DNA of 64,000 bases from Streptomyces monashensis (lineage in GTDB: Bacteria; Actinomycetota; Actinomycetes; Streptomycetales; Streptomycetaceae). The position numbers were made by a program, and so were the translations under genes. Below the pieces are notes generated by a model that was not told where the DNA came from, made no database searches, and worked only from the letters and a program-made list of their open reading frames with translations. The stretch spans positions 1 through 64,000 of the forward strand of contig NZ_MLYO01000100.1 of assembly GCF_001866665.1 (NCBI RefSeq). Direction: 5' to 3'. Shown in pieces: positions 1 to 64,000 of the stretch. Every line of letters starts with the position of its first letter. Within the stretch, counting starts at the first letter, position 1.

Positions 1-961
1 CGAGGGGCTGCGCCTGATGGACGCCCTGATCGGCGTCAAGCGCGGTGTCCCCGGCGCCGCACTGCCCGAGCTGAAGCAGCGCCGGGTGCGGGCCGCGGCC
101 GTCGCCCCGGCCGAGGAACGCCCGCAGGAGGGGCACGTCCGCTCCGACGTCGCCACCGACAACCCGGTACCGGCCCCGCCGTTCTGGGACACCCGGATCG
201 TCAAGGGCATCCAGCTCAAGGAGTACGCCTCCTGGCTCGACGAGGGCGCCCTGTTCAAGGGCCAGTGGGGGCTGCGGCAGGCCCGCACCGGTGAGGGACC
301 GTCGTACGAGGACCTGGTGGAGAGCGAGGGCCGGCCCCGGCTGCGCGGTCTGCTCGACCGGCTCCAGACGGAGAACCTCCTCGAAGCGGCCGTCGTCTAC
401 GGCTACTTCCCCTGCGTGTCCAAGGACGACGACCTGATCATCCTGGACGACCGGGGCAACGAGCGCACCCGCTTCACCTTCCCGCGCCAGCGCCGGGGCC
501 GCCGGCTGTGCCTGGCCGACTTCTTCCGCCCGGAGGAGTCGGGCGAGACGGACGTCGTCGGCCTCCAGGTCGTCACCGTCGGCTCCCGCATCGGCGAGGA
601 GACGGCCAAGCTCTTCGCGGCCAACTCCTACCGCGACTACCTCGAACTGCACGGCTTGTCCGTGCAGTTGGCCGAGGCGCTCGCCGAGTACTGGCACGCC
701 CGCGTCCGCAGCGAGCTCGGCTTCGCCGGTGAGGACCCGGCCGACATCGAGGACATGTTCGCCCTGAAGTACCGGGGCGCCCGCTTCTCCCTCGGCTACG
801 GCGCCTGCCCGAACCTGGAGGACCGCTCGAAGATCGCCGAGCTGCTCCGGCCCGAGCGGATCGGCGTCCACCTGTCCGAGGAGTTCCAGCTGCACCCCGA
901 GCAGTCCACGGACGCGATCGTGATCCACCACCCGGAGGCGAAGTACTTCAACGCCCGGTGA
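1..961 (+). CDS. metH: Cobalamin-dependent methionine synthase, C-terminal part (partial at left edge)
   Basis: This is the 3' end of a methionine synthase; the reading frame is open from base 2, so the gene starts outside the window. About 319 residues are visible. They match the reactivation (S-adenosylmethionine-binding) domain of MetH, which reductively methylates the inactive cob(II)alamin form. Visible hallmarks are the VKGIQLKEYASWLDEG start of the domain, VYGYFPC, a helical segment LAEALAEYWHARVRSELG, and YRGARFSLGYGACPN followed by DRSKIAELL, which corresponds to the SAM-binding RxxxxxGYxACP region of the E. coli enzyme. The stop codon is followed by a perfect hairpin. The homocysteine-, folate- and cobalamin-binding domains lie outside the window and cannot be judged. 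Confidence 0.93.
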   Translation, partial: EGLRLMDALIGVKRGVPGAALPELKQRRVRAAAVAPAEERPQEGHVRSDVATDNPVPAPPFWDTRIVKGIQLKEYASWLDEGALFKGQWGLRQARTGEGPSYEDLVESEGRPRLRGLLDRLQTENLLEAAVVYGYFPCVSKDDDLIILDDRGNERTRFTFPRQRRGRRLCLADFFRPEESGETDVVGLQVVTVGSRIGEETAKLFAANSYRDYLELHGLSVQLAEALAEYWHARVRSELGFAGEDPADIEDMFALKYRGARFSLGYGACPNLEDRSKIAELLRPERIGVHLSEEFQLHPEQSTDAIVIHHPEAKYFNAR

Positions 962-1015
962 GGCGCGTCTCACCCGGCACACTGATCGGATAAGTCGTAC
1001 ACTTGTCGGTCCACT

Positions 1016-1047
1016 GCAGGCCGGTTCCCGCGCGGGAACCGGCCTGC
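1016..1047 (+). terminator. Perfect 32-base palindrome downstream of metH
   Basis: Bases 1016-1030 and 1033-1047 are exact reverse complements around a CG centre. No U-tract follows, which is common for Streptomyces terminators. The hairpin lies 55 bases after the metH stop and ends 23 bases before the next start codon. Confidence 0.6.
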
Positions 1048-1070
1048 TCGTCCCGCAAGGAGGTGCGTGG

Positions 1071-1772
1071 ATGACCAGTACGGTCCCCGCGCTCGGCACT
1101 CGTACGGCCGAAGGCTCGGCGCTGCAGGCGGTGCTCCTGGACATGGACGGCACCCTGGTGGACACCGAGGGATTCTGGTGGGACGTCGAGGTCGAGGTCT
1201 TCGCCGCGCTCGGCCACACCCTGGACGAGTCCTGGCGGCATGTCGTGGTGGGCGGCCCCATGACGCGCAGCGCCGGCTTCCTCATCGAGGCCACCGGCGC
1301 CGCCGTCACCCTCGCCGAACTCAGCGTGCTGCTCAACGAGGGCTTCGAGAGCCGCATCGGCCGCACGCTGCCGCTGATGCCGGGCGCCGCGCGGCTCCTC
1401 GCCGAACTGCACGAACAGGCCGTGCCCACGGCCCTGGTCTCGGCCTCCCACCGGCGCATCATCGACCGTGTGCTGAGCGTGCTCGGCCCGCACCACTTCG
1501 CGCTGTCCATCGCGGGCGACGAGGTCTCGCGCACCAAGCCCTACCCCGACCCGTACCTGCTCGCCGCTGCGGGGCTCGGCGCCGACCCGGCCCGCTGCGC
1601 GGTCGTCGAGGACACCGCGACCGGGGTCGCCGCCGCCGAGGCGGCGGGCTGCCGGGTGGTCGCCGTACCGTCCGTCGCCCCCATCGCCCCGGCCTCCGGA
1701 CGCACCGTCGTGACCTCCCTGGAAGAGGTCGACCTGGCATTTCTGCGCGGCTTGATGACGGAAATGCCCTAG
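1071..1772 (+). CDS. HAD-superfamily phosphatase (beta-phosphoglucomutase-like)
   Basis: This 233-residue protein is a cytosolic haloacid dehalogenase-type phosphohydrolase. Motif I LLDMDGTLVDTE lies at about residues 22-33, with the nucleophile Asp24 and the acid/base Asp26. Motif II is TALVSASHRR, motif III has the lysine in SRTKPYPDPYL, and motif IV is VVEDTATG. The helical cap between motifs I and II fits the phosphoglycolate phosphatase / phosphoglucomutase subgroup. The start is supported by AGGAGGTG about 5 bases upstream. The substrate cannot be deduced. The gene follows metH on the same strand, but a strong hairpin separates the two, so it is likely transcribed at least partly on its own. 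Confidence 0.88.
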   Translation: MTSTVPALGTRTAEGSALQAVLLDMDGTLVDTEGFWWDVEVEVFAALGHTLDESWRHVVVGGPMTRSAGFLIEATGAAVTLAELSVLLNEGFESRIGRTLPLMPGAARLLAELHEQAVPTALVSASHRRIIDRVLSVLGPHHFALSIAGDEVSRTKPYPDPYLLAAAGLGADPARCAVVEDTATGVAAAEAAGCRVVAVPSVAPIAPASGRTVVTSLEEVDLAFLRGLMTEMP

Positions 1773-2208
1773 CCGTTCACTGCGGGTGCCCCGGGTGCGA
1801 AGAGGCGTCCTGGACAAATATCCGGGGAAGTACACCCGAGTGGAATTCCGCTCCGGCCGCGCGGCCTAATTCCACTGACTGTCCGCACAGTTGATGGTGT
1901 GACGTTCCCCACCCTCACGGGTCTCGACAACGTTACCCGAGTGTGCTGAACGGTCCCGTTCGAGGGGGATCGGCGGTTCCTTGTGTCCTGATTGGTGAGA
2001 AGCTGCACTAATCCTGCCGCTGTCGGGTTTTCTGTGCGTCCGCAGCCGGTTTCACTGCGTGATGACGGTCCAACTCGCCGGGCCGTGAAGCCTCCTGCGG
2101 GCGCGGACTAATCTCGTCGCGAGAACATCGCCGCATCCCCCGCGTTTCCGCCGCACCATCCCCGCGTACCGGATACACGGACCCGAACAGCTCTGGAGAA
2201 ACTCCCGC
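1773..2208. other. Intergenic region before the first binding-protein gene
   Basis: These 436 bases hold the hairpin at 1839-1876 and presumably the promoter of the binding-protein gene. I see no convincing -35/-10 pair, no conserved RNA and no supported reading frame. The stretch around 1880-2000 is less GC-rich than the neighbouring genes. Confidence 0.5.
1839..1876 (+). terminator. Hairpin downstream of the HAD gene
   Basis: AGTGGAATT (1839-1847) pairs with AATTCCACT (1868-1876). The loop contains a second palindrome, GGCCGCGCGGCC. A rho-independent terminator is the simplest reading. Confidence 0.45.
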
Positions 2209-3813
2209 ATGAACCGCAAGACTTTGGTGCTGCCGGCGCTGGCCGGCCTGCTCACCCCGGTTCTCGCCGCGTGCGGCGGATCCGGCGGCGGGGGCAAGAG
2301 CGGCGGCGCCATCGTCGTGGGCACCACGGACCGGTTCACCGCCACGAAGGACGCCCCCGCGCCGCTCGACCCGGCCTACGCCTACGACGTCGGCCTCTGG
2401 AACATCCTGCGCCAGACCCAGCAGACGCTGATGGCCCAGCCCAAGGGCGAGGGCGACCCCGTCCCGGACGCCGCCGAGAGCTGCGGCTTCACCGACAGCG
2501 GCAGCGAGCGCTACGCCTGCAAGCTGCGCGACGGACTGAAGTTCGCCAACGGCGACCCGGTGACCGCCGAGGACGTCAAGTACTCCATCGAGCGCGTGCT
2601 GAACCTCAAGTCGGACAGCGGTGTCTCCGCGCTGCTGAACACGATCGACACGATCGAGACGCAGGGCGACCGCGACGTCATCTTCCACCTCAAGACGGCC
2701 GACGCCACCTTCCCGTACAAGCTGTCCACGCCGCCCGCGGGCATCGTCGACCCGAAGGACTACGCGAAGGACAAGCTGCGCGACGGCTTCTCGGTGGACG
2801 GCTCCGGCCCGTACACCTTCCAGGCCGAGGTCAAGGACAACGCGATCGTCAGCGCCACCTTCGCCAAGAACCCTTCGTACAAGGGCGCGGTGACGGTGAA
2901 CAACAGCAAGGTCGTGATGCGCTCCTACGACTCCGCCGCGGCCATGGGCACGGCGATCGACAAGGGCGACATCGACGTCATGACCCGCACGATGGATCCC
3001 GCGCAGATCCAGAAGCTGGACTCCGGCAGCGACAGCAAGGTCGACCTGGTCGACATGCCGGGCCTGGAGATCCGCTACCTGGCCTTCGACACCAACGCGC
3101 CCAGCGTGAAGTCCAAGGCCGTCCGCCAGGCCATGGCCCAGCTGATCAACCGCGGCGAACTGGTCAACAAGGTCTACGGCACCGAGGCCGAGCCGCTGTA
3201 CTCGCTGGTCCCGGCCACCATCACGGGCCACTCCAACTCGTTCTTCAACAAGTACGGCAACCCCAGCGCCGCCAAGGCCAAGGACCTGCTCACCAAGGCC
3301 GGCATCACCACCCCGGTGAAGCTGACCCTGCACTACACGACCGACCACTACGGCGCGGCCACGAAGCAGGAGTTCGAGGTCCTGCAGAAGCAGCTCAACG
3401 ACAGCGGTCTGTTCGACGTCTCCATCCAGGGGCACCCCTGGGAGCAGTTCCGGCCCGCCGAGAAGAAGGGCCAGTACGACGTCTACGGCATGGGCTGGTT
3501 CCCCGACTTCCCGGACGCCGACAACTTCCTCGCGCCCTTCCTCGACAAGGACAACTTCCTCGGCTCGCCGTACTCCAACCCCACCATCCAGAGCACGCTG
3601 ATCCCGGAGTCCCGCCGCGAGGCCGACCGGCTCTCCGCCGCCAAGAGCCTGACCCAGATCCAGGACACCGTCGCCGAGGACGTCCCGGTCCTGCCGCTGT
3701 GGCAGGGCAAGCAGTACGTCGCCGCACGGGACGACATCACGGGCGTCGCATACGCCCTCAACTCCTCCTCGACGCTTCAGCTGTGGGAGCTCAGCCGCGG
3801 TGTGAGCGGCTGA
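2209..3813 (+). CDS. ABC-transporter solute-binding lipoprotein, family 5 (peptide type)
   Basis: This 534-residue protein is an exported extracellular solute-binding protein of the OppA/DppA type. The N-terminus is a lipoprotein signal: K4 followed by a hydrophobic stretch and the lipobox VLAAC with Cys22, then a Gly/Ser linker. Family features include LRDGLKFANGDPVTAEDVKYSIERVL, FHLKTADATFPYKLSTPPAGIVDPK, and VRQAMAQLINRGELVNKVYG with a following EPLYSLVP. The next gene encodes a paralogue of about the same length, but no permease or ATPase genes are adjacent. The partner transporter must therefore be elsewhere, or the protein acts as a stand-alone ligand receptor. The ligand is probably a peptide or similar oligomer; this is inferred from the family. 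Confidence 0.9.
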   Translation: MNRKTLVLPALAGLLTPVLAACGGSGGGGKSGGAIVVGTTDRFTATKDAPAPLDPAYAYDVGLWNILRQTQQTLMAQPKGEGDPVPDAAESCGFTDSGSERYACKLRDGLKFANGDPVTAEDVKYSIERVLNLKSDSGVSALLNTIDTIETQGDRDVIFHLKTADATFPYKLSTPPAGIVDPKDYAKDKLRDGFSVDGSGPYTFQAEVKDNAIVSATFAKNPSYKGAVTVNNSKVVMRSYDSAAAMGTAIDKGDIDVMTRTMDPAQIQKLDSGSDSKVDLVDMPGLEIRYLAFDTNAPSVKSKAVRQAMAQLINRGELVNKVYGTEAEPLYSLVPATITGHSNSFFNKYGNPSAAKAKDLLTKAGITTPVKLTLHYTTDHYGAATKQEFEVLQKQLNDSGLFDVSIQGHPWEQFRPAEKKGQYDVYGMGWFPDFPDADNFLAPFLDKDNFLGSPYSNPTIQSTLIPESRREADRLSAAKSLTQIQDTVAEDVPVLPLWQGKQYVAARDDITGVAYALNSSSTLQLWELSRGVSG

Positions 3814-3854
3814 CGGCTCCCCTCTTATCCGGGGGCCGGGGACGGCTGCCCGGG

Positions 3855-3882
3855 ACCCGGGGCCAGGACGGCGGCCCCGGGT
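3855..3882 (+). terminator. Hairpin between the two binding-protein genes
   Basis: ACCCGGGGCC (3855-3864) pairs exactly with GGCCCCGGGT (3873-3882) across an 8-base loop. It ends 27 bases before the second gene. It may terminate or attenuate read-through, or stabilise the upstream transcript. Confidence 0.5.
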
Positions 3883-3909
3883 GACGGAACCGACGACAAG
3901 GCACATGCA

Positions 3910-5490
3910 GTGAACATGCGTTACCAGTGGCCAGTCCTGCCCATCGTGGCGGGGCTGGCCTCCGGCTTATTGACCGGCTGCGGAACAGGGAGCGGTGACT
4001 CCGGGGGTACCGGCTCCTCCGTGGTGATGGGGATGTCCGACGACGTCCTCGCCACGGACCCGGCGTCCGGCTACGACCCCGGCTCCTGGCTGTTGTTCGA
4101 CAACGTCTTCCAGTCGCTGCTCAGTTTCCCCAAGGGCGGCACCGAACCCCAGCCCGAACTGGCCAGGAAGTGCACCTTCACCGACGTGCGGGCCACGGTC
4201 TACCAGTGCGAGCTGAAGGACGGCCTGAAGTTCAGCAACGGTGACGCGCTCACCTCGCAGGACGTGAAGTTCTCCTTCGACCGCATGCTGAAGATCAACG
4301 ACGCGTCGGGGCCCGCGATCATGTTCCCGATGCTCGGCTCGGTCGACACCCCGGACGCGAAGAAGGTCGTCTTCCGCCTGAAGGTCCCCGACGCCACCTT
4401 CCCCAGCAAGCTCGCCTCCGGCGCCGGTTCCATCGTCGACCACCGGCAGTACGACGCGGACGGGCTCCGCAAGGACGGCAAGGCCGTCGGCTCCGGCCCC
4501 TACAAACTGGACTCCCTCGACAAGGACAAGGCCGTCTTCTCGGTCAACGCCGACTACCGGGGCACCGCGAAGGTCAAGAACTCCGGCATCACCCTGAAGT
4601 TCTTCCACGGCGACCGCGCCGCCCTGAAGAAGGCCCTCCTCGACGGCAGCGTCGACCTCGCCTACCGAGGCCTGTCCGCCTCCGACGTCGCCGGCCTCGA
4701 CCAGCAGGACGACCGCAAGGGCATCGACGTCATCGAGGGCAGCAGCGCCGAGGTCCAGCACCTGGTCTTCAACATGAAGGACCCGGTCGCCGGAAAGCTC
4801 GGCGTCCGCAGGGCCATGGCCTATCTCCTCGACCGCGACGCCCTCATCAAGAACGTCTACCAGGGCACCGCCACCCCGCTGTACTCGATCGTCCCGGCGG
4901 GCATCGCCGGCCACAACACGGCCTTCTTCGACACCTACGGCGCCCGCCCCTCGCAGGCCAAGGCCACCGCCGCACTGCACGCCGACGGCATCACCGGCAA
5001 GGTGAGGCTCACCCTGTGGTCCACCCCGTCGCGCTACGGCCCCGCCACCGGCGAGGAGCTCAAGGCCATCGCCGGACAGCTCAACGCCAGCGGACTGTTC
5101 GACGCCGACGTCAGGTCGGTCGCCTTCGACCAGTACGAGAAGGACATCGCCGCCGGCAAGTACGGCGTCTACGTGAAGGGCTGGGTGCCGGACTACCCGG
5201 ACCCCGACAACTTCACGGCCCCGTTCTTCGGCAAGGGCAACGTGCTGGACAACAACTACCGCAACGGCACCATCACCGGCACGCTCATCCCGCACACCGC
5301 CGCGCAGAGCGACCGCGGCGCCACCGACCAGGACTTCGGCCGGCTCCAGGACATCGTCGCCGACGAACTGCCCGTCCTGCCCGTGTGGCAGGCCAAGCAG
5401 TACGCCGTCACCCGCGACGGCGTCTACGGCCTGGAGTACTGCCTGGACGCCTCGACGGTGTTCCGGTTCTGGGAACTCAGCAAGGGCTGA
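3910..5490 (+). CDS. ABC-transporter solute-binding lipoprotein, family 5 (paralogue of the preceding gene), with a TTA codon
   Basis: This 526-residue lipoprotein is a paralogue of the gene just upstream and shares its domain order, for example LKDGLKFSNGDALTSQDVKFSFDRML and VRRAMAYLLDRDALIKNVYQG. The lipobox is LLTGC with Cys24. The GTG at 3910 is chosen because AAGG sits 8 bases upstream; an in-frame ATG two codons later is possible. The leucine codon at 3967-3969, inside the signal peptide, is TTA. In Streptomyces this codon needs the bldA tRNA, so production may be limited to late growth. No permease or ATPase genes are adjacent. The ligand is unknown; a peptide is inferred from the family. 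Confidence 0.9.
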   Translation: MNMRYQWPVLPIVAGLASGLLTGCGTGSGDSGGTGSSVVMGMSDDVLATDPASGYDPGSWLLFDNVFQSLLSFPKGGTEPQPELARKCTFTDVRATVYQCELKDGLKFSNGDALTSQDVKFSFDRMLKINDASGPAIMFPMLGSVDTPDAKKVVFRLKVPDATFPSKLASGAGSIVDHRQYDADGLRKDGKAVGSGPYKLDSLDKDKAVFSVNADYRGTAKVKNSGITLKFFHGDRAALKKALLDGSVDLAYRGLSASDVAGLDQQDDRKGIDVIEGSSAEVQHLVFNMKDPVAGKLGVRRAMAYLLDRDALIKNVYQGTATPLYSIVPAGIAGHNTAFFDTYGARPSQAKATAALHADGITGKVRLTLWSTPSRYGPATGEELKAIAGQLNASGLFDADVRSVAFDQYEKDIAAGKYGVYVKGWVPDYPDPDNFTAPFFGKGNVLDNNYRNGTITGTLIPHTAAQSDRGATDQDFGRLQDIVADELPVLPVWQAKQYAVTRDGVYGLEYCLDASTVFRFWELSKG

Positions 5491-5517
5491 CCGCCCACCG
5501 GCACCCGCCGGCACCGA

Positions 5518-5547
5518 GGGCGCTCCTCCCGTACGGAAGGGGCGCCC
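5518..5547. terminator. Hairpin between convergent genes
   Basis: GGGCGC (5518-5523) pairs with GCGCCC (5542-5547), with partial pairing inside. It lies between the binding-protein gene and the convergent response-regulator gene and could serve both strands. Confidence 0.45.
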
Positions 5548-5571
5548 TTCGCCGTCGTACGCGCCCCGTCG

Positions 5572-6243
5572 CTACTGCGCGCCGGGGCGGACCAGCCCGC
5601 TCTCGTACGCGTACACCGCCGCCTGCACCCGGTCCCGGAGCCCCAGCTTGGTCAGCACATGCCCCACGTGCGTCTTCACCGTCGTCTCGCTGACGAACAG
5701 ATCGGCGGCGATCTCCGCGTTCGACAGCCCGCGCGCCACCAGCTTCAGCACCTCCACCTCGCGGTCGGTGAGCGTGTGCAGGGTGTCCGGCACGGGCTCC
5801 TCGCCGGAGGGCAGATGCGTCGCGTACTTGTCCAGCAGACGACGCGTGATACTCGGCGCCAGCATCGCCTCGCCGGCCGCCACCACACGGATCGCCTGCA
5901 CCAGCTCGTTGGCGGGGGCGTCCTTCAGCAGGAAGCCGCTGGCCCCGGCACGCAGCGCCTCCACCACGTACTCGTCGAGATCGAACGTGGTCAGCACCAG
6001 CACCTTCGCCGGGCCGGACCGGTCGGGCCCGGTGATCTGCCGGGTCGCCTCCACACCGTCCATCCGCGGCATACGGATGTCCATCAGCACGACGTCCGGC
6101 TGCAGAGCCCGTACCTGATCGAGAGCCTGCAGGCCGTCACCGGCCTCGCCCACGACCGCGAGATCCTGCTCGGCCTCCAGGATCATCCGGAAACCCGTAC
6201 GCAGCAGGGGCTGGTCGTCGACCAGTAGGACGCGGATGGCCAC
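5572..6243 (-). CDS. NarL/FixJ-family response regulator
   Basis: This 223-residue transcription factor has an N-terminal receiver domain (about residues 1-120; IRVLLVDDQPLLRTGFRMIL, phospho-acceptor Asp in PDVVLMDIRMPRMDG, Lys in FLLKDAP). It has a C-terminal LuxR helix-turn-helix (LTDREVEVLKLVARGLSNAEIAADLFVSETTVKTHV). The GTG start is preceded by AAGGAG at 7-base spacing. No histidine kinase gene is adjacent, so its partner kinase is elsewhere or absent. The gene starts 14 bases after the stop of the RecB-like nuclease gene on the same strand, so the two are probably co-transcribed. Target genes are unknown. Confidence 0.93.
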   Translation of the reverse strand: MAIRVLLVDDQPLLRTGFRMILEAEQDLAVVGEAGDGLQALDQVRALQPDVVLMDIRMPRMDGVEATRQITGPDRSGPAKVLVLTTFDLDEYVVEALRAGASGFLLKDAPANELVQAIRVVAAGEAMLAPSITRRLLDKYATHLPSGEEPVPDTLHTLTDREVEVLKLVARGLSNAEIAADLFVSETTVKTHVGHVLTKLGLRDRVQAAVYAYESGLVRPGAQ

Positions 6244-6257
6244 GTGACACTCCTTCG

Positions 6258-7148
6258 CTAGTCCGGGCCCATTCTGCCCTGCGACCCGGCCTCCGACTCG
6301 GCCGCCCTCACGGGCAGCGGATACGGCGGGGGAGTGCCGCCGAACTCCGGGCAGTGCGCCTGGTGGTCGCACCAACCGCACAGCCTGGTCGGGCGCGGGC
6401 GCCACTCGCCGGTCTCCGTGGCCTGCCGGATGGCCTGCCACAGCGCGTGCAGCTTGCGCTCGACCCGCTCCAGATCGGCCGGATCCGGGTCGTACGTCAG
6501 CACGTCCCCGCTGCCGAGATAGACGAGCTGGAGGCGGCGCGGCACCACCTGCTTCAGCCGCCAGACCACGAGCGCGTAGAACTTCATCTGGAAGAGCGCA
6601 CCCTCGGCGTACTCGGGCCGGGGTGCCTTGCCGGTCTTGTAGTCGACGATCCGCACCTCGCCCGTCGGCGCCACGTCGACCCGGTCGATGATCCCGCGCA
6701 GCCGCAGCCCGGACTCCAGCTCGGCCTCGACGAACAGCTCCCGCTCCGCGGGCTCCAGGCGCGTCGGATCCTCCAGCGTGAACCAGCGCTCCACCAGCCG
6801 CTCGGCCTCCGCGAGCCAGCCCGCCAGCCGCTCGCCGTCCGGATCGTCGGCGAACAGCTCCGTCACCTCCGGGCGGCTCTCCCGCAGCCGGTCCCACTGC
6901 CCCGGGATCAGCGACTTGGCCCGCGGCGCCGTCCGCTCCCCGGCCGGCGCGTCGAACAGCCGCTCCAGCACGGCGTGCACCAGCGTGCCTCTCGTCGCCG
7001 CTGCGCTCGGCTTCTCCGGCAGCCGGTCGATCACCCGGAACCGGTACAGCAGCGGGCACTGCATGAAGTCGCCGGCCCGCGAGGGCGACAGGGAGGTGGG
7101 CGCCGTGGCGACGCGATCGGCCGCCGCGCCCTCGAAGCTGCTGTCCAT
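6258..7148 (-). CDS. RecB-family (PD-(D/E)XK) exonuclease-like protein
   Basis: This 296-residue protein matches the Cas4/RecB-like nuclease family (PDDEXK_1). It starts SLSPSRAGDFMQCPLLYRFRVIDRLPE, followed by RGTLVHAVLERLF with the first catalytic His. The nuclease core is LRGIIDRVD, followed by VRIVDYKTGKAP (Asp and Lys of the D-x-K motif) and QMKFYALV (QxxxY). C-terminal cysteines in LCGWCDHQAHCPEF, with the early QCP cysteine, are arranged like the iron-sulfur cluster of AddB/Cas4-type nucleases. No helicase domain is present, so it is a stand-alone nuclease. The ATG at 7146-7148 has AAGG 9 bases upstream. A role in DNA repair is inferred from the family. Confidence 0.87.
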   Translation of the reverse strand: MDSSFEGAAADRVATAPTSLSPSRAGDFMQCPLLYRFRVIDRLPEKPSAAATRGTLVHAVLERLFDAPAGERTAPRAKSLIPGQWDRLRESRPEVTELFADDPDGERLAGWLAEAERLVERWFTLEDPTRLEPAERELFVEAELESGLRLRGIIDRVDVAPTGEVRIVDYKTGKAPRPEYAEGALFQMKFYALVVWRLKQVVPRRLQLVYLGSGDVLTYDPDPADLERVERKLHALWQAIRQATETGEWRPRPTRLCGWCDHQAHCPEFGGTPPPYPLPVRAAESEAGSQGRMGPD

Positions 7149-7326
7149 GCCCACAGACCTTACGGCCCGCCACTGACAGTGACCCACCCGCCGCCCTGAC
7201 CGGCCCCGCGACCACGCGGCGAACACAGGGGGTGCCGGGGCGAAACACGTCACCACGGCCGCATACCATCGACATCGGACCCTTCCGGCCGACAGGTGCG
7301 GAAGACGCTTCGAACGAGGGGACACC

Positions 7327-8736
7327 GTGGACGTGAGCGGCGGGAGCGGGCGGCCACGGCCCGGCGACGACGAGCCGACCGAGCCCCCCGCGGTTCCTGC
7401 GGCCCCCGAGGACGCCTCGGACGACAGCGCCCGGCAGTCCGGCACCCAGGACGCCGACGACCGCGCGGGCACCCCGCGACGTCCCGAAGCCGCCACCGAC
7501 ACGGAGGACCGTCCCACGGAACACCGCTCCCTCGCCCACTCCGGCATCGCCAAGGGCGAGCCGCCGCAGCCCCGGCCCAAGGAACCCGGCGGCGGCATCC
7601 TCATGGGGCGGCCCTTCGGGGTCCCGGTGTACGTGGCGCCCAGCTGGTTCCTCGTCGCCGCGCTGATCACCTGGGTGTTCGGCGGCCAGCTCGACCGCGT
7701 GCTGCCCGAACTCGGTGCCGCCCGCTACCTGGTCTCGCTGTTCTTCGCCGTCGCCTTCTACGCCTCCGTGCTGGTCCACGAACTGGCCCACACGGTCGCC
7801 GCGATCCGCTTCAAGCTCCCGGTCCGCCGCATCCAGCTCCAGTTCTTCGGCGGTGTCTCCGAGATCGAGAAGGAGGCCGAGACCCCGGGCCGGGAATTCG
7901 TGCTGGCCTTCGTCGGCCCCCTGCTCTCCCTCGTCCTCGCCGGGGTCTTCTACCTCGCCATGCGGCCCGTCGAGCCCCGCTCCGTGCCCGGCGTCCTGCT
8001 CGCGGGACTGATGATCTCCAACCTGATCGTCGCGATCTTCAACCTCCTGCCCGGCCTGCCCCTCGACGGCGGGCGCATGCTCCGCGCCGTCGTCTGGAAG
8101 GTCACCGGCAAGCCCATGAGCGGCACCGTCGCCGCCGCCTGGGTCGGCCGCGCACTCGCCGTCGCCGTCCTGATCGGCCTGCCGCTGATGAACCAGTCCG
8201 GCGCGCTCGGCGGCGACGGCACCGAGGTCAACGGCATGGACACCGTCACCGACGCCCTGCTCGCCGCCATCCTCGCCGCGATCATCTGGACCGGCGCCGG
8301 CAACAGCCTGCGCATGGCCCGGCTGCGCGAGCACCTCCCCGAACTGCGCGCCCGCACCCTCACCCGCCGGGCCGTACCGGTACAGACCGACACCCCGCTC
8401 TCCGAAGCCCTGCGCCGCGCCAACGCCGCCGGCGCCCGCGCCCTGGTCGTGGTCGACGCCGAGGGCAACCCCCTCTCCCTCGTCCGCGAGGCCGCCATCG
8501 TCGGCGTACCCGAGCACCGCCGCCCCTGGGTCGCGGTCAGCGGCCTCGCCCAGGACCTCACCGACGGCATGCGCGTCTCCGCCGAACTGGCCGGCGAGGA
8601 CCTCCTCGACGTCCTGCGGGCCACCCCGGCCACCGAGTACCTGGTCGTCGAGGAGACCGGCGAGATCTACGGCGTCCTGTCCGCGGCCGACGTCGAGCGC
8701 GCCTTCGTCAGAGCCATGGCCCGCCCGTCCGCCTAG
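7327..8736 (+). CDS. Site-2 protease family (M50) zinc metalloprotease with CBS-type C-terminus
   Basis: This 469-residue integral membrane protein has a disordered acidic/proline-rich N-terminus (1-90) and then several membrane segments. The zinc motif HELAH is at 151-155, and the second motif NLLPGLPLDGG ends at about 249. The region from about 345 onward resembles a pair of CBS modules (ARTLTRRAVPVQTDTPLSEAL; LVVEETGEIYGVLSAADVERAF). This is the SpoIVFB-like class of intramembrane proteases. It starts at GTG with GAGGGGAC upstream. It is divergent from the RecB-like gene and just upstream of trmI. The substrate is unknown; regulated intramembrane proteolysis is the family role. Confidence 0.92.
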   Translation: MDVSGGSGRPRPGDDEPTEPPAVPAAPEDASDDSARQSGTQDADDRAGTPRRPEAATDTEDRPTEHRSLAHSGIAKGEPPQPRPKEPGGGILMGRPFGVPVYVAPSWFLVAALITWVFGGQLDRVLPELGAARYLVSLFFAVAFYASVLVHELAHTVAAIRFKLPVRRIQLQFFGGVSEIEKEAETPGREFVLAFVGPLLSLVLAGVFYLAMRPVEPRSVPGVLLAGLMISNLIVAIFNLLPGLPLDGGRMLRAVVWKVTGKPMSGTVAAAWVGRALAVAVLIGLPLMNQSGALGGDGTEVNGMDTVTDALLAAILAAIIWTGAGNSLRMARLREHLPELRARTLTRRAVPVQTDTPLSEALRRANAAGARALVVVDAEGNPLSLVREAAIVGVPEHRRPWVAVSGLAQDLTDGMRVSAELAGEDLLDVLRATPATEYLVVEETGEIYGVLSAADVERAFVRAMARPSA

Positions 8737-8771
8737 AGCCCGCAGTGGTCGGCGGCCCCCGCCGGGCCCGG

Positions 8772-8777
8772 TAGTCT
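8772..8777 (+). promoter_or_regulatory. Candidate -10 box (TAGTCT) directly upstream of trmI
   Basis: TAGTCT is followed by six bases and then the trmI ATG at 8784. Transcription starting 6-7 bases after the box would begin at the start codon, giving a leaderless mRNA. No Shine-Dalgarno sequence is visible. The -35 region is weak. Confidence 0.5.
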
Positions 8778-8783
8778 GTTCAC

Positions 8784-9686
8784 ATGTCCGAACCGACCGG
8801 TGCCGCCCGCAGGCGCGGGCCCTTCAAGGTCGGGGACCAGGTTCAGCTGACCGACCCCAAGGGCCGCCACTACACGTTCACGCTCGAAGCAGGGAAGAAC
8901 TTCCACACCCACAAGGGCTCCTTCCCGCACGACGAACTGATCGGTGCTCCCGAGGGCAGCGTTGTCCGCACCACCGGCAACGTGGCCTACCTCGCGCTGC
9001 GCCCCCTGCTCCCCGACTACGTCCTGTCCATGCCCCGCGGGGCAGCCGTCGTCTACCCGAAGGACGCCGGGCAGATCCTCGCCTTCGCCGACATCTTCCC
9101 CGGCGCGCGCGTCGTCGAGGCCGGCGTCGGCTCCGGCTCGCTCAGCAGCTTCCTGCTGCGCGCCATCGGCGACCAGGGCATGCTGCACTCCTACGAGCGC
9201 CGCGAGGACTTCGCCGAGATCGCGCAGGCGAACGTGGAGCGCTACTTCGGCGGCCCCCACCCCGCCTGGCAGCTCACCGTCGGCGACCTCCAGGACAACC
9301 TGTCCGACACCGACGTCGACCGCGTCATCCTCGACATGCTCGCCCCCTGGGAGTGCCTGGAGGCCGTCTCCAAGGCGCTCGTCCCCGGCGGCATCCTGTG
9401 CTGCTACGTGGCCACCACCACCCAGCTCGCCCGGACCGTGGAGTCCATCCGGGAGATCGGCTGCTTCAACGAGCCGACCGCCTGGGAGACCATGATCCGC
9501 AACTGGCACATCGAGGGCCTTGCCGTCCGCCCGGACCACCGGATGATCGGCCACACCGGCTTCCTGCTCACCGCCCGCCGCCTCGCGGACGGCGTCGAAC
9601 CGCCCATGCGCCGCCGCCGCCCCGCCAAGGGCGCCTACGGCGAGGACTACGCCGGACCGAACGCCGACGGCGGCACCGGCCGCTGA
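8784..9686 (+). CDS. trmI: tRNA (adenine-58-N1)-methyltransferase
   Basis: This 300-residue cytosolic enzyme belongs to the TrmI family and methylates N1 of A58 in the tRNA T-loop using S-adenosylmethionine. The N-terminal beta domain (about 1-90) is followed by YPKDAGQILAFADI and SAM motif I VEAGVGSGSLSSFLLRA at 111-127. Further motifs are YERREDFAEIAQANV and VDRVILDMLAPWECLEA, with FLLTARRLADGV near the end. The C-terminal tail is basic and then Gly/Asp-rich. The gene follows the M50 protease gene by 47 bases. Its own -10 box sits immediately before the ATG, so it may be translated from a leaderless transcript. Confidence 0.95.
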   Translation: MSEPTGAARRRGPFKVGDQVQLTDPKGRHYTFTLEAGKNFHTHKGSFPHDELIGAPEGSVVRTTGNVAYLALRPLLPDYVLSMPRGAAVVYPKDAGQILAFADIFPGARVVEAGVGSGSLSSFLLRAIGDQGMLHSYERREDFAEIAQANVERYFGGPHPAWQLTVGDLQDNLSDTDVDRVILDMLAPWECLEAVSKALVPGGILCCYVATTTQLARTVESIREIGCFNEPTAWETMIRNWHIEGLAVRPDHRMIGHTGFLLTARRLADGVEPPMRRRRPAKGAYGEDYAGPNADGGTGR

Positions 9687-9712
9687 CCGGCCGCACACAC
9701 GGCTCAACGTGA

Positions 9713-9764
9713 GGGCGCCGTGCCCGAGTTCCCACCGGCCACCGGGAACCCGGGCACGGCGCCC
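9713..9764 (+). terminator. Strong two-part hairpin after trmI
   Basis: GGGCGCCGTGCCCG (9713-9726) pairs exactly with CGGGCACGGCGCCC (9751-9764), and GTTCCC (9728-9733) pairs with GGGAAC (9744-9749) inside. Confidence 0.75.
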
Positions 9765-9933
9765 GCTCGTTGACGGGGTGCCAGCGCTCCCCGTCCCCCA
9801 CGACGCGTACGCCCCGCACGCGCGCGGGCGTTGCGCCCACGGGAATCCCGCACCCCGCCGTTCCCCCGCACTGTGACGTGTGGCACCATGCTGGCCACCC
9901 CCACCGGCACAGCCCTCACAGGAGACACTCCTC

Positions 9934-10506
9934 GTGCAGCAATCCGCCGTCCCGGAGCTCGCCCACACCCAGACCAGGCCCATCCACTGGGTCGCCACGG
10001 CCACCGCCGTCGCCGGCGTCATGGCCCTCTCCTCCGTCGTACAGCCCGGCTCCGCCACGGCCGCCACCGCCACACAGCCCAGAGCCGCCCACGCGGTCGC
10101 CGACCCGCCGAGCACCGACGGCGTGGCCTTCCCGCTGAACTGCGGTCCGGTGAAAGCGGTGGTGGTGAAGAAGGCCAGCGGGGACCTGGACGGGGACGGC
10201 AGACCCGAGACGGTCGCCGTGGTGCACTGCGACACCGCCATGGGCACCCCGCCGGACGGCGTCTACGTCATCACACGCCCCTCCGACGGCGGCAGGCCAC
10301 GCGTGGTCGCCACCCTCGTGAAGCCCCAGGACCGGTACACCGTCACCGGCTTCTCCCTGCGCGCGGGCGCCGTCGGCGCCACCCTGCTCGGCTACTCCTC
10401 GGACGCGGTGCCCAACTGCTGCCCCGACGTGAAGACCCCGGTCACCTGGAAATGGAGCGGCAGCGCGTTCGTCCGCTCCACACCCGCCGACACCCACAGC
10501 GTCTGA
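9934..10506 (+). CDS. Small secreted protein of unknown function
   Basis: This 190-residue protein has an N-terminal hydrophobic stretch (VATATAVAGVMALSSVV) followed by an Ala-rich region ending in AHA, consistent with a signal peptide. The mature part has SGDLDGDGRPETVAVVHCD, which resembles an FG-GAP/Ca-binding-like repeat, and several cysteines that could form disulfides. The GTG start is chosen because GGAG lies 9 bases upstream; an in-frame ATG 54 bases earlier lacks such a site. It sits alone between trmI and a convergent ferredoxin gene. No function can be assigned. Confidence 0.75.
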   Translation: MQQSAVPELAHTQTRPIHWVATATAVAGVMALSSVVQPGSATAATATQPRAAHAVADPPSTDGVAFPLNCGPVKAVVVKKASGDLDGDGRPETVAVVHCDTAMGTPPDGVYVITRPSDGGRPRVVATLVKPQDRYTVTGFSLRAGAVGATLLGYSSDAVPNCCPDVKTPVTWKWSGSAFVRSTPADTHSV

Positions 10507-10539
10507 CCCGCGGCGACCGGCCCAGCACCCGGCGGGGAC

Positions 10540-10836
10540 TCAGTCCGCGTCGGGCCCGTACACCTCGACCCTGTCCGAAACACGCCGCACATGGATGCAC
10601 TCGCCCGGACACTCCCTGGCCGAGTCCACCACGTCCGCGAGCAGCGGCAGCGGCACCGGCGTCGACGCCCCCGCACTCTGCAGCAGCTCGTCGTCCGCGC
10701 CCTTCACATACGCCAGCCCGTCGATGTCCAGCTCGAACACCTCCGGGGCGTACTGGGCGCAGATCCCGTCGCCGGTACACAGATCCTGGTCGATCCAGAC
10801 CTCCAGCGCCTCGCCCCCCGGGGCCTCCTGCTGCAC
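10540..10836 (-). CDS. Ferredoxin, [3Fe-4S]/[4Fe-4S] type
   Basis: This 98-residue soluble electron carrier resembles the single-cluster ferredoxins of actinomycetes that donate electrons to P450s and other oxygenases. Cluster ligands are visible in DQDLCTGDGICAQYAPEVFELD (C-x5-C, lacking the middle cysteine of a 4Fe site) and in ARECPGECIHV. The spacing argues for a 3Fe-4S cluster, although the extra Cys in CPGEC is unusual. Two GTG codons are possible (10842 or 10836); the second is preferred because AGGAG is then 8 bases away. It is divergent from the arc gene. No P450 is adjacent; the nearest is more than 22 kb away. Confidence 0.88.
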   Translation of the reverse strand: MQQEAPGGEALEVWIDQDLCTGDGICAQYAPEVFELDIDGLAYVKGADDELLQSAGASTPVPLPLLADVVDSARECPGECIHVRRVSDRVEVYGPDAD

Positions 10837-11365
10837 GGTCACCTCTCCTGCCGTCTCGGTTCGCCGGACGGCCCGGGACGCCGCGAGCGCCAGCCAGGTC
10901 CGCTCCAGCGGCTGTTGAACACCCCTCGACCCTACCTCCGCCGCTTTCGAGCCCTCTTCCGCCGGTGACCGGGTTTCCCCACGATCACACGCGGGTACGA
11001 CGGCCCGACCGGGACAGGGGAGTCCCAGCCAGGGGAACGACCACTTCAGGCCGGGCCGACGGTGACACCGTCCACCCGGACCATCGCTCTGCGTGATGAC
11101 GTGCGAGCGCACAGCATGCTGCCCGCCTCCGGGACGACCAGCCCTGAACGGACAACTCCGGCCAGCTTCGAAGGAATTCGACCACGCGATGCCCGGAACA
11201 AGCTGCTTCCACATCACGTTGAGTGGGTATCCCCTCCGTGCGAGGGAGAGCGCATCGGGTGACCGACGACACACCTTGACAGTCTTGGTGATCTAGGGGT
11301 TTCAATCGACACCCACCCAGGTAGGGTCTGGAAGCGTCCAGCTCCCCTTGGAGGAGGTGAGGACC
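10837..11365. other. Long intergenic region between ferredoxin and arc genes
   Basis: These 529 bases must contain the promoters of two divergent genes. Visible signals are an ECF-type promoter candidate (11195-11220), an isolated TTGACA (11276-11281) without a well-spaced -10 box, and TAGGGT (11322-11327), which is 38 bases before the arc start. No RNA gene or supported reading frame was found. Confidence 0.5.
11195..11220 (+). promoter_or_regulatory. Candidate SigR/SigH-type promoter upstream of arc
   Basis: GGAAC (11195-11199) is followed by exactly 18 bases and GTT (11218-11220). This resembles the thiol-stress sigma factor promoter (GGAA(T/C)-N18-GTT) known for Streptomyces SigR and mycobacterial SigH. 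The resulting leader to the arc start would be about 140 bases. Such a short motif can occur by chance. Confidence 0.35.
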
Positions 11366-13132
11366 GTGGCAGCCCACGACGACGACATGAACCGCGGCAT
11401 CCGCCCGGGACGAGGGTCCGACGACCCGGCCGGGCAGATCGCCTACCTTGAGCAGGAGATCGCCGTCCTGCGACGCAAGCTCGCCGACTCTCCGCGGCAC
11501 ACGAGGATTCTCGAAGAGCGGATCGTCGAGCTACAGACGAACCTGGCCGGCGTGTCCGCCCAGAACGAACGACTGGCCAACACCCTCCGCGAGGCCCGCG
11601 ACCAGATCGTGGCCCTCAAGGAAGAGGTCGACCGGCTCGCCCAGCCGCCCGCCGGCTTCGGTGTCTTCCTACAGGCCAACGAGGACGGCACCGCCGACAT
11701 CTTCACCGGCGGCCGCAAACTCCGGGTGAACGTCAGCCCAAGCGTCGACCTCGACGACCTGCGGCGCGGCCAGGAAGTCATGCTCAACGAGGCCCTCAAC
11801 GTGGTCGAGGCCATGGAGTACGAGAGCGTCGGCGACATCGTCACCCTCAAGGAGATCCTCGAGGACGGCGAACGCGCCCTCGTACTCGGACACACCGACG
11901 AGGAACGCGTGGTCCGGCTCGCCGAGCCACTCCTGGACGTCACCATCCGCCCCGGCGACGCCCTCCTGCTCGAACCCCGCTCCGGCTACGTCTACGAGGT
12001 CGTACCCAAGAGCGAGGTCGAGGAACTCGTCCTCGAAGAGGTCCCGGACATCGGCTACGACCAGATCGGCGGCCTCGGCAACCAGATCGAGGCCATCCGC
12101 GACGCGGTCGAGCTGCCGTACCTCTACCCCGACCTGTTCAAGGAACACGAGCTGCGCCCGCCCAAGGGCGTACTGCTCTACGGCCCCCCCGGCTGCGGCA
12201 AGACACTCATCGCCAAGGCCGTCGCGAACTCCCTGGCCAAGAAAGTCGCCGAAGTCACCGGCCAAGCCGCCGGCAAGAGCTTCTTCCTGAACATCAAGGG
12301 CCCCGAGCTCCTCAACAAATACGTCGGCGAAACCGAGCGACAGATCCGCCTCGTCTTCCAGCGCGCCCGCGAGAAGGCCAGCGAGGGCACCCCCGTCATC
12401 GTCTTCTTCGACGAGATGGAATCCCTCTTCCGCACCCGCGGCTCCGGTGTCAGCTCGGACGTGGAGAACACCATCGTCCCCCAGCTGCTCGCCGAGATCG
12501 ACGGCGTGGAAGGCCTGCAGAACGTGGTCGTGATCGGCGCCTCCAACCGCGAGGACATGATCGACCCCGCCATCCTGCGCCCCGGCCGACTCGACGTGAA
12601 AATCAAGATCGAGCGTCCCGACGCCGAGGCGGCCAAGGACATCTTCGGCAAATACCTCACCGAACGCCTCCCCCTGCACGCCGACGACCTCGGCGAACAC
12701 AGCGGCGACAAGACCACCACCGTCCAGAGCATGATCCAGACGGCGGTCGAGCAGATGTACGCCGAATCCGAGGAGAACCGCTTCCTGGAAGTCACCTACG
12801 CCAACGGCGACAAGGAAGTCCTCTACTTCAAGGACTTCAACTCCGGCGCCATGATCGAGAACATCGTCGGCCGCGCCAAGAAGATGGCCATCAAGGACTT
12901 CCTCGAAAAAAGCCAGAAAGGCCTTCGCGTCTCCCACCTCCTCCAGGCCTGCGTGGACGAATTCAAGGAGAACGAAGACCTGCCCAACACCACCAACCCC
13001 GACGACTGGGCCCGGATCTCCGGAAAGAAGGGCGAACGGATCGTATACATCCGCACGCTCATCACCGGAAAGCAGGGCGCGGACACCGGACGCTCCATCG
13101 ACACGGTGGCGAACACCGGTCAGTACCTGTAA
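11366..13132 (+). CDS. arc: Proteasome-associated AAA+ ATPase ARC (Mpa)
   Basis: This 588-residue ATPase forms the hexameric ring that recognises Pup-tagged proteins, unfolds them and feeds them into the 20S core. The N-terminal coiled coil that binds Pup spans about residues 25-92, followed by OB domains (about 95-225) and an AAA+ module. Walker A GPPGCGKT is at 273-280 and Walker B VIVFFDE at 344-350; the sensor region is [10 protein letters not shown] and the arginine finger region is RPGRLD. The C-terminus is QYL, the proteasome-docking motif seen in Mpa. The GTG at 11366 is chosen over an upstream TTG because GGAGG lies 8 bases before it. A U-tract terminator separates it from dop. Confidence 0.97.
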
Positions 13133-13184
13133 AAACAGGGCGGCTGCGGGTGCCCTCACCGGGTACCCGCAGCCCTCTGTTTTT
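13131..13184 (+). terminator. Intrinsic terminator with U-tract after arc
   Basis: AAAAACAG (13131-13138) and GGCTGCGGGT (13142-13151) pair with ACCCGCAGCC (13165-13174) and CTGTTTTT (13177-13184). This is a long stem with a run of five T at its end. The A side overlaps the arc stop codon. Confidence 0.88.
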
Positions 13185-13374
13185 CCGGCCACAACCGGCC
13201 ACGACCGGAGCAGGCAATGACGCAAATGATCTCCCCACCAGCGCAAAGGCGTTCTAGGCTCGTTCCTGCCGCCGAGTCGCGCCGCGCGGGGACGGGCACC
13301 GCGCACGCACCGGAGCCCCGGCGGTACGTGAGCGGCGCCCACGACCGAGGGCGCCGCCGGGCAAGGAGGGCCGC

Positions 13375-14886
13375 ATGACCGTACGGCGAGTAATGGGCAT
13401 CGAGACGGAGTACGGGATCTCCGTCCCCGGCCACCCCAACGCCAATGCCATGCTCACCTCGTCCCAGATCGTCAACGCCTACGCGGCGGCGATGCACCGG
13501 GCCCGCCGGGCCCGCTGGGACTTCGAGGAGGAGAACCCGCTGCGGGACGCACGAGGCTTCGACCTCGCCCGGGAGGCCGCCGACGCCAGCCAGCTCACCG
13601 ACGAGGACATCGGCCTCGCCAACGTGATCCTCACCAACGGCGCCCGGCTGTACGTCGACCACGCCCACCCCGAGTACAGCGCTCCCGAGGTGACCAACCC
13701 CCGCGACGCCGTCCTGTGGGACAAGGCCGGCGAGCGGATCATGGCCGAGGCCGCAGAGCGCGCCGCCCAGCTCCCCGGCGCCCAGCCCATCCACCTCTAC
13801 AAGAACAACACCGACAACAAGGGCGCCTCCTACGGCACGCACGAGAACTACCTGATGAAACGGGAAACCCCCTTCTCGGACATCGTGCGCCACCTCACGC
13901 CCTTCTTCGTCTCCCGCCAGGTCTTCGCCGGAGCCGGCCGCGTCGGCATCGGCCAGGACGGACACGAACACGGCTTCCAGCTCAGCCAGCGCGCCGACTA
14001 CTTCGAAGTCGAGGTCGGCCTGGAAACCACCCTCAAACGCCCGATCATCAACACCCGCGACGAGCCGCACGCCGACGCCGAGAAATACCGCCGACTGCAC
14101 GTGATCATCGGCGACGCGAACCTGTCGGAGATCTCGACCTACCTGAAACTGGGCACGACCGCCCTGGTGCTGTCCATGATCGAAGACGGCTTCATCGCGG
14201 TGGACCTCGCGGTCGACCAGCCCGTACGCACCCTCCACCAGGTCTCCCACGACCCCGGCCTCCAGCGCCTGATCACCCTCCGCAGCGGCCGCACACTCAC
14301 CGCGGTCCAGCTGCAGATGGAGTACTTCGAGCTCTCACGCAAGTACGTCGAGGAGCGCTACGGCGTCGACGCCGACGAACAGACCAAGGACGTCCTGGCC
14401 CGCTGGGAGGACACGCTCAACCGGCTCGAGAACGACCCGATGAGCCTCGCCGGCGAGCTGGACTGGGTCGCCAAGCGAGAACTCATGGAGGGCTACCGCC
14501 GCCGCGACAGCCTCGACTGGGACGCGGCCCGGCTCCACCTGGTCGACCTCCAGTACGCCGACGTACGCGCCGAGAAGGGCCTCTACAACCGTCTGGCGGC
14601 CCGCGGCCGCATGAAGCGCCTGTTGGACGAGTCCGAGGTCGACCGGGCCCGCACGAAGCCGCCGGAGGACACACGCGCGTACTTCCGCGGCCGCTGCCTG
14701 GAGCAGTACGCGGACGACGTCGCCGCCGCGAGCTGGGACTCGGTCATCTTCGACCTGCCCGGCCGCGACTCCCTCCAGCGCGTTCCAACCCTGGAACCGC
14801 TACGCGGAACGCGAAATCACGTCAAGGAGCTCCTGGACCGCTGCCGCACGGCAGAAGACCTGGTCAGGGTGTTGTCGGGCGGCTGA
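13375..14886 (+). CDS. dop: Dop, depupylase / Pup deamidase
   Basis: This 503-residue enzyme belongs to the glutamine-synthetase-like Dop/PafA family. It hydrolyses the isopeptide bond between Pup and substrate lysines and, where Pup ends in Gln, deamidates it. Visible features are the ATP/Mg motif GIETEYGI (8-15), a Dop-type insertion at about 45-80 that PafA lacks, catalytic Asp95 in [38 protein letters not shown], and the [23 protein letters not shown] block. It starts at ATG with AAGGAGGG upstream. Because Pup here ends in Glu, depupylation is probably the main role. Confidence 0.97.
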
Positions 14887-15058
14887 GCGCGGCCGGCGGA
14901 CAGCCGTGGCGCCCCGGGCGGGCAGGGTGGAAAACCCGCCGTCCGGGAATCATCGAGGTGGCCCCCGCACGTTGTGGAAACTGCGGGGCCGATGTCGGAC
15001 CCGGCTTGTAGGGTCTGATCATCACCGATCGGCAGGCGAACTGAGCGGGGTGAGGGTT

Positions 15059-15277
15059 ATGGCAACGAAGGACACCGGCGGCGGCCAGCAGAAGGCCACG
15101 CGTTCCACCGAGGAAGTCGAGGAGCAGGCGCAGGACGCGCAGGCTTCGGAGGACCTCAAGGAGCGGCACGAGAAGTTGTCGGATGACGTGGACTCGGTAC
15201 TCGACGAAATCGATGACGTACTCGAGGAAAATGCCGAGGACTTCGTGCGCTCATTTGTGCAAAAAGGTGGAGAATAG
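15059..15277 (+). CDS. pup: Prokaryotic ubiquitin-like protein Pup, ending in Gly-Gly-Glu
   Basis: This 72-residue, largely disordered and acidic protein is the degradation tag. The N-terminus is MATKDTGGGQQK. The central and C-terminal helix region LKERHEKLSDDVDSVLDEID is the ARC-binding segment, and the protein ends QKGGE. The encoded C-terminal residue is Glu (GAA at 15272-15274), not Gln, so it can be ligated by PafA without prior deamidation. The start is the ATG that gives the conserved N-terminus; GGTGAGG precedes it. It lies 172 bases after dop and 50 bases before an HNH endonuclease gene on the same strand. Confidence 0.97.
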   Translation: MATKDTGGGQQKATRSTEEVEEQAQDAQASEDLKERHEKLSDDVDSVLDEIDDVLEENAEDFVRSFVQKGGE

Positions 15278-15327
15278 CAGGCAAATCGGACATCGGGCCT
15301 TTGAAGTGAAGGCTGGCGGGGGGACGG

Positions 15328-15933
15328 GTGGCCGAGGAGCCAGACGCAAAGCAATGTGGGAAGTGTGGGCGGGAACTGTCCCTCGCGGCCTTCGCGAGGG
15401 ACAGGAATCGGCGCGATGGCCTCCAGGTGCATTGCCGGGAGTGCGTGGCTGAGTACAGCGCTGCGCATTACCGGCGTCGCCGGGCGGCAATGGGTAGGCC
15501 TGTCCGGGAGAAGGTTGACGTCCCGGTCGGGCACAAGCTCTGCCGGACATGTGGCGAGATCAAGCCACACAGTGAGTGGCATCGCAACGCGACTGCGTCC
15601 GACGGCTTGTCCACGCGCTGCAAGGCCTGCCGGGCGGTGCAGGGACGGCAGGACCATCTGAAGCGCAACTACGGCCTCACCGAAGCCGAGCGCGACGCGA
15701 TGATCGCCGCCCAGCGTGGGCTCTGTGTGATCTGCCTGGATGCTCTGCCCGTGCATGTGGATCACTGCCACAAGACGGGTAGGGTCCGAGGCGTACTGTG
15801 CTTCAACTGCAACTCGGCCATCGGCAAGTTGGGTGACGACCCCGACGCCGTGCGCCGGGCCGCTGCCTATCTGGAAGGAAACTCGTGGAAGCCAATACTC
15901 GTGGCACCGGGCGTCTACCAGCTGCCTTCCTGA
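15328..15933 (+). CDS. HNH endonuclease VII-like protein between pup and prcB
   Basis: This 201-residue protein has two zinc-ribbon modules (C10xxC13...C36xxC39 and C72xxC75...C98xxC101). A C-terminal recombination endonuclease VII domain follows: C133xxC136, then [13 protein letters not shown] at 143-155 and C158xxC161N. The DHxH and CNxxxG arrangement matches phage T4 endonuclease VII-like HNH enzymes, which resolve branched DNA. The start is GTG at 15328 with a G-rich stretch upstream. Its last 49 bases overlap the prcB reading frame, so it is translated within the proteasome operon. A role in protein degradation has no support from the sequence; the function in this context is unknown. 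Confidence 0.88.
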
Positions 15934-16730
15934 CGCCGGGCTCTTCTTCGTTCATGGACTTCCTCTCCGAGCACCAGCCCGAGATGCTGCCGGGCAATCG
16001 GCGGCTGCCGGCCACCCAGGGCGTGCTGGAGGCGCCGCACGGTACGACCATCGTGGCCGTGACGTTCCCCGGCGGCGTCGTGCTGGCGGGTGACCGGCGG
16101 GCGACGATGGGCAATGTCATCGCCCAGCGGGACATCGAGAAGGTCTTCCCGGCGGACGAGTACTCGGCGGTGGGCATTGCCGGCACCGCGGGTCTGGCCG
16201 TCGAGATGGTCAAGCTCTTCCAGCTGGAGCTGGAGCACTTCGAGAAGGTCGAGGGTGCCCAGCTGTCCCTGGAGGGCAAGGCCAACCGGCTGTCGACGAT
16301 GATCCGCTCCAACCTCGGCATGGCCATGCAGGGCTTGGCCGTGGTGCCCCTCTTCGCGGGGTACGACCTGGACCGTGAGAAGGGGCGCATCTTCTCGTAC
16401 GACGTCACGGGCGGTCGCAGCGAGGAGCACAACTTCGCGGCGACGGGCTCGGGCTCGATCTTCGCGCGTGGTGCGATGAAGAAGCTGTTCCGTGACGACC
16501 TGACCGAGGAGCAGGCCACCACTCTGGTGGTCCAGGCCCTCTACGACGCGGCAGACGACGACTCGGCGACCGGTGGTCCCGATGTCGCCCGCCGGATCTA
16601 CCCGATCATCACCGTGATCACCGAGGACGGCTTCCGCCGGCTCACCGAGGGCGAGTCCTCGGAGTTGTCCCGCGCGGTGCTCCAGCGCCGTCTGGAGGAG
16701 CCCGACGGCCCCAAGGCCGCCCTGCTCTGA
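15885..16730 (+). CDS. prcB: 20S proteasome beta subunit
   Basis: This 281-residue subunit is the catalytic part of the 20S core, making the inner beta rings of the alpha7-beta7-beta7-alpha7 barrel. A propeptide of about 53 residues is removed at HG|TTIVAV, exposing the nucleophile Thr54. Other conserved parts are [17 protein letters not shown] (Asp and Lys/Arg of the active site), [13 protein letters not shown] and [14 protein letters not shown]. The GTG start lies inside the end of the upstream nuclease gene and has GGAAGG 6 bases upstream. prcA follows after 64 bases. Confidence 0.97.
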
Positions 16731-16794
16731 GGCGGCGGGCCCCGGTTCTTATCAAGGTGATCCAGTGACCACGACAGAAAGGGACGGATAACCG

Positions 16795-17550
16795 GTGTCG
16801 ACGCCGTTCTATGTCTCACCCCAGCAGGCCATGGCCGACCGGGCCGAGTACGCCCGCAAGGGCATCGCCCGCGGTCGCAGCCTGGTCGTGCTGCAGTATG
16901 CCGACGGCATCGTGTTCGTCGGCGAGAACCCGTCCCGTGCGCTGCACAAGTTCAGCGAGATCTATGACCGGATCGGTTTCGCGGCCGCCGGCAAGTACAA
17001 CGAGTACGAGAACCTCCGCATCGGTGGTGTGCGCTACGCGGACCTGCGCGGTTACACCTATGACCGTGACGACGTCACGGCGCGTGGTCTCGCCAATGTG
17101 TATGCCCAGACGCTGGGCACGATCTTCTCCTCTGCCGCCGAGAAGCCGTACGAGGTGGAGCTGGTCGTCGCCGAGGTGGGGGAGACTCCCGAGGGTGACC
17201 AGATCTACCGGTTGCCGCACGACGGCTCGATCGTGGACGAGCACGGCTCGGTCGCGGTGGGCGGCAACGCCGAGCAGATCAGTACGTACCTGGACCGTGA
17301 GCACCGTGACGGCATGACCCTGGCCGAGGGGCTGAAGCTTGCGGTGCAGGCTCTGTCCCGTGAGCCCAACGGTACGCAGCGGGAGATTCCCGCCGAGCGT
17401 CTGGAGGTCGCGGTGCTGGACCGTACGCGGCCGCAGAAGCGCAAGTTCAAGCGCGTCGTCGGCCGTCAGCTCGCTCGTCTGCTGGAGGCGGACGGTGCGG
17501 CGACCGAGGCGGAGAGCGCCGAGGAGGCCGAGGAGTCGGGCGAGGAGTAG
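16795..17550 (+). CDS. prcA: 20S proteasome alpha subunit
   Basis: This 251-residue subunit forms the outer heptameric rings of the 20S core, which gate entry and dock ARC through its C-terminal tail. The N-terminus [25 protein letters not shown] is the gating H0 helix region; [21 protein letters not shown] and [24 protein letters not shown] follow. There is no catalytic Thr, as expected for the alpha type. The C-terminal tail is Glu/Ala-rich ([10 protein letters not shown]). It starts at GTG 64 bases after prcB and is followed by a strong hairpin that ends this operon segment. Confidence 0.97.
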
Positions 17551-17573
17551 CCTGCCGCCTCGTCCTGCTCAGG

Positions 17574-17605
17574 TGTGCCCCGGCCGTTGTCCTGGCCGGG
17601 GCACA
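17574..17605. terminator. Hairpin after prcA, between convergent genes
   Basis: TGTGCCCCGGCC (17574-17585) pairs exactly with GGCCGGGGCACA (17594-17605), followed by TGTGTTTT on the prcA strand. It ends 25 bases before the convergent lacI-type gene and may serve both. Confidence 0.8.
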
Positions 17606-17629
17606 TGTGTTTTCGGTCGTCCGGTCTGC

Positions 17630-18646
17630 TCAGCGGCCCGGTGGCGGCGCCGTGGAGCCCCGGACGACCAGGTGGACCGGGATGTCGCCGCTCTCGGGCA
17701 GGGCGCCTTCCAGGACCGCCAGCAGGGCGCGCATGCCGCGTTCGCCGAACAGCTCGGCGTCCAGTCGTACGGTCGTCAGCTCGGGGTCGATGGCGGTGGC
17801 CAGGGCGAGGTCGTCGAGGCCGGTGACGGAGATGTCGTCCGGGATGCGCAGGCCGAGGCGGCGTATGGCCTTGTAGGCGCCGGCGGCGAGTTTGTCGTCG
17901 TCGCAGACGACCGCCGTGGGGCGTGGGCCGGGTGTGGTGAGCGCGGTCTCGGTGGCGGCCAGGGCGCCTTCGATGGAGATGGGGGCGCGGGCGGTGTGTA
18001 CCTGGGTGCCGGGTACGGCTGCCATGCGTGCGGCCAGCTCCCGTGCGCGCAGTTCGAAGGTCCAGGAGGGCACGTCCGCGGCGAGGTGCAGCACGCGGCG
18101 GTGGCCGAGGCTCAGCAGGTGGTCGGCGACCTGGCGGACCCCGTCGCCGATGTCCAGGTTGACTGTGGCGGCGCCCAGGCTGCCCTCCGGGTCGCTGTCG
18201 AGCATCACGAGGGGTAGCTGGTCGCCGCGGATGGCGGTGAGTGCGTCGGCGGCCATGGAGGAGGCGAGGACGCCGTCCAGGGCGGTTTGCGCGGAGGCGA
18301 AGGGGTCGCGGGCGGGGCCGATGCCTTCGGGGGAGGGGTACAGGACGACGCCGAAGCCGTGCTCGGCTGCGACGCGTGCGGCGCCGGTGTAGACGCCTGC
18401 GAAGAATTCTGTGGTGAGGGCGGGGACGACGAGCAGGACGGTGCGGGTGCGGCCGAGGCGGAGGTTGCGGGCGGCGAGGTTGGGCCGGTAGCCGAGTTCG
18501 CGTGCTGCTTCGCGGACTCGTTGTGCAGTGGTCTCGGACACGCGTCCGCGCCACTTGTCGCCGAGGACGAGGGAGACGGCGGCCTGCGAGACTCCGGCCG
18601 CTTGGGCGACGTCACGGCTGGTCGGTCGCGTGCTGCTGCGTGCCAC
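17630..18646 (-). CDS. LacI-family transcriptional regulator
   Basis: This 338-residue repressor has an N-terminal helix-turn-helix (RPTSRDVAQAAGVSQAAVSLVLGDKW), the hinge region GYRPNLAARNLRLG, and a periplasmic-binding-protein-like ligand domain (VLLVVPALTTEFFAGVYTGA; VCDDDKLAAGAYKAIRRLG; DDISVTGLDDLALAT). The start is GTG with AAGGAG about 10 bases upstream. It is divergent from an MFS transporter gene. Two TACGTA elements 21 bases apart in the shared promoter region are candidate operators. The ligand is unknown, probably a sugar or nucleoside by family analogy. Confidence 0.92.
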   Translation of the reverse strand: MARSSTRPTSRDVAQAAGVSQAAVSLVLGDKWRGRVSETTAQRVREAARELGYRPNLAARNLRLGRTRTVLLVVPALTTEFFAGVYTGAARVAAEHGFGVVLYPSPEGIGPARDPFASAQTALDGVLASSMAADALTAIRGDQLPLVMLDSDPEGSLGAATVNLDIGDGVRQVADHLLSLGHRRVLHLAADVPSWTFELRARELAARMAAVPGTQVHTARAPISIEGALAATETALTTPGPRPTAVVCDDDKLAAGAYKAIRRLGLRIPDDISVTGLDDLALATAIDPELTTVRLDAELFGERGMRALLAVLEGALPESGDIPVHLVVRGSTAPPPGR

Positions 18647-18690
18647 CGTGGTTGCGCTCCTTCACCTGGACGTCCGAACAGCGCACATGG

Positions 18691-18717
18691 TACGTATGAG
18701 GGAGGACGTTATACGTA
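18691..18717. promoter_or_regulatory. Candidate LacI-family operator pair
   Basis: TACGTA occurs at 18691-18696 and 18712-18717, exactly 21 bases apart (two helical turns). The second copy lies inside the near-palindrome GTTATACGTAAC. The site lies between the divergent regulator and transporter genes. Confidence 0.5.
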
Positions 18718-18766
18718 ACACGTGGGGCGGGCGGGGCTCCGCGTGCGAGCTGCTGAGGGGCAGGAC

Positions 18767-20026
18767 ATGGCCACCGGATACCTGGGGATACTCCGGGCGC
18801 GGCACGCGCTGCGGCTGCTCACGGGCACGCTGGTCGGCCGGCTGCCGAACGCGACCGCGGCCATCGCCCTGGTGCTGTTCGTGCGTGCCGAGGGCGGCAC
18901 CTACAGCCTGGCCGGTGCTCTGGCGGCCGTGTACGGCGTCGCCAACGCGGTCGGCCAGCCGGTGCTGGGCCGGCTCGTGGACCTGTTCGGGCAGCCGCGC
19001 GTCCAGCTGCCCGCCGCGGTCCTCGCCGCCGCCTGCATGGCCGTCTTCGCGTTCTGCGGCACCGGTCCGCTGTCTCTCGCCTATGTGTCCGTCGCCGCGG
19101 CGGGCCTGTTCGCGCCGCCTCTGGAGGGCGGCCTGCGTGCCCTGTGGCCGTCCGTGCTGCGCGGCGAGGAGCAGGTGCATACCGCGTACGCCATGGACGC
19201 GATCGCGCAGGAGGTCATGTTCACGGTCGGGCCGCTGCTGGTGACCCTGTGCGCGTCCGTGTGGGACGCGCGCGCCGCTCTGCTCGTGCTGAACGTCCTC
19301 GGTGTCCTCGGCGCGCTCTCGGTGGTCGTCTCGCCGCCCTCGCGCGCGTGGCGTTCGGCCCCGCGCGAGGCCCATTGGCTCGGTGCTCTGCGCTCGGCCG
19401 GCCTGCTCGCCCTGCTCGGCGCCTTCCTGTTCGTCGGCATGGCGCTGGGGTCCATCACGGTCGCGTCCGTGTCGTACGCCGACGGGCACGGCGGTGACGC
19501 GGTCTACGGCTGGATGATGGCCGGGCTGGGGCTGGGCGCGCTGGTCGGGGGCGCGGTCTACGGCGCCCGCCAGTGGTCCGGCGCGCCCGAGCGGCGACTG
19601 CGGTTCCTGGTGGCGCTTCTGGCGGTGTGTTACCTGCCGCTCATGCTGGTGCCGGGCGCGGTGTCCATGGTGCTGCTCTCGGTCGTCTCGGGGGTGTTCC
19701 TCGCGCCCTGTATCGCCTGTGCGTTCATCATCGTCGACCGGCACGCGCCGAGGGGTACCGTCACGGAGGCGTTCTCCTGGCTTGTCACGACGTTCACCGT
19801 GGGTGCCTCGGTCGGTACGGGGCTCGCGGGTCCGGTGGTCCAGGCCGGGGGCACGGTGTGGGGTTTCGCCGTTCCCGGTGTCGCGGGCGCCGTGTCGTTG
19901 CTGGTCCTGCTCGTCACCGGGCGGGTCCTCGCAGCTCCCGCGCGGGGCGCGGTGGTTGCGGCTTCATCGGAAACTGATCCAAATCGTGCTGTCGAACCCC
20001 GTTTCAGCTCGGGGGATCGGGCGTAA
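18767..20026 (+). CDS. Major facilitator superfamily transporter
   Basis: This 419-residue membrane protein has about 12 hydrophobic segments with short Gly/Ala-rich loops. MFS features are the early LTGTLVGRLPNA, the cytoplasmic loop GQPVLGRLVDLFGQPRVQ (motif A-like between TM2 and TM3) and PPLEGGLRALWPSVL. The ATG at 18767 has GAGGGGCAGGA upstream. It is probably controlled by the divergent LacI-type regulator. The substrate is unknown; a drug or sugar efflux role would be a guess. The gene ends 9 bases before pafA, so transcripts may continue into it. Confidence 0.88.
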   Translation: MATGYLGILRARHALRLLTGTLVGRLPNATAAIALVLFVRAEGGTYSLAGALAAVYGVANAVGQPVLGRLVDLFGQPRVQLPAAVLAAACMAVFAFCGTGPLSLAYVSVAAAGLFAPPLEGGLRALWPSVLRGEEQVHTAYAMDAIAQEVMFTVGPLLVTLCASVWDARAALLVLNVLGVLGALSVVVSPPSRAWRSAPREAHWLGALRSAGLLALLGAFLFVGMALGSITVASVSYADGHGGDAVYGWMMAGLGLGALVGGAVYGARQWSGAPERRLRFLVALLAVCYLPLMLVPGAVSMVLLSVVSGVFLAPCIACAFIIVDRHAPRGTVTEAFSWLVTTFTVGASVGTGLAGPVVQAGGTVWGFAVPGVAGAVSLLVLLVTGRVLAAPARGAVVAASSETDPNRAVEPRFSSGDRA

Positions 20027-20029
20027 TGT
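20024..20029 (+). promoter_or_regulatory. Candidate -10 box (TAATGT) directly upstream of pafA
   Basis: TAATGT overlaps the stop codon of the MFS gene and is followed by six bases and the pafA ATG. This fits a leaderless transcript. No Shine-Dalgarno sequence precedes the start. Confidence 0.45.
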
Positions 20030-20035
20030 TCAGTC

Positions 20036-21397
20036 ATGGACCGCCGCATTTTCGGGCTGGAGAACGAGTACGGTGTCACGTGCACGTTCAGGGGACAGCG
20101 CCGCCTGTCGCCTGACGAGGTGGCGCGGTACCTCTTCCGCCGTGTCGTGTCATGGGGCCGCAGCAGCAATGTCTTTCTGCGAAACGGCGCCCGGCTCTAT
20201 CTCGACGTGGGCTCACATCCGGAATACGCGACACCCGAATGTGACAACGTGATCGAACTGGTCACCCACGACAAGGCCGGCGAGCGCATTCTCGAAGGAC
20301 TCCTGGTGGACGCGGAACGACGCCTGCACGAGGAGGGAATCGCAGGCGACGTCTACCTCTTCAAGAACAACACCGACTCGGCGGGCAACTCCTACGGCTG
20401 CCACGAGAACTATCTGGTGGCGCGGCACGGGGAGTTCTCCCGGCTCGCGGACATCCTCATCCCCTTCCTGGTCACCCGGCAGCTGCTGTGCGGCGCGGGC
20501 AAGGTGCTCCAGACGCCGCGCGGCGCCGTGTACTGCGTCAGCCAGCGTGCCGAGCACATCTGGGAGGGCGTCTCCTCGGCCACGACCCGCTCGCGGCCCA
20601 TCATCAACACCCGCGACGAACCCCACGCGGACGCGGAGCGCTACCGCCGGCTGCACGTCATCGTGGGTGACTCGAACATGTCCGAGACGACCATGCTGCT
20701 CAAGGTCGGGGCGACCGATCTGGTGCTGCGCATGATCGAGGCGGGCACCGTGATGCGCGACCTGACCCTGGAGAACCCGATCCGGGCGATCCGCGAGGTC
20801 AGTCACGACATCACCGGCCGCCGCAAGGTGCGGCTGGCCAGCGGCCGGGAGGCCTCCGCGCTGGAGGTGCAGCGCGAGTACTTCGACAAGGCCGTGGACT
20901 TCTGCGACCGCCGCGGCATCCGTACCGGCACGGTCGCCCGGGTGCTGGAGCTGTGGGGCCGCACGCTCGACGCGATCGAGGCCGAGGAACTGGACCGGAT
21001 CGGCACCGAGATCGACTGGGTCATGAAGTACAAGCTCATCGAGCGGTACCGGGCCAAGCACAACATGACCATGTCGCATCCGCGGGTCGCGCAGATAGAC
21101 CTCGCCTACCACGACATCCACCGCCGCCGCGGCCTGTACTACCTGCTGGAGCGCAAGGGCCAAGCGACGCGGGTCTGCGACGACTTGAGGATCTTCGAGG
21201 GCAAGTCGGTTCCTCCGCAGACCACTCGGGCCCGTCTGCGTGGCGACTTCATCCGCCGGGCGCAGGAGCAGCGCCGGGACTTCACGGTCGACTGGGTCCA
21301 TCTGAAGCTCAACGACCAGGCACAACGCACCGTGTTGTGCAAGGACCCGTTCCGTTCGGTGGACGACCGGGTGGAAAAGCTCATCGCCGGAATGTGA
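20036..21397 (+). CDS. pafA: Pup-protein ligase
   Basis: This 453-residue glutamine-synthetase-like ligase phosphorylates the C-terminal Glu of Pup with ATP and joins it to substrate lysines. Key elements are GLENEYGV (7-14), catalytic Asp57 in [67 protein letters not shown], and the C-terminal domain [28 protein letters not shown] that contacts Pup. It lacks the N-terminal insertion that marks Dop. It starts 9 bases after the MFS stop codon and is followed by a strong terminator. Confidence 0.97.
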
Positions 21398-21448
21398 CGA
21401 AGGATTCCGAGTCGGGCGTTTCCGTACCGCAATGCCGGAACGCCACAC

Positions 21449-21477
21449 GGGCGCCGTACGTTTCCCGTACGGCGCCC
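21449..21477 (+). terminator. Hairpin after pafA
   Basis: GGGCGCCGTACG (21449-21460) pairs exactly with CGTACGGCGCCC (21466-21477) across a 5-base loop, followed by TTCTC. Confidence 0.8.
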
Positions 21478-21539
21478 TTCTCGCGTCGTAGAGTTGCGCG
21501 CACGCCAATCCACAAGATCGACCGATTACGAGGCCTTCC

Positions 21540-22544
21540 GTGCGCCGACGCTCACTCCTCCTCGCCGCCGTCCCCGCGGGACTGGTCACGCTCTCCGCGT
21601 GCGGTGACAACAAGTCCGCCTCCGGCACGACGAGTGCCTCGCCGACGCCCTCGGTGTCCGCGGCACCTCCGCCGAAGATCGTGGCGGGACCGCTGCCGGC
21701 GATCACGGCGGGCACGAAGTTCGGCGAGAAGCCGACGGTCGCCAAGGGCGCGGGTGAGCCGTCGAAGGACCTCGCGGTCAAGACGGTGATCGCGGGCAGT
21801 GGCCGCACGGTCGCCGAGAACGACTTCATCAAGGCGAACTACCTGGGCCAGATCTGGGACACGGCCAAGGTCTTCGACAACTCCTACGACCGCAGGCGCC
21901 CGCTGGTCATGCAGCTCGCGCAGGGCAGCATCATCGACGGCTGGCGGTACGGTCTGACGGGCAAGAAGGTCGGCAGCCGCGTCCAGATCGCCGTCCCGCC
22001 CACGTGGGGCTACGGCACGTCCGGTGAGCCGCAGGCAGGCATCAAGGGCACCGACACCCTGGTGTTCGTCATCGACGTGATCGAGTCGTACAACTCCAAG
22101 AGTTCCGTCACGGGCAAGGCGGTCGCGCAGAGCGACGCGGCCCTGCCGAAGGTGGCCGCCAACACCGACGGCGAGGTCCCGAAGGTCACGGTCCCGAAGA
22201 CCGCCCCGCCGAAGAAGCTCGTGTCGACCTATGTCCTGGAGGGCGACGGCGAGGAGCTGAAGGCCGACCAGACGGTGCTGTGCCAGTTCCAGGGCCTGGT
22301 CTGGGACGGCGGCAAGACGTTCCAGCGGACGTACGGTTCGGGCCGGCTCGCGCAGTTCTCGCTGGAGCGGATGCAGCAGACGGTCAAGGGCCTGGCGCAG
22401 GGCCTGACCGGCAAGAAGGTCGGCAGCCGCGTGCTGATCGTGGTCCCGCCGGAGCTGGGTTACGGCGACACCCCGCCGAGCGGCGGCCCCGTCGGGAAGG
22501 GTGCCACCCTCGTGTTCACGGTGGACGTGCTCGCCGCGATGTAG
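21540..22544 (+). CDS. Exported FKBP-type peptidyl-prolyl isomerase with two FKBP domains (lipoprotein)
   Basis: This 334-residue protein has a lipoprotein signal (RRRSLLLAAVPAGLVTLSAC, Cys21) and a Ser/Thr/Pro linker. Two FKBP-like domains follow, at about residues 78-180 and 230-334. Each contains the family block GLTGKKVGSRV followed by PP(T/E)xGYG, and the domain ends DTLVFVIDV or ATLVFTVDV. The active-site tryptophan of FKBP is represented by GWRYG in the first copy but replaced in the second (VKGLAQG), so the second domain may be inactive or chaperone-like. It starts at GTG. It likely assists folding of exported proteins outside the membrane. Confidence 0.9.
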   Translation: MRRRSLLLAAVPAGLVTLSACGDNKSASGTTSASPTPSVSAAPPPKIVAGPLPAITAGTKFGEKPTVAKGAGEPSKDLAVKTVIAGSGRTVAENDFIKANYLGQIWDTAKVFDNSYDRRRPLVMQLAQGSIIDGWRYGLTGKKVGSRVQIAVPPTWGYGTSGEPQAGIKGTDTLVFVIDVIESYNSKSSVTGKAVAQSDAALPKVAANTDGEVPKVTVPKTAPPKKLVSTYVLEGDGEELKADQTVLCQFQGLVWDGGKTFQRTYGSGRLAQFSLERMQQTVKGLAQGLTGKKVGSRVLIVVPPELGYGDTPPSGGPVGKGATLVFTVDVLAAM

Positions 22545-22628
22545 CTCCGGGCCCCGGTGGCGGGCGGGGGAGCCGCGGGGATGAAAGACTGTCCGTGATT
22601 CGTGTCGTACACAAGCAGGAGCTTTGAC

Positions 22629-23000
22629 GTGAGCATCGAGAAGCCCGAGATCGACTTCCCGGGCGGCGAGCCCCCGAAGGACCTTGAGATCAAGGACATC
22701 TGGGAGGGTGACGGGGCGGAGGCCGTGGCCGGCCAGAACGTCACCGTGCACTACGTGGGCGTCACCTTCGAGACGGGTGAGGAGTTCGACGCCAGCTGGA
22801 ACCGCGGCAAGCCGTTCGCCTTCCCGCTGGGTGCCGGCCGGGTCATCAAGGGCTGGGACCAGGGCGTCCAGGGCATGAAGGTCGGCGGTCGTCGCCAGCT
22901 GACCATCCCCGCCCACCTCGCCTACGGCGACCAGAGCCCGAGCCCGCTCATCCCGGCGGGTTCGACCCTGATCTTCGTGGTCGACCTCCTCGCCGTCTGA
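22629..23000 (+). CDS. FKBP-type peptidyl-prolyl cis-trans isomerase (single domain)
   Basis: This 123-residue cytosolic protein is a compact FKBP12-like isomerase. Conserved features are VTVHYVGVTFETGEEFDASWNRGKPFAFPLGAGRVIKGWDQGVQGMKVGGRR, including the pocket Tyr, Asp, Phe and Trp residues, and IPAHLAYGDQ, ending STLIFVVDLLAV. The GTG at 22629 is chosen because AGGAG is 7 bases upstream. An in-frame ATG nine codons earlier is less likely. It lies 84 bases after the lipoprotein FKBP gene, probably in the same unit, and a hairpin follows. Confidence 0.94.
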   Translation: MSIEKPEIDFPGGEPPKDLEIKDIWEGDGAEAVAGQNVTVHYVGVTFETGEEFDASWNRGKPFAFPLGAGRVIKGWDQGVQGMKVGGRRQLTIPAHLAYGDQSPSPLIPAGSTLIFVVDLLAV

Positions 23001-23017
23001 TCGGATCCGATCGGTCG

Positions 23018-23045
23018 GGGCCCATGCCTGCCCGGGCATGGGCCC
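23018..23045 (+). terminator. Hairpin after the single-domain FKBP gene
   Basis: GGGCCCATGCC (23018-23028) pairs exactly with GGCATGGGCCC (23035-23045). Confidence 0.78.
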
Positions 23046-23119
23046 TCGCTTTTGCCACCGCACCGAGGAGCGGTACGGTCGTCGGTCGGAAGCATGAAAA
23101 GGGGAGGCGAAGGGCGTCG

Positions 23120-24073
23120 ATGGCCATTGCCAAGGCCGAGCGGCTGATGAACCTCGCGCTGTGCCTGCTCGGGGCGCGCCGGCCGCTGAGCAAGCGTGAG
23201 CTGCGGGGGTCCGTCGAGGCCTATCTGGAGGCGGGCTCGGACGACTCCTTCAACCGCATGTTCGAGCGGGACAAGGACGACCTGCGCGAGCTGGGCCTGG
23301 TCATCGACACGGTCGAGAACCTGGACGGCGAGGTGGGCTACCTCGCGCGCCGCGACAGCAACCGCCTGCCGCCCATCACCCTGGACGCCGAGGAGGCCGC
23401 CGCGCTCGGCCTGGCCGCCAAGGTGTGGCAGCAGGCGCGGCTCGCCGGTGCCGCGAGCGGCGCCCTGCAGAAGCTGCGGGCCGCGGGGCTCCCGGAGGAC
23501 GTCGATCCGTACGAGGCGCACGGCGCGCTGGAACCCCGTATCCCGGTGCACGAGGCCGCGTTCGAGCCGCTGATGCTGGCCTGCCGCGACCGCCGTCCGG
23601 TCCTCTTCGAGTACCGCAAGGCCTCCGCCGCCCACCCCGAGCCCCGGCACGTCGAGCCGTGGGCCCTGGAGTGCTGGCGCGGGCACTGGTACCTGGCCGG
23701 CTTCGACCGCGACCGGGGTGCCGAGCGCGTCTTCCGGCTGTCCCGGATCACCGGCCGGGTCCGCTCGCGCGGCACGGGCTTCACCGTGCCCGTGCCGGAC
23801 GTGGTCACCGTGCGCGAGACCGTCGCGAGCTGGGCGGGCGAGATCGCCGACCGCTCGGCGCTGATCCGGCTGCGCGCCGGCTCCGGGTACCCCCTTCGGG
23901 CGAAGGCCACCGAGGTCCGGGAACTCGGCGACGGCTGGGACGAGTTGGAGATTCCGTACGGGCACGGCCTGGACGCCTGGCTGGTGGAGTTCGGGCCGGA
24001 CGTGGTGGTGCTGGAGCCGGCCGAGCTGCGCGCGGACGTCGTGGACCGGCTGCGCGCCGTGGCCAAGGGCTGA
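23120..24073 (+). CDS. pafB: WYL-domain regulator PafB
   Basis: This 317-residue protein is one half of the PafBC heterodimer, which activates the LexA-independent DNA-damage response in actinobacteria. An N-terminal winged helix (about 1-65; KAERLMNLALCLLGARRPLSKRELR) is followed by the WYL domain. The core of that domain is RPVLFEYRKAS, then HVEPWALECWRGHWYLAGFDRDRGAERVFRLSRI, and a WCX C-terminal extension follows. The ATG at 23120 has GAAGGG 5 bases upstream. pafC follows after 14 bases. The gene order pafA-pafB-pafC-tatA-tatC-helY matches mycobacteria apart from FKBP and small genes in between. Confidence 0.93.
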   Translation: MAIAKAERLMNLALCLLGARRPLSKRELRGSVEAYLEAGSDDSFNRMFERDKDDLRELGLVIDTVENLDGEVGYLARRDSNRLPPITLDAEEAAALGLAAKVWQQARLAGAASGALQKLRAAGLPEDVDPYEAHGALEPRIPVHEAAFEPLMLACRDRRPVLFEYRKASAAHPEPRHVEPWALECWRGHWYLAGFDRDRGAERVFRLSRITGRVRSRGTGFTVPVPDVVTVRETVASWAGEIADRSALIRLRAGSGYPLRAKATEVRELGDGWDELEIPYGHGLDAWLVEFGPDVVVLEPAELRADVVDRLRAVAKG

Positions 24074-24087
24074 GGGGGAGCGGAACT

Positions 24088-25068
24088 GTGGCAGGCAAAC
24101 CGGTCAGGCCCGTGAACGCCATCGACCAGACCCGGCGGATGCTGTCCCTGGTCACCTATCTCAGGGAGCGCCCCGGCGCGCGGATCGCGGACGTCGCCCG
24201 CGCCTTCGGCATCACCGAGGACGAGCTGGTCTCCGACCTCGATCTGCTGCCCATGTGCGGCACCAGCTTCCGCGGCGGCGACCTGCTGGACATCGACACC
24301 GACGGCGAGCGCATCTGGTGGCACAACCCGGCGGCGCTCGGCGAGGAGGCCGCGGAGCCGCTGCGGCTCGCCGCCGACGAGGCCACGGCCCTGCTGGTGG
24401 CCGCCCGCGCGGTCGCCACGCTGCCCGGCCTGCGCGAGGGCGACCGCCAGGCCCTGCTGCGGGCCACCGCCAAGGTGGAGGCCGCGGCCGGGGAGACGGC
24501 CGGCGCCAGCTCCCGGCTGTCGGTGACCTTCGAGTCCGAGGGCGGCGTCTTCGCCGACGTCGACCGGGCGATCTCCGAGCGTCGCCGGCTGTGGATCCGC
24601 TACTACTCCCCGGCCCGCGACGAGGTCACCGAGCGCGAGATCGACCCCATCCGCCTGGTCAGCGTCGGCCACACCTATGTCGAGGCCTGGTGCCGCCGCT
24701 CCGAGGCCCGGCGCACCTTCCGGCTCGACCGGGTCGCCGAGATCCGGATCCTGGACGAGCCGTCCGCACCACCCGAGATAGAGCTGCGGGACCTCTCCGA
24801 GGCCCTGGTGCAGCCGGCCGCCGAGGACCCGGAGGTGGTGGTCGAGGTCGGCCCCGGCGGCCGCTGGGTCGCCGAGTACTACCCGCACGACAGCGCCGAT
24901 GAGCTTCCCGACGGCGGGCTGCGTATCACTCTGCGCACCCCCGACCCGGCCTCCCTGCGCCGCCTCGCCCTACGGCTCGGCGCCGACGGCCGGATCGTGT
25001 CTCCGCCGGAACTGGCGGAGAGCGCCCGGAGGGCGGCCGGAGAGGCTTTGGCGGCATACGCGGAGTGA
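24088..25068 (+). CDS. pafC: WYL-domain regulator PafC
   Basis: This 326-residue protein pairs with PafB. The N-terminal winged helix is NAIDQTRRMLSLVTYLRERPGARIADVARAFGITEDELVSDLDLL. The WYL core is RRLWIRYYSPARDEVTEREIDPIRLVSVGHTYVEAWCRRSEARRTFRLDRV, followed by a WCX domain. The start is GTG with GGGGGAG 7 bases upstream, 14 bases after pafB. In mycobacteria PafBC senses single-stranded DNA and drives recA and other repair genes; that role is inferred here from the family and gene order. Confidence 0.93.
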   Translation: MAGKPVRPVNAIDQTRRMLSLVTYLRERPGARIADVARAFGITEDELVSDLDLLPMCGTSFRGGDLLDIDTDGERIWWHNPAALGEEAAEPLRLAADEATALLVAARAVATLPGLREGDRQALLRATAKVEAAAGETAGASSRLSVTFESEGGVFADVDRAISERRRLWIRYYSPARDEVTEREIDPIRLVSVGHTYVEAWCRRSEARRTFRLDRVAEIRILDEPSAPPEIELRDLSEALVQPAAEDPEVVVEVGPGGRWVAEYYPHDSADELPDGGLRITLRTPDPASLRRLALRLGADGRIVSPPELAESARRAAGEALAAYAE

Positions 25069-25077
25069 GCCGGCGCC

Positions 25078-25165
25078 GCTGCGGGGGTGCGGGGCTGTGG
25101 GAGCGATGCGGCTCCGCCGCGGGGGCGCGAGCGGCCCCGACGGCGCGGCAGCCGCGCGGTGCGGC
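25078..25165. repeat. GC-rich intergenic repeat of the Streptomyces type
   Basis: Read on the minus strand, this stretch contains GCGGCGGAGCCGC, then the cagccccgc element and short inverted repeats. It resembles a sequence common between Streptomyces genes. Recognition is from memory of such repeats, not from a second copy in this window. Confidence 0.35.
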
Positions 25166-25213
25166 ACATCACGGCACGACGGCTGGCGAACAACCACAAC
25201 AAGGAGCAGGCCC

Positions 25214-25507
25214 ATGACCGAGTCTCCGGTGACCACTGCTGGTGGCATGACCGTGGCATCCGCCTTCGCCGGGATGCGCAGAGTCGCCCCCGTGATGTTC
25301 AGGGCGGGCTGCCCGGACTGCCGGGGCCGCTTCGAGCTCGCCGCGAGCGCGCTGCGCCTGGCCATCGGCGCCTCCAGCCGTACGACGTTCTACTCCTTCA
25401 CCTGCCCCGACTGCGGCGCCGCCGTCCGCAAACCGGCCGGTGAGCGCATCGTCGAGCTGCTCACGGGAGGCGGGGTCAGGACGCTGCGTCTGCACTCCAC
25501 CGTCTAG
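25214..25507 (+). CDS. Small zinc-ribbon-like protein of unknown function
   Basis: This 97-residue protein has two CPDC motifs (AGCPDCRGRFEL and TCPDCGAAV) about 39 residues apart, a spacing suited to one zinc-binding ribbon. Between them lies a short amphipathic segment with SSRTTFYSFT. The ATG has AAGGAG 7 bases upstream. It lies between pafC and a tiny membrane-protein gene upstream of tatA. No enzymatic function is visible; nucleic-acid or protein binding is possible. Confidence 0.82.
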   Translation: MTESPVTTAGGMTVASAFAGMRRVAPVMFRAGCPDCRGRFELAASALRLAIGASSRTTFYSFTCPDCGAAVRKPAGERIVELLTGGGVRTLRLHSTV

Positions 25508-25510
25508 TCT
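25505..25510 (+). promoter_or_regulatory. Candidate -10 box (TAGTCT) directly upstream of the 64-residue protein
   Basis: TAGTCT overlaps the preceding stop codon and is followed by seven bases and an ATG, again the arrangement of a leaderless transcript. The same hexamer precedes trmI. Confidence 0.42.
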
Positions 25511-25517
25511 CGTCGTC

Positions 25518-25712
25518 ATGTTCTGGCCGATGTGTGCGGTAGCGCTGGGTTTCCTGGGTCTCGTCGTCCTGGGGGTGCTCGCCGTCCGGGTCTTCCTGGC
25601 GGCGCGGCGCCTCGGACTGCAGGTCGCCGACTCCGGGCGCCGCATCAGCAGGGCGGCCGAGGACCTGGAGCGGGCGGCCGTCAGCGCGGCCCGTGCCGCC
25701 GATTCCCTGTGA
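25518..25712 (+). CDS. Very small single-pass membrane protein
   Basis: This 64-residue protein has one N-terminal hydrophobic helix (MFWPMCAVALGFLGLVVLGVLAVRVFLAA) followed by a basic/amphipathic helix GRRISRAAEDLERAAVSAARAADSL with heptad character. The layout (one membrane helix plus a cytosolic amphipathic helix) resembles TatA-type or DUF948-like proteins, but no Tat FGxxK motif is present. It lies upstream of tatA on the same strand, 260 bases away. Function unknown. Confidence 0.7.
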   Translation: MFWPMCAVALGFLGLVVLGVLAVRVFLAARRLGLQVADSGRRISRAAEDLERAAVSAARAADSL

Positions 25713-25857
25713 GCCCGCCCGCGGGCCCCCGGTGAGTAGTGCGACGCACGCGCTCCGGGACCCTTCGCCCTGTCACGCTGCCCGTCGGGACAGGTACGCT
25801 GCTTGTCGCGGTGCGGAGAACGAGGCCCGTTCCGTGGACCGGGAGTACGCAAGGGGA

Positions 25858-25888
25858 TTGCTTCGTGTTTACCCCCCGGCGTTACGAT
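25858..25888 (+). promoter_or_regulatory. Candidate promoter upstream of tatA
   Basis: TTGCTT (25858-25863) and TACGAT (25883-25888) are 19 bases apart, about 85 bases before the tatA start. Two overlapping CGGAC/GTCCG hairpins lie in the leader between 25905 and 25935. Confidence 0.4.
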
Positions 25889-25972
25889 CGCTGCCAGCAC
25901 GACCATCGGACGCATGTCCGACTGATCGGACAGCATCCCACCCCAGCCGCCTCGGTGAGAAGGTAAAGACTT

Positions 25973-26251
25973 ATGTTCGGAAGGCTCGGAGCCCCCGAGA
26001 TCATTCTCATCCTCGTCGTCATCTTCCTGCTGTTCGGCGCGAAGAAGCTTCCGGACATGGCCCGCTCGCTCGGCAAGTCCGCGCGGATCCTCAAGAGCGA
26101 GGCCAAGGCGATGAAGGAGGAGGGCAACGCCTCCGCCCAGGCGCCCGCCTCCGACGAGCAGGCCCAGTCCCAGCGCACCATCCAGGCGGCCCCCGGCGAC
26201 GTGACCAGCTCGCGCCCGGTCAACGAGCCGACGGACACCACCCAGCGCTGA
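25973..26251 (+). CDS. tatA: Twin-arginine translocase subunit TatA
   Basis: This 92-residue protein forms the pore-like oligomer of the Tat pathway, which exports folded proteins. It has a short N-terminal membrane helix ([21 protein letters not shown]), the FGAKKLP hinge motif, an amphipathic helix ([20 protein letters not shown]) and a hydrophilic tail. AGAAGG lies upstream of the ATG. tatC follows after 47 bases. No tatB is present here. Confidence 0.95.
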
Positions 26252-26298
26252 CGCACGGCCGGAAGCCCCCGGCCTGCCGCACGAGATGAGGACGTGGG

Positions 26299-27249
26299 TT
26301 GCCCAAGCCCGCCCGCAAGAAGGAGAAGGATCCCGAGGGGCGTATGCCTCTCGCGGATCACCTCCGTGAGCTCCGCAACCGGCTCGCGAAGGCAATGCTG
26401 GCCATCGTCGTCGTGACGATCGTCGCCGCCTTCTTCTACAACGACATCATCAACTTCCTGACCAAGCCGATCCTCGACTCGGTCGGTTGCGCACAGAGCT
26501 TCGAGCAACTGGCGAAGACCAAGGCTGGTCACCAGTGCGCGGAGATCACCATCAACGGCCTGCTCGCGCCGTTCACCCTGGCCCTCCAGGTCTCGCTGAT
26601 GGCCGGTGTCGTCACCGCCTCGCCGATCTGGCTGTACCAGCTGTGGGCCTTCGTCGCGCCCGGTCTGCACCGGCACGAGAAGAAGTACGCCTACGCCTTC
26701 GTCCTCATCGGCGCCCCGCTGTTCTTCGCCGGTGCCTTCTTCGCGTACGAGGTGCTGCCCACCACGGCGAAGGTGCTGATCGACTTCACGCCGAGCGGCA
26801 GCATCAAGAACCTGCTGCCGCTGGACGACCTACTCCAGCTGGTCACGCGCATGGTGATCGTCTTCGGCCTCTCCTTCGAGCTGCCGCTGCTGCTGATCTT
26901 CCTCAACCTCACCGGCATCCTGAGCGGCCAGCGCATGCTCGGCTGGTGGCGCGGCATGATCCTCGGCATCACGATCTTCGCGGCCGTGGCCACGCCGAGC
27001 ACCGACCCGCTGTCCATGCTGGCCCTGGCCGGCCCGATCTGGCTGCTGTACTTCGCCGCGACCGGCTTCTCGCTGATGAACGACAAGCGCAAGCGCCGTC
27101 GTGAGGAGGCGGGCCCCGCCGACGACGAGGCCTCCGAACTGGACCTCACCCCCGAGGCCATCGACGAGGCCGAGCCGGTCCCGGCCAGCCGGGCGCTGCC
27201 GGAGCCGCCGGGCACGGACCGGGTCAACGGCTACGACGACGTGACCTGA
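26299..27249 (+). CDS. tatC: Sec-independent translocase protein TatC
   Basis: This 316-residue integral membrane protein is the signal-peptide receptor of the Tat translocase. The N-terminus ends PEGRMPLADHLRELRNRLAKA, the classic region binding twin-arginine signals, followed by six membrane helices. The conserved segment is PIWLYQLWAFVAPGLHRHEKKYA, with FELPLLLIFLNLTGIL further on. The C-terminal tail of about 50 residues is acidic. The TTG at 26299 gives the family N-terminus; an internal ATG at 26344 with GAGGGG upstream is an alternative start. Confidence 0.95.
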   Translation: MPKPARKKEKDPEGRMPLADHLRELRNRLAKAMLAIVVVTIVAAFFYNDIINFLTKPILDSVGCAQSFEQLAKTKAGHQCAEITINGLLAPFTLALQVSLMAGVVTASPIWLYQLWAFVAPGLHRHEKKYAYAFVLIGAPLFFAGAFFAYEVLPTTAKVLIDFTPSGSIKNLLPLDDLLQLVTRMVIVFGLSFELPLLLIFLNLTGILSGQRMLGWWRGMILGITIFAAVATPSTDPLSMLALAGPIWLLYFAATGFSLMNDKRKRRREEAGPADDEASELDLTPEAIDEAEPVPASRALPEPPGTDRVNGYDDVT

Positions 27250-27285
27250 TCCCGCACCCGCACCACGACCCTCACCGAGCCGCGC

Positions 27286-27319
27286 ACGCTGCCCCCGCCC
27301 AGGTGGACGGGGGCAGCGT
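27286..27319 (+). terminator. Hairpin after tatC
   Basis: ACGCTGCCCCCG (27286-27297) pairs exactly with CGGGGGCAGCGT (27308-27319). Confidence 0.78.
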
Positions 27320-27391
27320 CGTGTCACGTGGCACACGATCGGGATAATGATCGTCCGGTTGTCAGTGGGGCCCGGTACGCTCGAAAGCACG

Positions 27392-30199
27392 ATGACAGAG
27401 GACCTCTCACCGGCCGAGCGGTACGCGGCAGCCCGCAGGCGGGCAGCCGAGCAGGCCACCGCGCTCGCGTCCTTCCGCGAGATGTACGACTTCGGCCTCG
27501 ACCCCTTCCAGATCGAGGCCTGCGAGGCGCTCGAAGCGGGGAAGGGCGTGCTGGTGGCCGCCCCCACCGGCTCGGGCAAGACGATCGTGGGCGAGTTCGC
27601 CGTCCACCTCGCCCTCCAGCAGGGCAAGAAGTGCTTCTACACGACACCCATCAAGGCGCTGTCGAACCAGAAGTACGCCGACCTGTGCCGCCGCTACGGC
27701 ACCGACAAGGTCGGCCTCCTCACCGGCGACAACAGCGTGAACTCCGAGGCCCCGGTCGTCGTGATGACCACCGAGGTCCTGCGGAACATGCTGTACGCCG
27801 GCTCCCAGACCCTCCTCGGCCTCGGCCACGTGGTCATGGACGAGGTGCACTACCTCTCCGACCGGTTCCGCGGCGCCGTCTGGGAAGAGGTGATCATCCA
27901 CCTGCCCGAGTCCGTGACGCTGGTGTCGCTGTCGGCGACCGTCTCCAACGCCGAGGAGTTCGGTGACTGGCTGGACACCGTCCGCGGCGACACCGAGGTG
28001 ATCGTCTCCGAGCACCGGCCCGTCCCGCTGTTCCAGCACGTGCTCGCCGGCCGCCGGATGTACGACCTGTTCGAGGAGGGCGAGGGCCACAAGAAGGCCG
28101 TCAACCCCGACCTCGTGCGCCTCGCCCGCATGGAGGCCACCAGACCGTCGTACCAGGACCGCCGCCGCGGCCGGGCGATGCGCGAGGCGGACCGGGAGCG
28201 GGAGCGCAGACAGCGCTCGCGCGTGTGGACGCCGGGCCGGCCCGAGGTCATCGAGCGACTCGACTCCGAGGGCCTGCTCCCGGCCATCACCTTCATCTTC
28301 AGCCGCGCCGCCTGCGAGGCCGCCGTACAGCAGTGCCTGTACGCGGGCCTGCGGCTCAACGACGAGGAGGCACGCGCCCAGGTGCGGACCCTGGTCGAGG
28401 AGCGCACCGCCGCCATCCCGTCCGAGGACCTGCACGTCCTCGGGTACTACGAGTGGCTGGAAGGCCTGGAGCGGGGCATCGCCGCGCACCACGCGGGCAT
28501 GCTGCCGACCTTCAAGGAGGTCGTGGAGGAACTGTTCGTGCGCGGTCTGGTCAAGGCCGTCTTCGCGACCGAGACGCTCGCCCTCGGCATCAACATGCCC
28601 GCCCGCTCGGTGGTGCTGGAGAAGCTCGTCAAGTGGAACGGCGAGCAGCACGCCGACATCACGCCGGGCGAGTACACCCAGCTGACCGGCCGCGCGGGGC
28701 GCCGCGGCATCGACGTCGAGGGCCACGCCGTCGTGCTGTGGCAGCGCGGCATCAGCCCCGAGCACCTGGCCGGTCTCGCGGGCACCCGTACGTACCCGCT
28801 GCGCTCCAGCTTCAAGCCGTCGTACAACATGGCGGTCAACCTGGTCGAGCAGTTCGGCCGGGCCCGCTCGCGCGAGCTGCTGGAGACCTCCTTCGCGCAG
28901 TTCCAGGCGGACCGGTCGGTCGTCGGGATCTCCCGCCAGGTGCAGCGCAACGAAGAGGGACTCGCGGGCTACCAGGAGTCGATGACCTGCCACCTCGGCG
29001 ACTTCGAGGAGTACGCGCGACTGCGCCGCGAGCTGAAGGACCGTGAGACGGAGCTGGCCCGGCAGGGCGTCAACCAGCGGCGCGCCGAGGCCGCCACCGC
29101 CCTGGAGAAGCTCAAGCCGGGCGACGTCATCCACGTCCCCACGGGCAAGTACGCCGGCCTCGCCCTCGTGCTCGACCCGGGCCTGCCCGCCGGCCGGGCC
29201 ACCGGACACCGCGGCTTCGACCACCACGACGGCCCGCGCCCGCTGGTGCTCACCGCCGAACGGCAGGTCAAGCGGCTGGCGTCGATGGACTTCCCGGTGC
29301 CGGTCGAGGCGCTGGACCGGATGCGGATCCCGAAGAGCTTCAACCCGCGCTCGCCGCAGTCCCGTCGGGACCTCGCCTCCGCGCTGCGCTCCAAGGCCGG
29401 GCACATCCCGCCGGAGCGGGCCCGCAAGAAGCGCTCGCAGGCCGCCGACGACCGCGAGATCGCCCGGCTGCGCACGGCCATCCGCGCGCATCCCTGCCAC
29501 GGCTGCAACGACCGCGAGGACCACGCCCGTTGGGCCGAGCGGTACCACCGGCTGCTGCGCGACACCTCGCAGCTGGAACGCCGGATCGAGGGGCGTACGA
29601 ACACCATCGCGCGCACCTTCGACCGCATCGTGGCCCTGCTGGCCGAGCTGGACTACCTGCGCGGCGACGAGGTCACCGAACACGGCAAGCGGCTCGCCCG
29701 GCTCTACGGCGAACTCGACCTGCTGGCCAGCGAATGCCTGCGGGCCGGTGTCTGGGAGGGCCTCGCTCCCGCGGAACTCGCCGCGTGCGTCTCGGCGTTG
29801 GTGTACGAGGCACGGCTCAGCGACGACGCGATGGCGCCGAAGCTGCCGTCCGGCAAGGCGAAGGCCGCGCTGGGGGAGATGGTCCGGATCTGGGGCCGGC
29901 TGGACGCCCTGGAGGAGGACTTCCGGATCAACCAGACCGAGGGCGTCGGCCAGCGCGAGCCGGACCTCGGCTTCGCCTGGGCCGCGTACATGTGGGCCTC
30001 CGGCAAGGGGCTCGACGAGGTGCTGCGCGAGGCGGAGATGCCGGCCGGTGACTTCGTGCGGTGGTGCAAGCAGGTGATCGACGTGCTGGGGCAGATCTCG
30101 GCGGCGTCTCCCTCCGAGGGCTCGACCGTGGCGAAGGCTGCGCGCAAGGCTGTTGATCAGTTGCTCCGGGGTGTGGTCGCCTACTCGTCCGTGGGGTGA
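27392..30199 (+). CDS. helY: Ski2/Mtr4-like DEAD/DEAH-box helicase
   Basis: This 935-residue superfamily-2 helicase matches mycobacterial HelY, which is also encoded next to tatAC and pafBC. Walker A APTGSGKT is at 57-64 and the DEVH box at 150-153. SAT is seen in VSLSATVSNAEEF, and the later motifs are ATETLALGINMPARSVV and TQLTGRAGRRGID. A long C-terminal domain with coiled-coil and DSHCT-type helical regions follows, including HPCHGCNDREDHARWAERYHRLLRD. The ATG at 27392 is preferred over an upstream ATG for its fit to the family start. It probably unwinds structured RNA or DNA. A hairpin terminator follows. Confidence 0.94.
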   Translation: MTEDLSPAERYAAARRRAAEQATALASFREMYDFGLDPFQIEACEALEAGKGVLVAAPTGSGKTIVGEFAVHLALQQGKKCFYTTPIKALSNQKYADLCRRYGTDKVGLLTGDNSVNSEAPVVVMTTEVLRNMLYAGSQTLLGLGHVVMDEVHYLSDRFRGAVWEEVIIHLPESVTLVSLSATVSNAEEFGDWLDTVRGDTEVIVSEHRPVPLFQHVLAGRRMYDLFEEGEGHKKAVNPDLVRLARMEATRPSYQDRRRGRAMREADRERERRQRSRVWTPGRPEVIERLDSEGLLPAITFIFSRAACEAAVQQCLYAGLRLNDEEARAQVRTLVEERTAAIPSEDLHVLGYYEWLEGLERGIAAHHAGMLPTFKEVVEELFVRGLVKAVFATETLALGINMPARSVVLEKLVKWNGEQHADITPGEYTQLTGRAGRRGIDVEGHAVVLWQRGISPEHLAGLAGTRTYPLRSSFKPSYNMAVNLVEQFGRARSRELLETSFAQFQADRSVVGISRQVQRNEEGLAGYQESMTCHLGDFEEYARLRRELKDRETELARQGVNQRRAEAATALEKLKPGDVIHVPTGKYAGLALVLDPGLPAGRATGHRGFDHHDGPRPLVLTAERQVKRLASMDFPVPVEALDRMRIPKSFNPRSPQSRRDLASALRSKAGHIPPERARKKRSQAADDREIARLRTAIRAHPCHGCNDREDHARWAERYHRLLRDTSQLERRIEGRTNTIARTFDRIVALLAELDYLRGDEVTEHGKRLARLYGELDLLASECLRAGVWEGLAPAELAACVSALVYEARLSDDAMAPKLPSGKAKAALGEMVRIWGRLDALEEDFRINQTEGVGQREPDLGFAWAAYMWASGKGLDEVLREAEMPAGDFVRWCKQVIDVLGQISAASPSEGSTVAKAARKAVDQLLRGVVAYSSVG

Positions 30200-30212
30200 C
30201 CCGTGGGGTGAC
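30189..30212 (+). repeat. 12-base tandem duplication at the helY stop codon
   Basis: CCGTGGGGTGAC occurs twice without a gap (30189-30200 and 30201-30212). Each copy carries an in-frame TGA, so the duplication leaves two consecutive in-frame stops. Confidence 0.8.
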
Positions 30213-30545
30213 CCGACCTGCCGGAGTCTGAAGGGGCCGCATTCTGCGGCCCCTTCACTCGTTACGGTGAGTCGCTTTCGCACGCCCTGAAGTCATTACC
30301 GCACGTGTTCGAATCGCAGCCGTGCGTATAAATGGGGCCGAGCGTACTCCTGTTGCGAGGGCGATTTCAGGTGCTTGCTGAATATGACACGGCGATGATC
30401 CGGTCGGACTAAGCTCGCCCGCGGCGCACCGAGTTGAGGTAATTCGCGCGCTTGTTCCCAAACAGGTGATAGATCCCTTCAGTTCCATGAACCTTCCCCC
30501 CACAAGCACCTCCGACACCCAGCCGATTCGTCTCAGAAGGCATCC
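30200..30545. other. Intergenic region between helY and the conservon
   Basis: It holds the helY terminator at its start and an AT-richer stretch (about 30285-30500) that must contain the conservon promoter. No clear -35/-10 pair, inverted operator or RNA gene was identified. AGAAGG serves as the ribosome-binding site of rarA. Confidence 0.45.
30230..30256 (+). terminator. Hairpin after helY
   Basis: GAAGGGGCCGCA (30230-30241) pairs exactly with TGCGGCCCCTTC (30245-30256) across a 3-base loop. Confidence 0.82.
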
Positions 30546-32219
30546 ATGGTGAGTGTTCAGAAGCCGCCCGGTCGCCGTGAACGTCCCTATGCGCGCGTGC
30601 TGTTGCCACCGGCCATAGTGATGGCCGCCGCGACCGGGGCGGCGGTAGCCCTGGCGCCACAGTCCGCGCGGCTCGTCGCCGGCGCGGTCGGGGCCCTGGC
30701 CCTGCTCCTGGTCCTCGCCCTGGGCGCGGAGGCCGCCCGGCGCGGCCGCAGGCTCCGCGCGGAACAGGCCGAGCACGCCCGTCACACCGCGTATCTGGAA
30801 CACCGGATCGCCGCCCAGGACCAGTTGATCGAGAAGTTCGCCACGGACGTCATCCCCACCGGTCTGCTGCACCTGCGCGCGGGCGCCCCGCTGCGCACCG
30901 TGCTGGCCAACGTCTACGACGCCGACCCCGAGCTGCGGGCGCTGCCCCCGATGTACCGCGAGATGTTCCGGGTCGGGCTGCGCGGCGCCGACCACGAGAT
31001 CTCGATGCGCGACGCGACCGAGCGCTCCTTCGTGACCATCGCCCGCCGCGTCCAGGCCATCGTCCACCAACAGGCCAAGGAACTGCGGGAGATGGAGGAG
31101 GACCACGGCCGTAACGCCGAGGTCTTCGACGACCTGCTGCGCATCGACCACGGCACCTCGCTGATCGGCCGGCTCGCCGACACCATCTCCGTCCTCGGCG
31201 GCGGCCGGCCGGGCCGCCAGTGGCCCCTGCCGGTCTCCCTCTACAGCACGCTGCGCGGTGCCATGTCGCGCATCCTGGAGTACCGCCGTATCCAGCTGAA
31301 CTCCATCGTCAACATCAACATCAAGGGCACCGCCGTCGAGCCGGTCATCCACGCCGCCGCGGAGCTCCTCGACAACGCCACCCGCTACTCACCGCCCTCG
31401 ACCAAGGTGCACGTCACCGCCACCGAGGTGCAGACCGGCGTCGTCATCGAGATCGAGGATGCCGGTGTCAGCCTCAGCGAGGAAGGCCGCGTCCGCATCG
31501 AGCGGATGATCGAGGACGCCAAGAACGGCGACGACGCGCACAACCTCGGCGAGAACCCGCGCCTCGGCCTCGCGGTCGTGGGCCGGCTGTGCAAGATGTT
31601 CGACATGGAGGTCTCGCTGCGCGCCTCCGCCTACGGCGGCGTCCGGGCGATCCTCATCGTTCCGCGCGTCATGACGACCACCGAGCCCGGCGTGGGCGCC
31701 GCCCACGGCATCGGCGCGACCGGCATCCCCAAGCCCGAACTCGGCGCGGTGGAGGGCCCGAAGCGCCGGCCCAAGAAGCGCCGCCCGACCAGCCCCAAGA
31801 TCCCCGCCGGGATCTCCATGGAGGACGACGTCCCCGTCGTCACCGAGTGGACGGCGGGCGGTCTGCCGCAGCGCCGCAGCAAGGTGAAGACCCCGCTGAG
31901 CCAGCGGTACGCCGAACAGGCGGAGATCGAGCGCGCCGAGCGCGAGGGCAGGCCGACCATCTGGTCGCAGGCCAAGCGCGAGCCGGAGCCCGAGCCCGAG
32001 CTGGACCCCGAGATCAAGAAGCTCCGGGAGCGGCCGATCGGCCAGGGGATCGAGGACTTCTGGAACGGCCTGCGCAAGGGCATGCCCGAGGACGCCACCG
32101 GCCCCGAACTGACCGACTTCACGAGGCACCCGGAAAAGTACGTGCACCTGCTCAACGACTACGCCGACGAGCCCGCCGAGGGCGCCACCGAGGCCTATGA
32201 CGAGGGGGACCTCAAGTGA
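30546..32219 (+). CDS. rarA: Conservon sensor histidine kinase-like protein RarA (CvnA9)
   Basis: This 557-residue membrane protein has two hydrophobic segments near the N-terminus (LLPPAIVMAAATGAAVAL and LVAGAVGALALLLVLALGAEAA), a helical linker, and an HATPase_c domain. The N-box is AAELLDNATRYSPP at about residues 271-284, and the G-boxes are VIEIEDAGVSL and LGLAVVGRL. A canonical phosphorylated His box is not obvious, typical of this family. The C-terminal tail is charged and proline-rich. The five-gene order and the P450 match the cvn9/rar conservon of S. coelicolor, where it affects aerial mycelium and antibiotic production. Its TGA overlaps the start of rarB. Confidence 0.93.
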   Translation: MVSVQKPPGRRERPYARVLLPPAIVMAAATGAAVALAPQSARLVAGAVGALALLLVLALGAEAARRGRRLRAEQAEHARHTAYLEHRIAAQDQLIEKFATDVIPTGLLHLRAGAPLRTVLANVYDADPELRALPPMYREMFRVGLRGADHEISMRDATERSFVTIARRVQAIVHQQAKELREMEEDHGRNAEVFDDLLRIDHGTSLIGRLADTISVLGGGRPGRQWPLPVSLYSTLRGAMSRILEYRRIQLNSIVNINIKGTAVEPVIHAAAELLDNATRYSPPSTKVHVTATEVQTGVVIEIEDAGVSLSEEGRVRIERMIEDAKNGDDAHNLGENPRLGLAVVGRLCKMFDMEVSLRASAYGGVRAILIVPRVMTTTEPGVGAAHGIGATGIPKPELGAVEGPKRRPKKRRPTSPKIPAGISMEDDVPVVTEWTAGGLPQRRSKVKTPLSQRYAEQAEIERAEREGRPTIWSQAKREPEPEPELDPEIKKLRERPIGQGIEDFWNGLRKGMPEDATGPELTDFTRHPEKYVHLLNDYADEPAEGATEAYDEGDLK

Positions 32220-32620
32220 TCCAGCAGCGAGGCAACATCGACTGGATGCTCAAGCAGCTCAACGACGGCGTGCCGGGCATCGAGATGATCGTGGTCCTCT
32301 CCGCCGACGGACTGCGCATCGCCCGCTACGGCGGCGACCCCGACGCCGCCGACCGGGTGGCCGCCGCCTGCGCGGGCGTGCAGAGCCTGGCGGGCGCCAT
32401 CATCCAGGAGCTGCCCGGCGCCGGTGACATGCAGGTCGTCGTCTTCGAGATCGAGGGCGGCTACTTCTACCTCATGAACGCCGGCGACAACGCCTACCTC
32501 GCCGTACTCGCCGACGTGACCTGCGAACCCGGCCGGATGAGCGGCATGATGCGTGACCTGGTCGTCCGGATCGGCGCCCACCTCACCAGTCCGCCCCGGC
32601 GGAACGGGCAGACCGTATGA
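32216..32620 (+). CDS. rarB: Conservon roadblock/LC7-domain protein RarB
   Basis: This 134-residue cytosolic protein has a roadblock/LC7 fold (IDWMLKQLNDGVPGIEMIVVLSADGLRIARYGG, then LAGAIIQELPGAGDMQVVVFEIEGGYFYLMNAG), the class of regulators that act on MglA-like GTPases. It starts at GTG overlapping the stop of rarA (GTGA), so translation is coupled. By family knowledge it is a partner of RarD, the GTPase encoded two genes downstream. Confidence 0.94.
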   Translation: MIQQRGNIDWMLKQLNDGVPGIEMIVVLSADGLRIARYGGDPDAADRVAAACAGVQSLAGAIIQELPGAGDMQVVVFEIEGGYFYLMNAGDNAYLAVLADVTCEPGRMSGMMRDLVVRIGAHLTSPPRRNGQTV

Positions 32621-33039
32621 CTCCTCCACGACGCAAACGGCGCCGACCGCAACCGCCGCCTCCTCCGCTGCCGACGCCGCCGGCCCCCGAGCCGCCGGAC
32701 GGCCAGGCCGAGCCCAAGAACCCCGAGCGGCTGTACGCCTTCGCCGAAGCCGAGGACGGCGCGCGCGCCGAACTCGACCTCGTGACGTTAATCGTGGCGC
32801 GCTCCGCACCTCAGCCGGGCGCCTCGCCGGAGCACACGGCGGTGTTGCGGCTGTGCGTCGCCCCCCTGTCCGTGGCCGAGCTGTCGGCCTATCTGAACCT
32901 GCCGTTCAGCGCGATGACCGTACTGATCACCGAACTGATCACGGCCGAACTGGTGCAGGCGCGCGCCCCGATCGTCCGACAGGCGCTCCCCGACCGTTCA
33001 CTCCTCGAAGCGGTGATGCATGGACTTCAACGGCTCTGA
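32617..33039 (+). CDS. rarC: Conservon DUF742 protein RarC, with a TTA codon
   Basis: This 140-residue protein has a basic and proline-rich N-terminus (RRKRRRPQPPPPPLP) and a C-terminal winged-helix-like DUF742 domain. A typical segment is LRLCVAPLSVAELSAYLNLPFSAMTVLITELI, the arrangement of a multiple-antibiotic-resistance-type helix-turn-helix. The ATG overlaps the stop of rarB (ATGA). The leucine codon at 32788-32790 is TTA, so translation should depend on the bldA tRNA and could couple the whole conservon to development. It overlaps rarD by 20 bases. Confidence 0.93.
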   Translation: MTPPRRKRRRPQPPPPPLPTPPAPEPPDGQAEPKNPERLYAFAEAEDGARAELDLVTLIVARSAPQPGASPEHTAVLRLCVAPLSVAELSAYLNLPFSAMTVLITELITAELVQARAPIVRQALPDRSLLEAVMHGLQRL

Positions 33040-33640
33040 CACCCTCCCCGGCCCACGTACCGAGGATCATCTGCCGCACACCACCCAGGCGGCGGTGAAG
33101 ATCGTGATCGTGGGCGGCTTCGGTGTCGGCAAGACCACCATGGTCGGTTCCGTCAGCGAGATCAGGCCGCTGACCACCGAGGAGACCATGACCCAGGCCG
33201 GCATCGGCGTGGACGACAACTACGGCTCCGACACGAAGACGGCCACCACCGTGGCCATGGACTTCGGCCGCATCGGCATCACCGACCGGCTGGTGCTCTA
33301 CCTGTTCGGCACCCCCGGCCAGGAGCGCTTCTGGTTCCTGTGGAACGGCCTGTTCGAAGGCGCGCTCGGCGCCGTCGTCCTGGTCGACACCCGGCGCCTG
33401 GAGGTCAGCTTCGACGTCATGGACCGGCTGGAGGAGCGCGGCGTGCCCTTCGTCATCGCCGTCAACTCCTTCCCGGACGCGCCGCGTTACGCGGTCGAGG
33501 AACTGCGTACCGCGCTCGACCTGGCCCCGGAGATCCCGATCATCGAGTGCGACGTACGCCGCCGGGCCTCCAGCAAGGACGTGCTGCTGACCCTGATGCG
33601 CTTCCTGCACTCCATCGCCCTGTCGGGCGCCCGCGCCTGA
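33020..33640 (+). CDS. rarD: Conservon small GTPase RarD
   Basis: This 206-residue GTP-binding protein has the P-loop GGFGVGKTT (about residues 32-40), a switch region with TQAGIGVDDNYGS, and the G3 motif LFGTPGQERFWFLW, like eukaryotic Ras/Rab-type and MglA GTPases. The base-recognition motif is not the usual NKxD; VIAVNSF takes its place, a known feature of conservon GTPases. It starts with ATG inside the end of rarC. It probably binds the membrane through partner RarA and is regulated by RarB and RarC. Confidence 0.94.
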   Translation: MDFNGSDTLPGPRTEDHLPHTTQAAVKIVIVGGFGVGKTTMVGSVSEIRPLTTEETMTQAGIGVDDNYGSDTKTATTVAMDFGRIGITDRLVLYLFGTPGQERFWFLWNGLFEGALGAVVLVDTRRLEVSFDVMDRLEERGVPFVIAVNSFPDAPRYAVEELRTALDLAPEIPIIECDVRRRASSKDVLLTLMRFLHSIALSGARA

Positions 33641-33707
33641 CCCGCGGGCCACAGCCCCCACACCCTTATCGGCCCTCACCACCTTATTTCTGTTCCGGAG
33701 CGACACC

Positions 33708-35201
33708 GTGACGTCTGAACCCACGTCCCTGACCGGCACCGATCCCTTTCCCGGCCCCCCTCCCGGCTGCCCCGCGCACGGCCGCGGCCCCGGCGCGCTG
33801 CACCGCCTCTACGGCCCCGACGCGGAGGAACTGGGCGACCTCTACGAAAGCCTGCGGGAGGAGCACGGCTCCGTGGCGCCCGCGCTGCTGCACGACGACG
33901 TGCCGATGTGGGTGGTCCTCGGGCACGCCGAGAACCTCCACCTGGTGCGCAGTTCCTCCGTGTTCACCCGCGACAGCCGGATCTGGACCCCGCTGGCGGA
34001 CGGCACCGTCAAGCCCGACCACCCGCTCATGCCGCACATCGCCTGGCAGCCGATCTGCTCCCACGCCGAGGGCGACGAGCACCAGCGGCTGCGGGCGGCG
34101 GTCACCGCGGCCATGGAGACCATCGAGCACCGCAGCCTGCGCCGGCACATCGGCAGCTACACCCAGGAACTGGTCAACAGGTTCTGCGAACGCGGCCGCG
34201 CCGACCTGGTCTCCCAGTTCGCCGAGCATCTGCCGATGGCCGTCATGTGCGAGATCCTCGGCATGACCGAGGAGTACAACGACCGGATGGTGCAGGCCGC
34301 CCGGGACGCCCTGAAGGGCACCGAGACCGCCATCCAGAGCCACACCTACGTCATGGAGGCGCTGAGCCGGCTCACCGCCCGGCGCCGCGCCCAACCCGAG
34401 GACGACTTCACCAGCCACCTCGTCACCCACCCCGCCGGACTCAGCGACGACGAGGTCCGCGAACACCTGCGGCTCGTCCTCTTCGCGGCCTACGAGGCCA
34501 CCGCGAACCTCCTCGCCAACGCGCTGCGCATGGTGCTGACCGAGCCGGGCTTCCGCGCCCAGCTCAGCGGCGGCCAGATGACCGTGCCGGAGGCGATCGA
34601 GCAGTCCCTGTGGGACGAGCCGCCCTTCAGCACCGTCCTGGCGTACTACGCCAAGCAGGACACCGAGCTGGGCGGACAGCGCATCCGCAAGGGCGACGGG
34701 CTGCTCTTCGCGCCCGCGCCGGGCAACCTCGACCCGCGGATCCGCCCCGACCTGTCCGCGAGCATGCAGGGCAACCGCTCCCATCTCGCCTTCGGCGGCG
34801 GCCCGCACGAGTGCCCCGGCCAGGACATCGGCCGTGCCATCGCCGACGTCGGCGTGGACGCGCTGCTGATGCGGCTGCCCGACGTGCAGCTCGACTGCCC
34901 CGAGGACGAGCTGAGCTGGCGCTCCTCCATCGCCTCCCGGCATCTGGTGGCCCTGCCCGTCCGCTTCGAACCGAAGCCGCAGCAGGACGTCGGGATGCCG
35001 CCGCGGCCGATGGCGGTCTCGGCACCGCGCTCCGGCTGGCAGGTCGGTACGCTGCGCACGGACCCGGCGCCGGCGACCACGCCGCCGCCGGCCGCTCCCC
35101 GCCCCGCCCCGCCCGCGCCCGCACCCGTGCCCGCGGCCCCTGAGCCGGTGCGGAAGCGGGGGGTCTGGCAGCGGTTGCTGAGGTGGTGGCGGGGGGAGTA
35201 G
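33708..35201 (+). CDS. rarE: Cytochrome P450 of the CYP157 type (RarE), lacking the ExxR motif
   Basis: This 497-residue P450 has the heme-binding motif FGGGPHECPGQ with proximal Cys369. The K-helix, where nearly all P450s have ExxR, reads EQSLW at residues 298-302. This is the substitution I recall as reported for CYP157C1 of S. coelicolor. The I-helix reads AAYEAT (about 260-265), so the usual catalytic Thr is Ala264. The C-terminus has a proline-rich extension (about 430-480) and ends with a basic Trp-rich segment (KRGVWQRLLRWWRGE), perhaps a membrane contact. GGAG lies upstream of the GTG. Catalytic competence is uncertain; a structural role in the conservon is possible. Confidence 0.93.
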   Translation: MTSEPTSLTGTDPFPGPPPGCPAHGRGPGALHRLYGPDAEELGDLYESLREEHGSVAPALLHDDVPMWVVLGHAENLHLVRSSSVFTRDSRIWTPLADGTVKPDHPLMPHIAWQPICSHAEGDEHQRLRAAVTAAMETIEHRSLRRHIGSYTQELVNRFCERGRADLVSQFAEHLPMAVMCEILGMTEEYNDRMVQAARDALKGTETAIQSHTYVMEALSRLTARRRAQPEDDFTSHLVTHPAGLSDDEVREHLRLVLFAAYEATANLLANALRMVLTEPGFRAQLSGGQMTVPEAIEQSLWDEPPFSTVLAYYAKQDTELGGQRIRKGDGLLFAPAPGNLDPRIRPDLSASMQGNRSHLAFGGGPHECPGQDIGRAIADVGVDALLMRLPDVQLDCPEDELSWRSSIASRHLVALPVRFEPKPQQDVGMPPRPMAVSAPRSGWQVGTLRTDPAPATTPPPAAPRPAPPAPAPVPAAPEPVRKRGVWQRLLRWWRGE

Positions 35202-35206
35202 CGGTC

Positions 35207-36142
35207 CTACGGGGCGCTCCGCACCAGCGTGTCGAGCACGCGTCCGCTCGCGAACGCGTGCTCCACGCCCGTCACCGGATCCCTGAACTCCAGCCGCCGT
35301 GCGAGCAGTTGGAGAGGCCGGCCGAAGTCGTCGGGCGGGACCGGGGCGGTCACCTCGGGGTAGAGCGGGTCGCCGAGGATGGGTATGCCGAGGGCGTTCA
35401 GATGGACGCGCAGCTGGTGGGTCTGGCCGGTGGCCGGCACCAGTCGGTAGCGGGCCAACCCGCCCCGGTGCGCGGCCAGTTCCACATACGTCTCGGCGTT
35501 CGGCTCGCCTTCGACCTCGCGGGCGGCCTGCACCCCGCGCTCCTTCACGATCCGGCTGCGCACGGTGCGCGGCAGGGCCAGCCCCGGGTCGTACGGCGCG
35601 ACGGCCTCGTACTCCTTGCGGACCCGCCGGTCCCGGAACAGGTTCTGGTACGCGCCGCGCTCCTCGGGCCGTACGGTGAACAGCACCAGCCCTGCTGTCA
35701 GCCGGTCCAGCCGGTGTGCGGCGCCCAGCGTCGGGAGGTCCAGCTCGCGGCGCAGCCGGGCCAGCGCGGTCTCGGTGACGTGCGAGCCGCGCGGCGTCGT
35801 GGCGAGGAAGTGCGGCTTGTCGGCGACGACGATGTGCGCGTCCCGGTACACGACCTCCACCGGGAACGGCACCGGCACCTCGGCGGGCAGTTCGCGGTGG
35901 AACCACACGAACATCCCGGGCCGGTACGGCGCGTCCGGCGCCACCGCCCGCCCGTCGGCGCCGACGATCAGCCCCGCGGCGAGCATGCCCTCGACCGTCC
36001 CGGGCCCGGCCCCCGTGAGCCGTTCCACCAGATGCTCCCGCACGGTGGCCCACGCTCCGTCGTGCGGCAGCCGGAGCCGTACGGGATCCACCCCGTCGCG
36101 CTGGGGCAGCGGGGCGGGCGGGGGCGGGGTACGGCGTCTCAT
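35207..36142 (-). CDS. RluA-family pseudouridine synthase
   Basis: This 311-residue cytosolic enzyme isomerises uridine to pseudouridine in RNA. The catalytic motif is AAHRLDRLTAGL, with the nucleophilic Asp in HRLDR; GQTHQLRVHLNALGIPILGDPLY is the second conserved block. An S4-like N-terminal region is suggested by TVREHLVERLTGAGPGTVEGMLAAGLIV. It starts with ATG at 36142 and its stop is only 5 bases from the convergent P450 gene end. The RNA target, rRNA or tRNA, cannot be told from sequence. Confidence 0.93.
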   Translation of the reverse strand: MRRRTPPPPAPLPQRDGVDPVRLRLPHDGAWATVREHLVERLTGAGPGTVEGMLAAGLIVGADGRAVAPDAPYRPGMFVWFHRELPAEVPVPFPVEVVYRDAHIVVADKPHFLATTPRGSHVTETALARLRRELDLPTLGAAHRLDRLTAGLVLFTVRPEERGAYQNLFRDRRVRKEYEAVAPYDPGLALPRTVRSRIVKERGVQAAREVEGEPNAETYVELAAHRGGLARYRLVPATGQTHQLRVHLNALGIPILGDPLYPEVTAPVPPDDFGRPLQLLARRLEFRDPVTGVEHAFASGRVLDTLVRSAP

Positions 36143-36241
36143 CGGGGTCAAGGGTACGAGGTGACGGGCGGGCGGGGCGCCGGGAAAAGGGGTGGGCCGG
36201 GCGAGCGCCGGGGTCGGCAGGACGCGGATCATGATCGAGTG

Positions 36242-36502
36242 GTGGCGCGCGGGCTGGGAGGGCCAGGTCGCCTGCTGGACGGCCGCGGTGTCGCGGTCCG
36301 GGCCACCACCGCGCCGTCCCGGTGGGCGTTCGGGGAGATCGGACTCCACCGCCTCGAACTGTCCCACGCCACCGCCTGCGAAGCCTCCTGCCGGGTGGCC
36401 GTGAAGGCCGGGTTCGCCGCGGAGGGCACCCGGCGCAGTGCCCACCTGCACCCCGACGGCCGGCACGACATGCCTGTGCACGCCCGCCCGCGGAGCGACT
36501 GA
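36242..36502 (+). pseudogene. C-terminal remnant of a GNAT acetyltransferase
   Basis: The frame reads DGRGVAVRATTAPSRWAFGEIG, then LHRLELSHATACEASCRVAV, KAGFAAEGTRRSAHLHPDGR and HDMPVHARPRSD before a stop. This is the acetyl-CoA binding and C-terminal half of a RimJ/RimL-type N-acetyltransferase, but only about 80 residues remain. The N-terminal half (about 100 residues) is missing: the frame upstream holds the convergent pseudouridine synthase end. A GTG at 36242 could start a short peptide, but a functional enzyme is unlikely. The remnant lies just before the promoter of the PadR-type gene. Confidence 0.7.
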
Positions 36503-36512
36503 GCCAGACGCG

Positions 36513-36556
36513 ATACATCGTGTGTATTGACCGTTGCGATGCATACGCGATATGTT
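36513..36556 (+). promoter_or_regulatory. Candidate promoter and operator of the PadR-type gene
   Basis: ATACA (36513-36517) and TGTAT (36523-36527) form an inverted repeat of the PadR operator style. It abuts TTGACC (36527-36532), which is 18 bases from TATGTT (36551-36556). The gene starts 41 bases later. Autorepression is plausible. Confidence 0.5.
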
Positions 36557-36597
36557 CGGCTGCGGATATTCGATATCGAGGGGTCTGAGGGGGCGTC

Positions 36598-37218
36598 ATG
36601 GCCGGGAAGCGCCGCAAGCTCGGCAATCCGCTGGCACTCGCCGTCCTGGTGACCCTCTGGCAGAAGCCGATGCATCCGTACGAGATCGCCCAGACCCTGC
36701 GCCGCCAGGGAAAGGACACCAGCACGAAGATCAACTACGGCTCGCTCTACACGGTCGTGCAGAACCTCGAAAAGCACGGCTTCGTCGAGGTGACCGACGT
36801 GGAGCGGCAGGGCAACCGCCCTGAGCGCACGGTGTACGGGCTCACCGAGGCCGGCCGCGAGGAGATGACCGAGTGGTTGTCGGACCTCATGGCCGTTCCG
36901 GCGAAGGAGTACCCGATCTTCGCGAGCGCTCTGTCCCTCGTGGGCGCGCTGCACCCCGACGAGGTGGTGCGGCTGCTGGAGGAACGGCTCGCGGCCCTGG
37001 AGTACCAGGCCGCGGCGGCGCGGGGCGGGCTGGAGAAGCTGTACGAGACGCTGCCGAGGCTCTTCCTCGTCGAGACCGAGTACCAGGTGCACATGATCCT
37101 CGCGCAGGCGGAGTGGGTCCGCGGCTTCCTGGAGGAGATCAGGAAGGGCTCACTGCCCGGCGTCGAGGAATGGCGGCACTTCCACGAAACGGGGGAGCTG
37201 CCCGCGGAACTCACCTGA
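36598..37218 (+). CDS. PadR-family transcriptional regulator
   Basis: This 206-residue protein has an N-terminal winged helix typical of PadR (NPLALAVLVTLWQKPMHPYEIAQTLRRQG, YGSLYTVVQNLEKHGFVE, YGLTEAGREEM) and a C-terminal four-helix dimerisation region. It lies upstream of and in the same direction as a DrrAB-like ABC exporter. PadR genes beside multidrug exporters usually encode their repressors, so it probably controls that transporter. The 179-base gap to the exporter gene suggests a second promoter. Confidence 0.92.
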   Translation: MAGKRRKLGNPLALAVLVTLWQKPMHPYEIAQTLRRQGKDTSTKINYGSLYTVVQNLEKHGFVEVTDVERQGNRPERTVYGLTEAGREEMTEWLSDLMAVPAKEYPIFASALSLVGALHPDEVVRLLEERLAALEYQAAAARGGLEKLYETLPRLFLVETEYQVHMILAQAEWVRGFLEEIRKGSLPGVEEWRHFHETGELPAELT

Positions 37219-37397
37219 GAACTCAGCTGAGAAGAACGACCCCGACGGGCTGTTGCAGCAGCTCCGCCGGGGTCTCGAACCCCGAGACGGACCCGCCGTG
37301 CGGCGGCTCCGGGCGATCGAGGTGCGGCACACCCAGGATAGCCCGGCGCTCTCGCACGCGGATCTTCCACGTCCGCTCAGTCAGGAGAGCAGTCGTC

Positions 37398-38408
37398 ATG
37401 AACACCCGTGCGCCCGCGGTCGAGGCGCGTCAGCTGATCAAGACCTATCCCGGTGATGTCACGGCGCTGGGCGGCATGGACCTCACCGTGGCACCGGGCA
37501 CCGTCTTCGGACTGCTCGGCCCCAACGGCGCGGGCAAGTCCACCACCGTCAAGATCCTCACCACCCTGGCCCGCCCCGACTCCGGCACCGCCACGGTCGC
37601 CGGGCACGACGTGCTGCGCCACCCCGACCGGGTGCGCCGCGCGATCGGCGTCGTCGCCCAGCACTCCGGCGCCGACCCGGTCGCGACGGGCCGGGAGAAC
37701 CTCCAACTCCAGGGCAGGCTCTACGGGTTGCGCGGCAGCACGCTGGAGCGCCGGGTCGACGCGCTGCTGGAGCGCTTCGCCCTCGCCGACGCCGCCCGCC
37801 GCCCGGTCAAGGGCTACTCGGGCGGCATGCGCCGCCGCCTGGACGTGGCCCTCGGGCTGGTGCACCGGCCCGAGGTGCTCTTCCTCGACGAGCCGACCAC
37901 GGGGCTGGACCCCGAGGCGCGCGCCGCGATGTGGGAGGAGATCGGCCGGCTGGCCGGCGAGGAGGGACTGACGATCCTGCTCACCACCCACTACCTGGAG
38001 GAGGCCGACCGGCTCGCCGAGCGCATCGCCATCGTCGACCGCGGCCGGATCGTGGTCGAGGGCACGCCGGACTCCCTCAAGGGCGAACTGCGCGGGGACG
38101 CCGTCCACGTGGAGCTGCGCGAGCCGGTCGGCGAGGCGGGGCGCGCCCTGCTCACCGCCGCCCTGACGGCCGTACCCGGCGTGCACGAGGTGCTGTGCGA
38201 GGGGCGCCGGATCAGTGTGCGCGCCGACGACGGGGCGGCCTCGGTGCCCGCCCTGCTCGCCGCGCTGGACCGCGCCGGGGCGGGCGTTGCCTCGGCCACC
38301 GTCGCCCGGCCCTCACTGGACGACGTCTACCTCCGGCACGCCGGCCGTCACTACGCCGGGGCCGGGGCCGACACGGCGCTCGCGGGCCTCGCGGGAGGTG
38401 TGCGATGA
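37398..38408 (+). CDS. DrrA-like ABC exporter ATP-binding protein
   Basis: This 336-residue cytosolic ATPase subunit has Walker A GPNGAGKST (about residues 41-49), the Q-loop VAQHSGADP, signature YSGGMRRRLD, Walker B EVLFLDEPTTGLDPEAR and the H-loop LLTTHYLEEAD. A C-terminal extension of about 100 residues follows, as in daunorubicin-resistance ATPases. It starts with ATG after AGGAG. The stop overlaps the permease start (ATGA), so the two form a two-gene operon. The exported compound is unknown. Confidence 0.93.
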   Translation: MNTRAPAVEARQLIKTYPGDVTALGGMDLTVAPGTVFGLLGPNGAGKSTTVKILTTLARPDSGTATVAGHDVLRHPDRVRRAIGVVAQHSGADPVATGRENLQLQGRLYGLRGSTLERRVDALLERFALADAARRPVKGYSGGMRRRLDVALGLVHRPEVLFLDEPTTGLDPEARAAMWEEIGRLAGEEGLTILLTTHYLEEADRLAERIAIVDRGRIVVEGTPDSLKGELRGDAVHVELREPVGEAGRALLTAALTAVPGVHEVLCEGRRISVRADDGAASVPALLAALDRAGAGVASATVARPSLDDVYLRHAGRHYAGAGADTALAGLAGGVR

Positions 38409-39181
38409 GCACCGCCGTCACCCAGACCTGGTACATGACCCAGCGTCAGCTGCGGGTGTTCGCCCGGCAGCCCGCCTACGCGGTCATCACGCTGATCCAG
38501 CCGGTGATCTGGCTGTTCCTGTTCGGCAGCCTCTTCAGGAAGGTCGTCCGGCTGGGCGGCTTCGGCACCACCTCGTACCTGGACTACCTGGTGCCGGGCG
38601 TGGTCGTGATGAGCGCCCTCGGCGCCAACATGTGGGCCGGGATGGGCACGCTGGAGGAGATCCAGCGCGGCACCCTCGACCGCTTTCTGACCACCCCGGT
38701 CAGCCGGGCCGCGCTGATGAACGGCAACGTCGTCAACAACGGCCTGGTCACCGCGTTCCAGTCGGTGGTCATCGTGCTGCTCGGCCTGCTCGGCGGCGCG
38801 GACTACCCCGGCGGCGTCGGCGGCATCGTGCTCCTGGTGCTCGCCTCCGTCCTGCTCGGCACGGTCTTCGGGGCACTGTCCAACGCGCTCGGCATGGTCG
38901 TGCGCGAACGGGAGTCCATCATCGGTATCAACACCTTCCTGCTGCTGCCGCTGACCTTCCTCTCCAGCGCCTTCATGGCACCGGCCCAGATGCCCGGCTG
39001 GATGCGGGACATCGCCGACTTCAACCCCGTCAACTGGGCCATGGTGGCGGGCCGTTCGGCGATGTCCGAGCGGCCCGACTGGGGCGACGTGCTCGGCCGG
39101 GGCGGCGCGCTGCTCGCCCTCGCGGTCGCGGCGGTGTGGCTGTCGATCCGTACCGTCCGCTCCTACCAGCGGTCGGTGTGA
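38405..39181 (+). CDS. DrrB-like ABC exporter permease
   Basis: This 258-residue membrane protein of the ABC-2 type has about six hydrophobic segments (YAVITLIQPVIWLFLFGSLF; LVPGVVVMSALGANMWAG; GLVTAFQSVVIVLLGLLGG; INTFLLLPLTFLSSAFMAP). The GTLDRFLTTPVSRAALMNGNVV cytoplasmic loop is typical of DrrB-like proteins. It overlaps the ATPase gene by 4 bases and should form the exporter with it. Confidence 0.93.
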   Translation: MSTAVTQTWYMTQRQLRVFARQPAYAVITLIQPVIWLFLFGSLFRKVVRLGGFGTTSYLDYLVPGVVVMSALGANMWAGMGTLEEIQRGTLDRFLTTPVSRAALMNGNVVNNGLVTAFQSVVIVLLGLLGGADYPGGVGGIVLLVLASVLLGTVFGALSNALGMVVRERESIIGINTFLLLPLTFLSSAFMAPAQMPGWMRDIADFNPVNWAMVAGRSAMSERPDWGDVLGRGGALLALAVAAVWLSIRTVRSYQRSV

Positions 39182-39218
39182 CGGTTTCCGGTGGCCGGCC
39201 GGTGTGAAGATGGAGGGC

Positions 39219-40157
39219 ATGCCGCCCTACGACCTCGCGGACCGACTCGTCGTCGGTGTCGCCTCCAGCGCCCTGTTCGACCTGCGGGAGTCGGACGCCG
39301 TCTTCCGCGAGCAGGGCGAGGAGGCCTACCGGGCCTACCAGGAAGCGCACGTGGACGACACGCTGCGGCCCGGCGTCGCGTTCGCGTTCATCCGCCGGCT
39401 GCTGTCGCTCAACGACCTCGGCGAGCCGGGCGATCCGCTCGTCGAGGTCATCATCCTCTCCCGCAACGACCCCGACACCGGCCTACGGGTCATGCGCTCC
39501 ATCCAGGCCCGTGAACTGCGCATCAGCCGAGCCGTGTTCATGCAGGGAAGGGCGCCGTACGCGTTCGTCACCGCGCTGAACATGTCCCTGTTCCTGTCCG
39601 CGAACGGCGCCGACGTGCGCGAGGCGGTCGCCGCCGGACTGCCGGCCGGGCATGTGCTCGGATCGTCGTACGCGGACGACCCCGCGGACGGGGAGCTGCG
39701 GATCGCGTTCGACTTCGACGGGGTGCTCGCCGGTGACGCCGCCGAACAGGTCTACCAGTCCGGCGGGTTGGAGGAGTTCCGCGAGCACGAGACCCGCAAC
39801 GCCGCGACCCCGCACGATCCGGGGCCGCTGCGCGACTTCCTGGCCGGCGTCAACCGGATACAGCGGCGCGAGGAGGAACGGCGCCGGACCGACCCGGACT
39901 ACCCGAGCCGGGTGCACGTCTCGCTCGTGACCGCGCGCGCCGCGCCGGCGCACGAGCGGGCCGTACGGAGCCTGAAGCAGTGGGGCGTGCGGGTCAACGA
40001 CGCCTTCTTCCTCGGCGGGATCGAGAAGGGCGCGGTCCTGAAGGTGCTCCGGCCGCACATCTTCTTCGACGACCAGGTGACCCACCTGGAGAGCACGTCC
40101 CGGACCACGCCCAGCGTGCACGTCCCGTTCGGCAAGCTCAACGAGGCGGCCCCCTGA
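39219..40157 (+). CDS. Cytosolic 5'-nucleotidase (cN-I family)
   Basis: This protein of about 312 residues matches the 5'-nucleotidase family that dephosphorylates nucleoside monophosphates. Diagnostic segments are LVVGVASSALFDLRESDAVFREQG, the HAD-like RIAFDFDGVLAGDAAE with the nucleophile Asp, VSLVTARAAPAHERAVRSLKQWGVRVND, and HIFFDDQVTHLE. The start is uncertain: GTG 39204, ATG 39210 and ATG 39219 are all in frame. The last gives the family-like start MPPYDLADRLV, but its GGAGG lies only 2 bases away. It is unrelated to the neighbouring exporter. Confidence 0.85.
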   Translation: MPPYDLADRLVVGVASSALFDLRESDAVFREQGEEAYRAYQEAHVDDTLRPGVAFAFIRRLLSLNDLGEPGDPLVEVIILSRNDPDTGLRVMRSIQARELRISRAVFMQGRAPYAFVTALNMSLFLSANGADVREAVAAGLPAGHVLGSSYADDPADGELRIAFDFDGVLAGDAAEQVYQSGGLEEFREHETRNAATPHDPGPLRDFLAGVNRIQRREEERRRTDPDYPSRVHVSLVTARAAPAHERAVRSLKQWGVRVNDAFFLGGIEKGAVLKVLRPHIFFDDQVTHLESTSRTTPSVHVPFGKLNEAAP

Positions 40158-40175
40158 GGCCGTCCGGACGTGCGC

Positions 40176-41024
40176 CTACGCGGCCGCCGCCGTGCCGCCC
40201 TCCTGCTCGGCCTCGATGCGGGCGTTCCAGTCGCGCTTGGAGGCCTGCCAGCCGTCCTCGTTGTGGCCGAGGCGCCAGTAGCCGGAGATCGACAGGTCCT
40301 CGCGCGGGACCTGCTTCTCGATCCGAAGCAGCCGGCGCAGCTCCTTCACGAAGCCCGCCTCGCCGTGCACGAACGCGTGCAGCCGCCCCTCCGGGAAGTC
40401 CAGCCCCCGTACGGCCTCCACCAGGGCCTCGCCGACCGGGCGCTCCCCGCGGTGCAGCCAGACGACCGCCGTGTCGGAGTCGATCTTCTGCTCCTCCCCG
40501 GGGCCGGAGACCTCCACGAAGACATGCGCGCGGGAACCGGCGGGCAGCGACTCCAGCGCCCGGGAGATCGCGGGCAGCGCGCTCTCGTCACCGGCGAGCA
40601 GATGCCAGTCGGCCTCCGGGTCGGGGGCGTAGGCGCCGCCGGGGCCCATGAAGCGCATCGTCTCGCCGGGCCGCACGCGGGTCGCCCACGGGCCGGCCAG
40701 TCCCTCGTCGCCGTGCACGACGAAGTCCAGCGTCAACTCCCGCAGTTCGGGGTCGAAGGCCCGCACGGTGTAGGTCCGGGTCACCGGCCACTGCTCCCGG
40801 GGGAACTCCTCGCGGATCCGCTCCAGGTCGAACGGCTCCGGGTAGGTCACGCCCGCGGGGCCGAACAGCAGCTTCACGTAGTGATCGGTGCAGGTGTCCG
40901 CCGCGAAGTCGGCGAGGCCCTCGCCGCCGAGCACCACACGCTGCATGTGCGGAGTCAGCCGTTCGGTGCGCACCACCTGGGCGGTGCGGGGCGTGCGCGG
41001 TGTACGTCCCGGGCGCTCTGCCAT
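40176..41024 (-). CDS. Siderophore-interacting protein (FAD-dependent ferric-siderophore reductase)
   Basis: This 282-residue flavoprotein of the ViuB/SIP family reduces ferric siderophores in the cytosol to release iron. FAD binding is marked by TRTYTVRAFDPELREL and the NAD(P)H domain by WHLLAGDESALPAISRALESLP. The C-terminal region HNEDGWQASKRDWN is a typical SIP end. The ATG at 41024 has AGGAGG 6 bases upstream. An iron-box-like palindrome lies 22 bases upstream, so expression is probably repressed by a DmdR/IdeR-type regulator when iron is ample. No transporter or siderophore genes are adjacent. Confidence 0.94.
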   Translation of the reverse strand: MAERPGRTPRTPRTAQVVRTERLTPHMQRVVLGGEGLADFAADTCTDHYVKLLFGPAGVTYPEPFDLERIREEFPREQWPVTRTYTVRAFDPELRELTLDFVVHGDEGLAGPWATRVRPGETMRFMGPGGAYAPDPEADWHLLAGDESALPAISRALESLPAGSRAHVFVEVSGPGEEQKIDSDTAVVWLHRGERPVGEALVEAVRGLDFPEGRLHAFVHGEAGFVKELRRLLRIEKQVPREDLSISGYWRLGHNEDGWQASKRDWNARIEAEQEGGTAAAA

Positions 41025-41045
41025 CACGGACCTCCTGCGAATTGG

Positions 41046-41059
41046 TTAGGTTTACCTAA
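41046..41059 (-). promoter_or_regulatory. Iron box upstream of the siderophore-interacting protein gene
   Basis: TTAGGTTTACCTAA is an almost perfect palindrome and matches the core of DmdR/IdeR iron boxes, whose half site is TTAGGT. It lies 22-35 bases upstream of the start codon. Confidence 0.75.
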
Positions 41060-41137
41060 GTTAGCACCTCGCTCCGTGGTCACACCGCTCATGAGGGAAC
41101 GCACCGAGCGCCCTTTGCCGGAAAATTTCGGTCAAGG

Positions 41138-42058
41138 TCACCGGGCCAGCGTCGTCAGCAGCCGCTGCAGGGAGCCGCCGAGCCCCCACCGCTCGGCCAG
41201 CCGCTCCAGCGCCTCGGGGTCGCGCGGGGCGTGCGGCAGCGCCGGGTCGATGTCGGGCAGCGGCACGTCGGCGGCGACCCGCACCACCGTCGGGGCGACC
41301 GCGACGTACGGCCGGGCCTCGTCGAGCCGCTTGCGCTGCGACGGCGTGAGCTTCGCCCGCGGGTCGTCCAGCGCCGCCATGATCGCGTCCAGGTCGCCGA
41401 ACTCGGCGAGCAGCTTGGCGGCCGTCTTCTCGCCGATACCGGCCACGCCGGGCAGGCCGTCGCTCGGGTCGCCGCGCAGCAGCGCCAGATCCGCGTACCC
41501 CCGCCCGTCGACGCCGTACTTCTCGCGCAGCACCGCCTCGTCGGTCAGCTGGAGCGTGCCCACGCCCTTCAGCGGGTACAGCACCCGGATCCCGCGGGCG
41601 TCGTCCACCAGCTGGTACAGATCGCGGTCGCCGGTGACGATGTCCACCGGGCCCGTGGCGCGCGCGGTGAACGTGCCGATCACGTCGTCCGCCTCGTAGC
41701 GCGCGACGCCGACCCGGGCGATCCCGATCGCGTCCAGGACGTCCTCGATGACCGGCACCTGCGGGGCCAGGGTGTCCGGCACCTCCTCCGTGTCCGGGCC
41801 CCTCTCGTGCTCCTCGGCGACCCGGTGCGCCTTGTACGTCGGGATCAGGTCCACCCGCCACTGCGGGCGCCAGTCGGCGTCCATGCAGGCCACGAGCTGA
41901 TCCGGCCGGTGGTCCTTGACCAGCCGGTCGATGAAGTCGAGCAGCCCGCGCACGGCGTTCACCGGCGTGCCGTCGGGGGCCTTCACGGAGTCCGGGACGC
42001 CGAAATAGGCGCGGAAGTAGAGCGATGCGGTGTCGAGGAGCATGAGTCGTCCGGTCAC
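41138..42058 (-). CDS. Stand-alone 5'-3' exonuclease (PolA-type flap nuclease domain)
   Basis: This 306-residue protein equals the N-terminal 5'-3' exonuclease domain of DNA polymerase I without the polymerase. Conserved elements are MLLDTASLYFRAYFG, the metal-site segments VACMDADWRPQWR and RYEADDVIGTFTARA, VDIVTGDRDLYQLVDD, and the helix-hairpin-helix LPGVAGIGEKTAAKLLAEFG. The start is uncertain: GTG 42058 is chosen, and an ATG five codons later is possible. It likely removes RNA primers or flaps. Confidence 0.9.
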   Translation of the reverse strand: MTGRLMLLDTASLYFRAYFGVPDSVKAPDGTPVNAVRGLLDFIDRLVKDHRPDQLVACMDADWRPQWRVDLIPTYKAHRVAEEHERGPDTEEVPDTLAPQVPVIEDVLDAIGIARVGVARYEADDVIGTFTARATGPVDIVTGDRDLYQLVDDARGIRVLYPLKGVGTLQLTDEAVLREKYGVDGRGYADLALLRGDPSDGLPGVAGIGEKTAAKLLAEFGDLDAIMAALDDPRAKLTPSQRKRLDEARPYVAVAPTVVRVAADVPLPDIDPALPHAPRDPEALERLAERWGLGGSLQRLLTTLAR

Positions 42059-42207
42059 GTTCGCATCATGCCGCACACCACTGACAGTCACGCCGAACCG
42101 CACACCACCGAAGATCGCGATCATGTGAGGTGGCCCACTTAAAAGTTTGACCATCTCCTTACCGGGGAGGCGCGGCTTCTGTTCTGTCCCCGATTCGAGA
42201 GGTACGC

Positions 42208-43296
42208 GTGTCAGCCAGGCTTGAGGCGGAGCATCTGTTCAAGGTGTTCGGCAGACGACCGGACGAGGCGGTGGAGCGCCTGCGACAGGGCGCCGACCGT
42301 GAGGAACTGCGCGGCGACGGCACCACGGCCGCCGTGATCGACGCGTCCTTCAGCGTCGGCGAGGGCGAGATCTTCGTCGTCATGGGTCTGTCGGGCTCCG
42401 GCAAGTCCACCCTGCTGCGCATGCTCAACGGGCTGCTGGAGCCGACCGCGGGCAGGGTGCGCCACGACGGCCAGGACCTGACCGCGCTCACCGACCGCGC
42501 CCTGCGCGAGGTCCGCTCCAGGAAGATCAGCATGGTCTTCCAGCACTTCGCGCTCTTCCCGCACCGCAGCGTCCGCGACAACGCCGCCTACGGCCTGGAA
42601 GTGCAGGGCGTGCCCCGCGCCGAGCGCGAACGCCGCGCCGACGAGGCGCTCGCCCTGTGCGGTCTGGCCGGCTGGGAGAAGTCCTGGCCCGACGAGCTGT
42701 CCGGCGGCATGCAGCAGCGCGTCGGCCTCGCCCGCGCCCTCGCCACCGACGCCGACCTGCTGCTCATGGACGAGTCCTTCAGCGCCCTGGATCCGCTGAT
42801 CCGCCGCGACATGCAGGACCAGCTCCTCGAACTGCAGAAGACCCTGAAGAAGACCATCGTCTTCATCACCCACGACCTCAACGAGGCCATGCGCCTCGGC
42901 GACCGCATCGCCGTCATGCGCGACGGCCGGATCGTGCAGACCGGCACCGCCGAGGACATCCTGCTGCGCCCCGCGAACGACTACGTCGCCTCCTTCATCC
43001 AGGACGTCGACCGCTCCCGCGTGCTGACCGCCGCCGCGGTCATGGACACCGACCCGCGCGGCGACGAGGCCGACTGCGCCTGCGAGACGGCCACCCCCGA
43101 CACGCCGTTCACCGAGCTGTGCGCCATCAGCGCGCGCGTGCCCCACGCGGTCGCCGTCCTCGGCACGGACCGCGCCCTCGTCGGCGTCGTGCCCCGGCAG
43201 CGTCTGGTCGGCTTCCTCGGCGACGAGGACGCCGAGCCGACGCCCTGCCGGAACGAAGGCGGCGAGGACGGGAAGAAGGTGATCAGCCGTGCCTAG
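42208..43296 (+). CDS. Glycine betaine/proline-type ABC importer ATPase
   Basis: This 362-residue ATPase matches ProV/OpuAA. The N-terminal extension SARLEAEHLFKVFGRRPDEAVE is typical. Walker A is MGLSGSGKST, followed by the Q-loop VFQHFALFPH, signature LSGGMQQRVGLARAL, Walker B LLLMDESFSALDPLIR and the H-loop FITHDLNEAM. The C-terminal region contains a partial CBS-like module (about residues 285-345). GAGAGG precedes the GTG. It overlaps the following gene by 8 bases. Import of compatible solutes during osmotic stress is inferred from the family. Confidence 0.92.
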   Translation: MSARLEAEHLFKVFGRRPDEAVERLRQGADREELRGDGTTAAVIDASFSVGEGEIFVVMGLSGSGKSTLLRMLNGLLEPTAGRVRHDGQDLTALTDRALREVRSRKISMVFQHFALFPHRSVRDNAAYGLEVQGVPRAERERRADEALALCGLAGWEKSWPDELSGGMQQRVGLARALATDADLLLMDESFSALDPLIRRDMQDQLLELQKTLKKTIVFITHDLNEAMRLGDRIAVMRDGRIVQTGTAEDILLRPANDYVASFIQDVDRSRVLTAAAVMDTDPRGDEADCACETATPDTPFTELCAISARVPHAVAVLGTDRALVGVVPRQRLVGFLGDEDAEPTPCRNEGGEDGKKVISRA

Positions 43297-45103
43297 GATC
43301 CACCTCGGCGACTGGGTCGACTCCGGCGTCAACTGGCTGGTCGACCACCTCTCCTGGCTCTTCGACGCCGTCAAGGCCGTCATGGAGGGCATGTACAACG
43401 GCATCGACGCCGTCCTCGGCGCACCCCAGCCGCTGCTCATGGCCGGCATCCTCGCCGTCCTCGCCTGGTGGCTGCGCGGCCTCGCGGCCGGTGTCCTCGC
43501 CTTCGCCGGATTCGCGCTGGTCGACTCGCTCCAGCTGTGGGACCAGGCCATGTCGACGCTCGCGCTGGTCCTCGTGGCGACCGTGCTCGCGCTCGTGATC
43601 TCCGTCCCGCTGGGCATCTGGGCGGCCCGCTCCAAGGCGGTCAGCGCGGCCCTGCGACCGGTCCTGGACCTGCTCCAGACCATGCCGTCGATGGTCCTGC
43701 TGATCCCGGCCATGCTCTTCTTCGGCCTCGGCACCGCCGCCGGTGTCGTCGCCACCCTGATCTTCGCGCTCGCGCCCGGCGTCCGCATGACCGAGCTGGG
43801 CATCCGCCAGGTCGACGCCGACCTGGTCGAGGCCGCCGAGGCGTTCGGCACCAGCCCGCGCGACATCCTGGTCCGCGTCCAGCTGCCACTCGCCCTGCCG
43901 ACCATCATGGCCGGCGTCAACCAGGTGATCATGCTGGGCCTGTCCATGGTCGTCATCGCCGGCATGGTCGGCACCGGCGGCCTCGGCGGTGCCGTCAACG
44001 AGGCCATCGGCCAGCTCGACATCGGCTACGGCTTCGAGGCGGGCGTCGGCATCGTCGTCCTCGCCATCTACCTCGACCGGATCACCGGCGCCCTCGGCAC
44101 CCAGCTCTCCCCGCAGGGCCGGAGGGCACTCGCCAAGGCCCCCACGCGCGCGTGGTCGTACCGCCCGCGCCCGGTCGTCGCCGTCGCCGGCGTGGTCGTC
44201 CTCGCCCTCGTCGCGGGCGGCCTCGGCATCTTCGGCACCTCCGGTTCCTCCTCGCAGGCCTCCGGCACGAACGTCGGCAAGGGCAAGCGGATCACGATCG
44301 GCTACATCCCCTGGGACGAGGGCGTCGCCTCCACGTTCCTCTGGAAGGAGATCCTGGAGGAACGCGGCTTCAAGGTCACCACCACCCAGTACGCCGCCGG
44401 TCCCCTCTACACGGGCCTCGCCACCGGCCAGCTCGACTTCGAGACCGACTCCTGGCTGCCCACCACGCACGCCGAGTACTGGAAGAAGTACGGCAAGCAG
44501 CTGGACGACCTCGGCTCCTGGTTCGGCCCCACCTCCCTGGAGCTGACCGTCCCCTCGTACGTGAAGGACGTGAACTCCCTCGCGGACCTCAAGGCCCACG
44601 CCTCCGAGTTCGGCGGGAAGATCGTCGGCATCGAGCCCAGCGCGGGCGAGATGAGCCTGCTCAAGAGCAAGGTCCTCACGGCGTACGGCCTCGACGGCGC
44701 CTACCAGGTGATCGACGGCTCCACCCCGGCCATGCTCGCCGAGCTCAAGCGCGCCTACGCCAGGAAGCAGCCGGTCGTCGTCACCCTGTGGTCCCCGCAC
44801 TGGGCCTACAGCGACTACGACCTGAAGAAGCTGAACGACCCGCAGGGCGCCTGGGGCAAGGGCGACGGCGTGCACACCCTGACCCGCAAGGGCTTCACCC
44901 GGGACAACCCCGAGGTCGGGAAGTGGCTGAAGAACTTCTCGATGACCGAGCAGCAGCTCACGAGCCTGGAGTCGCAGATCCAGCGGGCCGGCAAGGGCAA
45001 GGAGCAGGACGCCGTGCGCTCCTGGCTGCGAGCCCACCCGGGCCTGGTCGACACATGGGCCCCGGTCGCCGGGCGGGGGTCCGGGAGCCGGGCGGCCGGG
45101 TGA
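43289..45103 (+). CDS. Fused permease and substrate-binding protein of a glycine betaine-type ABC importer
   Basis: This 604-residue protein joins two modules. Residues 1 to about 280 form a ProW-like permease with the EAA-type loop LVEAAEAFGTSPRDILVRVQLPLALPTI. Residues about 320-604 form a binding domain of the OpuAC type (ITIGYIPWDEGVASTFLWKEILEERGFKV, TTTQYAAGPLYTGLATGQLDFETDSWLP). A hydrophobic segment (VVAVAGVVVLALVAGGLGI) between them anchors the binding domain on the outer face. Trp residues in the pocket segments fit betaine-like ligands. It starts at GTG within the end of the ATPase gene. Confidence 0.92.
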   Translation: MPRIHLGDWVDSGVNWLVDHLSWLFDAVKAVMEGMYNGIDAVLGAPQPLLMAGILAVLAWWLRGLAAGVLAFAGFALVDSLQLWDQAMSTLALVLVATVLALVISVPLGIWAARSKAVSAALRPVLDLLQTMPSMVLLIPAMLFFGLGTAAGVVATLIFALAPGVRMTELGIRQVDADLVEAAEAFGTSPRDILVRVQLPLALPTIMAGVNQVIMLGLSMVVIAGMVGTGGLGGAVNEAIGQLDIGYGFEAGVGIVVLAIYLDRITGALGTQLSPQGRRALAKAPTRAWSYRPRPVVAVAGVVVLALVAGGLGIFGTSGSSSQASGTNVGKGKRITIGYIPWDEGVASTFLWKEILEERGFKVTTTQYAAGPLYTGLATGQLDFETDSWLPTTHAEYWKKYGKQLDDLGSWFGPTSLELTVPSYVKDVNSLADLKAHASEFGGKIVGIEPSAGEMSLLKSKVLTAYGLDGAYQVIDGSTPAMLAELKRAYARKQPVVVTLWSPHWAYSDYDLKKLNDPQGAWGKGDGVHTLTRKGFTRDNPEVGKWLKNFSMTEQQLTSLESQIQRAGKGKEQDAVRSWLRAHPGLVDTWAPVAGRGSGSRAAG

Positions 45104-45476
45104 CCTGACCGGTCCGGACCGCCCACCCGAGGGGCGGGGCCCGCCGTACGCCGTCGCGCGTCCGGCAGGCCCCGCCCCTCGCGTCCGCGCACGGGACCGC
45201 GGGCACGAGAAGGATCCGGCCAATCACGGAACGTGACGGCCGTGGGTGGGGGGCCGGTGCTCCCGACCCAGCTCGTCGGCATATCCACCACCGGCCGGGG
45301 CACCCTCGCGACCGGCTCGCAGAACCCGACAAACCTGCCTGAACCGTAAGGGCGGGGGTGCGCGGACCGGACAGGGATGTGGCAGGCGCGTGAAACGGTT
45401 TGCCGAACATGCGTAGGGTGCAGAGAAGTCATCAGGAGAGTCCGCGGCACGACGAGCGAGGGAGGGAGCCGGAGCG
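45104..45476. other. Intergenic region between the betaine importer and the cupin regulator
   Basis: It contains the terminator hairpin at 45129-45180 and, near its end, TAGGGT (45414-45419), a possible -10 box for the downstream regulator with only a weak -35 partner (TGAAAC, 45391-45396). Nothing else was identified. Confidence 0.45.
45129..45180 (+). terminator. Hairpin after the betaine importer operon
   Basis: GAGGGGCGGGGCC (45129-45141) pairs exactly with GGCCCCGCCCCTC (45168-45180) with a 26-base loop. Confidence 0.75.
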
Positions 45477-46049
45477 ATGGGCGACCACAAAGAGCAACAG
45501 CCCGTGCGGGTGGGCGCGGCCGTCCGGCGACGCCGTCGCGCGCTGGAGCTGACCCTCGCCGCCGTGGCCGAGCGCAGTGGCCTGTCCGTGCCCTTCCTCA
45601 GCCAGGTCGAGAACGACCGGGCCCGCCCGAGCCGCACCTCCCTGGAGAAGCTGGCCGACGCCCTGCGCACCACCGCCGTCGAACTCCTCGCCGCCGCGGA
45701 CCCCGCCGCCAGCGTGGACGTCGTGCGCGCCGAGCCGGCCGCCGAGGGCGACTTCGAGCCCCGCACCCGCGCCCTGGTCCGCGGCCACCACCAGCTGCAC
45801 GCCTCCGAGATCACCGGCGACCACGAGGCGGGCCGCGAGTTCCAGCACCGCAACGACGAGCTGATGTACGTCGCCGACGGCGCCGTGGAGATCGAGGCCG
45901 AGGGCCGCGCGTACCGCCTCGGCCGCGGCGACACCCTCTACCTGACCGGCGGGGTACGGCACCGCTGGCGGGCGACGGTGCCGGACACCCGGGTGATCGT
46001 GGTGGCGGTGGCGGAACACATCGAGGCCGTGCAGGACCGGCCCCGTTGA
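45477..46049 (+). CDS. XRE-family regulator with C-terminal cupin domain
   Basis: This 190-residue protein has an N-terminal helix-turn-helix (VRVGAAVRRRRRALELTLAAVAERSGLSVPFLSQVENDRARPSRTSLEKLADAL) and a C-terminal cupin barrel (FQHRNDELMYVADGAVEIEAEGRAYRLGRGDTLYLTGGVRHRWRA). This layout is shared by PuuR-like and other small-molecule sensors. The ATG is preceded by GAGGGAGGGAG. The stop overlaps the TTG start of the BtuF-like gene, so the two are probably co-expressed. The ligand is unknown. Confidence 0.9.
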   Translation: MGDHKEQQPVRVGAAVRRRRRALELTLAAVAERSGLSVPFLSQVENDRARPSRTSLEKLADALRTTAVELLAAADPAASVDVVRAEPAAEGDFEPRTRALVRGHHQLHASEITGDHEAGREFQHRNDELMYVADGAVEIEAEGRAYRLGRGDTLYLTGGVRHRWRATVPDTRVIVVAVAEHIEAVQDRPR

Positions 46050-46768
46050 CGAGGGTCGTCTCCCTCGTCCCGTCCCTCACCGAAGCGGTCGCCGCGACCC
46101 TGCCCGGCGTCCTCGTCGGCGCCACCGACTGGTGCGTCCGTCCGGCCGGCCTGGACGTCACCCGGATCGGCGGTACGAAGAACCCCCGTCTCGACCGGAT
46201 CCTCGCCCTCGCCCCCGACCTGGTGCTCGCCAACGAGGAGGAGAACCGCGCCCCCGACCTCGACGCGCTGCGCGCGGCGGGCCTGGACGTGCTGGTCACC
46301 GAGGTGCGCGGGGTGCCGCAGGCCTTCGCGGAGCTGGCCCGGGTGCTCGCCGCGTGCGGTGCGCCGGGGCGCCCGCGCTGGCTGGCGAAGGCGGAGGCGG
46401 CGTGGAGCGAGCTGCCGGAGCCGGCCCGGCGCAGGACCGCCGTCGTACCGATCTGGCGTCGGCCCTGGATGGTCCTCGGCCGGGACACCTTCGCGGACGA
46501 CGTCCTGGCCCGGCTCGGCGTGGACCACGTCCACGCCGGCCACCCGGACCGCTATCCCCGCGTCCCGCCGGAGGAGTTGCGCGCGGCGGCCCCGGACCTG
46601 GTGGTGCTGCCCGACGAGCCCTACCGCTTCACCGCCGACGACGGCCCGGAGGCCTTCCCCGGACTGCCCTGCGCCCTGGTCAGCGGACGGCACCTGACGT
46701 GGTACGGCCCGTCGCTGGCCGAAGCACCCCGGGTGCTGGGCGAGGCGCTGCGAGCAACTCGCCGCTGA
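46046..46768 (+). CDS. BtuF-like cobalamin/metal-chelate binding-fold protein without signal peptide
   Basis: This 240-residue protein has the helical-backbone metal-receptor fold (RVVSLVPSLTEAVAAT; VGATDWCVRP; IGGTKNPRLDRILALAPDLVLANEEENRAPDLDALRAAGLDVLVTE). No export signal is visible, unlike periplasmic BtuF, so it is probably cytosolic. The TTG at 46046 is the only reasonable start in this frame and overlaps the preceding stop (TTGA). Its 3' end overlaps the convergent TDT-transporter gene by 89 bases. No permease or ATPase is adjacent. Binding of a corrinoid or similar ligand is inferred. Confidence 0.8.
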   Translation: MTRVVSLVPSLTEAVAATLPGVLVGATDWCVRPAGLDVTRIGGTKNPRLDRILALAPDLVLANEEENRAPDLDALRAAGLDVLVTEVRGVPQAFAELARVLAACGAPGRPRWLAKAEAAWSELPEPARRRTAVVPIWRRPWMVLGRDTFADDVLARLGVDHVHAGHPDRYPRVPPEELRAAAPDLVVLPDEPYRFTADDGPEAFPGLPCALVSGRHLTWYGPSLAEAPRVLGEALRATRR

Positions 46769-47846
46769 GCAGGCCCCGTACGGTCCCCGTGGCGGCCGCC
46801 AGCCACGCGGTGACCAGGACGGCGTACAGGCACACGGCCAGGGCGTCGTAGAACGCGAGGCCCGTGTGCCGGTCGAGCACCGCGGCGCCGGTGACGCAGG
46901 TGCCCACCGGGAAGGTGAACGCCCACCAGGTCATCGCGAACCCCATGCCCCGACGCCGGGCCCGCACCACATGCGCGACCGAGAGCGCCAGCCACAGCAG
47001 CGCGAAGCCCATCACAGGCACCCCGTAGAGCACGGAGAGGACGTCGAGACCGCGGTCGTACGGGGCCGGTACGACACCGGGCGCCGCGTCCGCGATCTTG
47101 CCGACCGCGGTCGTGGACTGCCCGAGCGGGCCGAGGACCAGGAACAGGGTCGGGGTCAGCGCGAGCGGCAGCGGGTCCGGGCCGATCACCCGGGCGAAGA
47201 CGAGCGGCAGCATCACCAGCGTCGCGAACAGGCTCAGCCCGAACATCGCGAAGCAGGCCAGCAGCAGGGTCTCCCGGGGCTGCCCCGGCGGCAGATGCGG
47301 CACGAGCAGCGGACCGAGCGCGGCCGACACCATCGGCGCGACCAGCGGCAGCAGCCACACCGGGGTCGCCCGCGCGGGCTCGACGCGATGACGTACGCCC
47401 ATGAGATACGGCACGGCCACGGCGGCCACGAGCCCGACCGCCGTACCGGCCGTGAACAGCACGGTGTCCAGCGCCACCGCCGTCCGCGTGCCGATCAGCG
47501 GCTGTCCGGCGGTCAGGGCACCGCCGCCGACCGCCAGCAGCCCCATGGACAGACAGCCGTAGAAGGGCGCCGTGCCCGGGTCGAGCAGATGCGCCCGGGC
47601 CTGGTCGCGGTGGCGGGTCCAGTGCACGGCACGGGCCGCCAGCAGGGCCGTCAGCGCGAGCAGGGACAGCACCCAGACTCCCGCGAGCACACCGCTGCGC
47701 ACCGCCCCGTGCCCCGGCAGCGCGACGCCGGCCGAGCCGACGACGGCGGTGCCCATGACGGCGGCGTACCAGTTCGGGCCGAGGTGCCGGAGACGGGCGT
47801 CGGGCAGGACGGCGGGGGCAGGCGCGGGAGGGGCTGCGGTGACCAT
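46680..47846 (-). CDS. TDT-family (SLAC1/TehA-like) transporter or anion channel
   Basis: This 388-residue membrane protein has about ten hydrophobic helices, starting with LGPNWYAAVMGTAVVGSAGVALP, the family's first helix. Further segments are GTAPFYGCLSMGLLAVGGGALTAG and MGFAMTWWAFTFPVGTCVTGAAVL. The family covers tellurite/dicarboxylate transporters and SLAC1-type anion channels; the substrate is open. It starts with ATG. The convergent BtuF-like gene overlaps its last 89 bases. The divergent LysR gene is its probable regulator. Confidence 0.9.
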   Translation of the reverse strand: MVTAAPPAPAPAVLPDARLRHLGPNWYAAVMGTAVVGSAGVALPGHGAVRSGVLAGVWVLSLLALTALLAARAVHWTRHRDQARAHLLDPGTAPFYGCLSMGLLAVGGGALTAGQPLIGTRTAVALDTVLFTAGTAVGLVAAVAVPYLMGVRHRVEPARATPVWLLPLVAPMVSAALGPLLVPHLPPGQPRETLLLACFAMFGLSLFATLVMLPLVFARVIGPDPLPLALTPTLFLVLGPLGQSTTAVGKIADAAPGVVPAPYDRGLDVLSVLYGVPVMGFALLWLALSVAHVVRARRRGMGFAMTWWAFTFPVGTCVTGAAVLDRHTGLAFYDALAVCLYAVLVTAWLAAATGTVRGLLSGELLAAPRPAPGVLRPATGRTTSGAVR

Positions 47847-47902
47847 GACTCCACCGTCCCGCTGGGATCCGCCCCTGACCAGGGAGTTCCTCTCTATGAG
47901 GG

Positions 47903-47919
47903 CATAAGCTGGTCTTATG
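47903..47919. promoter_or_regulatory. Candidate LysR operator with -10 box
   Basis: CATAAG (47903-47908) and CTTATG (47914-47919) are exact inverted repeats around CTGGT. TAAGCT (47905-47910) inside it could be the -10 box of the lysR-type gene, with transcription starting near 47917. The site lies between the divergent genes. Confidence 0.5.
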
Positions 47920-47932
47920 AGCGAGGTGTCTT

Positions 47933-48856
47933 ATGGCTGAGGCGGAGGCGCAGCACGCGCGCGCGGCGTCCCTGGCGCACCGGGTGCCGGACCTGGCCGC
48001 ACTCGAACTGCTGCTTGCGGTGGCCCGGCTGGGCAGTCTCGGCGCGGCGGCACGCGAGGTCGGCATCACCCAGCCCGCCGCCAGCAGCCGGATCCGCTCC
48101 ATGGAGCGGCAGCTGGGGGTGGCCCTGGTCGACCGCTCGCCGCGCGGCTCCCGGCTCACCGACGCCGGGGCCCTCGTGACGGACTGGGCCCGCCGGGTGG
48201 TGGAGGCGGCGGCCGCCTTCGACGCGGGCGCGCGGGCGCTGCGGGACCGCCGGGACTCGCGCCTGCGGGTCGCGGCGAGCATGACCATCGCCGAGTACCT
48301 GCTGCCCGGCTGGCTCCTCGCCCTGCACGCCGAACGCCCGGACACGGCCGTCTCGTTGCTCGCCGGCAACTCCACGAAGGTCGCGGAACTGCTGCTGTCC
48401 GGAGAGGCGGACCTCGGCTTCGTGGAGGGGCTGACGGTGCCGAGCGGCCTGGACGCGACGGTCATCGCCCGCGACCGGCTGATCGTCGTCACGGCCCCCG
48501 GCCACCCCTGGGCCCGCCGCCGACGCACGCTCGCGGCACGGGAGTTGGCCGAGACCCCGCTGATCCTGCGCGAGCGGGGCTCCGGCACCCGGCAGGTCCT
48601 CGACGCGGCACTCGGCGGCCTCGCCCGCCCCCTGATCGAGCTGTCCTCCACCACCGCGGTCAAGGCGTCGGCGGTCAGCGGAGCAGGTCCCTCGGTCCTC
48701 AGCGAGCTGGTGGTGGGGGAGGAGCTGGCGATGCGCCGCCTGGTCAGCATTCCGGTGGAGGGAGTGTCGTTGCAGCGGGAGCTGCGGGCGGTCTGGCCGA
48801 CGGGACACCGGCCGACGGGACCCGCGCGGGAGTTGCTGTCGCTGACGCGGGGGTGA
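47933..48856 (+). CDS. LysR-family transcriptional regulator
   Basis: This 307-residue protein has the LysR helix-turn-helix (DLAALELLLAVARLGSLGAAAREVGITQPAASSRIRSMERQLGVALVDRSPRGSRLTDAG) and a ligand-binding domain (LRVAASMTIAEYLLPGWLLALHAERPDTAVSLLAGNSTKVAELLLSGEADLGFVEG). The ATG has GAGG 8 bases upstream. It is divergent from the TDT-type transporter, the classic arrangement for LysR control of the neighbour. The sensed ligand is unknown. Confidence 0.93.
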   Translation: MAEAEAQHARAASLAHRVPDLAALELLLAVARLGSLGAAAREVGITQPAASSRIRSMERQLGVALVDRSPRGSRLTDAGALVTDWARRVVEAAAAFDAGARALRDRRDSRLRVAASMTIAEYLLPGWLLALHAERPDTAVSLLAGNSTKVAELLLSGEADLGFVEGLTVPSGLDATVIARDRLIVVTAPGHPWARRRRTLAARELAETPLILRERGSGTRQVLDAALGGLARPLIELSSTTAVKASAVSGAGPSVLSELVVGEELAMRRLVSIPVEGVSLQRELRAVWPTGHRPTGPARELLSLTRG

Positions 48857-48905
48857 CGGGGCGACAGAGAAAACCGCTGGCCACCGCCCGGGCCGACACA
48901 TCACC

Positions 48906-49886
48906 ATGGCGTCCATGACCCATACCGCCCCGCCCGCCACAGGCGTCCGTGCCTCCTGGGAGGAACTCCCGGCCGACGTCCGGCACGCCGTCGGCGAGAC
49001 GCTCGGCGCACCGGTCGTGCGCGCCGAGACGCAGCGCGGCGGTTTCTCGCCCGGCGTCGCCGCGCGCGTACGCACCGCCGCGGGCGGCACCGGCTTCGTC
49101 AAGGCGGTGAGCGCCGAGGCCAACCCGCACAGCCCCGTTCTGCACCGCCGGGAGGCCCGGGTCGCCGCCGCGCTCCCGGCCGCCGTACCCGCGCCGCGCC
49201 TGCTCGGGACGTACGACGACGGCACCTGGGTGGCGCTGGTCTTCGAGGAGGTGGCGGGACGCCAGCCGCACGTGCCCTGGCGGCCGGACGAGCTGCGCCG
49301 GGTGCTCGACGCCCTCACCGTGCTCGCCCGCACCGGCACACCGTGCGCCCTGGACGTGCCGCCCGTCGCCGAGGACCTGGCGGAGGCCTTCAGCGGCTGG
49401 CGCCGGCTCCTCGACGGCGAGGCCGGCGGCGTCCGCGGCGTGCGCGACCGGCTCGGCGCGTGGGCCGCCGACCGACTGCCCGAGCTCGCCGCGCTGGAGG
49501 CCCGCTGGTCCGAGGGCGCCTCGGGGGACACCCTCGCCCACGCCGACGTGCGCGCGGACAACGTGCTGCTCACGGCCGACGGGAGAGTGGCCTTCGTGGA
49601 CTGGCCGCACGCGATGCGCGCCGCGCCCTGGTTCGACCTGCTCGTCATGCTGCCGTGCGTGCGGGCGCAGGGCGGCCCCGATCCCGAGGAGGTGTTCACC
49701 GCGCACCCCCTGGGCCGGGCCGCCGACCCCGACGCGGTGACCGCCGCCCTGGCCGCCTTCGCGGGCTTCGCGCTGCGCAGCTCCCTGAACCCCGCCCCAC
49801 CCGGTCTGCCCACCCTGCGCCCCTTCCAACGGGCCCAGGGGGACGCGGCGTCGGCCTGGCTCAGCCGGCGGCTGCGGCAGCGGTGA
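48906..49886 (+). CDS. Aminoglycoside phosphotransferase (APH)-family kinase-like protein
   Basis: This 326-residue protein has a protein-kinase-like fold of the APH/choline kinase type. The catalytic loop is HADVRADN (HxDxxxxN), the metal-binding motif is FVDWPHAMRAAPWFDLL, and the N-lobe has a glycine-rich stretch QRGGFSPGVAARV with FVKAV supplying the ATP-binding lysine. Resistance, small-molecule phosphorylation or housekeeping roles are all possible. The start may be ATG 48906 or ATG 48915. Its last 26 bases overlap the convergent gamma-glutamyl hydrolase gene. Confidence 0.83.
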   Translation: MASMTHTAPPATGVRASWEELPADVRHAVGETLGAPVVRAETQRGGFSPGVAARVRTAAGGTGFVKAVSAEANPHSPVLHRREARVAAALPAAVPAPRLLGTYDDGTWVALVFEEVAGRQPHVPWRPDELRRVLDALTVLARTGTPCALDVPPVAEDLAEAFSGWRRLLDGEAGGVRGVRDRLGAWAADRLPELAALEARWSEGASGDTLAHADVRADNVLLTADGRVAFVDWPHAMRAAPWFDLLVMLPCVRAQGGPDPEEVFTAHPLGRAADPDAVTAALAAFAGFALRSSLNPAPPGLPTLRPFQRAQGDAASAWLSRRLRQR

Positions 49887-50559
49887 CCAGCGCCCGCATC
49901 ACCCGCGGATCCTCGCCCATCTCCGGATGCCACTGCACCCCGAGCACCCACCCTGCCGCCGACGGCAGTTCCAGTGCCTCGACCGTGCCGTCCGCCGCGT
50001 GGGCCGAGGCGACCAGGCCCCGGCCGAGCCGGTCGACGGCCTGGTGGTGGTAGGTCGGTACGGCGGTCTCCTCCGGGACGATGCCGGCGTAGCGCGTGCC
50101 CGGTACCGGCTTGACCGGATGGCGGCCGAAGACGCCGACCGCCTCCGTGTGCCCGTCGAGATGCTGGACGAGCGTCCCGCCGAGGGCGACGTTCAGCAGC
50201 TGCATGCCCCGGCAGACCCCGAGCAGCGGCACGCCCGCCGCCAGCGCCGCGTCGATCAGCGCCAGCTCCCAGGCGTCCCGCTCCGGCGCGGGCGGCCCCG
50301 TGCGCGGCGAGCGCTCGGCGCCGTAGCGGGCGGGGTCCACGTCCGGGCCGCCGGCGACGACCAGCCCGTCCACCCGGGCCACCGCCTCGGCCGCGCGCCC
50401 GGGGTCGTCCGGCGGCAGCATGCAGGCCAGTCCGCCGGCCCGCTGCACCAGCCGCGGGTAACCGGCCGCCAGCAGCACCGCGTCCAGCTCCCACACGCCC
50501 CAGCGCGCCCCTGACTCCAGATACGTGCTGATGCCGATCAGCGGTCGTACGGTCGTCAT
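49861..50559 (-). CDS. Class-I glutamine amidotransferase, gamma-glutamyl-GABA hydrolase (PuuD-like)
   Basis: This 232-residue enzyme of the peptidase C26 family hydrolyses gamma-glutamyl amides. The nucleophile Cys is in LLGVCRGMQLLNVALGG, and the His-Glu pair is in VLGVQWHPEMGEDP. VAGGPDVDPARYG is a family block. It starts with ATG. In the E. coli Puu pathway it releases GABA from gamma-glutamyl-GABA. Next to glnA4 it may cleave the gamma-glutamyl product of a glutamylated amine pathway. A candidate operator lies 20-41 bases upstream of its start. Confidence 0.92.
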   Translation of the reverse strand: MTTVRPLIGISTYLESGARWGVWELDAVLLAAGYPRLVQRAGGLACMLPPDDPGRAAEAVARVDGLVVAGGPDVDPARYGAERSPRTGPPAPERDAWELALIDAALAAGVPLLGVCRGMQLLNVALGGTLVQHLDGHTEAVGVFGRHPVKPVPGTRYAGIVPEETAVPTYHHQAVDRLGRGLVASAHAADGTVEALELPSAAGWVLGVQWHPEMGEDPRVMRALVTAAAAAG

Positions 50560-50578
50560 ACCGCCCTCCCTGGAAGCT

Positions 50579-50600
50579 AAAGGTTTATGTGCACACCTTT
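50579..50600. promoter_or_regulatory. Candidate FadR-type operator upstream of the gamma-glutamyl hydrolase gene
   Basis: AAAGGT (50579-50584) and ACCTTT (50595-50600) are exact inverted repeats separated by 10 bases. A nearly identical element (AATGGT-N10-ACCTTA) lies upstream of glnA4 at 51375-51396. Confidence 0.55.
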
Positions 50601-50613
50601 ACATCACCTGGCG

Positions 50614-51351
50614 CTAGGCCAGGAAGCCCCGCAGCAGCGCGGCCGTGCCCGCGCAGTGCTCGCGCATCATCTCGCGCGCGCCGTCCGCGTCCCCGTCCAG
50701 CACCGCCTCCACCAGCGCGGTGTGCTGCCGCTGGGAGTGCTCCAGGTTGCGCACCAGCAGCGGGATGCAGTCGAGCAGGTCGTTGACCGTGGCCCGCACC
50801 GCCGCGTACTGCGCCGTCAGGGAGGGGGAGCCGCACAGTTCGGCCAGCGTCAGGTGCAGCAGCGTGTCCAGGCGCCGGTAGTCGGCGAGCGGGGCGTCGT
50901 GCGTGCGGGCCAGCGCCTCGCGCAGCCGGTCCGCCTGCTCCTGCGTCAGCCCGTACGCGGCGCACAGCCCTGCCGCGCCCACCTCCAGCACCTCGCGGAA
51001 GCGCAGCACGTCCTCGATGTCGACCTCGGCGATCCGCCGCCGCAGTTCGTCCTCGCCGCCGGCGTCCGCGCGGGGCAGCACGAACGTTCCGCCGTACCGC
51101 CCGCGCCGCGCCTCGACCAGCCCCTGGTCCTGGAGCACCTTCAGTACCTCGCGCAGCGTCACCCGGCTGATCCCGAGCCGCTCCGCCAGCTCCCGCTCGG
51201 CCGGCAGCCGCTCCCCGCCCGGCACCAGGCCGAGCCGCACGACCTGGAGAATCTGCTCCAGCGCCTCCTCGAACCCGTTGCCCGCCCGCACCGGCCGCAG
51301 CACCGGAGCGAGCCGGTCACCCACCCCCTGTGCGTCACTCTCCCAGGACAT
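50614..51351 (-). CDS. FadR-subfamily GntR transcriptional regulator
   Basis: This 245-residue protein has a GntR winged helix (ALEQILQVVRLGLVPGGERLPAERELAERLGISRVTLREVLKVLQDQGLVEARRGRYGGTFV) and an all-helical FadR-type (FCD) effector domain with the metal/ligand residues expected near DTLLHLTLAELCGS and HTALVEAVLDGDADGAREMMREH. The ATG at 51351 is chosen; an in-frame TTG at 51372 is possible. It sits between the gamma-glutamyl hydrolase gene (same strand) and the divergent glnA4 operon and probably controls both. Confidence 0.92.
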   Translation of the reverse strand: MSWESDAQGVGDRLAPVLRPVRAGNGFEEALEQILQVVRLGLVPGGERLPAERELAERLGISRVTLREVLKVLQDQGLVEARRGRYGGTFVLPRADAGGEDELRRRIAEVDIEDVLRFREVLEVGAAGLCAAYGLTQEQADRLREALARTHDAPLADYRRLDTLLHLTLAELCGSPSLTAQYAAVRATVNDLLDCIPLLVRNLEHSQRQHTALVEAVLDGDADGAREMMREHCAGTAALLRGFLA

Positions 51352-51374
51352 CCGGCCGTACCCCCTTCCCAAGC

Positions 51375-51396
51375 AATGGTTCTGGGCAATACCTTA
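51375..51396. promoter_or_regulatory. Candidate FadR-type operator upstream of glnA4
   Basis: AATGGT (51375-51380) and ACCTTA (51391-51396) are separated by 10 bases, matching the layout and half sites of the perfect copy at 50579-50600. It lies 62 bases before glnA4 and 24 bases before the divergent regulator. Confidence 0.5.
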
Positions 51397-51458
51397 TGGC
51401 TCCCGGCCCGGCCGAAAAAGCGCGAAGGAAGCGCGAAGGCTCCGAAGGAGGCTTTCCC

Positions 51459-52823
51459 GTGGCAGACCGCACACCCCCGCTCAGCGTCGAGGAACTGCAC
51501 GCCCTCGTCGCGAGCGGTGAGATCGACACTGTCGTCCTGGCCTTCCCCGACATGCAAGGGCGGCTCCAGGGCAAGCGGTTCGCCGCCCGCTTCTTCCTCG
51601 ACGAAGTCCTGCACCACGGTACCGAGGGCTGCAACTACCTCCTCGCCGTCGACACCGAGATGAACACCGTCGACGGCTACGCGATGTCCTCCTGGGAGCG
51701 CGGCTACGGCGACTTCGCCATGCACCCCGACCTCACCACCCTGCGCCGCATCCCCTGGCACCCCGGCACCGCCCTGCTCGTCGCCGACCTGGCCTGGAAC
51801 GACGCCTCCCCCGTCGTGGCCGCGCCCCGCCAGATCCTGCGCCGCCAGCTGGACCGGCTCGCCGACCTCGGCCACACCGCCCAGGTCGGCACCGAGCTGG
51901 AGTTCATCGTCTTCAAGGACAGCTACGAGGCGGCCTGGGACGCGGGCTACCAGGGGCTCACGCCCGTCAACCAGTACAACGTCGACTACTCCATCCTCGG
52001 CACCGGCCGCGTCGAACCCCTGCTGCGCCGGCTGCGCAACGACATGGCGGGCGCGGGCCTGACCGTCGAGTCCGCCAAGGGCGAGTGCAACCCCGGCCAG
52101 CACGAGATCGCCTTCCGCTACGACGAGGCCCTCGTCACCTGCGACAACCACGCCCTGTACAAGACGGGCGCCAAGGAGATCGCCGCCCAGGAGGGCGTCT
52201 CGCTCACCTTCATGGCCAAGTACAACGAGCGCGAGGGCAACTCCTGCCACATCCACCTCTCGCTCGCCGACGCGGACGGGAACAACGCCATGGTTGGGGA
52301 CGGCCCCGGCGGAATGTCCGACGTCATGCGGCACTTCCTCGCCGGACAGCTCGCCGCCCTGCGCGAGTTCTCGCTCCTGTACGCCCCGAACATCAACTCC
52401 TACAAGCGGTTCCAGCCAGGCTCCTTCGCCCCCACCGCCGTCGCCTGGGGCCACGACAACCGCACCTGCGCGCTGCGCGTGGTCGGCCACGGCCGCTCGC
52501 TGCGCTTCGAGAACCGCCTGCCCGGCGGGGACGTCAACCCGTACCTCGCCGTCGCCGGACTCGTCGCGGCCGGCCTGTACGGCATCGAGCAGAAGCTCGA
52601 ACTGCCCGAGCCCTGCCCAGGCAACGCCTACACCGCGGACTTCGAGCACGTCCCGACCACCCTGCGCGAGGCCGCCGAGCTGTGGGAGAACAGCGCGATC
52701 GCCAAGGCCGCCTTCGGCGACGAGGTCGTGGCCCACTACCGCAACATGGCGCGCGTCGAGCTGGCGGCCTTCGACGCCGCGGTCACCGACTGGGAGCTGC
52801 GCCGCTCCTTCGAACGCCTGTGA
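51459..52823 (+). CDS. glnA4: Glutamine synthetase-like gamma-glutamylethanolamide synthetase
   Basis: This 454-residue enzyme has the glutamine-synthetase fold but is not a classical GlnA. The beta-grasp domain (about 10-105) contains VVLAFPDMQGRLQGKRF; the catalytic domain has QVGTELEFIVF with metal-binding Glu, AKGECNPGQHEIAFRY and SLTFMAKYNEREGNSCHIHLSLAD with the metal-binding His. NRTCALRVVGHGRSLRFENRLPGGDVNPYLA holds the substrate Arg residues. By position and sequence it corresponds to GlnA4 of S. coelicolor, described as a gamma-glutamylethanolamide synthetase. The GTG at 51459 has AAGGAGG 7 bases upstream. An aldehyde dehydrogenase and an SDR gene follow. Confidence 0.88.
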   Translation: MADRTPPLSVEELHALVASGEIDTVVLAFPDMQGRLQGKRFAARFFLDEVLHHGTEGCNYLLAVDTEMNTVDGYAMSSWERGYGDFAMHPDLTTLRRIPWHPGTALLVADLAWNDASPVVAAPRQILRRQLDRLADLGHTAQVGTELEFIVFKDSYEAAWDAGYQGLTPVNQYNVDYSILGTGRVEPLLRRLRNDMAGAGLTVESAKGECNPGQHEIAFRYDEALVTCDNHALYKTGAKEIAAQEGVSLTFMAKYNEREGNSCHIHLSLADADGNNAMVGDGPGGMSDVMRHFLAGQLAALREFSLLYAPNINSYKRFQPGSFAPTAVAWGHDNRTCALRVVGHGRSLRFENRLPGGDVNPYLAVAGLVAAGLYGIEQKLELPEPCPGNAYTADFEHVPTTLREAAELWENSAIAKAAFGDEVVAHYRNMARVELAAFDAAVTDWELRRSFERL

Positions 52824-52846
52824 ACCAGCCCGTGAAAGGTCGATCC

Positions 52847-54220
52847 GTGTCTGATACGGACGCGTTGAAGGTCCTCAACCCCGCCACGGAAGAGGTCGTC
52901 GCCACCGTTGCCGCAGCGAGCGAGCAGGACGTGGCCGCCGCCGTCGCCCGGGCCGCGCGCGCCCAGATCCGGTGGGCCGCCCTCGCCCCCGCCGACCGGG
53001 CCCGGCTGCTGCGCCGTTTCGCGGACGTGGTCGACGCCCACACCGAGGAGCTGGCCCAGCTGGAGGTCCGCGAGGCCGGGCACACGGTGGGCAACGCCCG
53101 CTGGGAGGCCGGCAACGTCCGTGACCTGCTGCTGTACGCGGCCGGCGGCGCCGAACGCCTCCTCGGCAAGCAGATCCCGGTCCCCGGCGGCTGGAACGTC
53201 ACCTTCCAGGAGCCGCTCGGCGTCATCGGCGTGATCGCCCCGTGGAACTTCCCGATGCCGATCGCCGCCTGGGGCTCCTTCCCGGCCCTCGCGGCCGGCA
53301 ACACGGTTGTCCTCAAGCCCGCCGAGGCCACTCCGCTGACGGCCCTGCGACTGGCCGAACTGGCCCTGGAGGCGGGCCTGCCCGAGTACGTCTTCCAGGT
53401 GCTGCCGGGCCACGGCCACACCGCCGGACGCGCCCTGGTGGACCACCCGGACATCGCCAAGATCGTGTTCACCGGCTCCAGCCGTACCGGCCGCGAGGTC
53501 ATGGAGCGCTGCGCGAAGCTCGTCAAGCCGGTCACCCTCGAACTCGGCGGCAAGAGCCCCAACATCGTCTTCGCCGACGCCGATCTCACCACCGCCCTCG
53601 ATCCGTTCTCCTTCCTGGACAACGCCGGCCAGGACTGCTGCGCCCGCACCCGCGTCCTCGTCCAGGAGGCGGTGCTGGAGGAGGCCCGGGAGTTCCTCGC
53701 CGACGCGCTGGCCGCCGTGGTCGTGGGCGACCCCGCCGACGAGAAGACCCAGATGGGCCCGCTGATCTCCCGTCTGCAGCTGGAGCGCGTACGGTCGTAC
53801 GTCCCCGCCGACGCGCCCGCCCTGCGCGGCAGCGCCCCCGACGGCCCCGGCTTCTGGTTCCCGCCCACCGTCCTCACCGGTGAACGGCACGACGGCGAGG
53901 CGGCCCGCGAGGAGATCTTCGGCCCGGTCGCCGTCCTGTTGCCCTTCACCGACGAGGCCGACGCGATCCGCCTCGCCAACGACACCCCCTACGGCCTGTC
54001 CGGCTCCCTGTGGACCCGGGACCTCGGCCGCGCCCTGCGCGTGTCCCAGGCCGTCCGCGCGGGCAACCTGTCCGTCAACTCCCACTCCAGCGTCCGCTAC
54101 TGGACCCCGTTCGGCGGCTACAAGCAGTCCGGCCTCGGCCGTGAACTGGGCCCCGACGCCCTGACCGCCTTCACCGAGACCAAGAACGTCTTCATCAGCA
54201 CGGAGGGCCCCGCACAGTGA
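52847..54220 (+). CDS. NAD(P)-dependent aldehyde dehydrogenase
   Basis: This 457-residue enzyme oxidises aldehydes to acids. The cofactor fold includes GVIGVIAPWNFPMPIAAWGSFPALAAGNTVVLKPAE and KIVFTGSSRTGREV; the general base Glu is in VTLELGGKSPNIVF and the catalytic Cys in NAGQDCCARTRV. EEIFGPVAVLLPF and PFGGYKQSGLGRELG complete the family set. The GTG at 52847 has AAAGGT 6 bases upstream; GTG 52820 and 52832 are alternatives. It starts 23 bases after glnA4 and overlaps the next gene by 4 bases. It probably oxidises the aldehyde made from the glutamylated amine or its alcohol. Confidence 0.92.
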   Translation: MSDTDALKVLNPATEEVVATVAAASEQDVAAAVARAARAQIRWAALAPADRARLLRRFADVVDAHTEELAQLEVREAGHTVGNARWEAGNVRDLLLYAAGGAERLLGKQIPVPGGWNVTFQEPLGVIGVIAPWNFPMPIAAWGSFPALAAGNTVVLKPAEATPLTALRLAELALEAGLPEYVFQVLPGHGHTAGRALVDHPDIAKIVFTGSSRTGREVMERCAKLVKPVTLELGGKSPNIVFADADLTTALDPFSFLDNAGQDCCARTRVLVQEAVLEEAREFLADALAAVVVGDPADEKTQMGPLISRLQLERVRSYVPADAPALRGSAPDGPGFWFPPTVLTGERHDGEAAREEIFGPVAVLLPFTDEADAIRLANDTPYGLSGSLWTRDLGRALRVSQAVRAGNLSVNSHSSVRYWTPFGGYKQSGLGRELGPDALTAFTETKNVFISTEGPAQ

Positions 54221-54999
54221 CCGCAGAATCTGTTTGCCGCCGCCTGGTCGGCCGCACCGCCGTCGTCACCGGAGCCGGCAGCGGCATCGGCCTCGCCACC
54301 GCACGCCGGCTCGCCTCCGAGGGCGCCCACGTCGTCTGCGCGGACGTGGACGAGGCCCGCGGCAAGGCCGCCGCCGACGAGGTCGGCGGACTCTTCGTCA
54401 AGGTCGACGTCACCGACCCCGAGCAGGTCGAGGCGCTGTTCAAGACGGCGTACGACACCTACGGCAGCGTCGACGTCGCCTTCAACAACGCGGGCATCTC
54501 CCCGCCCGACGACGACTCCATCCTGGAGACCGGCCTGGAGGCCTGGAAGCGTGTCCAGGAGGTCAACCTCACCTCCGTCTACCTGTGCTGCAAGGCCGCC
54601 ATCCCCTACATGCGCCGCCAGGGCAGGGGCTCCATCATCAACACCGCGTCCTTCGTGGCGAGGATGGGCGCGGCCACGAGCCAGATCTCGTACACCGCCT
54701 CCAAGGGCGGCGTCCTCGCCATGTCCCGGGAACTCGGCGTGCAGTTCGCGCGCGAGGGTATCCGCGTGAACGCCCTCTGCCCCGGGCCGGTCAACACCCC
54801 GTTGCTGCAGGAGCTGTTCGCGAAGGACCCGGAGCGGGCGGCCCGCCGCCTCGTCCACATCCCGCTCGGCCGGTTCGCCGAGGCCGAGGAGATCGCCGCC
54901 GCCGTCGCCTTCCTGGCCAGCGACGACTCCTCCTTCGTCAACGCCACCGACTTCCTGGTGGACGGCGGCATCGCGGGCGCGTACGTCACGCCCGTGTAG
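54217..54999 (+). CDS. Short-chain dehydrogenase/reductase
   Basis: This 260-residue cytosolic oxidoreductase has the Rossmann motif TGAGSGIG (about residues 18-25), the NNAG motif in VDVAFNNAGISPP, and catalytic Ser-Tyr-Lys in TASFVARMGAATSQISYTASKGG. It ends NATDFLVDGGIAGAY, the classic SDR C-terminus. GTG overlaps the ALDH stop (GTGA), so glnA4, the aldehyde dehydrogenase and this gene form an operon. It could oxidise the hydroxyl group of gamma-glutamylethanolamide before the aldehyde dehydrogenase acts; this is inferred from the operon. Confidence 0.92.
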   Translation: MTAESVCRRLVGRTAVVTGAGSGIGLATARRLASEGAHVVCADVDEARGKAAADEVGGLFVKVDVTDPEQVEALFKTAYDTYGSVDVAFNNAGISPPDDDSILETGLEAWKRVQEVNLTSVYLCCKAAIPYMRRQGRGSIINTASFVARMGAATSQISYTASKGGVLAMSRELGVQFAREGIRVNALCPGPVNTPLLQELFAKDPERAARRLVHIPLGRFAEAEEIAAAVAFLASDDSSFVNATDFLVDGGIAGAYVTPV

Positions 55000-55019
55000 C
55001 GACCCGTGGTGGCCGGCCG

Positions 55020-56222
55020 TCAGAGGAAGGTGTGCCCCTCGCCCCGGTAGGTGGGCACGGTCGCCGTGACCGTGTCCCCCTCGATCAGCCGCAGGGCCGC
55101 GAACCGCTCGCACAGCTCGCCCGCCTTGGCGTGCCGGAACCACACCTTGTCGCCGATGAGCAGATCGTCGGCGGGCGAGCCGAGCAGCGGGGTCTGCACC
55201 TCGCCGGGACCCTCCTGCGGGTCGTACGCCAGCCCCTCGGGCAGATACGGCACCGGCAGCCGGTCCCGGCCCGCGGCGCCCGAGGCGGGATAGCCGCCGC
55301 CGAGCACGGTGACGACCCCGACGCCCGGCCGCCGCACGACGGGCTGGGCGAACAGGGCGGCCGGACGGCCGGTGAACGACGTGTAGTTGTCGAAGAGCCG
55401 CGGCACGTACAGCCCCGAACCGGCCGCTATCTCGGTCACGGCGTCCTCGGCCGCGGTGTGCTGCACACTCCCCGTGCCGCCGCCGTTGACGAACTCCAGA
55501 CCGGGCACGACGGCCCGTACCGCGCGCACGACCGCGGCCCGTCGCTCGGCCAGTTCCCGGCGGGCCGCCGCCTGCATCAGCCGCACGGCGCGGGACCGCA
55601 GCGGCCGTCCGGCCACGGAGTCGCCGACCCCGGCGATGTGCCCCTCGTACGCCATGATCCCCACCAGCCGGAACCCCGGCCGCCGGGCCACCGACCGTGC
55701 CAGGTCGGCGAGTTGGCCGGGCGAGCGCAGCGGAGAGCGCCGGGCGCCCACCCGCACCCGGCCGCCCAGCAGCTGCAGCGAGGTGTCCAACTCCAGGCAG
55801 ACCCGGACCACTTCACGCCCGCCGTCCCGGGCGGCGTCGATCAGGTCGAGCTGGGCGACGTCGTCCACCATCACGGTGACGGCACCGGCGAGCTTGGGAT
55901 CGGCGGCCAGTTCCGCGAAGCCGGACCGGTCGGCGGACGGATACGCCAGCAGGATGTCGTCGAACCCGGAGCGCGCGAGCCACAGCGACTCGGCCAGGGT
56001 GAACGACATGATGCCCCGGAAGCCGTCCCTGGCCAGGACCCGTTCGAGCAGGGCCCGGCAGCGGACCGACTTGCTGGCGACCCGGACCGGCTTCCCGGCG
56101 GCCCGGCGGACCAGGTCCTCCGCGTTGGCGTCGAAGGCGTCCAGGTCCACGATCGCGAGAGGGGCGTCGAGATGCGCGGTGGCCCGGTCGTAACGGGCCC
56201 GGTCAGCGGCGAGCGCAGTCAT
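55020..56222 (-). CDS. PLP-dependent amino acid deaminase/aldolase (alanine racemase N-terminal fold)
   Basis: This 400-residue enzyme has the alanine-racemase-type TIM barrel of D-threonine aldolase and D-serine dehydratase-like proteins. PLP would attach to the Lys in KPVRVASKSVRC (about residue 51). Other conserved parts are LAYPSADRSGFAELA, VCLELDTSLQLLGGRVRVG, RLVGIMAYEGHIAGVGD and VNGGGTGSVQHTA. The C-terminal part has metal-binding-like segments (VWFRHAKAGELCERF; YRGEGHTFL). It is convergent with the SDR gene. The substrate is open: D-threonine, D-serine or related. Confidence 0.86.
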   Translation of the reverse strand: MTALAADRARYDRATAHLDAPLAIVDLDAFDANAEDLVRRAAGKPVRVASKSVRCRALLERVLARDGFRGIMSFTLAESLWLARSGFDDILLAYPSADRSGFAELAADPKLAGAVTVMVDDVAQLDLIDAARDGGREVVRVCLELDTSLQLLGGRVRVGARRSPLRSPGQLADLARSVARRPGFRLVGIMAYEGHIAGVGDSVAGRPLRSRAVRLMQAAARRELAERRAAVVRAVRAVVPGLEFVNGGGTGSVQHTAAEDAVTEIAAGSGLYVPRLFDNYTSFTGRPAALFAQPVVRRPGVGVVTVLGGGYPASGAAGRDRLPVPYLPEGLAYDPQEGPGEVQTPLLGSPADDLLIGDKVWFRHAKAGELCERFAALRLIEGDTVTATVPTYRGEGHTFL

Positions 56223-56498
56223 GACGGAAGCCTGCCAGACAGGATTACCGCAGGGTAGGGGGACGTTCCGGGCAGATGCCCCCGGGCGCGTGTACTGGTT
56301 CTCCTTCTCTCAGGGACAACCCGTAGAGTGACGCGCACGTACGGCGGAACACGCCCGGCCGCTTCAGCTGAACCGGGATGCCGGTCCAGCCGTACGGGTA
56401 TGCGTGCCCGGACGGAGCTGTGCGCACCGGGTGCGGCCGAGGAGTGGAACGGCCCGCGTACGCGACGACGGCCCGGGTACGAGGAAACGGGGGGGTGC

Positions 56499-58343
56499 AT
56501 GAGTACGGAAGCGCGCCGCGCCCCGGTGCCGCCACGACCGTCGACCCCGCCCGGTCACTCCTCTTCACAGGGCCCGTCCGGTGCGCCGGAGCCTGCCGCA
56601 CCGCCGCGTCCGTCCGGCGCACCGAGTGCGCAGGGTGCGTTCACGCCGCCGCGGTCGTCGTCCGCGCCGGGCCCGTCCGCGCCGCCCGTCCCCTCGAACC
56701 CCCCGCGCCCGTCCGCTCCACCGCGTCCGTCGGGCCCGGGTGCGCCGGGAGGGGCTTCGGCTCCGCAGCGTCCGGCGGGTTCCGCCGGCGCACCCCGTCC
56801 CGCGGGCTCGGCCCGGCCGCAGACCCCGGCGCGCCCGGCCGACGACCCCGACGACGAGCCGTCCGTCTTCACGCCGCCATCCGGCCGGCCGTCCGGCGGG
56901 GAACGGACGAGCGGCGCCGGGGCGAAGCCGGTCGTGCCCGAGGGCACCGACCCCGTGAGCCCGCCGCCGCCCCCCGCCTCGGCCCGGTTCCCCGACGCGC
57001 CGCCGCGCCCCGGGCGCCAGAACCGCCCCGCCCGGCGCGACGGCTCCGCGTCGACCGGCCCCGCCGCGCGCCCCGCACAGCGACCCGGGCAGTCGGGGCA
57101 GTCGGGGCAGTCGGGGCAGGGGCCCCGCCGGTCGATGGCCCCCGCCGAGACCGCCTCGGAGACGACGACCCGGCTCCGCCCGGTACCCGCCCGCGAACCC
57201 ACGGCACCGGCACCGGGATCCACGGCACCGCGTCCCACGGCTCCAGGGTCCTCAGCCCCGGAACCCACCGCCGCGGAGACGACGACCCGGCTCCGGCCGA
57301 TTCCCGCGTCGGTCCCCGATTCCTCGAAGCCGCCGTGCGCCGGAGCCGCCGCCACGCCCACGTCCGCCTCCCCGCAGGCGCCCGCGTCCGCCGCGACGGC
57401 CGGTGTACGGCGTACCGCGGCCGCTTCCGGTACGGCGGGCGGCTGGAGCCCCCTGTCGGCCGCCCACCCCGCCGGTCCGCTCCCGCCCGCCGCCGAGCCG
57501 GACCCGGCGCTGTCCTGGACCGCCGGCGCGGCCGCGCGCCCCGTCGTGTCGTTCGGGCGGCCCGAGGCCTTCAGCGAGCCGTCGCGGCTCCGCGTGGGCC
57601 GGCGGACAGCCGTCGCCGCCGGCGCTCTCGTGCTCGGCCTCGGCCTCATCGGCGGTGCCGCGGCCGGGAGTTGGCTCACCGGCGACGGCGGGGGCGACAC
57701 CGGCACCGACCACTTCACCACCGCGGCCGCGCTCTGGCACAACGTGCCCGTCGACCAGCTGTTCCCGCCCACCGTCCAGGGCACCGGAGCCGGACCCGGC
57801 GGCGCCGACCGCACCTGGACCAGGATCGCCGTGGCCCCGGACAGCGGCTGCGCCCACGCCTTCGACCCGCTGCTCCAGAAGGTCCTCGCCCCGGTCGGCT
57901 GCCGCCGGCTGCTGCGCGCCACCTACACCGACGCCACCCAGAGCTACGTCACCACCGTGGGCCTGCTGTTCACCGACGCCGACCCCGCCGCCATGTCCGC
58001 GCTCGCCGCCCGCTTCCGCACCGAGCACCTGGACCGGCGCACCGACCTGATGCCCCGGCCGTACGCCGCCGCGGGCACCGTCGCGGCCGGGTTCGGCGAC
58101 AAGCAGCGCGCCTCCTGGACCGTCTCCGTCCTCACCAACGCCCCCGTCGTCGGCTTCGCCGTCTCCGGCTGGGCCGACGGCCGCGAGGTCGACGCGCCCC
58201 AGCCCGCCGCCGACGCGGTCGACCCGAGCGCCACCACCGCACCCGCCCAGGCCGGTCTCGGCAACGAGGCCCAGGGCCTGGCCGACCGCATCGAACGCCG
58301 CCTGCGCCGGCACATCGGCACGGCCACGGAGAACCCCTCATGA
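56499..58343 (+). CDS. Proline-rich single-pass membrane protein linked to the mycosin
   Basis: This 614-residue protein has a long low-complexity Pro/Ser/Ala/Gly N-terminal region (1 to about 330) followed by one hydrophobic helix (AVAAGALVLGLGLIGGAAAGSWLTG) at about 370-395. A folded C-terminal domain (about 405-580) follows, with cysteines in DSGCAHAFDPLLQKVLAPVGCRRLLRATY that may pair. It probably lies in the membrane with the C-terminal domain outside. Short repeats are visible: GQSGQSGQSGQ, and two copies of ETTTRLRP. GAGGAAACGGGGGGG precedes the ATG. Its stop overlaps the mycosin start (ATGA), so the two are linked. Function unknown. Confidence 0.85.
   Translation: MSTEARRAPVPPRPSTPPGHSSSQGPSGAPEPAAPPRPSGAPSAQGAFTPPRSSSAPGPSAPPVPSNPPRPSAPPRPSGPGAPGGASAPQRPAGSAGAPRPAGSARPQTPARPADDPDDEPSVFTPPSGRPSGGERTSGAGAKPVVPEGTDPVSPPPPPASARFPDAPPRPGRQNRPARRDGSASTGPAARPAQRPGQSGQSGQSGQGPRRSMAPAETASETTTRLRPVPAREPTAPAPGSTAPRPTAPGSSAPEPTAAETTTRLRPIPASVPDSSKPPCAGAAATPTSASPQAPASAATAGVRRTAAASGTAGGWSPLSAAHPAGPLPPAAEPDPALSWTAGAAARPVVSFGRPEAFSEPSRLRVGRRTAVAAGALVLGLGLIGGAAAGSWLTGDGGGDTGTDHFTTAAALWHNVPVDQLFPPTVQGTGAGPGGADRTWTRIAVAPDSGCAHAFDPLLQKVLAPVGCRRLLRATYTDATQSYVTTVGLLFTDADPAAMSALAARFRTEHLDRRTDLMPRPYAAAGTVAAGFGDKQRASWTVSVLTNAPVVGFAVSGWADGREVDAPQPAADAVDPSATTAPAQAGLGNEAQGLADRIERRLRRHIGTATENPS
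57087..57119 (+). repeat. 9-base tandem repeat encoding Gly-Gln-Ser
   Basis: GGGCAGTCG is repeated 3.7 times in frame within the proline-rich protein gene (57087, 57096, 57105 and a partial at 57114). Confidence 0.85.
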
Positions 58344-59551
58344 GGCGAGCGAGCACCTCCGTGCGGCACTCGATACGCGACCGGCGCGGCGTCCCGGCCC
58401 CCGCCGCGGCCGCCGTGAGCCTGCTGCTCGCCGGCGCCCTCGCCGTGCTGCCGGCCGGCGCGGCCCACGCCGACGGAATCCGCGCCCAGCAGTGGGGCCT
58501 CGACGCCCTGCACCTGGACGAGGCCTGGCAGACGACCAAGGGCAAGGGCGTCACCGTCGCCGTGCTGGACACCGGCGTCGAGGCCGACCACCCCGACCTC
58601 GTCGGCAACGTCCTGCCCGGCCAGGACATGATCGGCTTCGGCGCCAGGCAGGGCGACCGCACCTGGGCCCGGCACGGCACCGCCATGGCCGGCATCATCG
58701 CCGGGCACGGACACGGACCCGGCGACTCCGCAGGCGTCATGGGCGTCGCCCCCGAGGCGAAGATCCTGCCGGTCCGGGTGATCCTGGAGGACGGCGACCC
58801 CGCCCGCACCAAGGCCCGCACCACCCGGGGCGACGCCCTCGCCGACGGCATCCGCTGGGCCGCCGACCACGGCGCCGACGTCATCAACCTCTCCCTCGGC
58901 GACGACTCGAACTCCGCGCACCCCGAACCGAGCGAGGACGAGGCCGTGCAGTACGCCCTGAAGAAGGGCGTGGTCGTCGTCGCCTCCGCGGGCAACGGCG
59001 GCGAGAAGGGCGACCACATCTCCTACCCGGCCGCCTACCCCGGCGTCATCGTCGCGACCGCCGTCGACCGCTACGGCACCCGCGCCGCCTTCTCCACCCG
59101 CCGCTGGTACGCCGCCGTCAGCGCGCCCGGCGTCAACGTGGTCATCGCCGACCCCGACCACAAGTACTACGAGGGCTGGGGCACTTCGGCCGCCTCCGCC
59201 TTCGTCTCCGGCGCGGCGGCCCTGATCAAGGCCGCCCACCCCGACCTGGCCCCGGCCCAGGTCAAGAAGCTCCTGGAGGACACCGCCGAGGACGCGCCGG
59301 CCGGCGGCCGCGACGACTCGCGCGGCTACGGCATGATCGACCCGGCCGCCGCGCTGAAGGCGGCCGACCGGATCCGGCCCGAGAGCCTGCGCGTGACGGC
59401 CTACGGCAAGAAGTACTTCGGGGCCGGCCCGGACGCCCCCAAGGCCACCTCCCAGGCCGCCGACTGGGCGGGCCCGCTGGCCGGCAGCACCGGCGGGGTG
59501 CTGCTGGTGGCGGGCGTCGTCCTGTGGCGGGGGCGCAGGCGGACGGCCTGA
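58340..59551 (+). CDS. Type VII secretion-associated subtilisin-like serine protease (mycosin)
   Basis: This 403-residue protease has a signal peptide (VSLLLAGALAVLPAGAAHADG), a subtilase S8 domain and a C-terminal anchor helix (GPLAGSTGGVLLVAGVVLWRGRRRTA). The catalytic Asp is in VTVAVLDTGVEADHPDLV, His in RHGTAMAGIIAGHG, and Ser in WGTSAASAFVSGAAAL. The oxyanion Asn lies in VVVASAGNGGEKGD. This is the MycP arrangement, where the protease is held on the outer face of the membrane. No esx, eccB, eccC or eccD genes lie beside it, so it is an orphan mycosin paired with the proline-rich membrane protein. Confidence 0.9.
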   Translation: MRRASTSVRHSIRDRRGVPAPAAAAVSLLLAGALAVLPAGAAHADGIRAQQWGLDALHLDEAWQTTKGKGVTVAVLDTGVEADHPDLVGNVLPGQDMIGFGARQGDRTWARHGTAMAGIIAGHGHGPGDSAGVMGVAPEAKILPVRVILEDGDPARTKARTTRGDALADGIRWAADHGADVINLSLGDDSNSAHPEPSEDEAVQYALKKGVVVVASAGNGGEKGDHISYPAAYPGVIVATAVDRYGTRAAFSTRRWYAAVSAPGVNVVIADPDHKYYEGWGTSAASAFVSGAAALIKAAHPDLAPAQVKKLLEDTAEDAPAGGRDDSRGYGMIDPAAALKAADRIRPESLRVTAYGKKYFGAGPDAPKATSQAADWAGPLAGSTGGVLLVAGVVLWRGRRRTA

Positions 59552-59580
59552 GGGCGTCATCGGTTTCCGGTTCGCACCGT

Positions 59581-60498
59581 TCACTCACCGGTGAACGCCG
59601 ACACCGCCGCCTTCGCCGCCGCCTCGACCAGTGCGATGCCCTCCGCCCGGGTCCCGGTGCCCTTCGACAGCACCGCCACCAGATAGCCGGTGCCGTCCAC
59701 CGACACCCGCCCGATGCTGTTCACGTCCCACAGGCCGGTCGTGCCGCGGGCCAGCCAACCGTTCTTCAGCGGACAGGAGTTGTCGTCGTCGGCGGCCGAC
59801 ACCCCCCACCGCTGATCGGCCTCGACCGACGCCATCAGGCCCTGGACGTACGCCCGGGAGGCCGCGCTCAGCTGCCCGTCGCCGTCGCCGAACACCTGCT
59901 GGAGCAGCGTGAGTTGGTCCGCCGCCGTGGTCTGGGTCAGCCCCCACAGCTCGCCGTCGCCGCCGGAGGTGCCCGTCAGCCCGAAGCGCCGGTTGGCCGC
60001 GTCCAGGCCGTCCGCCCGGCCGATCGAGTGCCACAGCTCGGTCGCGGACGCGTTGTCGCTGTTCTCGATCATCTTCGTCGCGTACGCCTGCTCCGCCGCC
60101 GTCAGCCGCCGGTCCGCGTCCTGCGCCCGGAGCAGCAGCGCGGCCAGGATGTCGACCTTGACGATGCTCGCCGTGTCGAAGGCCGCCCCGCCGTACCCCG
60201 CGCTCTCCCCGGAGTCCACCGCCAGCACCGCCACCGAGACCTCGGCGCCCCTGGGCACGCGCACCGCCGCCATCGCCTCGCGCAGCCGCGCGTCCCGGTC
60301 CGCCGCCGCCTTCGTCACCGACGCCTCCTCGCTCGCCCCGGCCGAGGAGGGGGCCGAGGCCGTCGCCGCCGACGATACGGCCGCCGCCCCCGGGTGCGCC
60401 CGCGCCTTCACGCACGCCGTGCCCGGCCGTGACCCCGACGACGGCGGTCGCCGCGAGCGCGGTGTGCAGCAGCGGACGGCGCCGGGACGGGCGCGCAC
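59581..60498 (-). CDS. Class A beta-lactamase-like serine hydrolase, probably frameshifted near its N-terminus
   Basis: The frame holds a serine beta-lactamase/DD-peptidase-like domain: SxxK as FDTASIVKVDIL, SDN in MIENSDNASA, and KNGW in place of the KTG triad. The gene lacks a normal start: the N-terminal part of this frame (from GTG 60498) is not a signal peptide. The neighbouring frame encodes one (RRRPLLHTALAATAVVGVTAGHG), and the two frames join at a run of five C on the plus strand (60387-60391). One base fewer would give one continuous exported protein. It could therefore be a recent frameshift or a sequencing error. Physiological role: a secreted cell-wall hydrolase or penicillin-binding-like enzyme. 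Confidence 0.75.
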   Translation of the reverse strand: MRARPGAVRCCTPRSRRPPSSGSRPGTACVKARAHPGAAAVSSAATASAPSSAGASEEASVTKAAADRDARLREAMAAVRVPRGAEVSVAVLAVDSGESAGYGGAAFDTASIVKVDILAALLLRAQDADRRLTAAEQAYATKMIENSDNASATELWHSIGRADGLDAANRRFGLTGTSGGDGELWGLTQTTAADQLTLLQQVFGDGDGQLSAASRAYVQGLMASVEADQRWGVSAADDDNSCPLKNGWLARGTTGLWDVNSIGRVSVDGTGYLVAVLSKGTGTRAEGIALVEAAAKAAVSAFTGE

Positions 60499-60554
60499 GA
60501 CGGAGAGCGGCCCCGTACCGGCCCGGCGGTGACCCCCCGATAGGGTCGGTGACC

Positions 60555-61286
60555 GTGGCGAACAAGAACATTCCCGACCCCGGCTTCTCCGACGACGACG
60601 GCTCCGCCGACCCCCGGCTGAGCGCCGCGCTCGCCGCCTGGGCCGAGGACCGCGGCGCGCTCGGGCCCGTCCTGGAGGCCCTGAAGGGTGCCCGCCTGCT
60701 CGTCCCGGTCGTCGCCGTGCTCGGCGAGGCCGAGGAGGACGAGAACGGTCTGCGCCGCGAGAAGACCAGCGACATGGCCGTACCCACCCTGAAGGCCGGC
60801 GGGCGCACCGCGCTGCCCGCCTTCACCTCGACCGACTCCCTCGCCCGCTGGGACCCCGCGGCCCGCCCCGTCGCCGTACCCCTGCACCAGGCGCTCCAGG
60901 CCGCCGCGCACGAGAAGGCCGACACGGTCGTGCTGGACCTCGCCGGACCGGTGCCGTTCGAGCTGACCGGCCCGGCGCTGCTCGCCCTCGCCGAGGGCCG
61001 CACCAGCACGGATCCGCTCGCCGACCCGGCGGTCGTGGACGCGGTGCGCGCCGTGGTCGCCGACGTGCCCGCGGTGCTGCGTGCCCACCTGGTCCGCGGC
61101 CGGGCCGACGGCACCCTCGCCCTGGTCTTCGAGCCGGCCGTGCCGCACGACGCGGGCGTCCACGCGGTCGCCCGCCGCCTCGCCGCCGACGAAACACTGA
61201 GGGCCCGCCTGGTGCGCGGCCTCGACCTGGCAGTGCTGCCGGCCGAGGCGACGCCTCCGGGCGAGCCCTTGTTCGTACGAGGGTGA
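60555..61286 (+). CDS. SseB-like protein
   Basis: This 243-residue cytosolic protein has the SseB N-terminal domain: LSAALAAWAEDRGALGPVLEALKGARLLVPVVA, then TSDMAVPTLKAGGRTALPAFTSTDSLARWDP, RPVAVPLHQALQAA and DTVVLDLAGPVPFELTG. The C-terminal half is Ala/Arg-rich. GTG is the likely start; TAGGGT lies 8 bases upstream, a possible -10 box for a nearly leaderless transcript. No biochemical role is known for most actinomycete members. Confidence 0.86.
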   Translation: MANKNIPDPGFSDDDGSADPRLSAALAAWAEDRGALGPVLEALKGARLLVPVVAVLGEAEEDENGLRREKTSDMAVPTLKAGGRTALPAFTSTDSLARWDPAARPVAVPLHQALQAAAHEKADTVVLDLAGPVPFELTGPALLALAEGRTSTDPLADPAVVDAVRAVVADVPAVLRAHLVRGRADGTLALVFEPAVPHDAGVHAVARRLAADETLRARLVRGLDLAVLPAEATPPGEPLFVRG

Positions 61287-61293
61287 GACCGCT

Positions 61294-61650
61294 CTAGCCG
61301 TAGACGGGACCGGTGTACTTCTCGCCGGGGCCCTGGCCCGGCTCGTCCGGGACGACCGAGGCCTCGCGGAAGGCCAGCTGGAGCGACTTCAGGCCGTCGC
61401 GCAGCGGGGCCGCGTGGAAGGAGCTGATCTCGGTCGCGCTCGCGTCCAGCAGGCCGGCGAGACCGGTGATCAGCTTGCGGGCCTCGTCCAGGTCCTTGTA
61501 CTTCTCGCCCTCCTCGCTCAGCCCGAGCTTCACGGCGGCGGCGCTCATCAGGTTGACGGCGACCGTCACGATCACCTCGACGGCGGGGACCTCGGCGATG
61601 TCCCGGGTCATCGCGTCGAAGTCGGGGTTCTCAGGAGGGGTCTCACTCAT
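61294..61650 (-). CDS. DUF1844 protein
   Basis: This 118-residue protein (SETPPENPDFDAMTRDIAEV, then PAVEVIVTVAVNLMSAAAVKLGLSEEGEKYKDLDEARKLITGLAGLLDA) matches a small conserved family found next to infC in actinomycetes. It is helical and soluble. The ATG at 61650 is chosen; a GTG three codons upstream is also possible. It is divergent from infC and has no known function. Confidence 0.85.
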   Translation of the reverse strand: MSETPPENPDFDAMTRDIAEVPAVEVIVTVAVNLMSAAAVKLGLSEEGEKYKDLDEARKLITGLAGLLDASATEISSFHAAPLRDGLKSLQLAFREASVVPDEPGQGPGEKYTGPVYG

Positions 61651-62014
61651 GCCCCACACCCTAAGCCGTGCGCCGGTACGGCCCCGATTAGCCCTTGTAA
61701 AGCGTTCCTGCTAGCCTGAATGACGACCGGCCGGACACTCATGTGTACGGCCCACAAGTGGAGGCTCCGAACTCCCACCTGACCGTCCTCACGGACGGTG
61801 GGTCATCCGGTCAGGCGGCCACCATCGTTCCGTACGGACGATGGAGCCGCCCGAATCGCGCCCCGCGACATCGCGGCGGTGCTCCGGTTGTGTTGTGGAG
61901 CCCCGCCTGTGATCGTCCGGGGCATTTTCTTTGCTTCGGCGCGGTTAGGTCTAACGAAAAGAGACATACGCGGCTGTCCGCCAGACAACCGTGTGGTGCT
62001 ACCGAGGAGGATCC
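61651..62014 (+). other. Long structured leader region of infC
   Basis: These 364 bases lie between the divergent DUF1844 gene and infC. Several hairpins are visible: CCATCGT...ACGATGG around 61823-61845, and the attenuator-like hairpin at 61900-61935. A possible -10 box TAGCCT (61712-61717) lies near the start, with TTAGCC (61688-61693) 18 bases upstream. Ribosomal-protein leaders at infC-rpmI-rplT loci are often autoregulatory; whether this is one is inference. Confidence 0.5.
61900..61935 (+). promoter_or_regulatory. Attenuator-like hairpin in the infC leader
   Basis: GCCCCG (61900-61905) pairs with CGGGGC (61918-61923), followed at once by ATTTTCTTTG. A hairpin with a U-rich tail about 80 bases before the infC start would fit premature termination. 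Confidence 0.5.
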
Positions 62015-62653
62015 ATCAGCGCCGAGCCCCGCATCAACGACCGGATTCGCGTTCCCGAGGTGCGACTTGTCGGTCCCAGTGGCGAGCAGGTGGGCATCGT
62101 CCCGCTCGCTAAGGCACTGGAGCTTGCGCAGGAGTACGACCTGGACCTGGTCGAGGTCGCGGCGAACGCCCGTCCGCCCGTGTGCAAGCTCATGGACTAC
62201 GGGAAGTTCAAGTACGAGTCGGCCATGAAGGCCCGTGAGGCGCGCAAGAACCAGGCGCACACGGTCATCAAGGAGATGAAGCTCCGGCCGAAGATCGACC
62301 CGCACGACTATGACACCAAGAAGGGTCACGTCGTCCGGTTCCTCAAGCAGGGCGACAAGGTCAAGATCACGATCATGTTCCGTGGTCGCGAGCAGTCCCG
62401 GCCCGAGCTGGGCTACCGACTGCTGCAGCGCCTCGCGGAGGACGTCCAGGACCTCGGTTTCGTCGAGTCGAACCCGAAGCAGGACGGCCGCAACATGATC
62501 ATGGTCCTCGGTCCGCACAAGAAGAAGACCGAGGCCATGGCCGAGGCCCGGCAGGCGCAGGAAGCCCGCAAGGCCGAGGCGAAGGCGAACCCCGGCAAGT
62601 CGCAGAACCCTGCCGAGGCCGAGGCACCTTCCGAGGAGCCCGCCGAGGCGTGA
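62015..62653 (+). CDS. infC: Translation initiation factor IF-3 with an AUC start codon
   Basis: This 212-residue factor binds the 30S subunit, prevents premature 50S joining and checks the start codon. The N-terminal domain is [28 protein letters not shown], then [38 protein letters not shown]. The C-terminal domain has [51 protein letters not shown] charged Ala/Glu/Lys tail follows. The frame shows no ATG/GTG at the family N-terminus; ATC at 62015 has GAGGAGG directly upstream. Non-AUG starts in infC are known to let IF-3 repress its own translation. Confidence 0.92.
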
Positions 62654-62765
62654 TCCCGGGGGACAGCGGTCCCCAGTGGATGTAACCGAAAGAAGAGCGA
62701 CGCTCCACCGTGCCCGGTTTCACGACCGGGCACCGGAGCGCCACCGACGAGGAGATAACGGCGCT

Positions 62766-62960
62766 ATGCCGAAGAACAAGTCGCACAGCGGTGCCAGCAA
62801 GCGCTTCAAGATCACCGGCTCCGGCAAGGTGCTGCGCGAGCGCGCCGGCAAGCGCCACCTGCTCGAGCACAAGTCCTCCCGTGTCACGCGTCGCCTCACC
62901 GGCAACGCCGAGATGGCCCCGGGCGACACCGCGAAGATCAAGAAGCTTCTCGGCAAGTGA
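62766..62960 (+). CDS. rpmI: 50S ribosomal protein L35
   Basis: This 64-residue basic protein ([43 protein letters not shown]) is L35. The ATG has AGGAG about 12 bases upstream. It lies between infC and rplT, the universal gene order, and probably shares their transcript. Confidence 0.97.
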
Positions 62961-63065
62961 CGTGACCGGCGCTCGCCACCACTGAGCGCCGCACGTCAGG
63001 ACCGGGACCCAGTCGTTTCCGGGTCGTGTGAGTACCACCACGACCCCGCTACAAGGAGTTAACAA

Positions 63066-63449
63066 GTGGCACGCGTCAAGCGGGCAGTCAACGCCCACAA
63101 GAAGCGCCGGGCGATCCTCGAGCAGGCCTCCGGCTACCGCGGTCAGCGTTCGCGCCTGTACCGCAAGGCCAAGGAGCAGGTCACCCACTCGCTGGTCTAC
63201 AACTACAACGACCGCAAGAAGCGCAAGGGCGACTTCCGTCAGCTGTGGATCCAGCGCATCAACGCCGCTGTCCGCGCCAACGGCATGACCTACAACCGCT
63301 TCATCCAGGGTCTGAAGGCCGCGAACGTCGAGGTCGACCGCAAGATCCTGGCCGAGCTGGCCGTGAACGACGCGAACGCCTTCGCCGCGCTCGTCGAGGT
63401 CGCGCAGAAGGCGCTGCCGTCGGACGTCAACGCGCCCAAGGCCGCGTGA
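63066..63449 (+). CDS. rplT: 50S ribosomal protein L20
   Basis: This 127-residue basic protein ([67 protein letters not shown]) is L20, needed for early assembly of the large subunit. It starts at GTG with AAGGAG upstream. In several bacteria L20 represses its own operon by binding the leader; here that is only a possibility. Confidence 0.97.
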
Positions 63450-63481
63450 CGCTGCGCTGGCCTCAGCCGACGTAACTTCAG

Positions 63482-63509
63482 GACCCGCAGGCTTTTGGGC
63501 TTGCGGGTC
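63482..63509 (+). terminator. Intrinsic terminator after rplT
   Basis: GACCCGCA (63482-63489) pairs with TGCGGGTC (63502-63509), followed by TTGCTGTT. Confidence 0.7.
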
Positions 63510-63554
63510 TTGCTGTTGGGGTTCCCAGGCCGTCGTTCGGGTGAGGGTGCGTCG

Positions 63555-63593
63555 TGGTTGATCGCGCAGTTCCCCGCGCCCCTTTGGGGCGCC
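63555..63593. repeat. Common Streptomyces intergenic hairpin repeat
   Basis: The stretch runs gttgatcgcgcagttccccg and then GCGCCCC-TTT-GGGGCGC (63576-63592). I recognise this from many Streptomyces intergenic regions. The hairpin may be a transcript end or a dispersed repeat. Recognition is from memory; no second full copy lies in this window. Confidence 0.55.
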
Positions 63594-63627
63594 AGAGCTG
63601 AAGTTTCTTTTGAAAGTGAAGGACAAG

Positions 63628-64000
63628 ATGCCCAGCCCCGAGCTGATCTCTCCCCGCTCTGCCCGCGTTGCTGCCGCCCGGCGGCTTGCGAAGCGGAATT
63701 TCCGGGGGAAGGACCGGCTGTTCCTCGCGGAGGGACCGCAGGCCGTCAGGGAGGCGGCCGGGCATCGGGCCGGGGGCGAGCCGACCCTCGTCGAGCTGTT
63801 CGCCACCGTCGAGGCCGCGGAGCGGTACGCCGACATCATCGGCGCGGCGCGGACCGTGGGCGCCCGGGTGCACCTCGCCTCCGAGGACGTCATCGCGGAC
63901 ATCTCCACCACCGTGACCCCGCAGGGGCTGGTCGGTGTGTGCCGCTTCCTGGACACGCCGTTCGAGGACGTCCTCGCCGCCCGGCCGAAGCTGGTCGCCG
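63628..64000 (+). CDS. SpoU-family RNA 2'-O-methyltransferase, N-terminal part (partial at right edge)
   Basis: About 124 residues are visible before the window ends: ELISPRSARVAAARRLAKRNFRGKDRLFLAEGPQAVREA, then LVELFATVEAAERYADIIGAARTVGARVHLASEDVIADISTTVTPQGLVGVCRF. This is the substrate-binding N-terminal domain (L30e-like) of SpoU methyltransferases; the knotted catalytic domain lies beyond the edge. The ATG at 63628 has GAAGG upstream. The gene order infC-rpmI-rplT-spoU is typical of actinomycetes; pheS usually follows. Confidence 0.9.
   Translation, partial: MPSPELISPRSARVAAARRLAKRNFRGKDRLFLAEGPQAVREAAGHRAGGEPTLVELFATVEAAERYADIIGAARTVGARVHLASEDVIADISTTVTPQGLVGVCRFLDTPFEDVLAARPKLVA

Follow-up and report, generated by a model that had tools for sequence, protein, structure and literature searches.

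Why should a gene for a nuclease stand inside a proteasome operon, between pup and prcB, and what keeps it there? The question was raised by a stretch of 64,000 nucleotides of Streptomyces monashensis DNA (contig NZ_MLYO01000100.1, positions 1 to 64,000 of the forward strand; hereafter the window), in which a first-pass annotation had pointed out an endonuclease VII-like protein of 201 residues whose gene overlaps prcB by 49 bases. The presence of an endonuclease VII-type gene in the proteasome operon is confirmed, frame and overlap being as first described (Table 1), and the interpretation then attached to it is, as a whole, partly supported. All 53 intact loci in the genus and family samples described below have the same 49-nt overlap.

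Genetic Context

Table 1. Features of the proteasome locus in the window.
Feature	Position	Strand	Basis and remarks
arc	11348-13132		NCBIfam/Pfam
dop	13375-14886		NCBIfam/Pfam
pup	15059-15277	+	72 aa, C-terminal GGE; PF05639, E 3.2e-30
Endonuclease VII-type (DHHRN) nuclease gene	15328-15933	+	201 aa, GTG start
First Cys4 repeat, C10-C39, zinc-ribbon-like	15355-15444	+	translation, conservation, model
Second Cys4 repeat, C72-C101, zinc-ribbon-like	15541-15630	+	translation, conservation, model
Beta-beta-alpha-metal catalytic core, residues 110-183	15655-15876	+	Pfam; VIA-align to T4 endonuclease VII, Z 7.2
GTGGAT, -35-like box, codons V144-D145	15757-15762	+	retained in remnants
ACGGGTAGGGTCCGAG, sole ACGGGTARGGTCCGNG site in the genome	15775-15790	+	genome motif search
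TAGGGT, -10-like box, codons G151-R152-V153, 17 nt after GTGGAT	15780-15785	+	synonymous invariance, retention in remnants, motif counts
GGAAGGAA, likely prcB ribosome-binding site within the nuclease frame	15873-15880	+	read from the sequence; codons 183-185 retained in remnants
Overlap of nuclease 3' end with prcB 5' end, 49 nt	15885-15933	+	ORF coordinates, intact loci
prcB, proteasome beta subunit	15885-16730	+	TIGR03690, E 2.1e-118; GTG start at 15885
prcA, proteasome alpha subunit	16795-17550	+	TIGR03691
pafA	20036-21397		NCBIfam/Pfam

From the overlap it had been concluded that the nuclease is translated together with the proteasome. The positional coupling to prcB stands, but the overlap is no proof of always joint synthesis because the ribosome-binding site and start of prcB, as well as a promoter-like element, lie inside the nuclease frame. 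A functional tie to the Pup system, also proposed, found no backing: nothing was found that links the protein to pupylation, and, regardless of how the nuclease gene fares, 110 of 111 genus genomes and 80 of 81 family genomes have prcB. A scan of 13 neighbouring frames (8784-22544) turned up no DNA methylase, the lone methyltransferase being TrmI-like (tRNA), and no gene with a link to repair; the location is without the character of a defence island.

The flanking genes show variation of their own. Pup ends in Glu in 56 and in Gln in 52 of 108 genus loci (codon 15272-15274 in the window), implying that deamidation before ligation is needed in some close relatives and not in others; both ends occur with intact, remnant and empty loci. 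The genome also carries a second prcB, 61% identical (G000:C137:183429-184262, locus L114), which adjoins a lysylphosphatidylglycerol synthase-like frame and has no pup within the 5.3 kb read; second copies occur in other genomes as well, for example G015, G037, G263, G287, G316 and, by profile, G056.

Protein Sequence and Predicted Structure

Residues 110-183 match the Pfam family Endonuclease_7 (PF02945, E 2.9e-24; 85.2 bits against a curated cut-off of 23.6), which places the endonuclease VII motif at the C-terminus, and the protein also matches the endonuclease VII group phrog_2633 (E 2.8e-43). The core residues are C133/C136, D145, H146, H148, R154, C158/C161 and N162, so that the endonuclease VII core of the first-pass annotation holds with all DHHRN residues; their equivalents in T4 endonuclease VII are D40, H41, H43, R54 and N62 (PMC6083498). 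The two zinc ribbons claimed alongside it appear as two Cys4 repeats (C10/C13/C36/C39 and C72/C75/C98/C101), which probably bind zinc, judging from the cysteine pattern. Conservation was assessed over 126 distinct intact copies, obtained from 132 intact loci after one was dropped by a length rule and five duplicates were removed: each of the 17 Cys and core positions keeps its residue in 124-126 of them, and D145, H146, H148, R154 and N162 do so in 126 of 126.

The AlphaFold model (mean pLDDT 89.2, pTM 0.54) begins with two repeats that combine short strands with a long helix, followed by a strand-strand-helix core; since the pTM is low, the model does not settle how the domains pack. Alignment of the core to T4 endonuclease VII with VIA-align gave Z 7.2 and rmsd 2.2 over 67 residues, a Z below 8 that would be modest alone but with which the sequence concurs. 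A Foldseek search of the PDB gave just two matches with E <= 0.001, both of them chains of Hpy99I; this enzyme is also the best PDB sequence match (3fc3, residues 69-183), and the best PADLOC match is a type II restriction model.

Several related frames were noted. Elsewhere in the same genome, a 463-aa frame gives a second, weaker endonuclease VII match (G000:C177:8885-8995, L002). Three loci of one genus of the family (L068, L074 and L076) encode near-identical C-terminal cores with very different N-terminal Cys4 parts, as if the presumed DNA-reading half had been exchanged. Outside the family, two endonuclease VII matches stand side by side, adjoining prcB, in G100, G175, G185 and G204, and in the last of these both are fused in one 322-aa frame (L294:1498-2466).

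Occurrence at the pup-prcB Junction

A species-level scan (one genome per species, 84,980 species) yielded at least 546 confirmed stretches; the best 80, which were examined, are all titled Streptomyces and all lie between pup and prcB, 79 being free of stop codons. The nearest named copies, from S. pseudovenezuelae and others, are up to 86% identical. In a class-wide sample of 148 genomes, 122 have a prcB match and 30 a nuclease match with E <= 1e-15, nine within the genus and 21 outside the family; for 20 of these 21 the best match adjoins prcB (or pup and dop at a contig end, G132), the exception being G186. Thirteen of the class loci were read (L282-L294), and pup lies upstream in all 13 and prcB downstream in 12. 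Among 20 hand-picked prcB loci without such a nuclease match, pup was found in 19, and in about half of those only some tens of bases separate its end from prcB. Intervals of 380-590 nt occur in three of these control loci (L401, L409 and L415), the first two of which also give weak C-terminal matches and so are not proven to be free of the element.

Within the genus, 111 genomes were sampled, 110 of them with prcB (G293 gave no match), and 108 intervals were read, two being left out (G244 and G287) where prcB lies at a contig start. These comprise 39 intact genes, three defective ones (full frames without the Cys pairs), 44 remnants and 22 'empty' intervals, so called by protein similarity. 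The family sample of 81 genomes, 80 of them with prcB (none in G070), contributed 80 of 83 loci, three second prcB copies without pup being omitted; 18 are intact, one defective, 19 remnants and 42 empty. Joined, with eight loci in common, the samples comprise 180 loci: 53 intact, three defective, 60 remnants and 64 empty. Some pup-prcB intervals are very short (0 nt in one genome and 39-40 nt in five).

On a prcB and dop tree of the 108 genus loci, the intact state changes 20 times, compared with a mean of 31.8 and a minimum of 24 among shuffles, and a single presence at the root would entail 30 losses. The intact state thus tracks the tree beyond chance, indicating that part of the pattern is inheritance with loss. 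The comparison of pup-prcB intervals proposed in the first-pass annotation has a divided outcome: the intact gene is missing from most relatives, but most loci still hold the promoter-like motif described below, a pattern that suggests a gene long present there that has decayed time and again.

The idea of a phage-derived gene fixed in the operon is likewise met halfway, in that relatives occur in 1188 phage records but the gene is not fixed, being intact in only the minority of genus and family loci counted above. Five phage records reach 60-80% identity, over parts of the sequence; viral matches (at least 80 loci) are at most 53% identical over the core only and about 30-34% identical where most of the protein is spanned, and none of pup, prcB, dop and prcA is present at the 80 viral loci listed. 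Plasmid relatives number 18 records, none covering 80% of the query, and no transfer vehicle was found among the viral, phage and plasmid relatives.

Turnover of Alleles and Selection

Free-standing homing genes are described as optional genes placed between two conserved genes, one of which they cleave in genomes without the gene (PMC6083498). The present gene shares the first of these traits, as an optional gene between conserved pup and prcB, and it shows more tree conflict and allele replacement than the controls, but no excess of recent transfers. A tree-conflict test covered 78 of 81 loci: of 34 supported splits in the tree of the element, 23 disagree with supported splits of the flanks; equally long control pieces gave 4 of 21 and 9 of 32 (dop), 6 of 26 (prcB) and 13 of 35 (prcA). 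In sliding comparison, L186 and L182 are 91-99% identical over the flanking genes but 63-80% identical over the element; L118 and L142 drop to 61-75% there before recovering to 99% in the last 150 nt of the element, and L143 and L140, with similar flanks, stay at 96-99%. For the second pair the silent divergence (pS) is 0.57 inside the element against 0.15 in the flanks, for the third 0.05 against 0.18, which points to replacement and not to fast protein change. Similarly, L036 and L305 have differences at 26 of 47 4-fold sites of the element, against 16 of 232 beside it.

Among 45 pairs with flank 4-fold divergence below 0.20, nine exceed 0.40 in the element, compared with 0 of 48, 1 of 55 and 0 of 45 for controls. 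In a broader 4-fold outlier test, 103 pairs were far more divergent within the element than next to it (p < 1e-4), against 5, 53 and 30 for the controls, and 14 were far more alike there, a sign of recent transfer, against 86, 9 and 15, so that recent gain across species is no clearer than in controls; because the control pieces evolve at uneven rates in this test, more weight is placed on the tree conflict and the close pairs. Replacement by diverged alleles is well supported by these sequence comparisons, and locus-specific turnover of a homing-like kind would account for it.

Intact copies evolve under purifying selection, with dN/dS 0.195 (542 pairs) compared with 0.101 in the flanks and 0.11-0.25 across all three regions of the protein; a ratio of about 0.2 argues that the frame is not there by chance. 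Such constraint would also be expected of a host-serving nuclease, with a job in DNA repair or recombination suited to co-expression with the proteasome, ancestral but dispensable in many species, repeatedly lost, and with alleles shuffled by ordinary recombination. The same site across many families, the agreement of the intact state with the tree and the lack of any excess of recent transfer fit this explanation. We nevertheless regard it as rather unlikely: few genus loci are intact and decay is frequent, allele replacement and tree conflict exceed those of the flanking genes, and the scanned neighbours offer no repair gene link.

The Hpy99I and type II restriction matches, the diverged alleles found at a single locus and the mosaic make-up of the N-terminal parts could alternatively denote a Hpy99I-like defence or restriction enzyme that acts on phage DNA and whose DNA-reading part is diversified by selection. 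This seems very improbable for a gene whose dN/dS is well below 1 in all three regions, which has no DNA methylase among its scanned neighbours, and which lies outside any defence island, bound to one operon site across families.

Promoter-like DNA in the Active-Site Codons

A shared motif like ACGGGTAAGGTCCGTG, met in 'empty' intervals, turned out to be the active-site codons T-G-R/K-V-R of intact genes. In the 126 distinct intact copies, codons 151 (GGT) and 153 (GTC) are invariant, codons 155 (GGC) and 156 (GTA) are invariant among copies with the main residue, and codon 152 is AGG in every copy that bears Arg (86%), whereas the neighbouring Arg codon 154 is CGT in only half of the copies. 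AGG and GGT are minority codons, making up 15% of Arg and 16% of Gly codons in these genes. Codon conservation over the 46 testable residues has a median of 0.63, and the top six values all fall within codons 150-156.

The remnants, 58 of 60 of which could be aligned, carry a corresponding footprint. Measured against the nearest intact copy, identity is mostly 0.66-0.84 over codons 112-142, rises to 0.93-0.98 at codons 143-146 (first box), drops to 0.67-0.77 in the spacer codons 147-149, which include that for the catalytic H148, and returns to 0.92-0.99 at codons 151-153 (second box). As codons 158-173 are also well kept (0.83-0.97), it is only the upstream part and the spacer that set the boxes apart; at the prcB ribosome-binding site identity is 0.98-0.99.

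The motif GGTANGGTNCG occurs in 98 of 108 genus intervals (38 of 39 intact, 3 of 3 defective, 36 of 44 remnant and 21 of 22 empty, leaving eight remnants without it) and in 61 of the 72 other family loci (14 of 14 intact, 15 of 16 remnant and 32 of 42 empty), that is, in 159 of 180 family loci where 0.2 would be expected. It lies 96 nt upstream of prcB in every motif-bearing intact genus locus and nearer in empty loci, and its longer form has one site in the whole 10.25-Mb genome. Beyond the family it was found in none of 12 cores (no core was found in two of 13 class loci, L282 and L284), in none of 75 viral cores and in none of 20 hand-picked loci of other families. The simplest reading is that the motif arose inside the nuclease gene in the window's family and was retained on loss of the protein.

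Vegetative promoters of Streptomyces have the consensus TTGACPu ... TAGPuPuT, with a spacing of 16-18 nt. TAGGGT fits the -10 hexamer, while GTGGAT, at its spacing of 17 nt, is a poor fit to the -35 hexamer, with few bases in common; a scan of 14800-17000 with the sigma-70 consensus TTGACA/TATAAT found no promoter. We read GTGGAT-N17-TAGGGT as a two-box footprint pointing at prcB, and the boxes as a putative prcBA promoter. The weak -35-like box leaves room for another cis element, such as the operator of a regulator, in place of the prcBA promoter itself, and the core does form a partial inverted repeat (ACGG-N7-CCGT) that is longer in some empty loci. However, a promoter would be expected to look like this, with a TAGGGT hexamer, a second box at a distance of 17 nt and a spacer that has decayed. 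The motif's position upstream of prcB, constant in motif-bearing intact genus loci and nearer to that gene in empty loci, also speaks against an operator or similar element, which we consider an unlikely explanation.

Possible Relics in Empty Loci

Since most 'empty' family loci keep the motif and the ribosome-binding site, comparison of empty sites in the family defines neither the edge of an insertion nor a cleavage target, and no cleavage site was identified by it. The motif is present in 53 of the 64 empty loci, which suggests that these 53 are relics of the element. A DNA HMM found the element in 17 of 64 empty intervals, 58 of 60 remnant intervals and no shuffles, with no significant DNA similarity in the other 47 empty loci, and gapped comparison of the stretch after the motif gave p <= 0.05 in 24 of the 53 motif-bearing empty loci, where two to three would be expected. 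The remaining empty loci are indistinguishable from convergence.

Empty loci also differ in the DNA just after pup. A stem of at least 10 bp occurs there in 15 of 22 empty, 4 of 39 intact, 6 of 44 remnant and 0 of 3 defective genus loci. In empty loci the hairpin is long, GC-rich and within the first 75 nt past the pup stop, with z of -4.7 to -7.7 in four examples compared with -1.5 in the window. It may end the pup transcript and split pup and prcBA into two transcripts. Within the first 70 nt after the pup stop, before the nuclease start, a palindrome like CCTTCGAATCGAAGG was seen (for example in L325 and L305); it is present in 19 of 39 intact, 5 of 44 remnant and 0 of 22 empty loci, and is perhaps an operator or the nuclease's own site.

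Proposed Account of the Locus

We favour, as somewhat likelier to be right than wrong, a combined account in which the prcBA promoter is written in the nuclease active site and the gene is kept by homing-like turnover, the regulatory role of the internal DNA being the firmer half and homing the softer. The gene would encode a free-standing endonuclease with a C-terminal endonuclease VII-type (DHHRN) domain, held at one site, pup-prcB, in many Actinomycetes. From its sequence the protein is most likely a sequence-specific endonuclease of the F-CphI kind; it presumably cleaves DNA, and cleavage would drive its spread. The gene's location, its optional occurrence, its decay and the replacement of its alleles are in keeping with a homing gene of this sort. 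Turnover at the locus would resemble homing, intact copies being replaced by diverged alleles, decaying and being lost. In the window's Streptomycetaceae-like family, codons V144-D145 and G151-R152-V153 would double as the two-box promoter GTGGAT-N17-TAGGGT, and the last nuclease codons would hold the ribosome-binding site and start of prcB, placing a second, host-serving constraint on the same DNA, so that boxes and ribosome-binding site would stay where the protein decays. With promoter-like DNA inside the gene and prcB starting within it, clean loss would come at a cost, and the gene's long residence could be explained in this way.

A bolder version, which we put forward tentatively and think somewhat less likely than not to hold in full, is that a selfish nuclease is hard to delete because its active-site codons carry the host promoter that starts prcBA, and that on death of the nuclease this DNA is domesticated as a proteasome promoter, while a strong hairpin after pup splits the old operon.

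Should the account hold, the same DNA would serve two unrelated purposes, as the catalytic motif of a nuclease and as the promoter of a bacterial proteasome. It would explain the long anchoring of an optional nuclease in a conserved operon and why transcription of the proteasome genes may here be separate from that of pup. Enzymes of the endonuclease VII homing type, described mainly from phages in the account of PMC6083498, would then have a fixed site in bacterial chromosomes too. Any genome of the family shows whether its locus is intact, decayed or trimmed to the promoter, and the life cycle of such an element would thereby become testable.

The kind of nuclease is itself known, and we found no prior account of a promoter within its active site: a literature search gave no paper on this gene or on such a promoter, in a coverage that excluded most subscription papers and so is not proof of absence. 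On the uncharacterised S. coelicolor gene that the first-pass annotation placed at this position, a literature search for SCO1645 gave no match; S. coelicolor SCO1646 is named as pup in passages of two papers, and the word 'nuclease' is absent from the main text of PMC2588565.

Comparison with Known Systems

Hpy99I, a type II restriction enzyme, is the best PDB sequence match and the sole Foldseek match with E <= 0.001, but the match omits the first Cys4 repeat, the VIA-align Z is only 4.7 over 67 residues, and a DNA methylase is missing from the scanned neighbours here. SegF and SegG of phage T4 belong to the GIY-YIG family and thus to a different nuclease family, and they reside in a phage whereas the present gene is chromosomal. 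Their intronless homing (cited in PMC6083498) is alike in involving an optional nuclease gene between two conserved genes. T4 endonuclease VII, a Holliday junction resolvase, resembles the protein in its catalytic domain and zinc Cys pairs, although that domain is N-terminal in the T4 enzyme (PMC6083498) and C-terminal here.

F-CphI and the other DHHRN homing endonucleases are likewise close counterparts. Set against the phage gene for F-CphI as portrayed in PMC6083498, the present gene is chromosomal and lies at the proteasome operon, encodes two N-terminal Cys4 repeats, overlaps the downstream gene and holds promoter-like DNA in its active-site codons, and its product is predicted to cleave DNA. 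With these enzymes it has in common the C-terminal endonuclease VII motif, all five DHHRN residues, the Cys pairs, and a free-standing gene of optional occurrence between conserved genes (PMC6083498).
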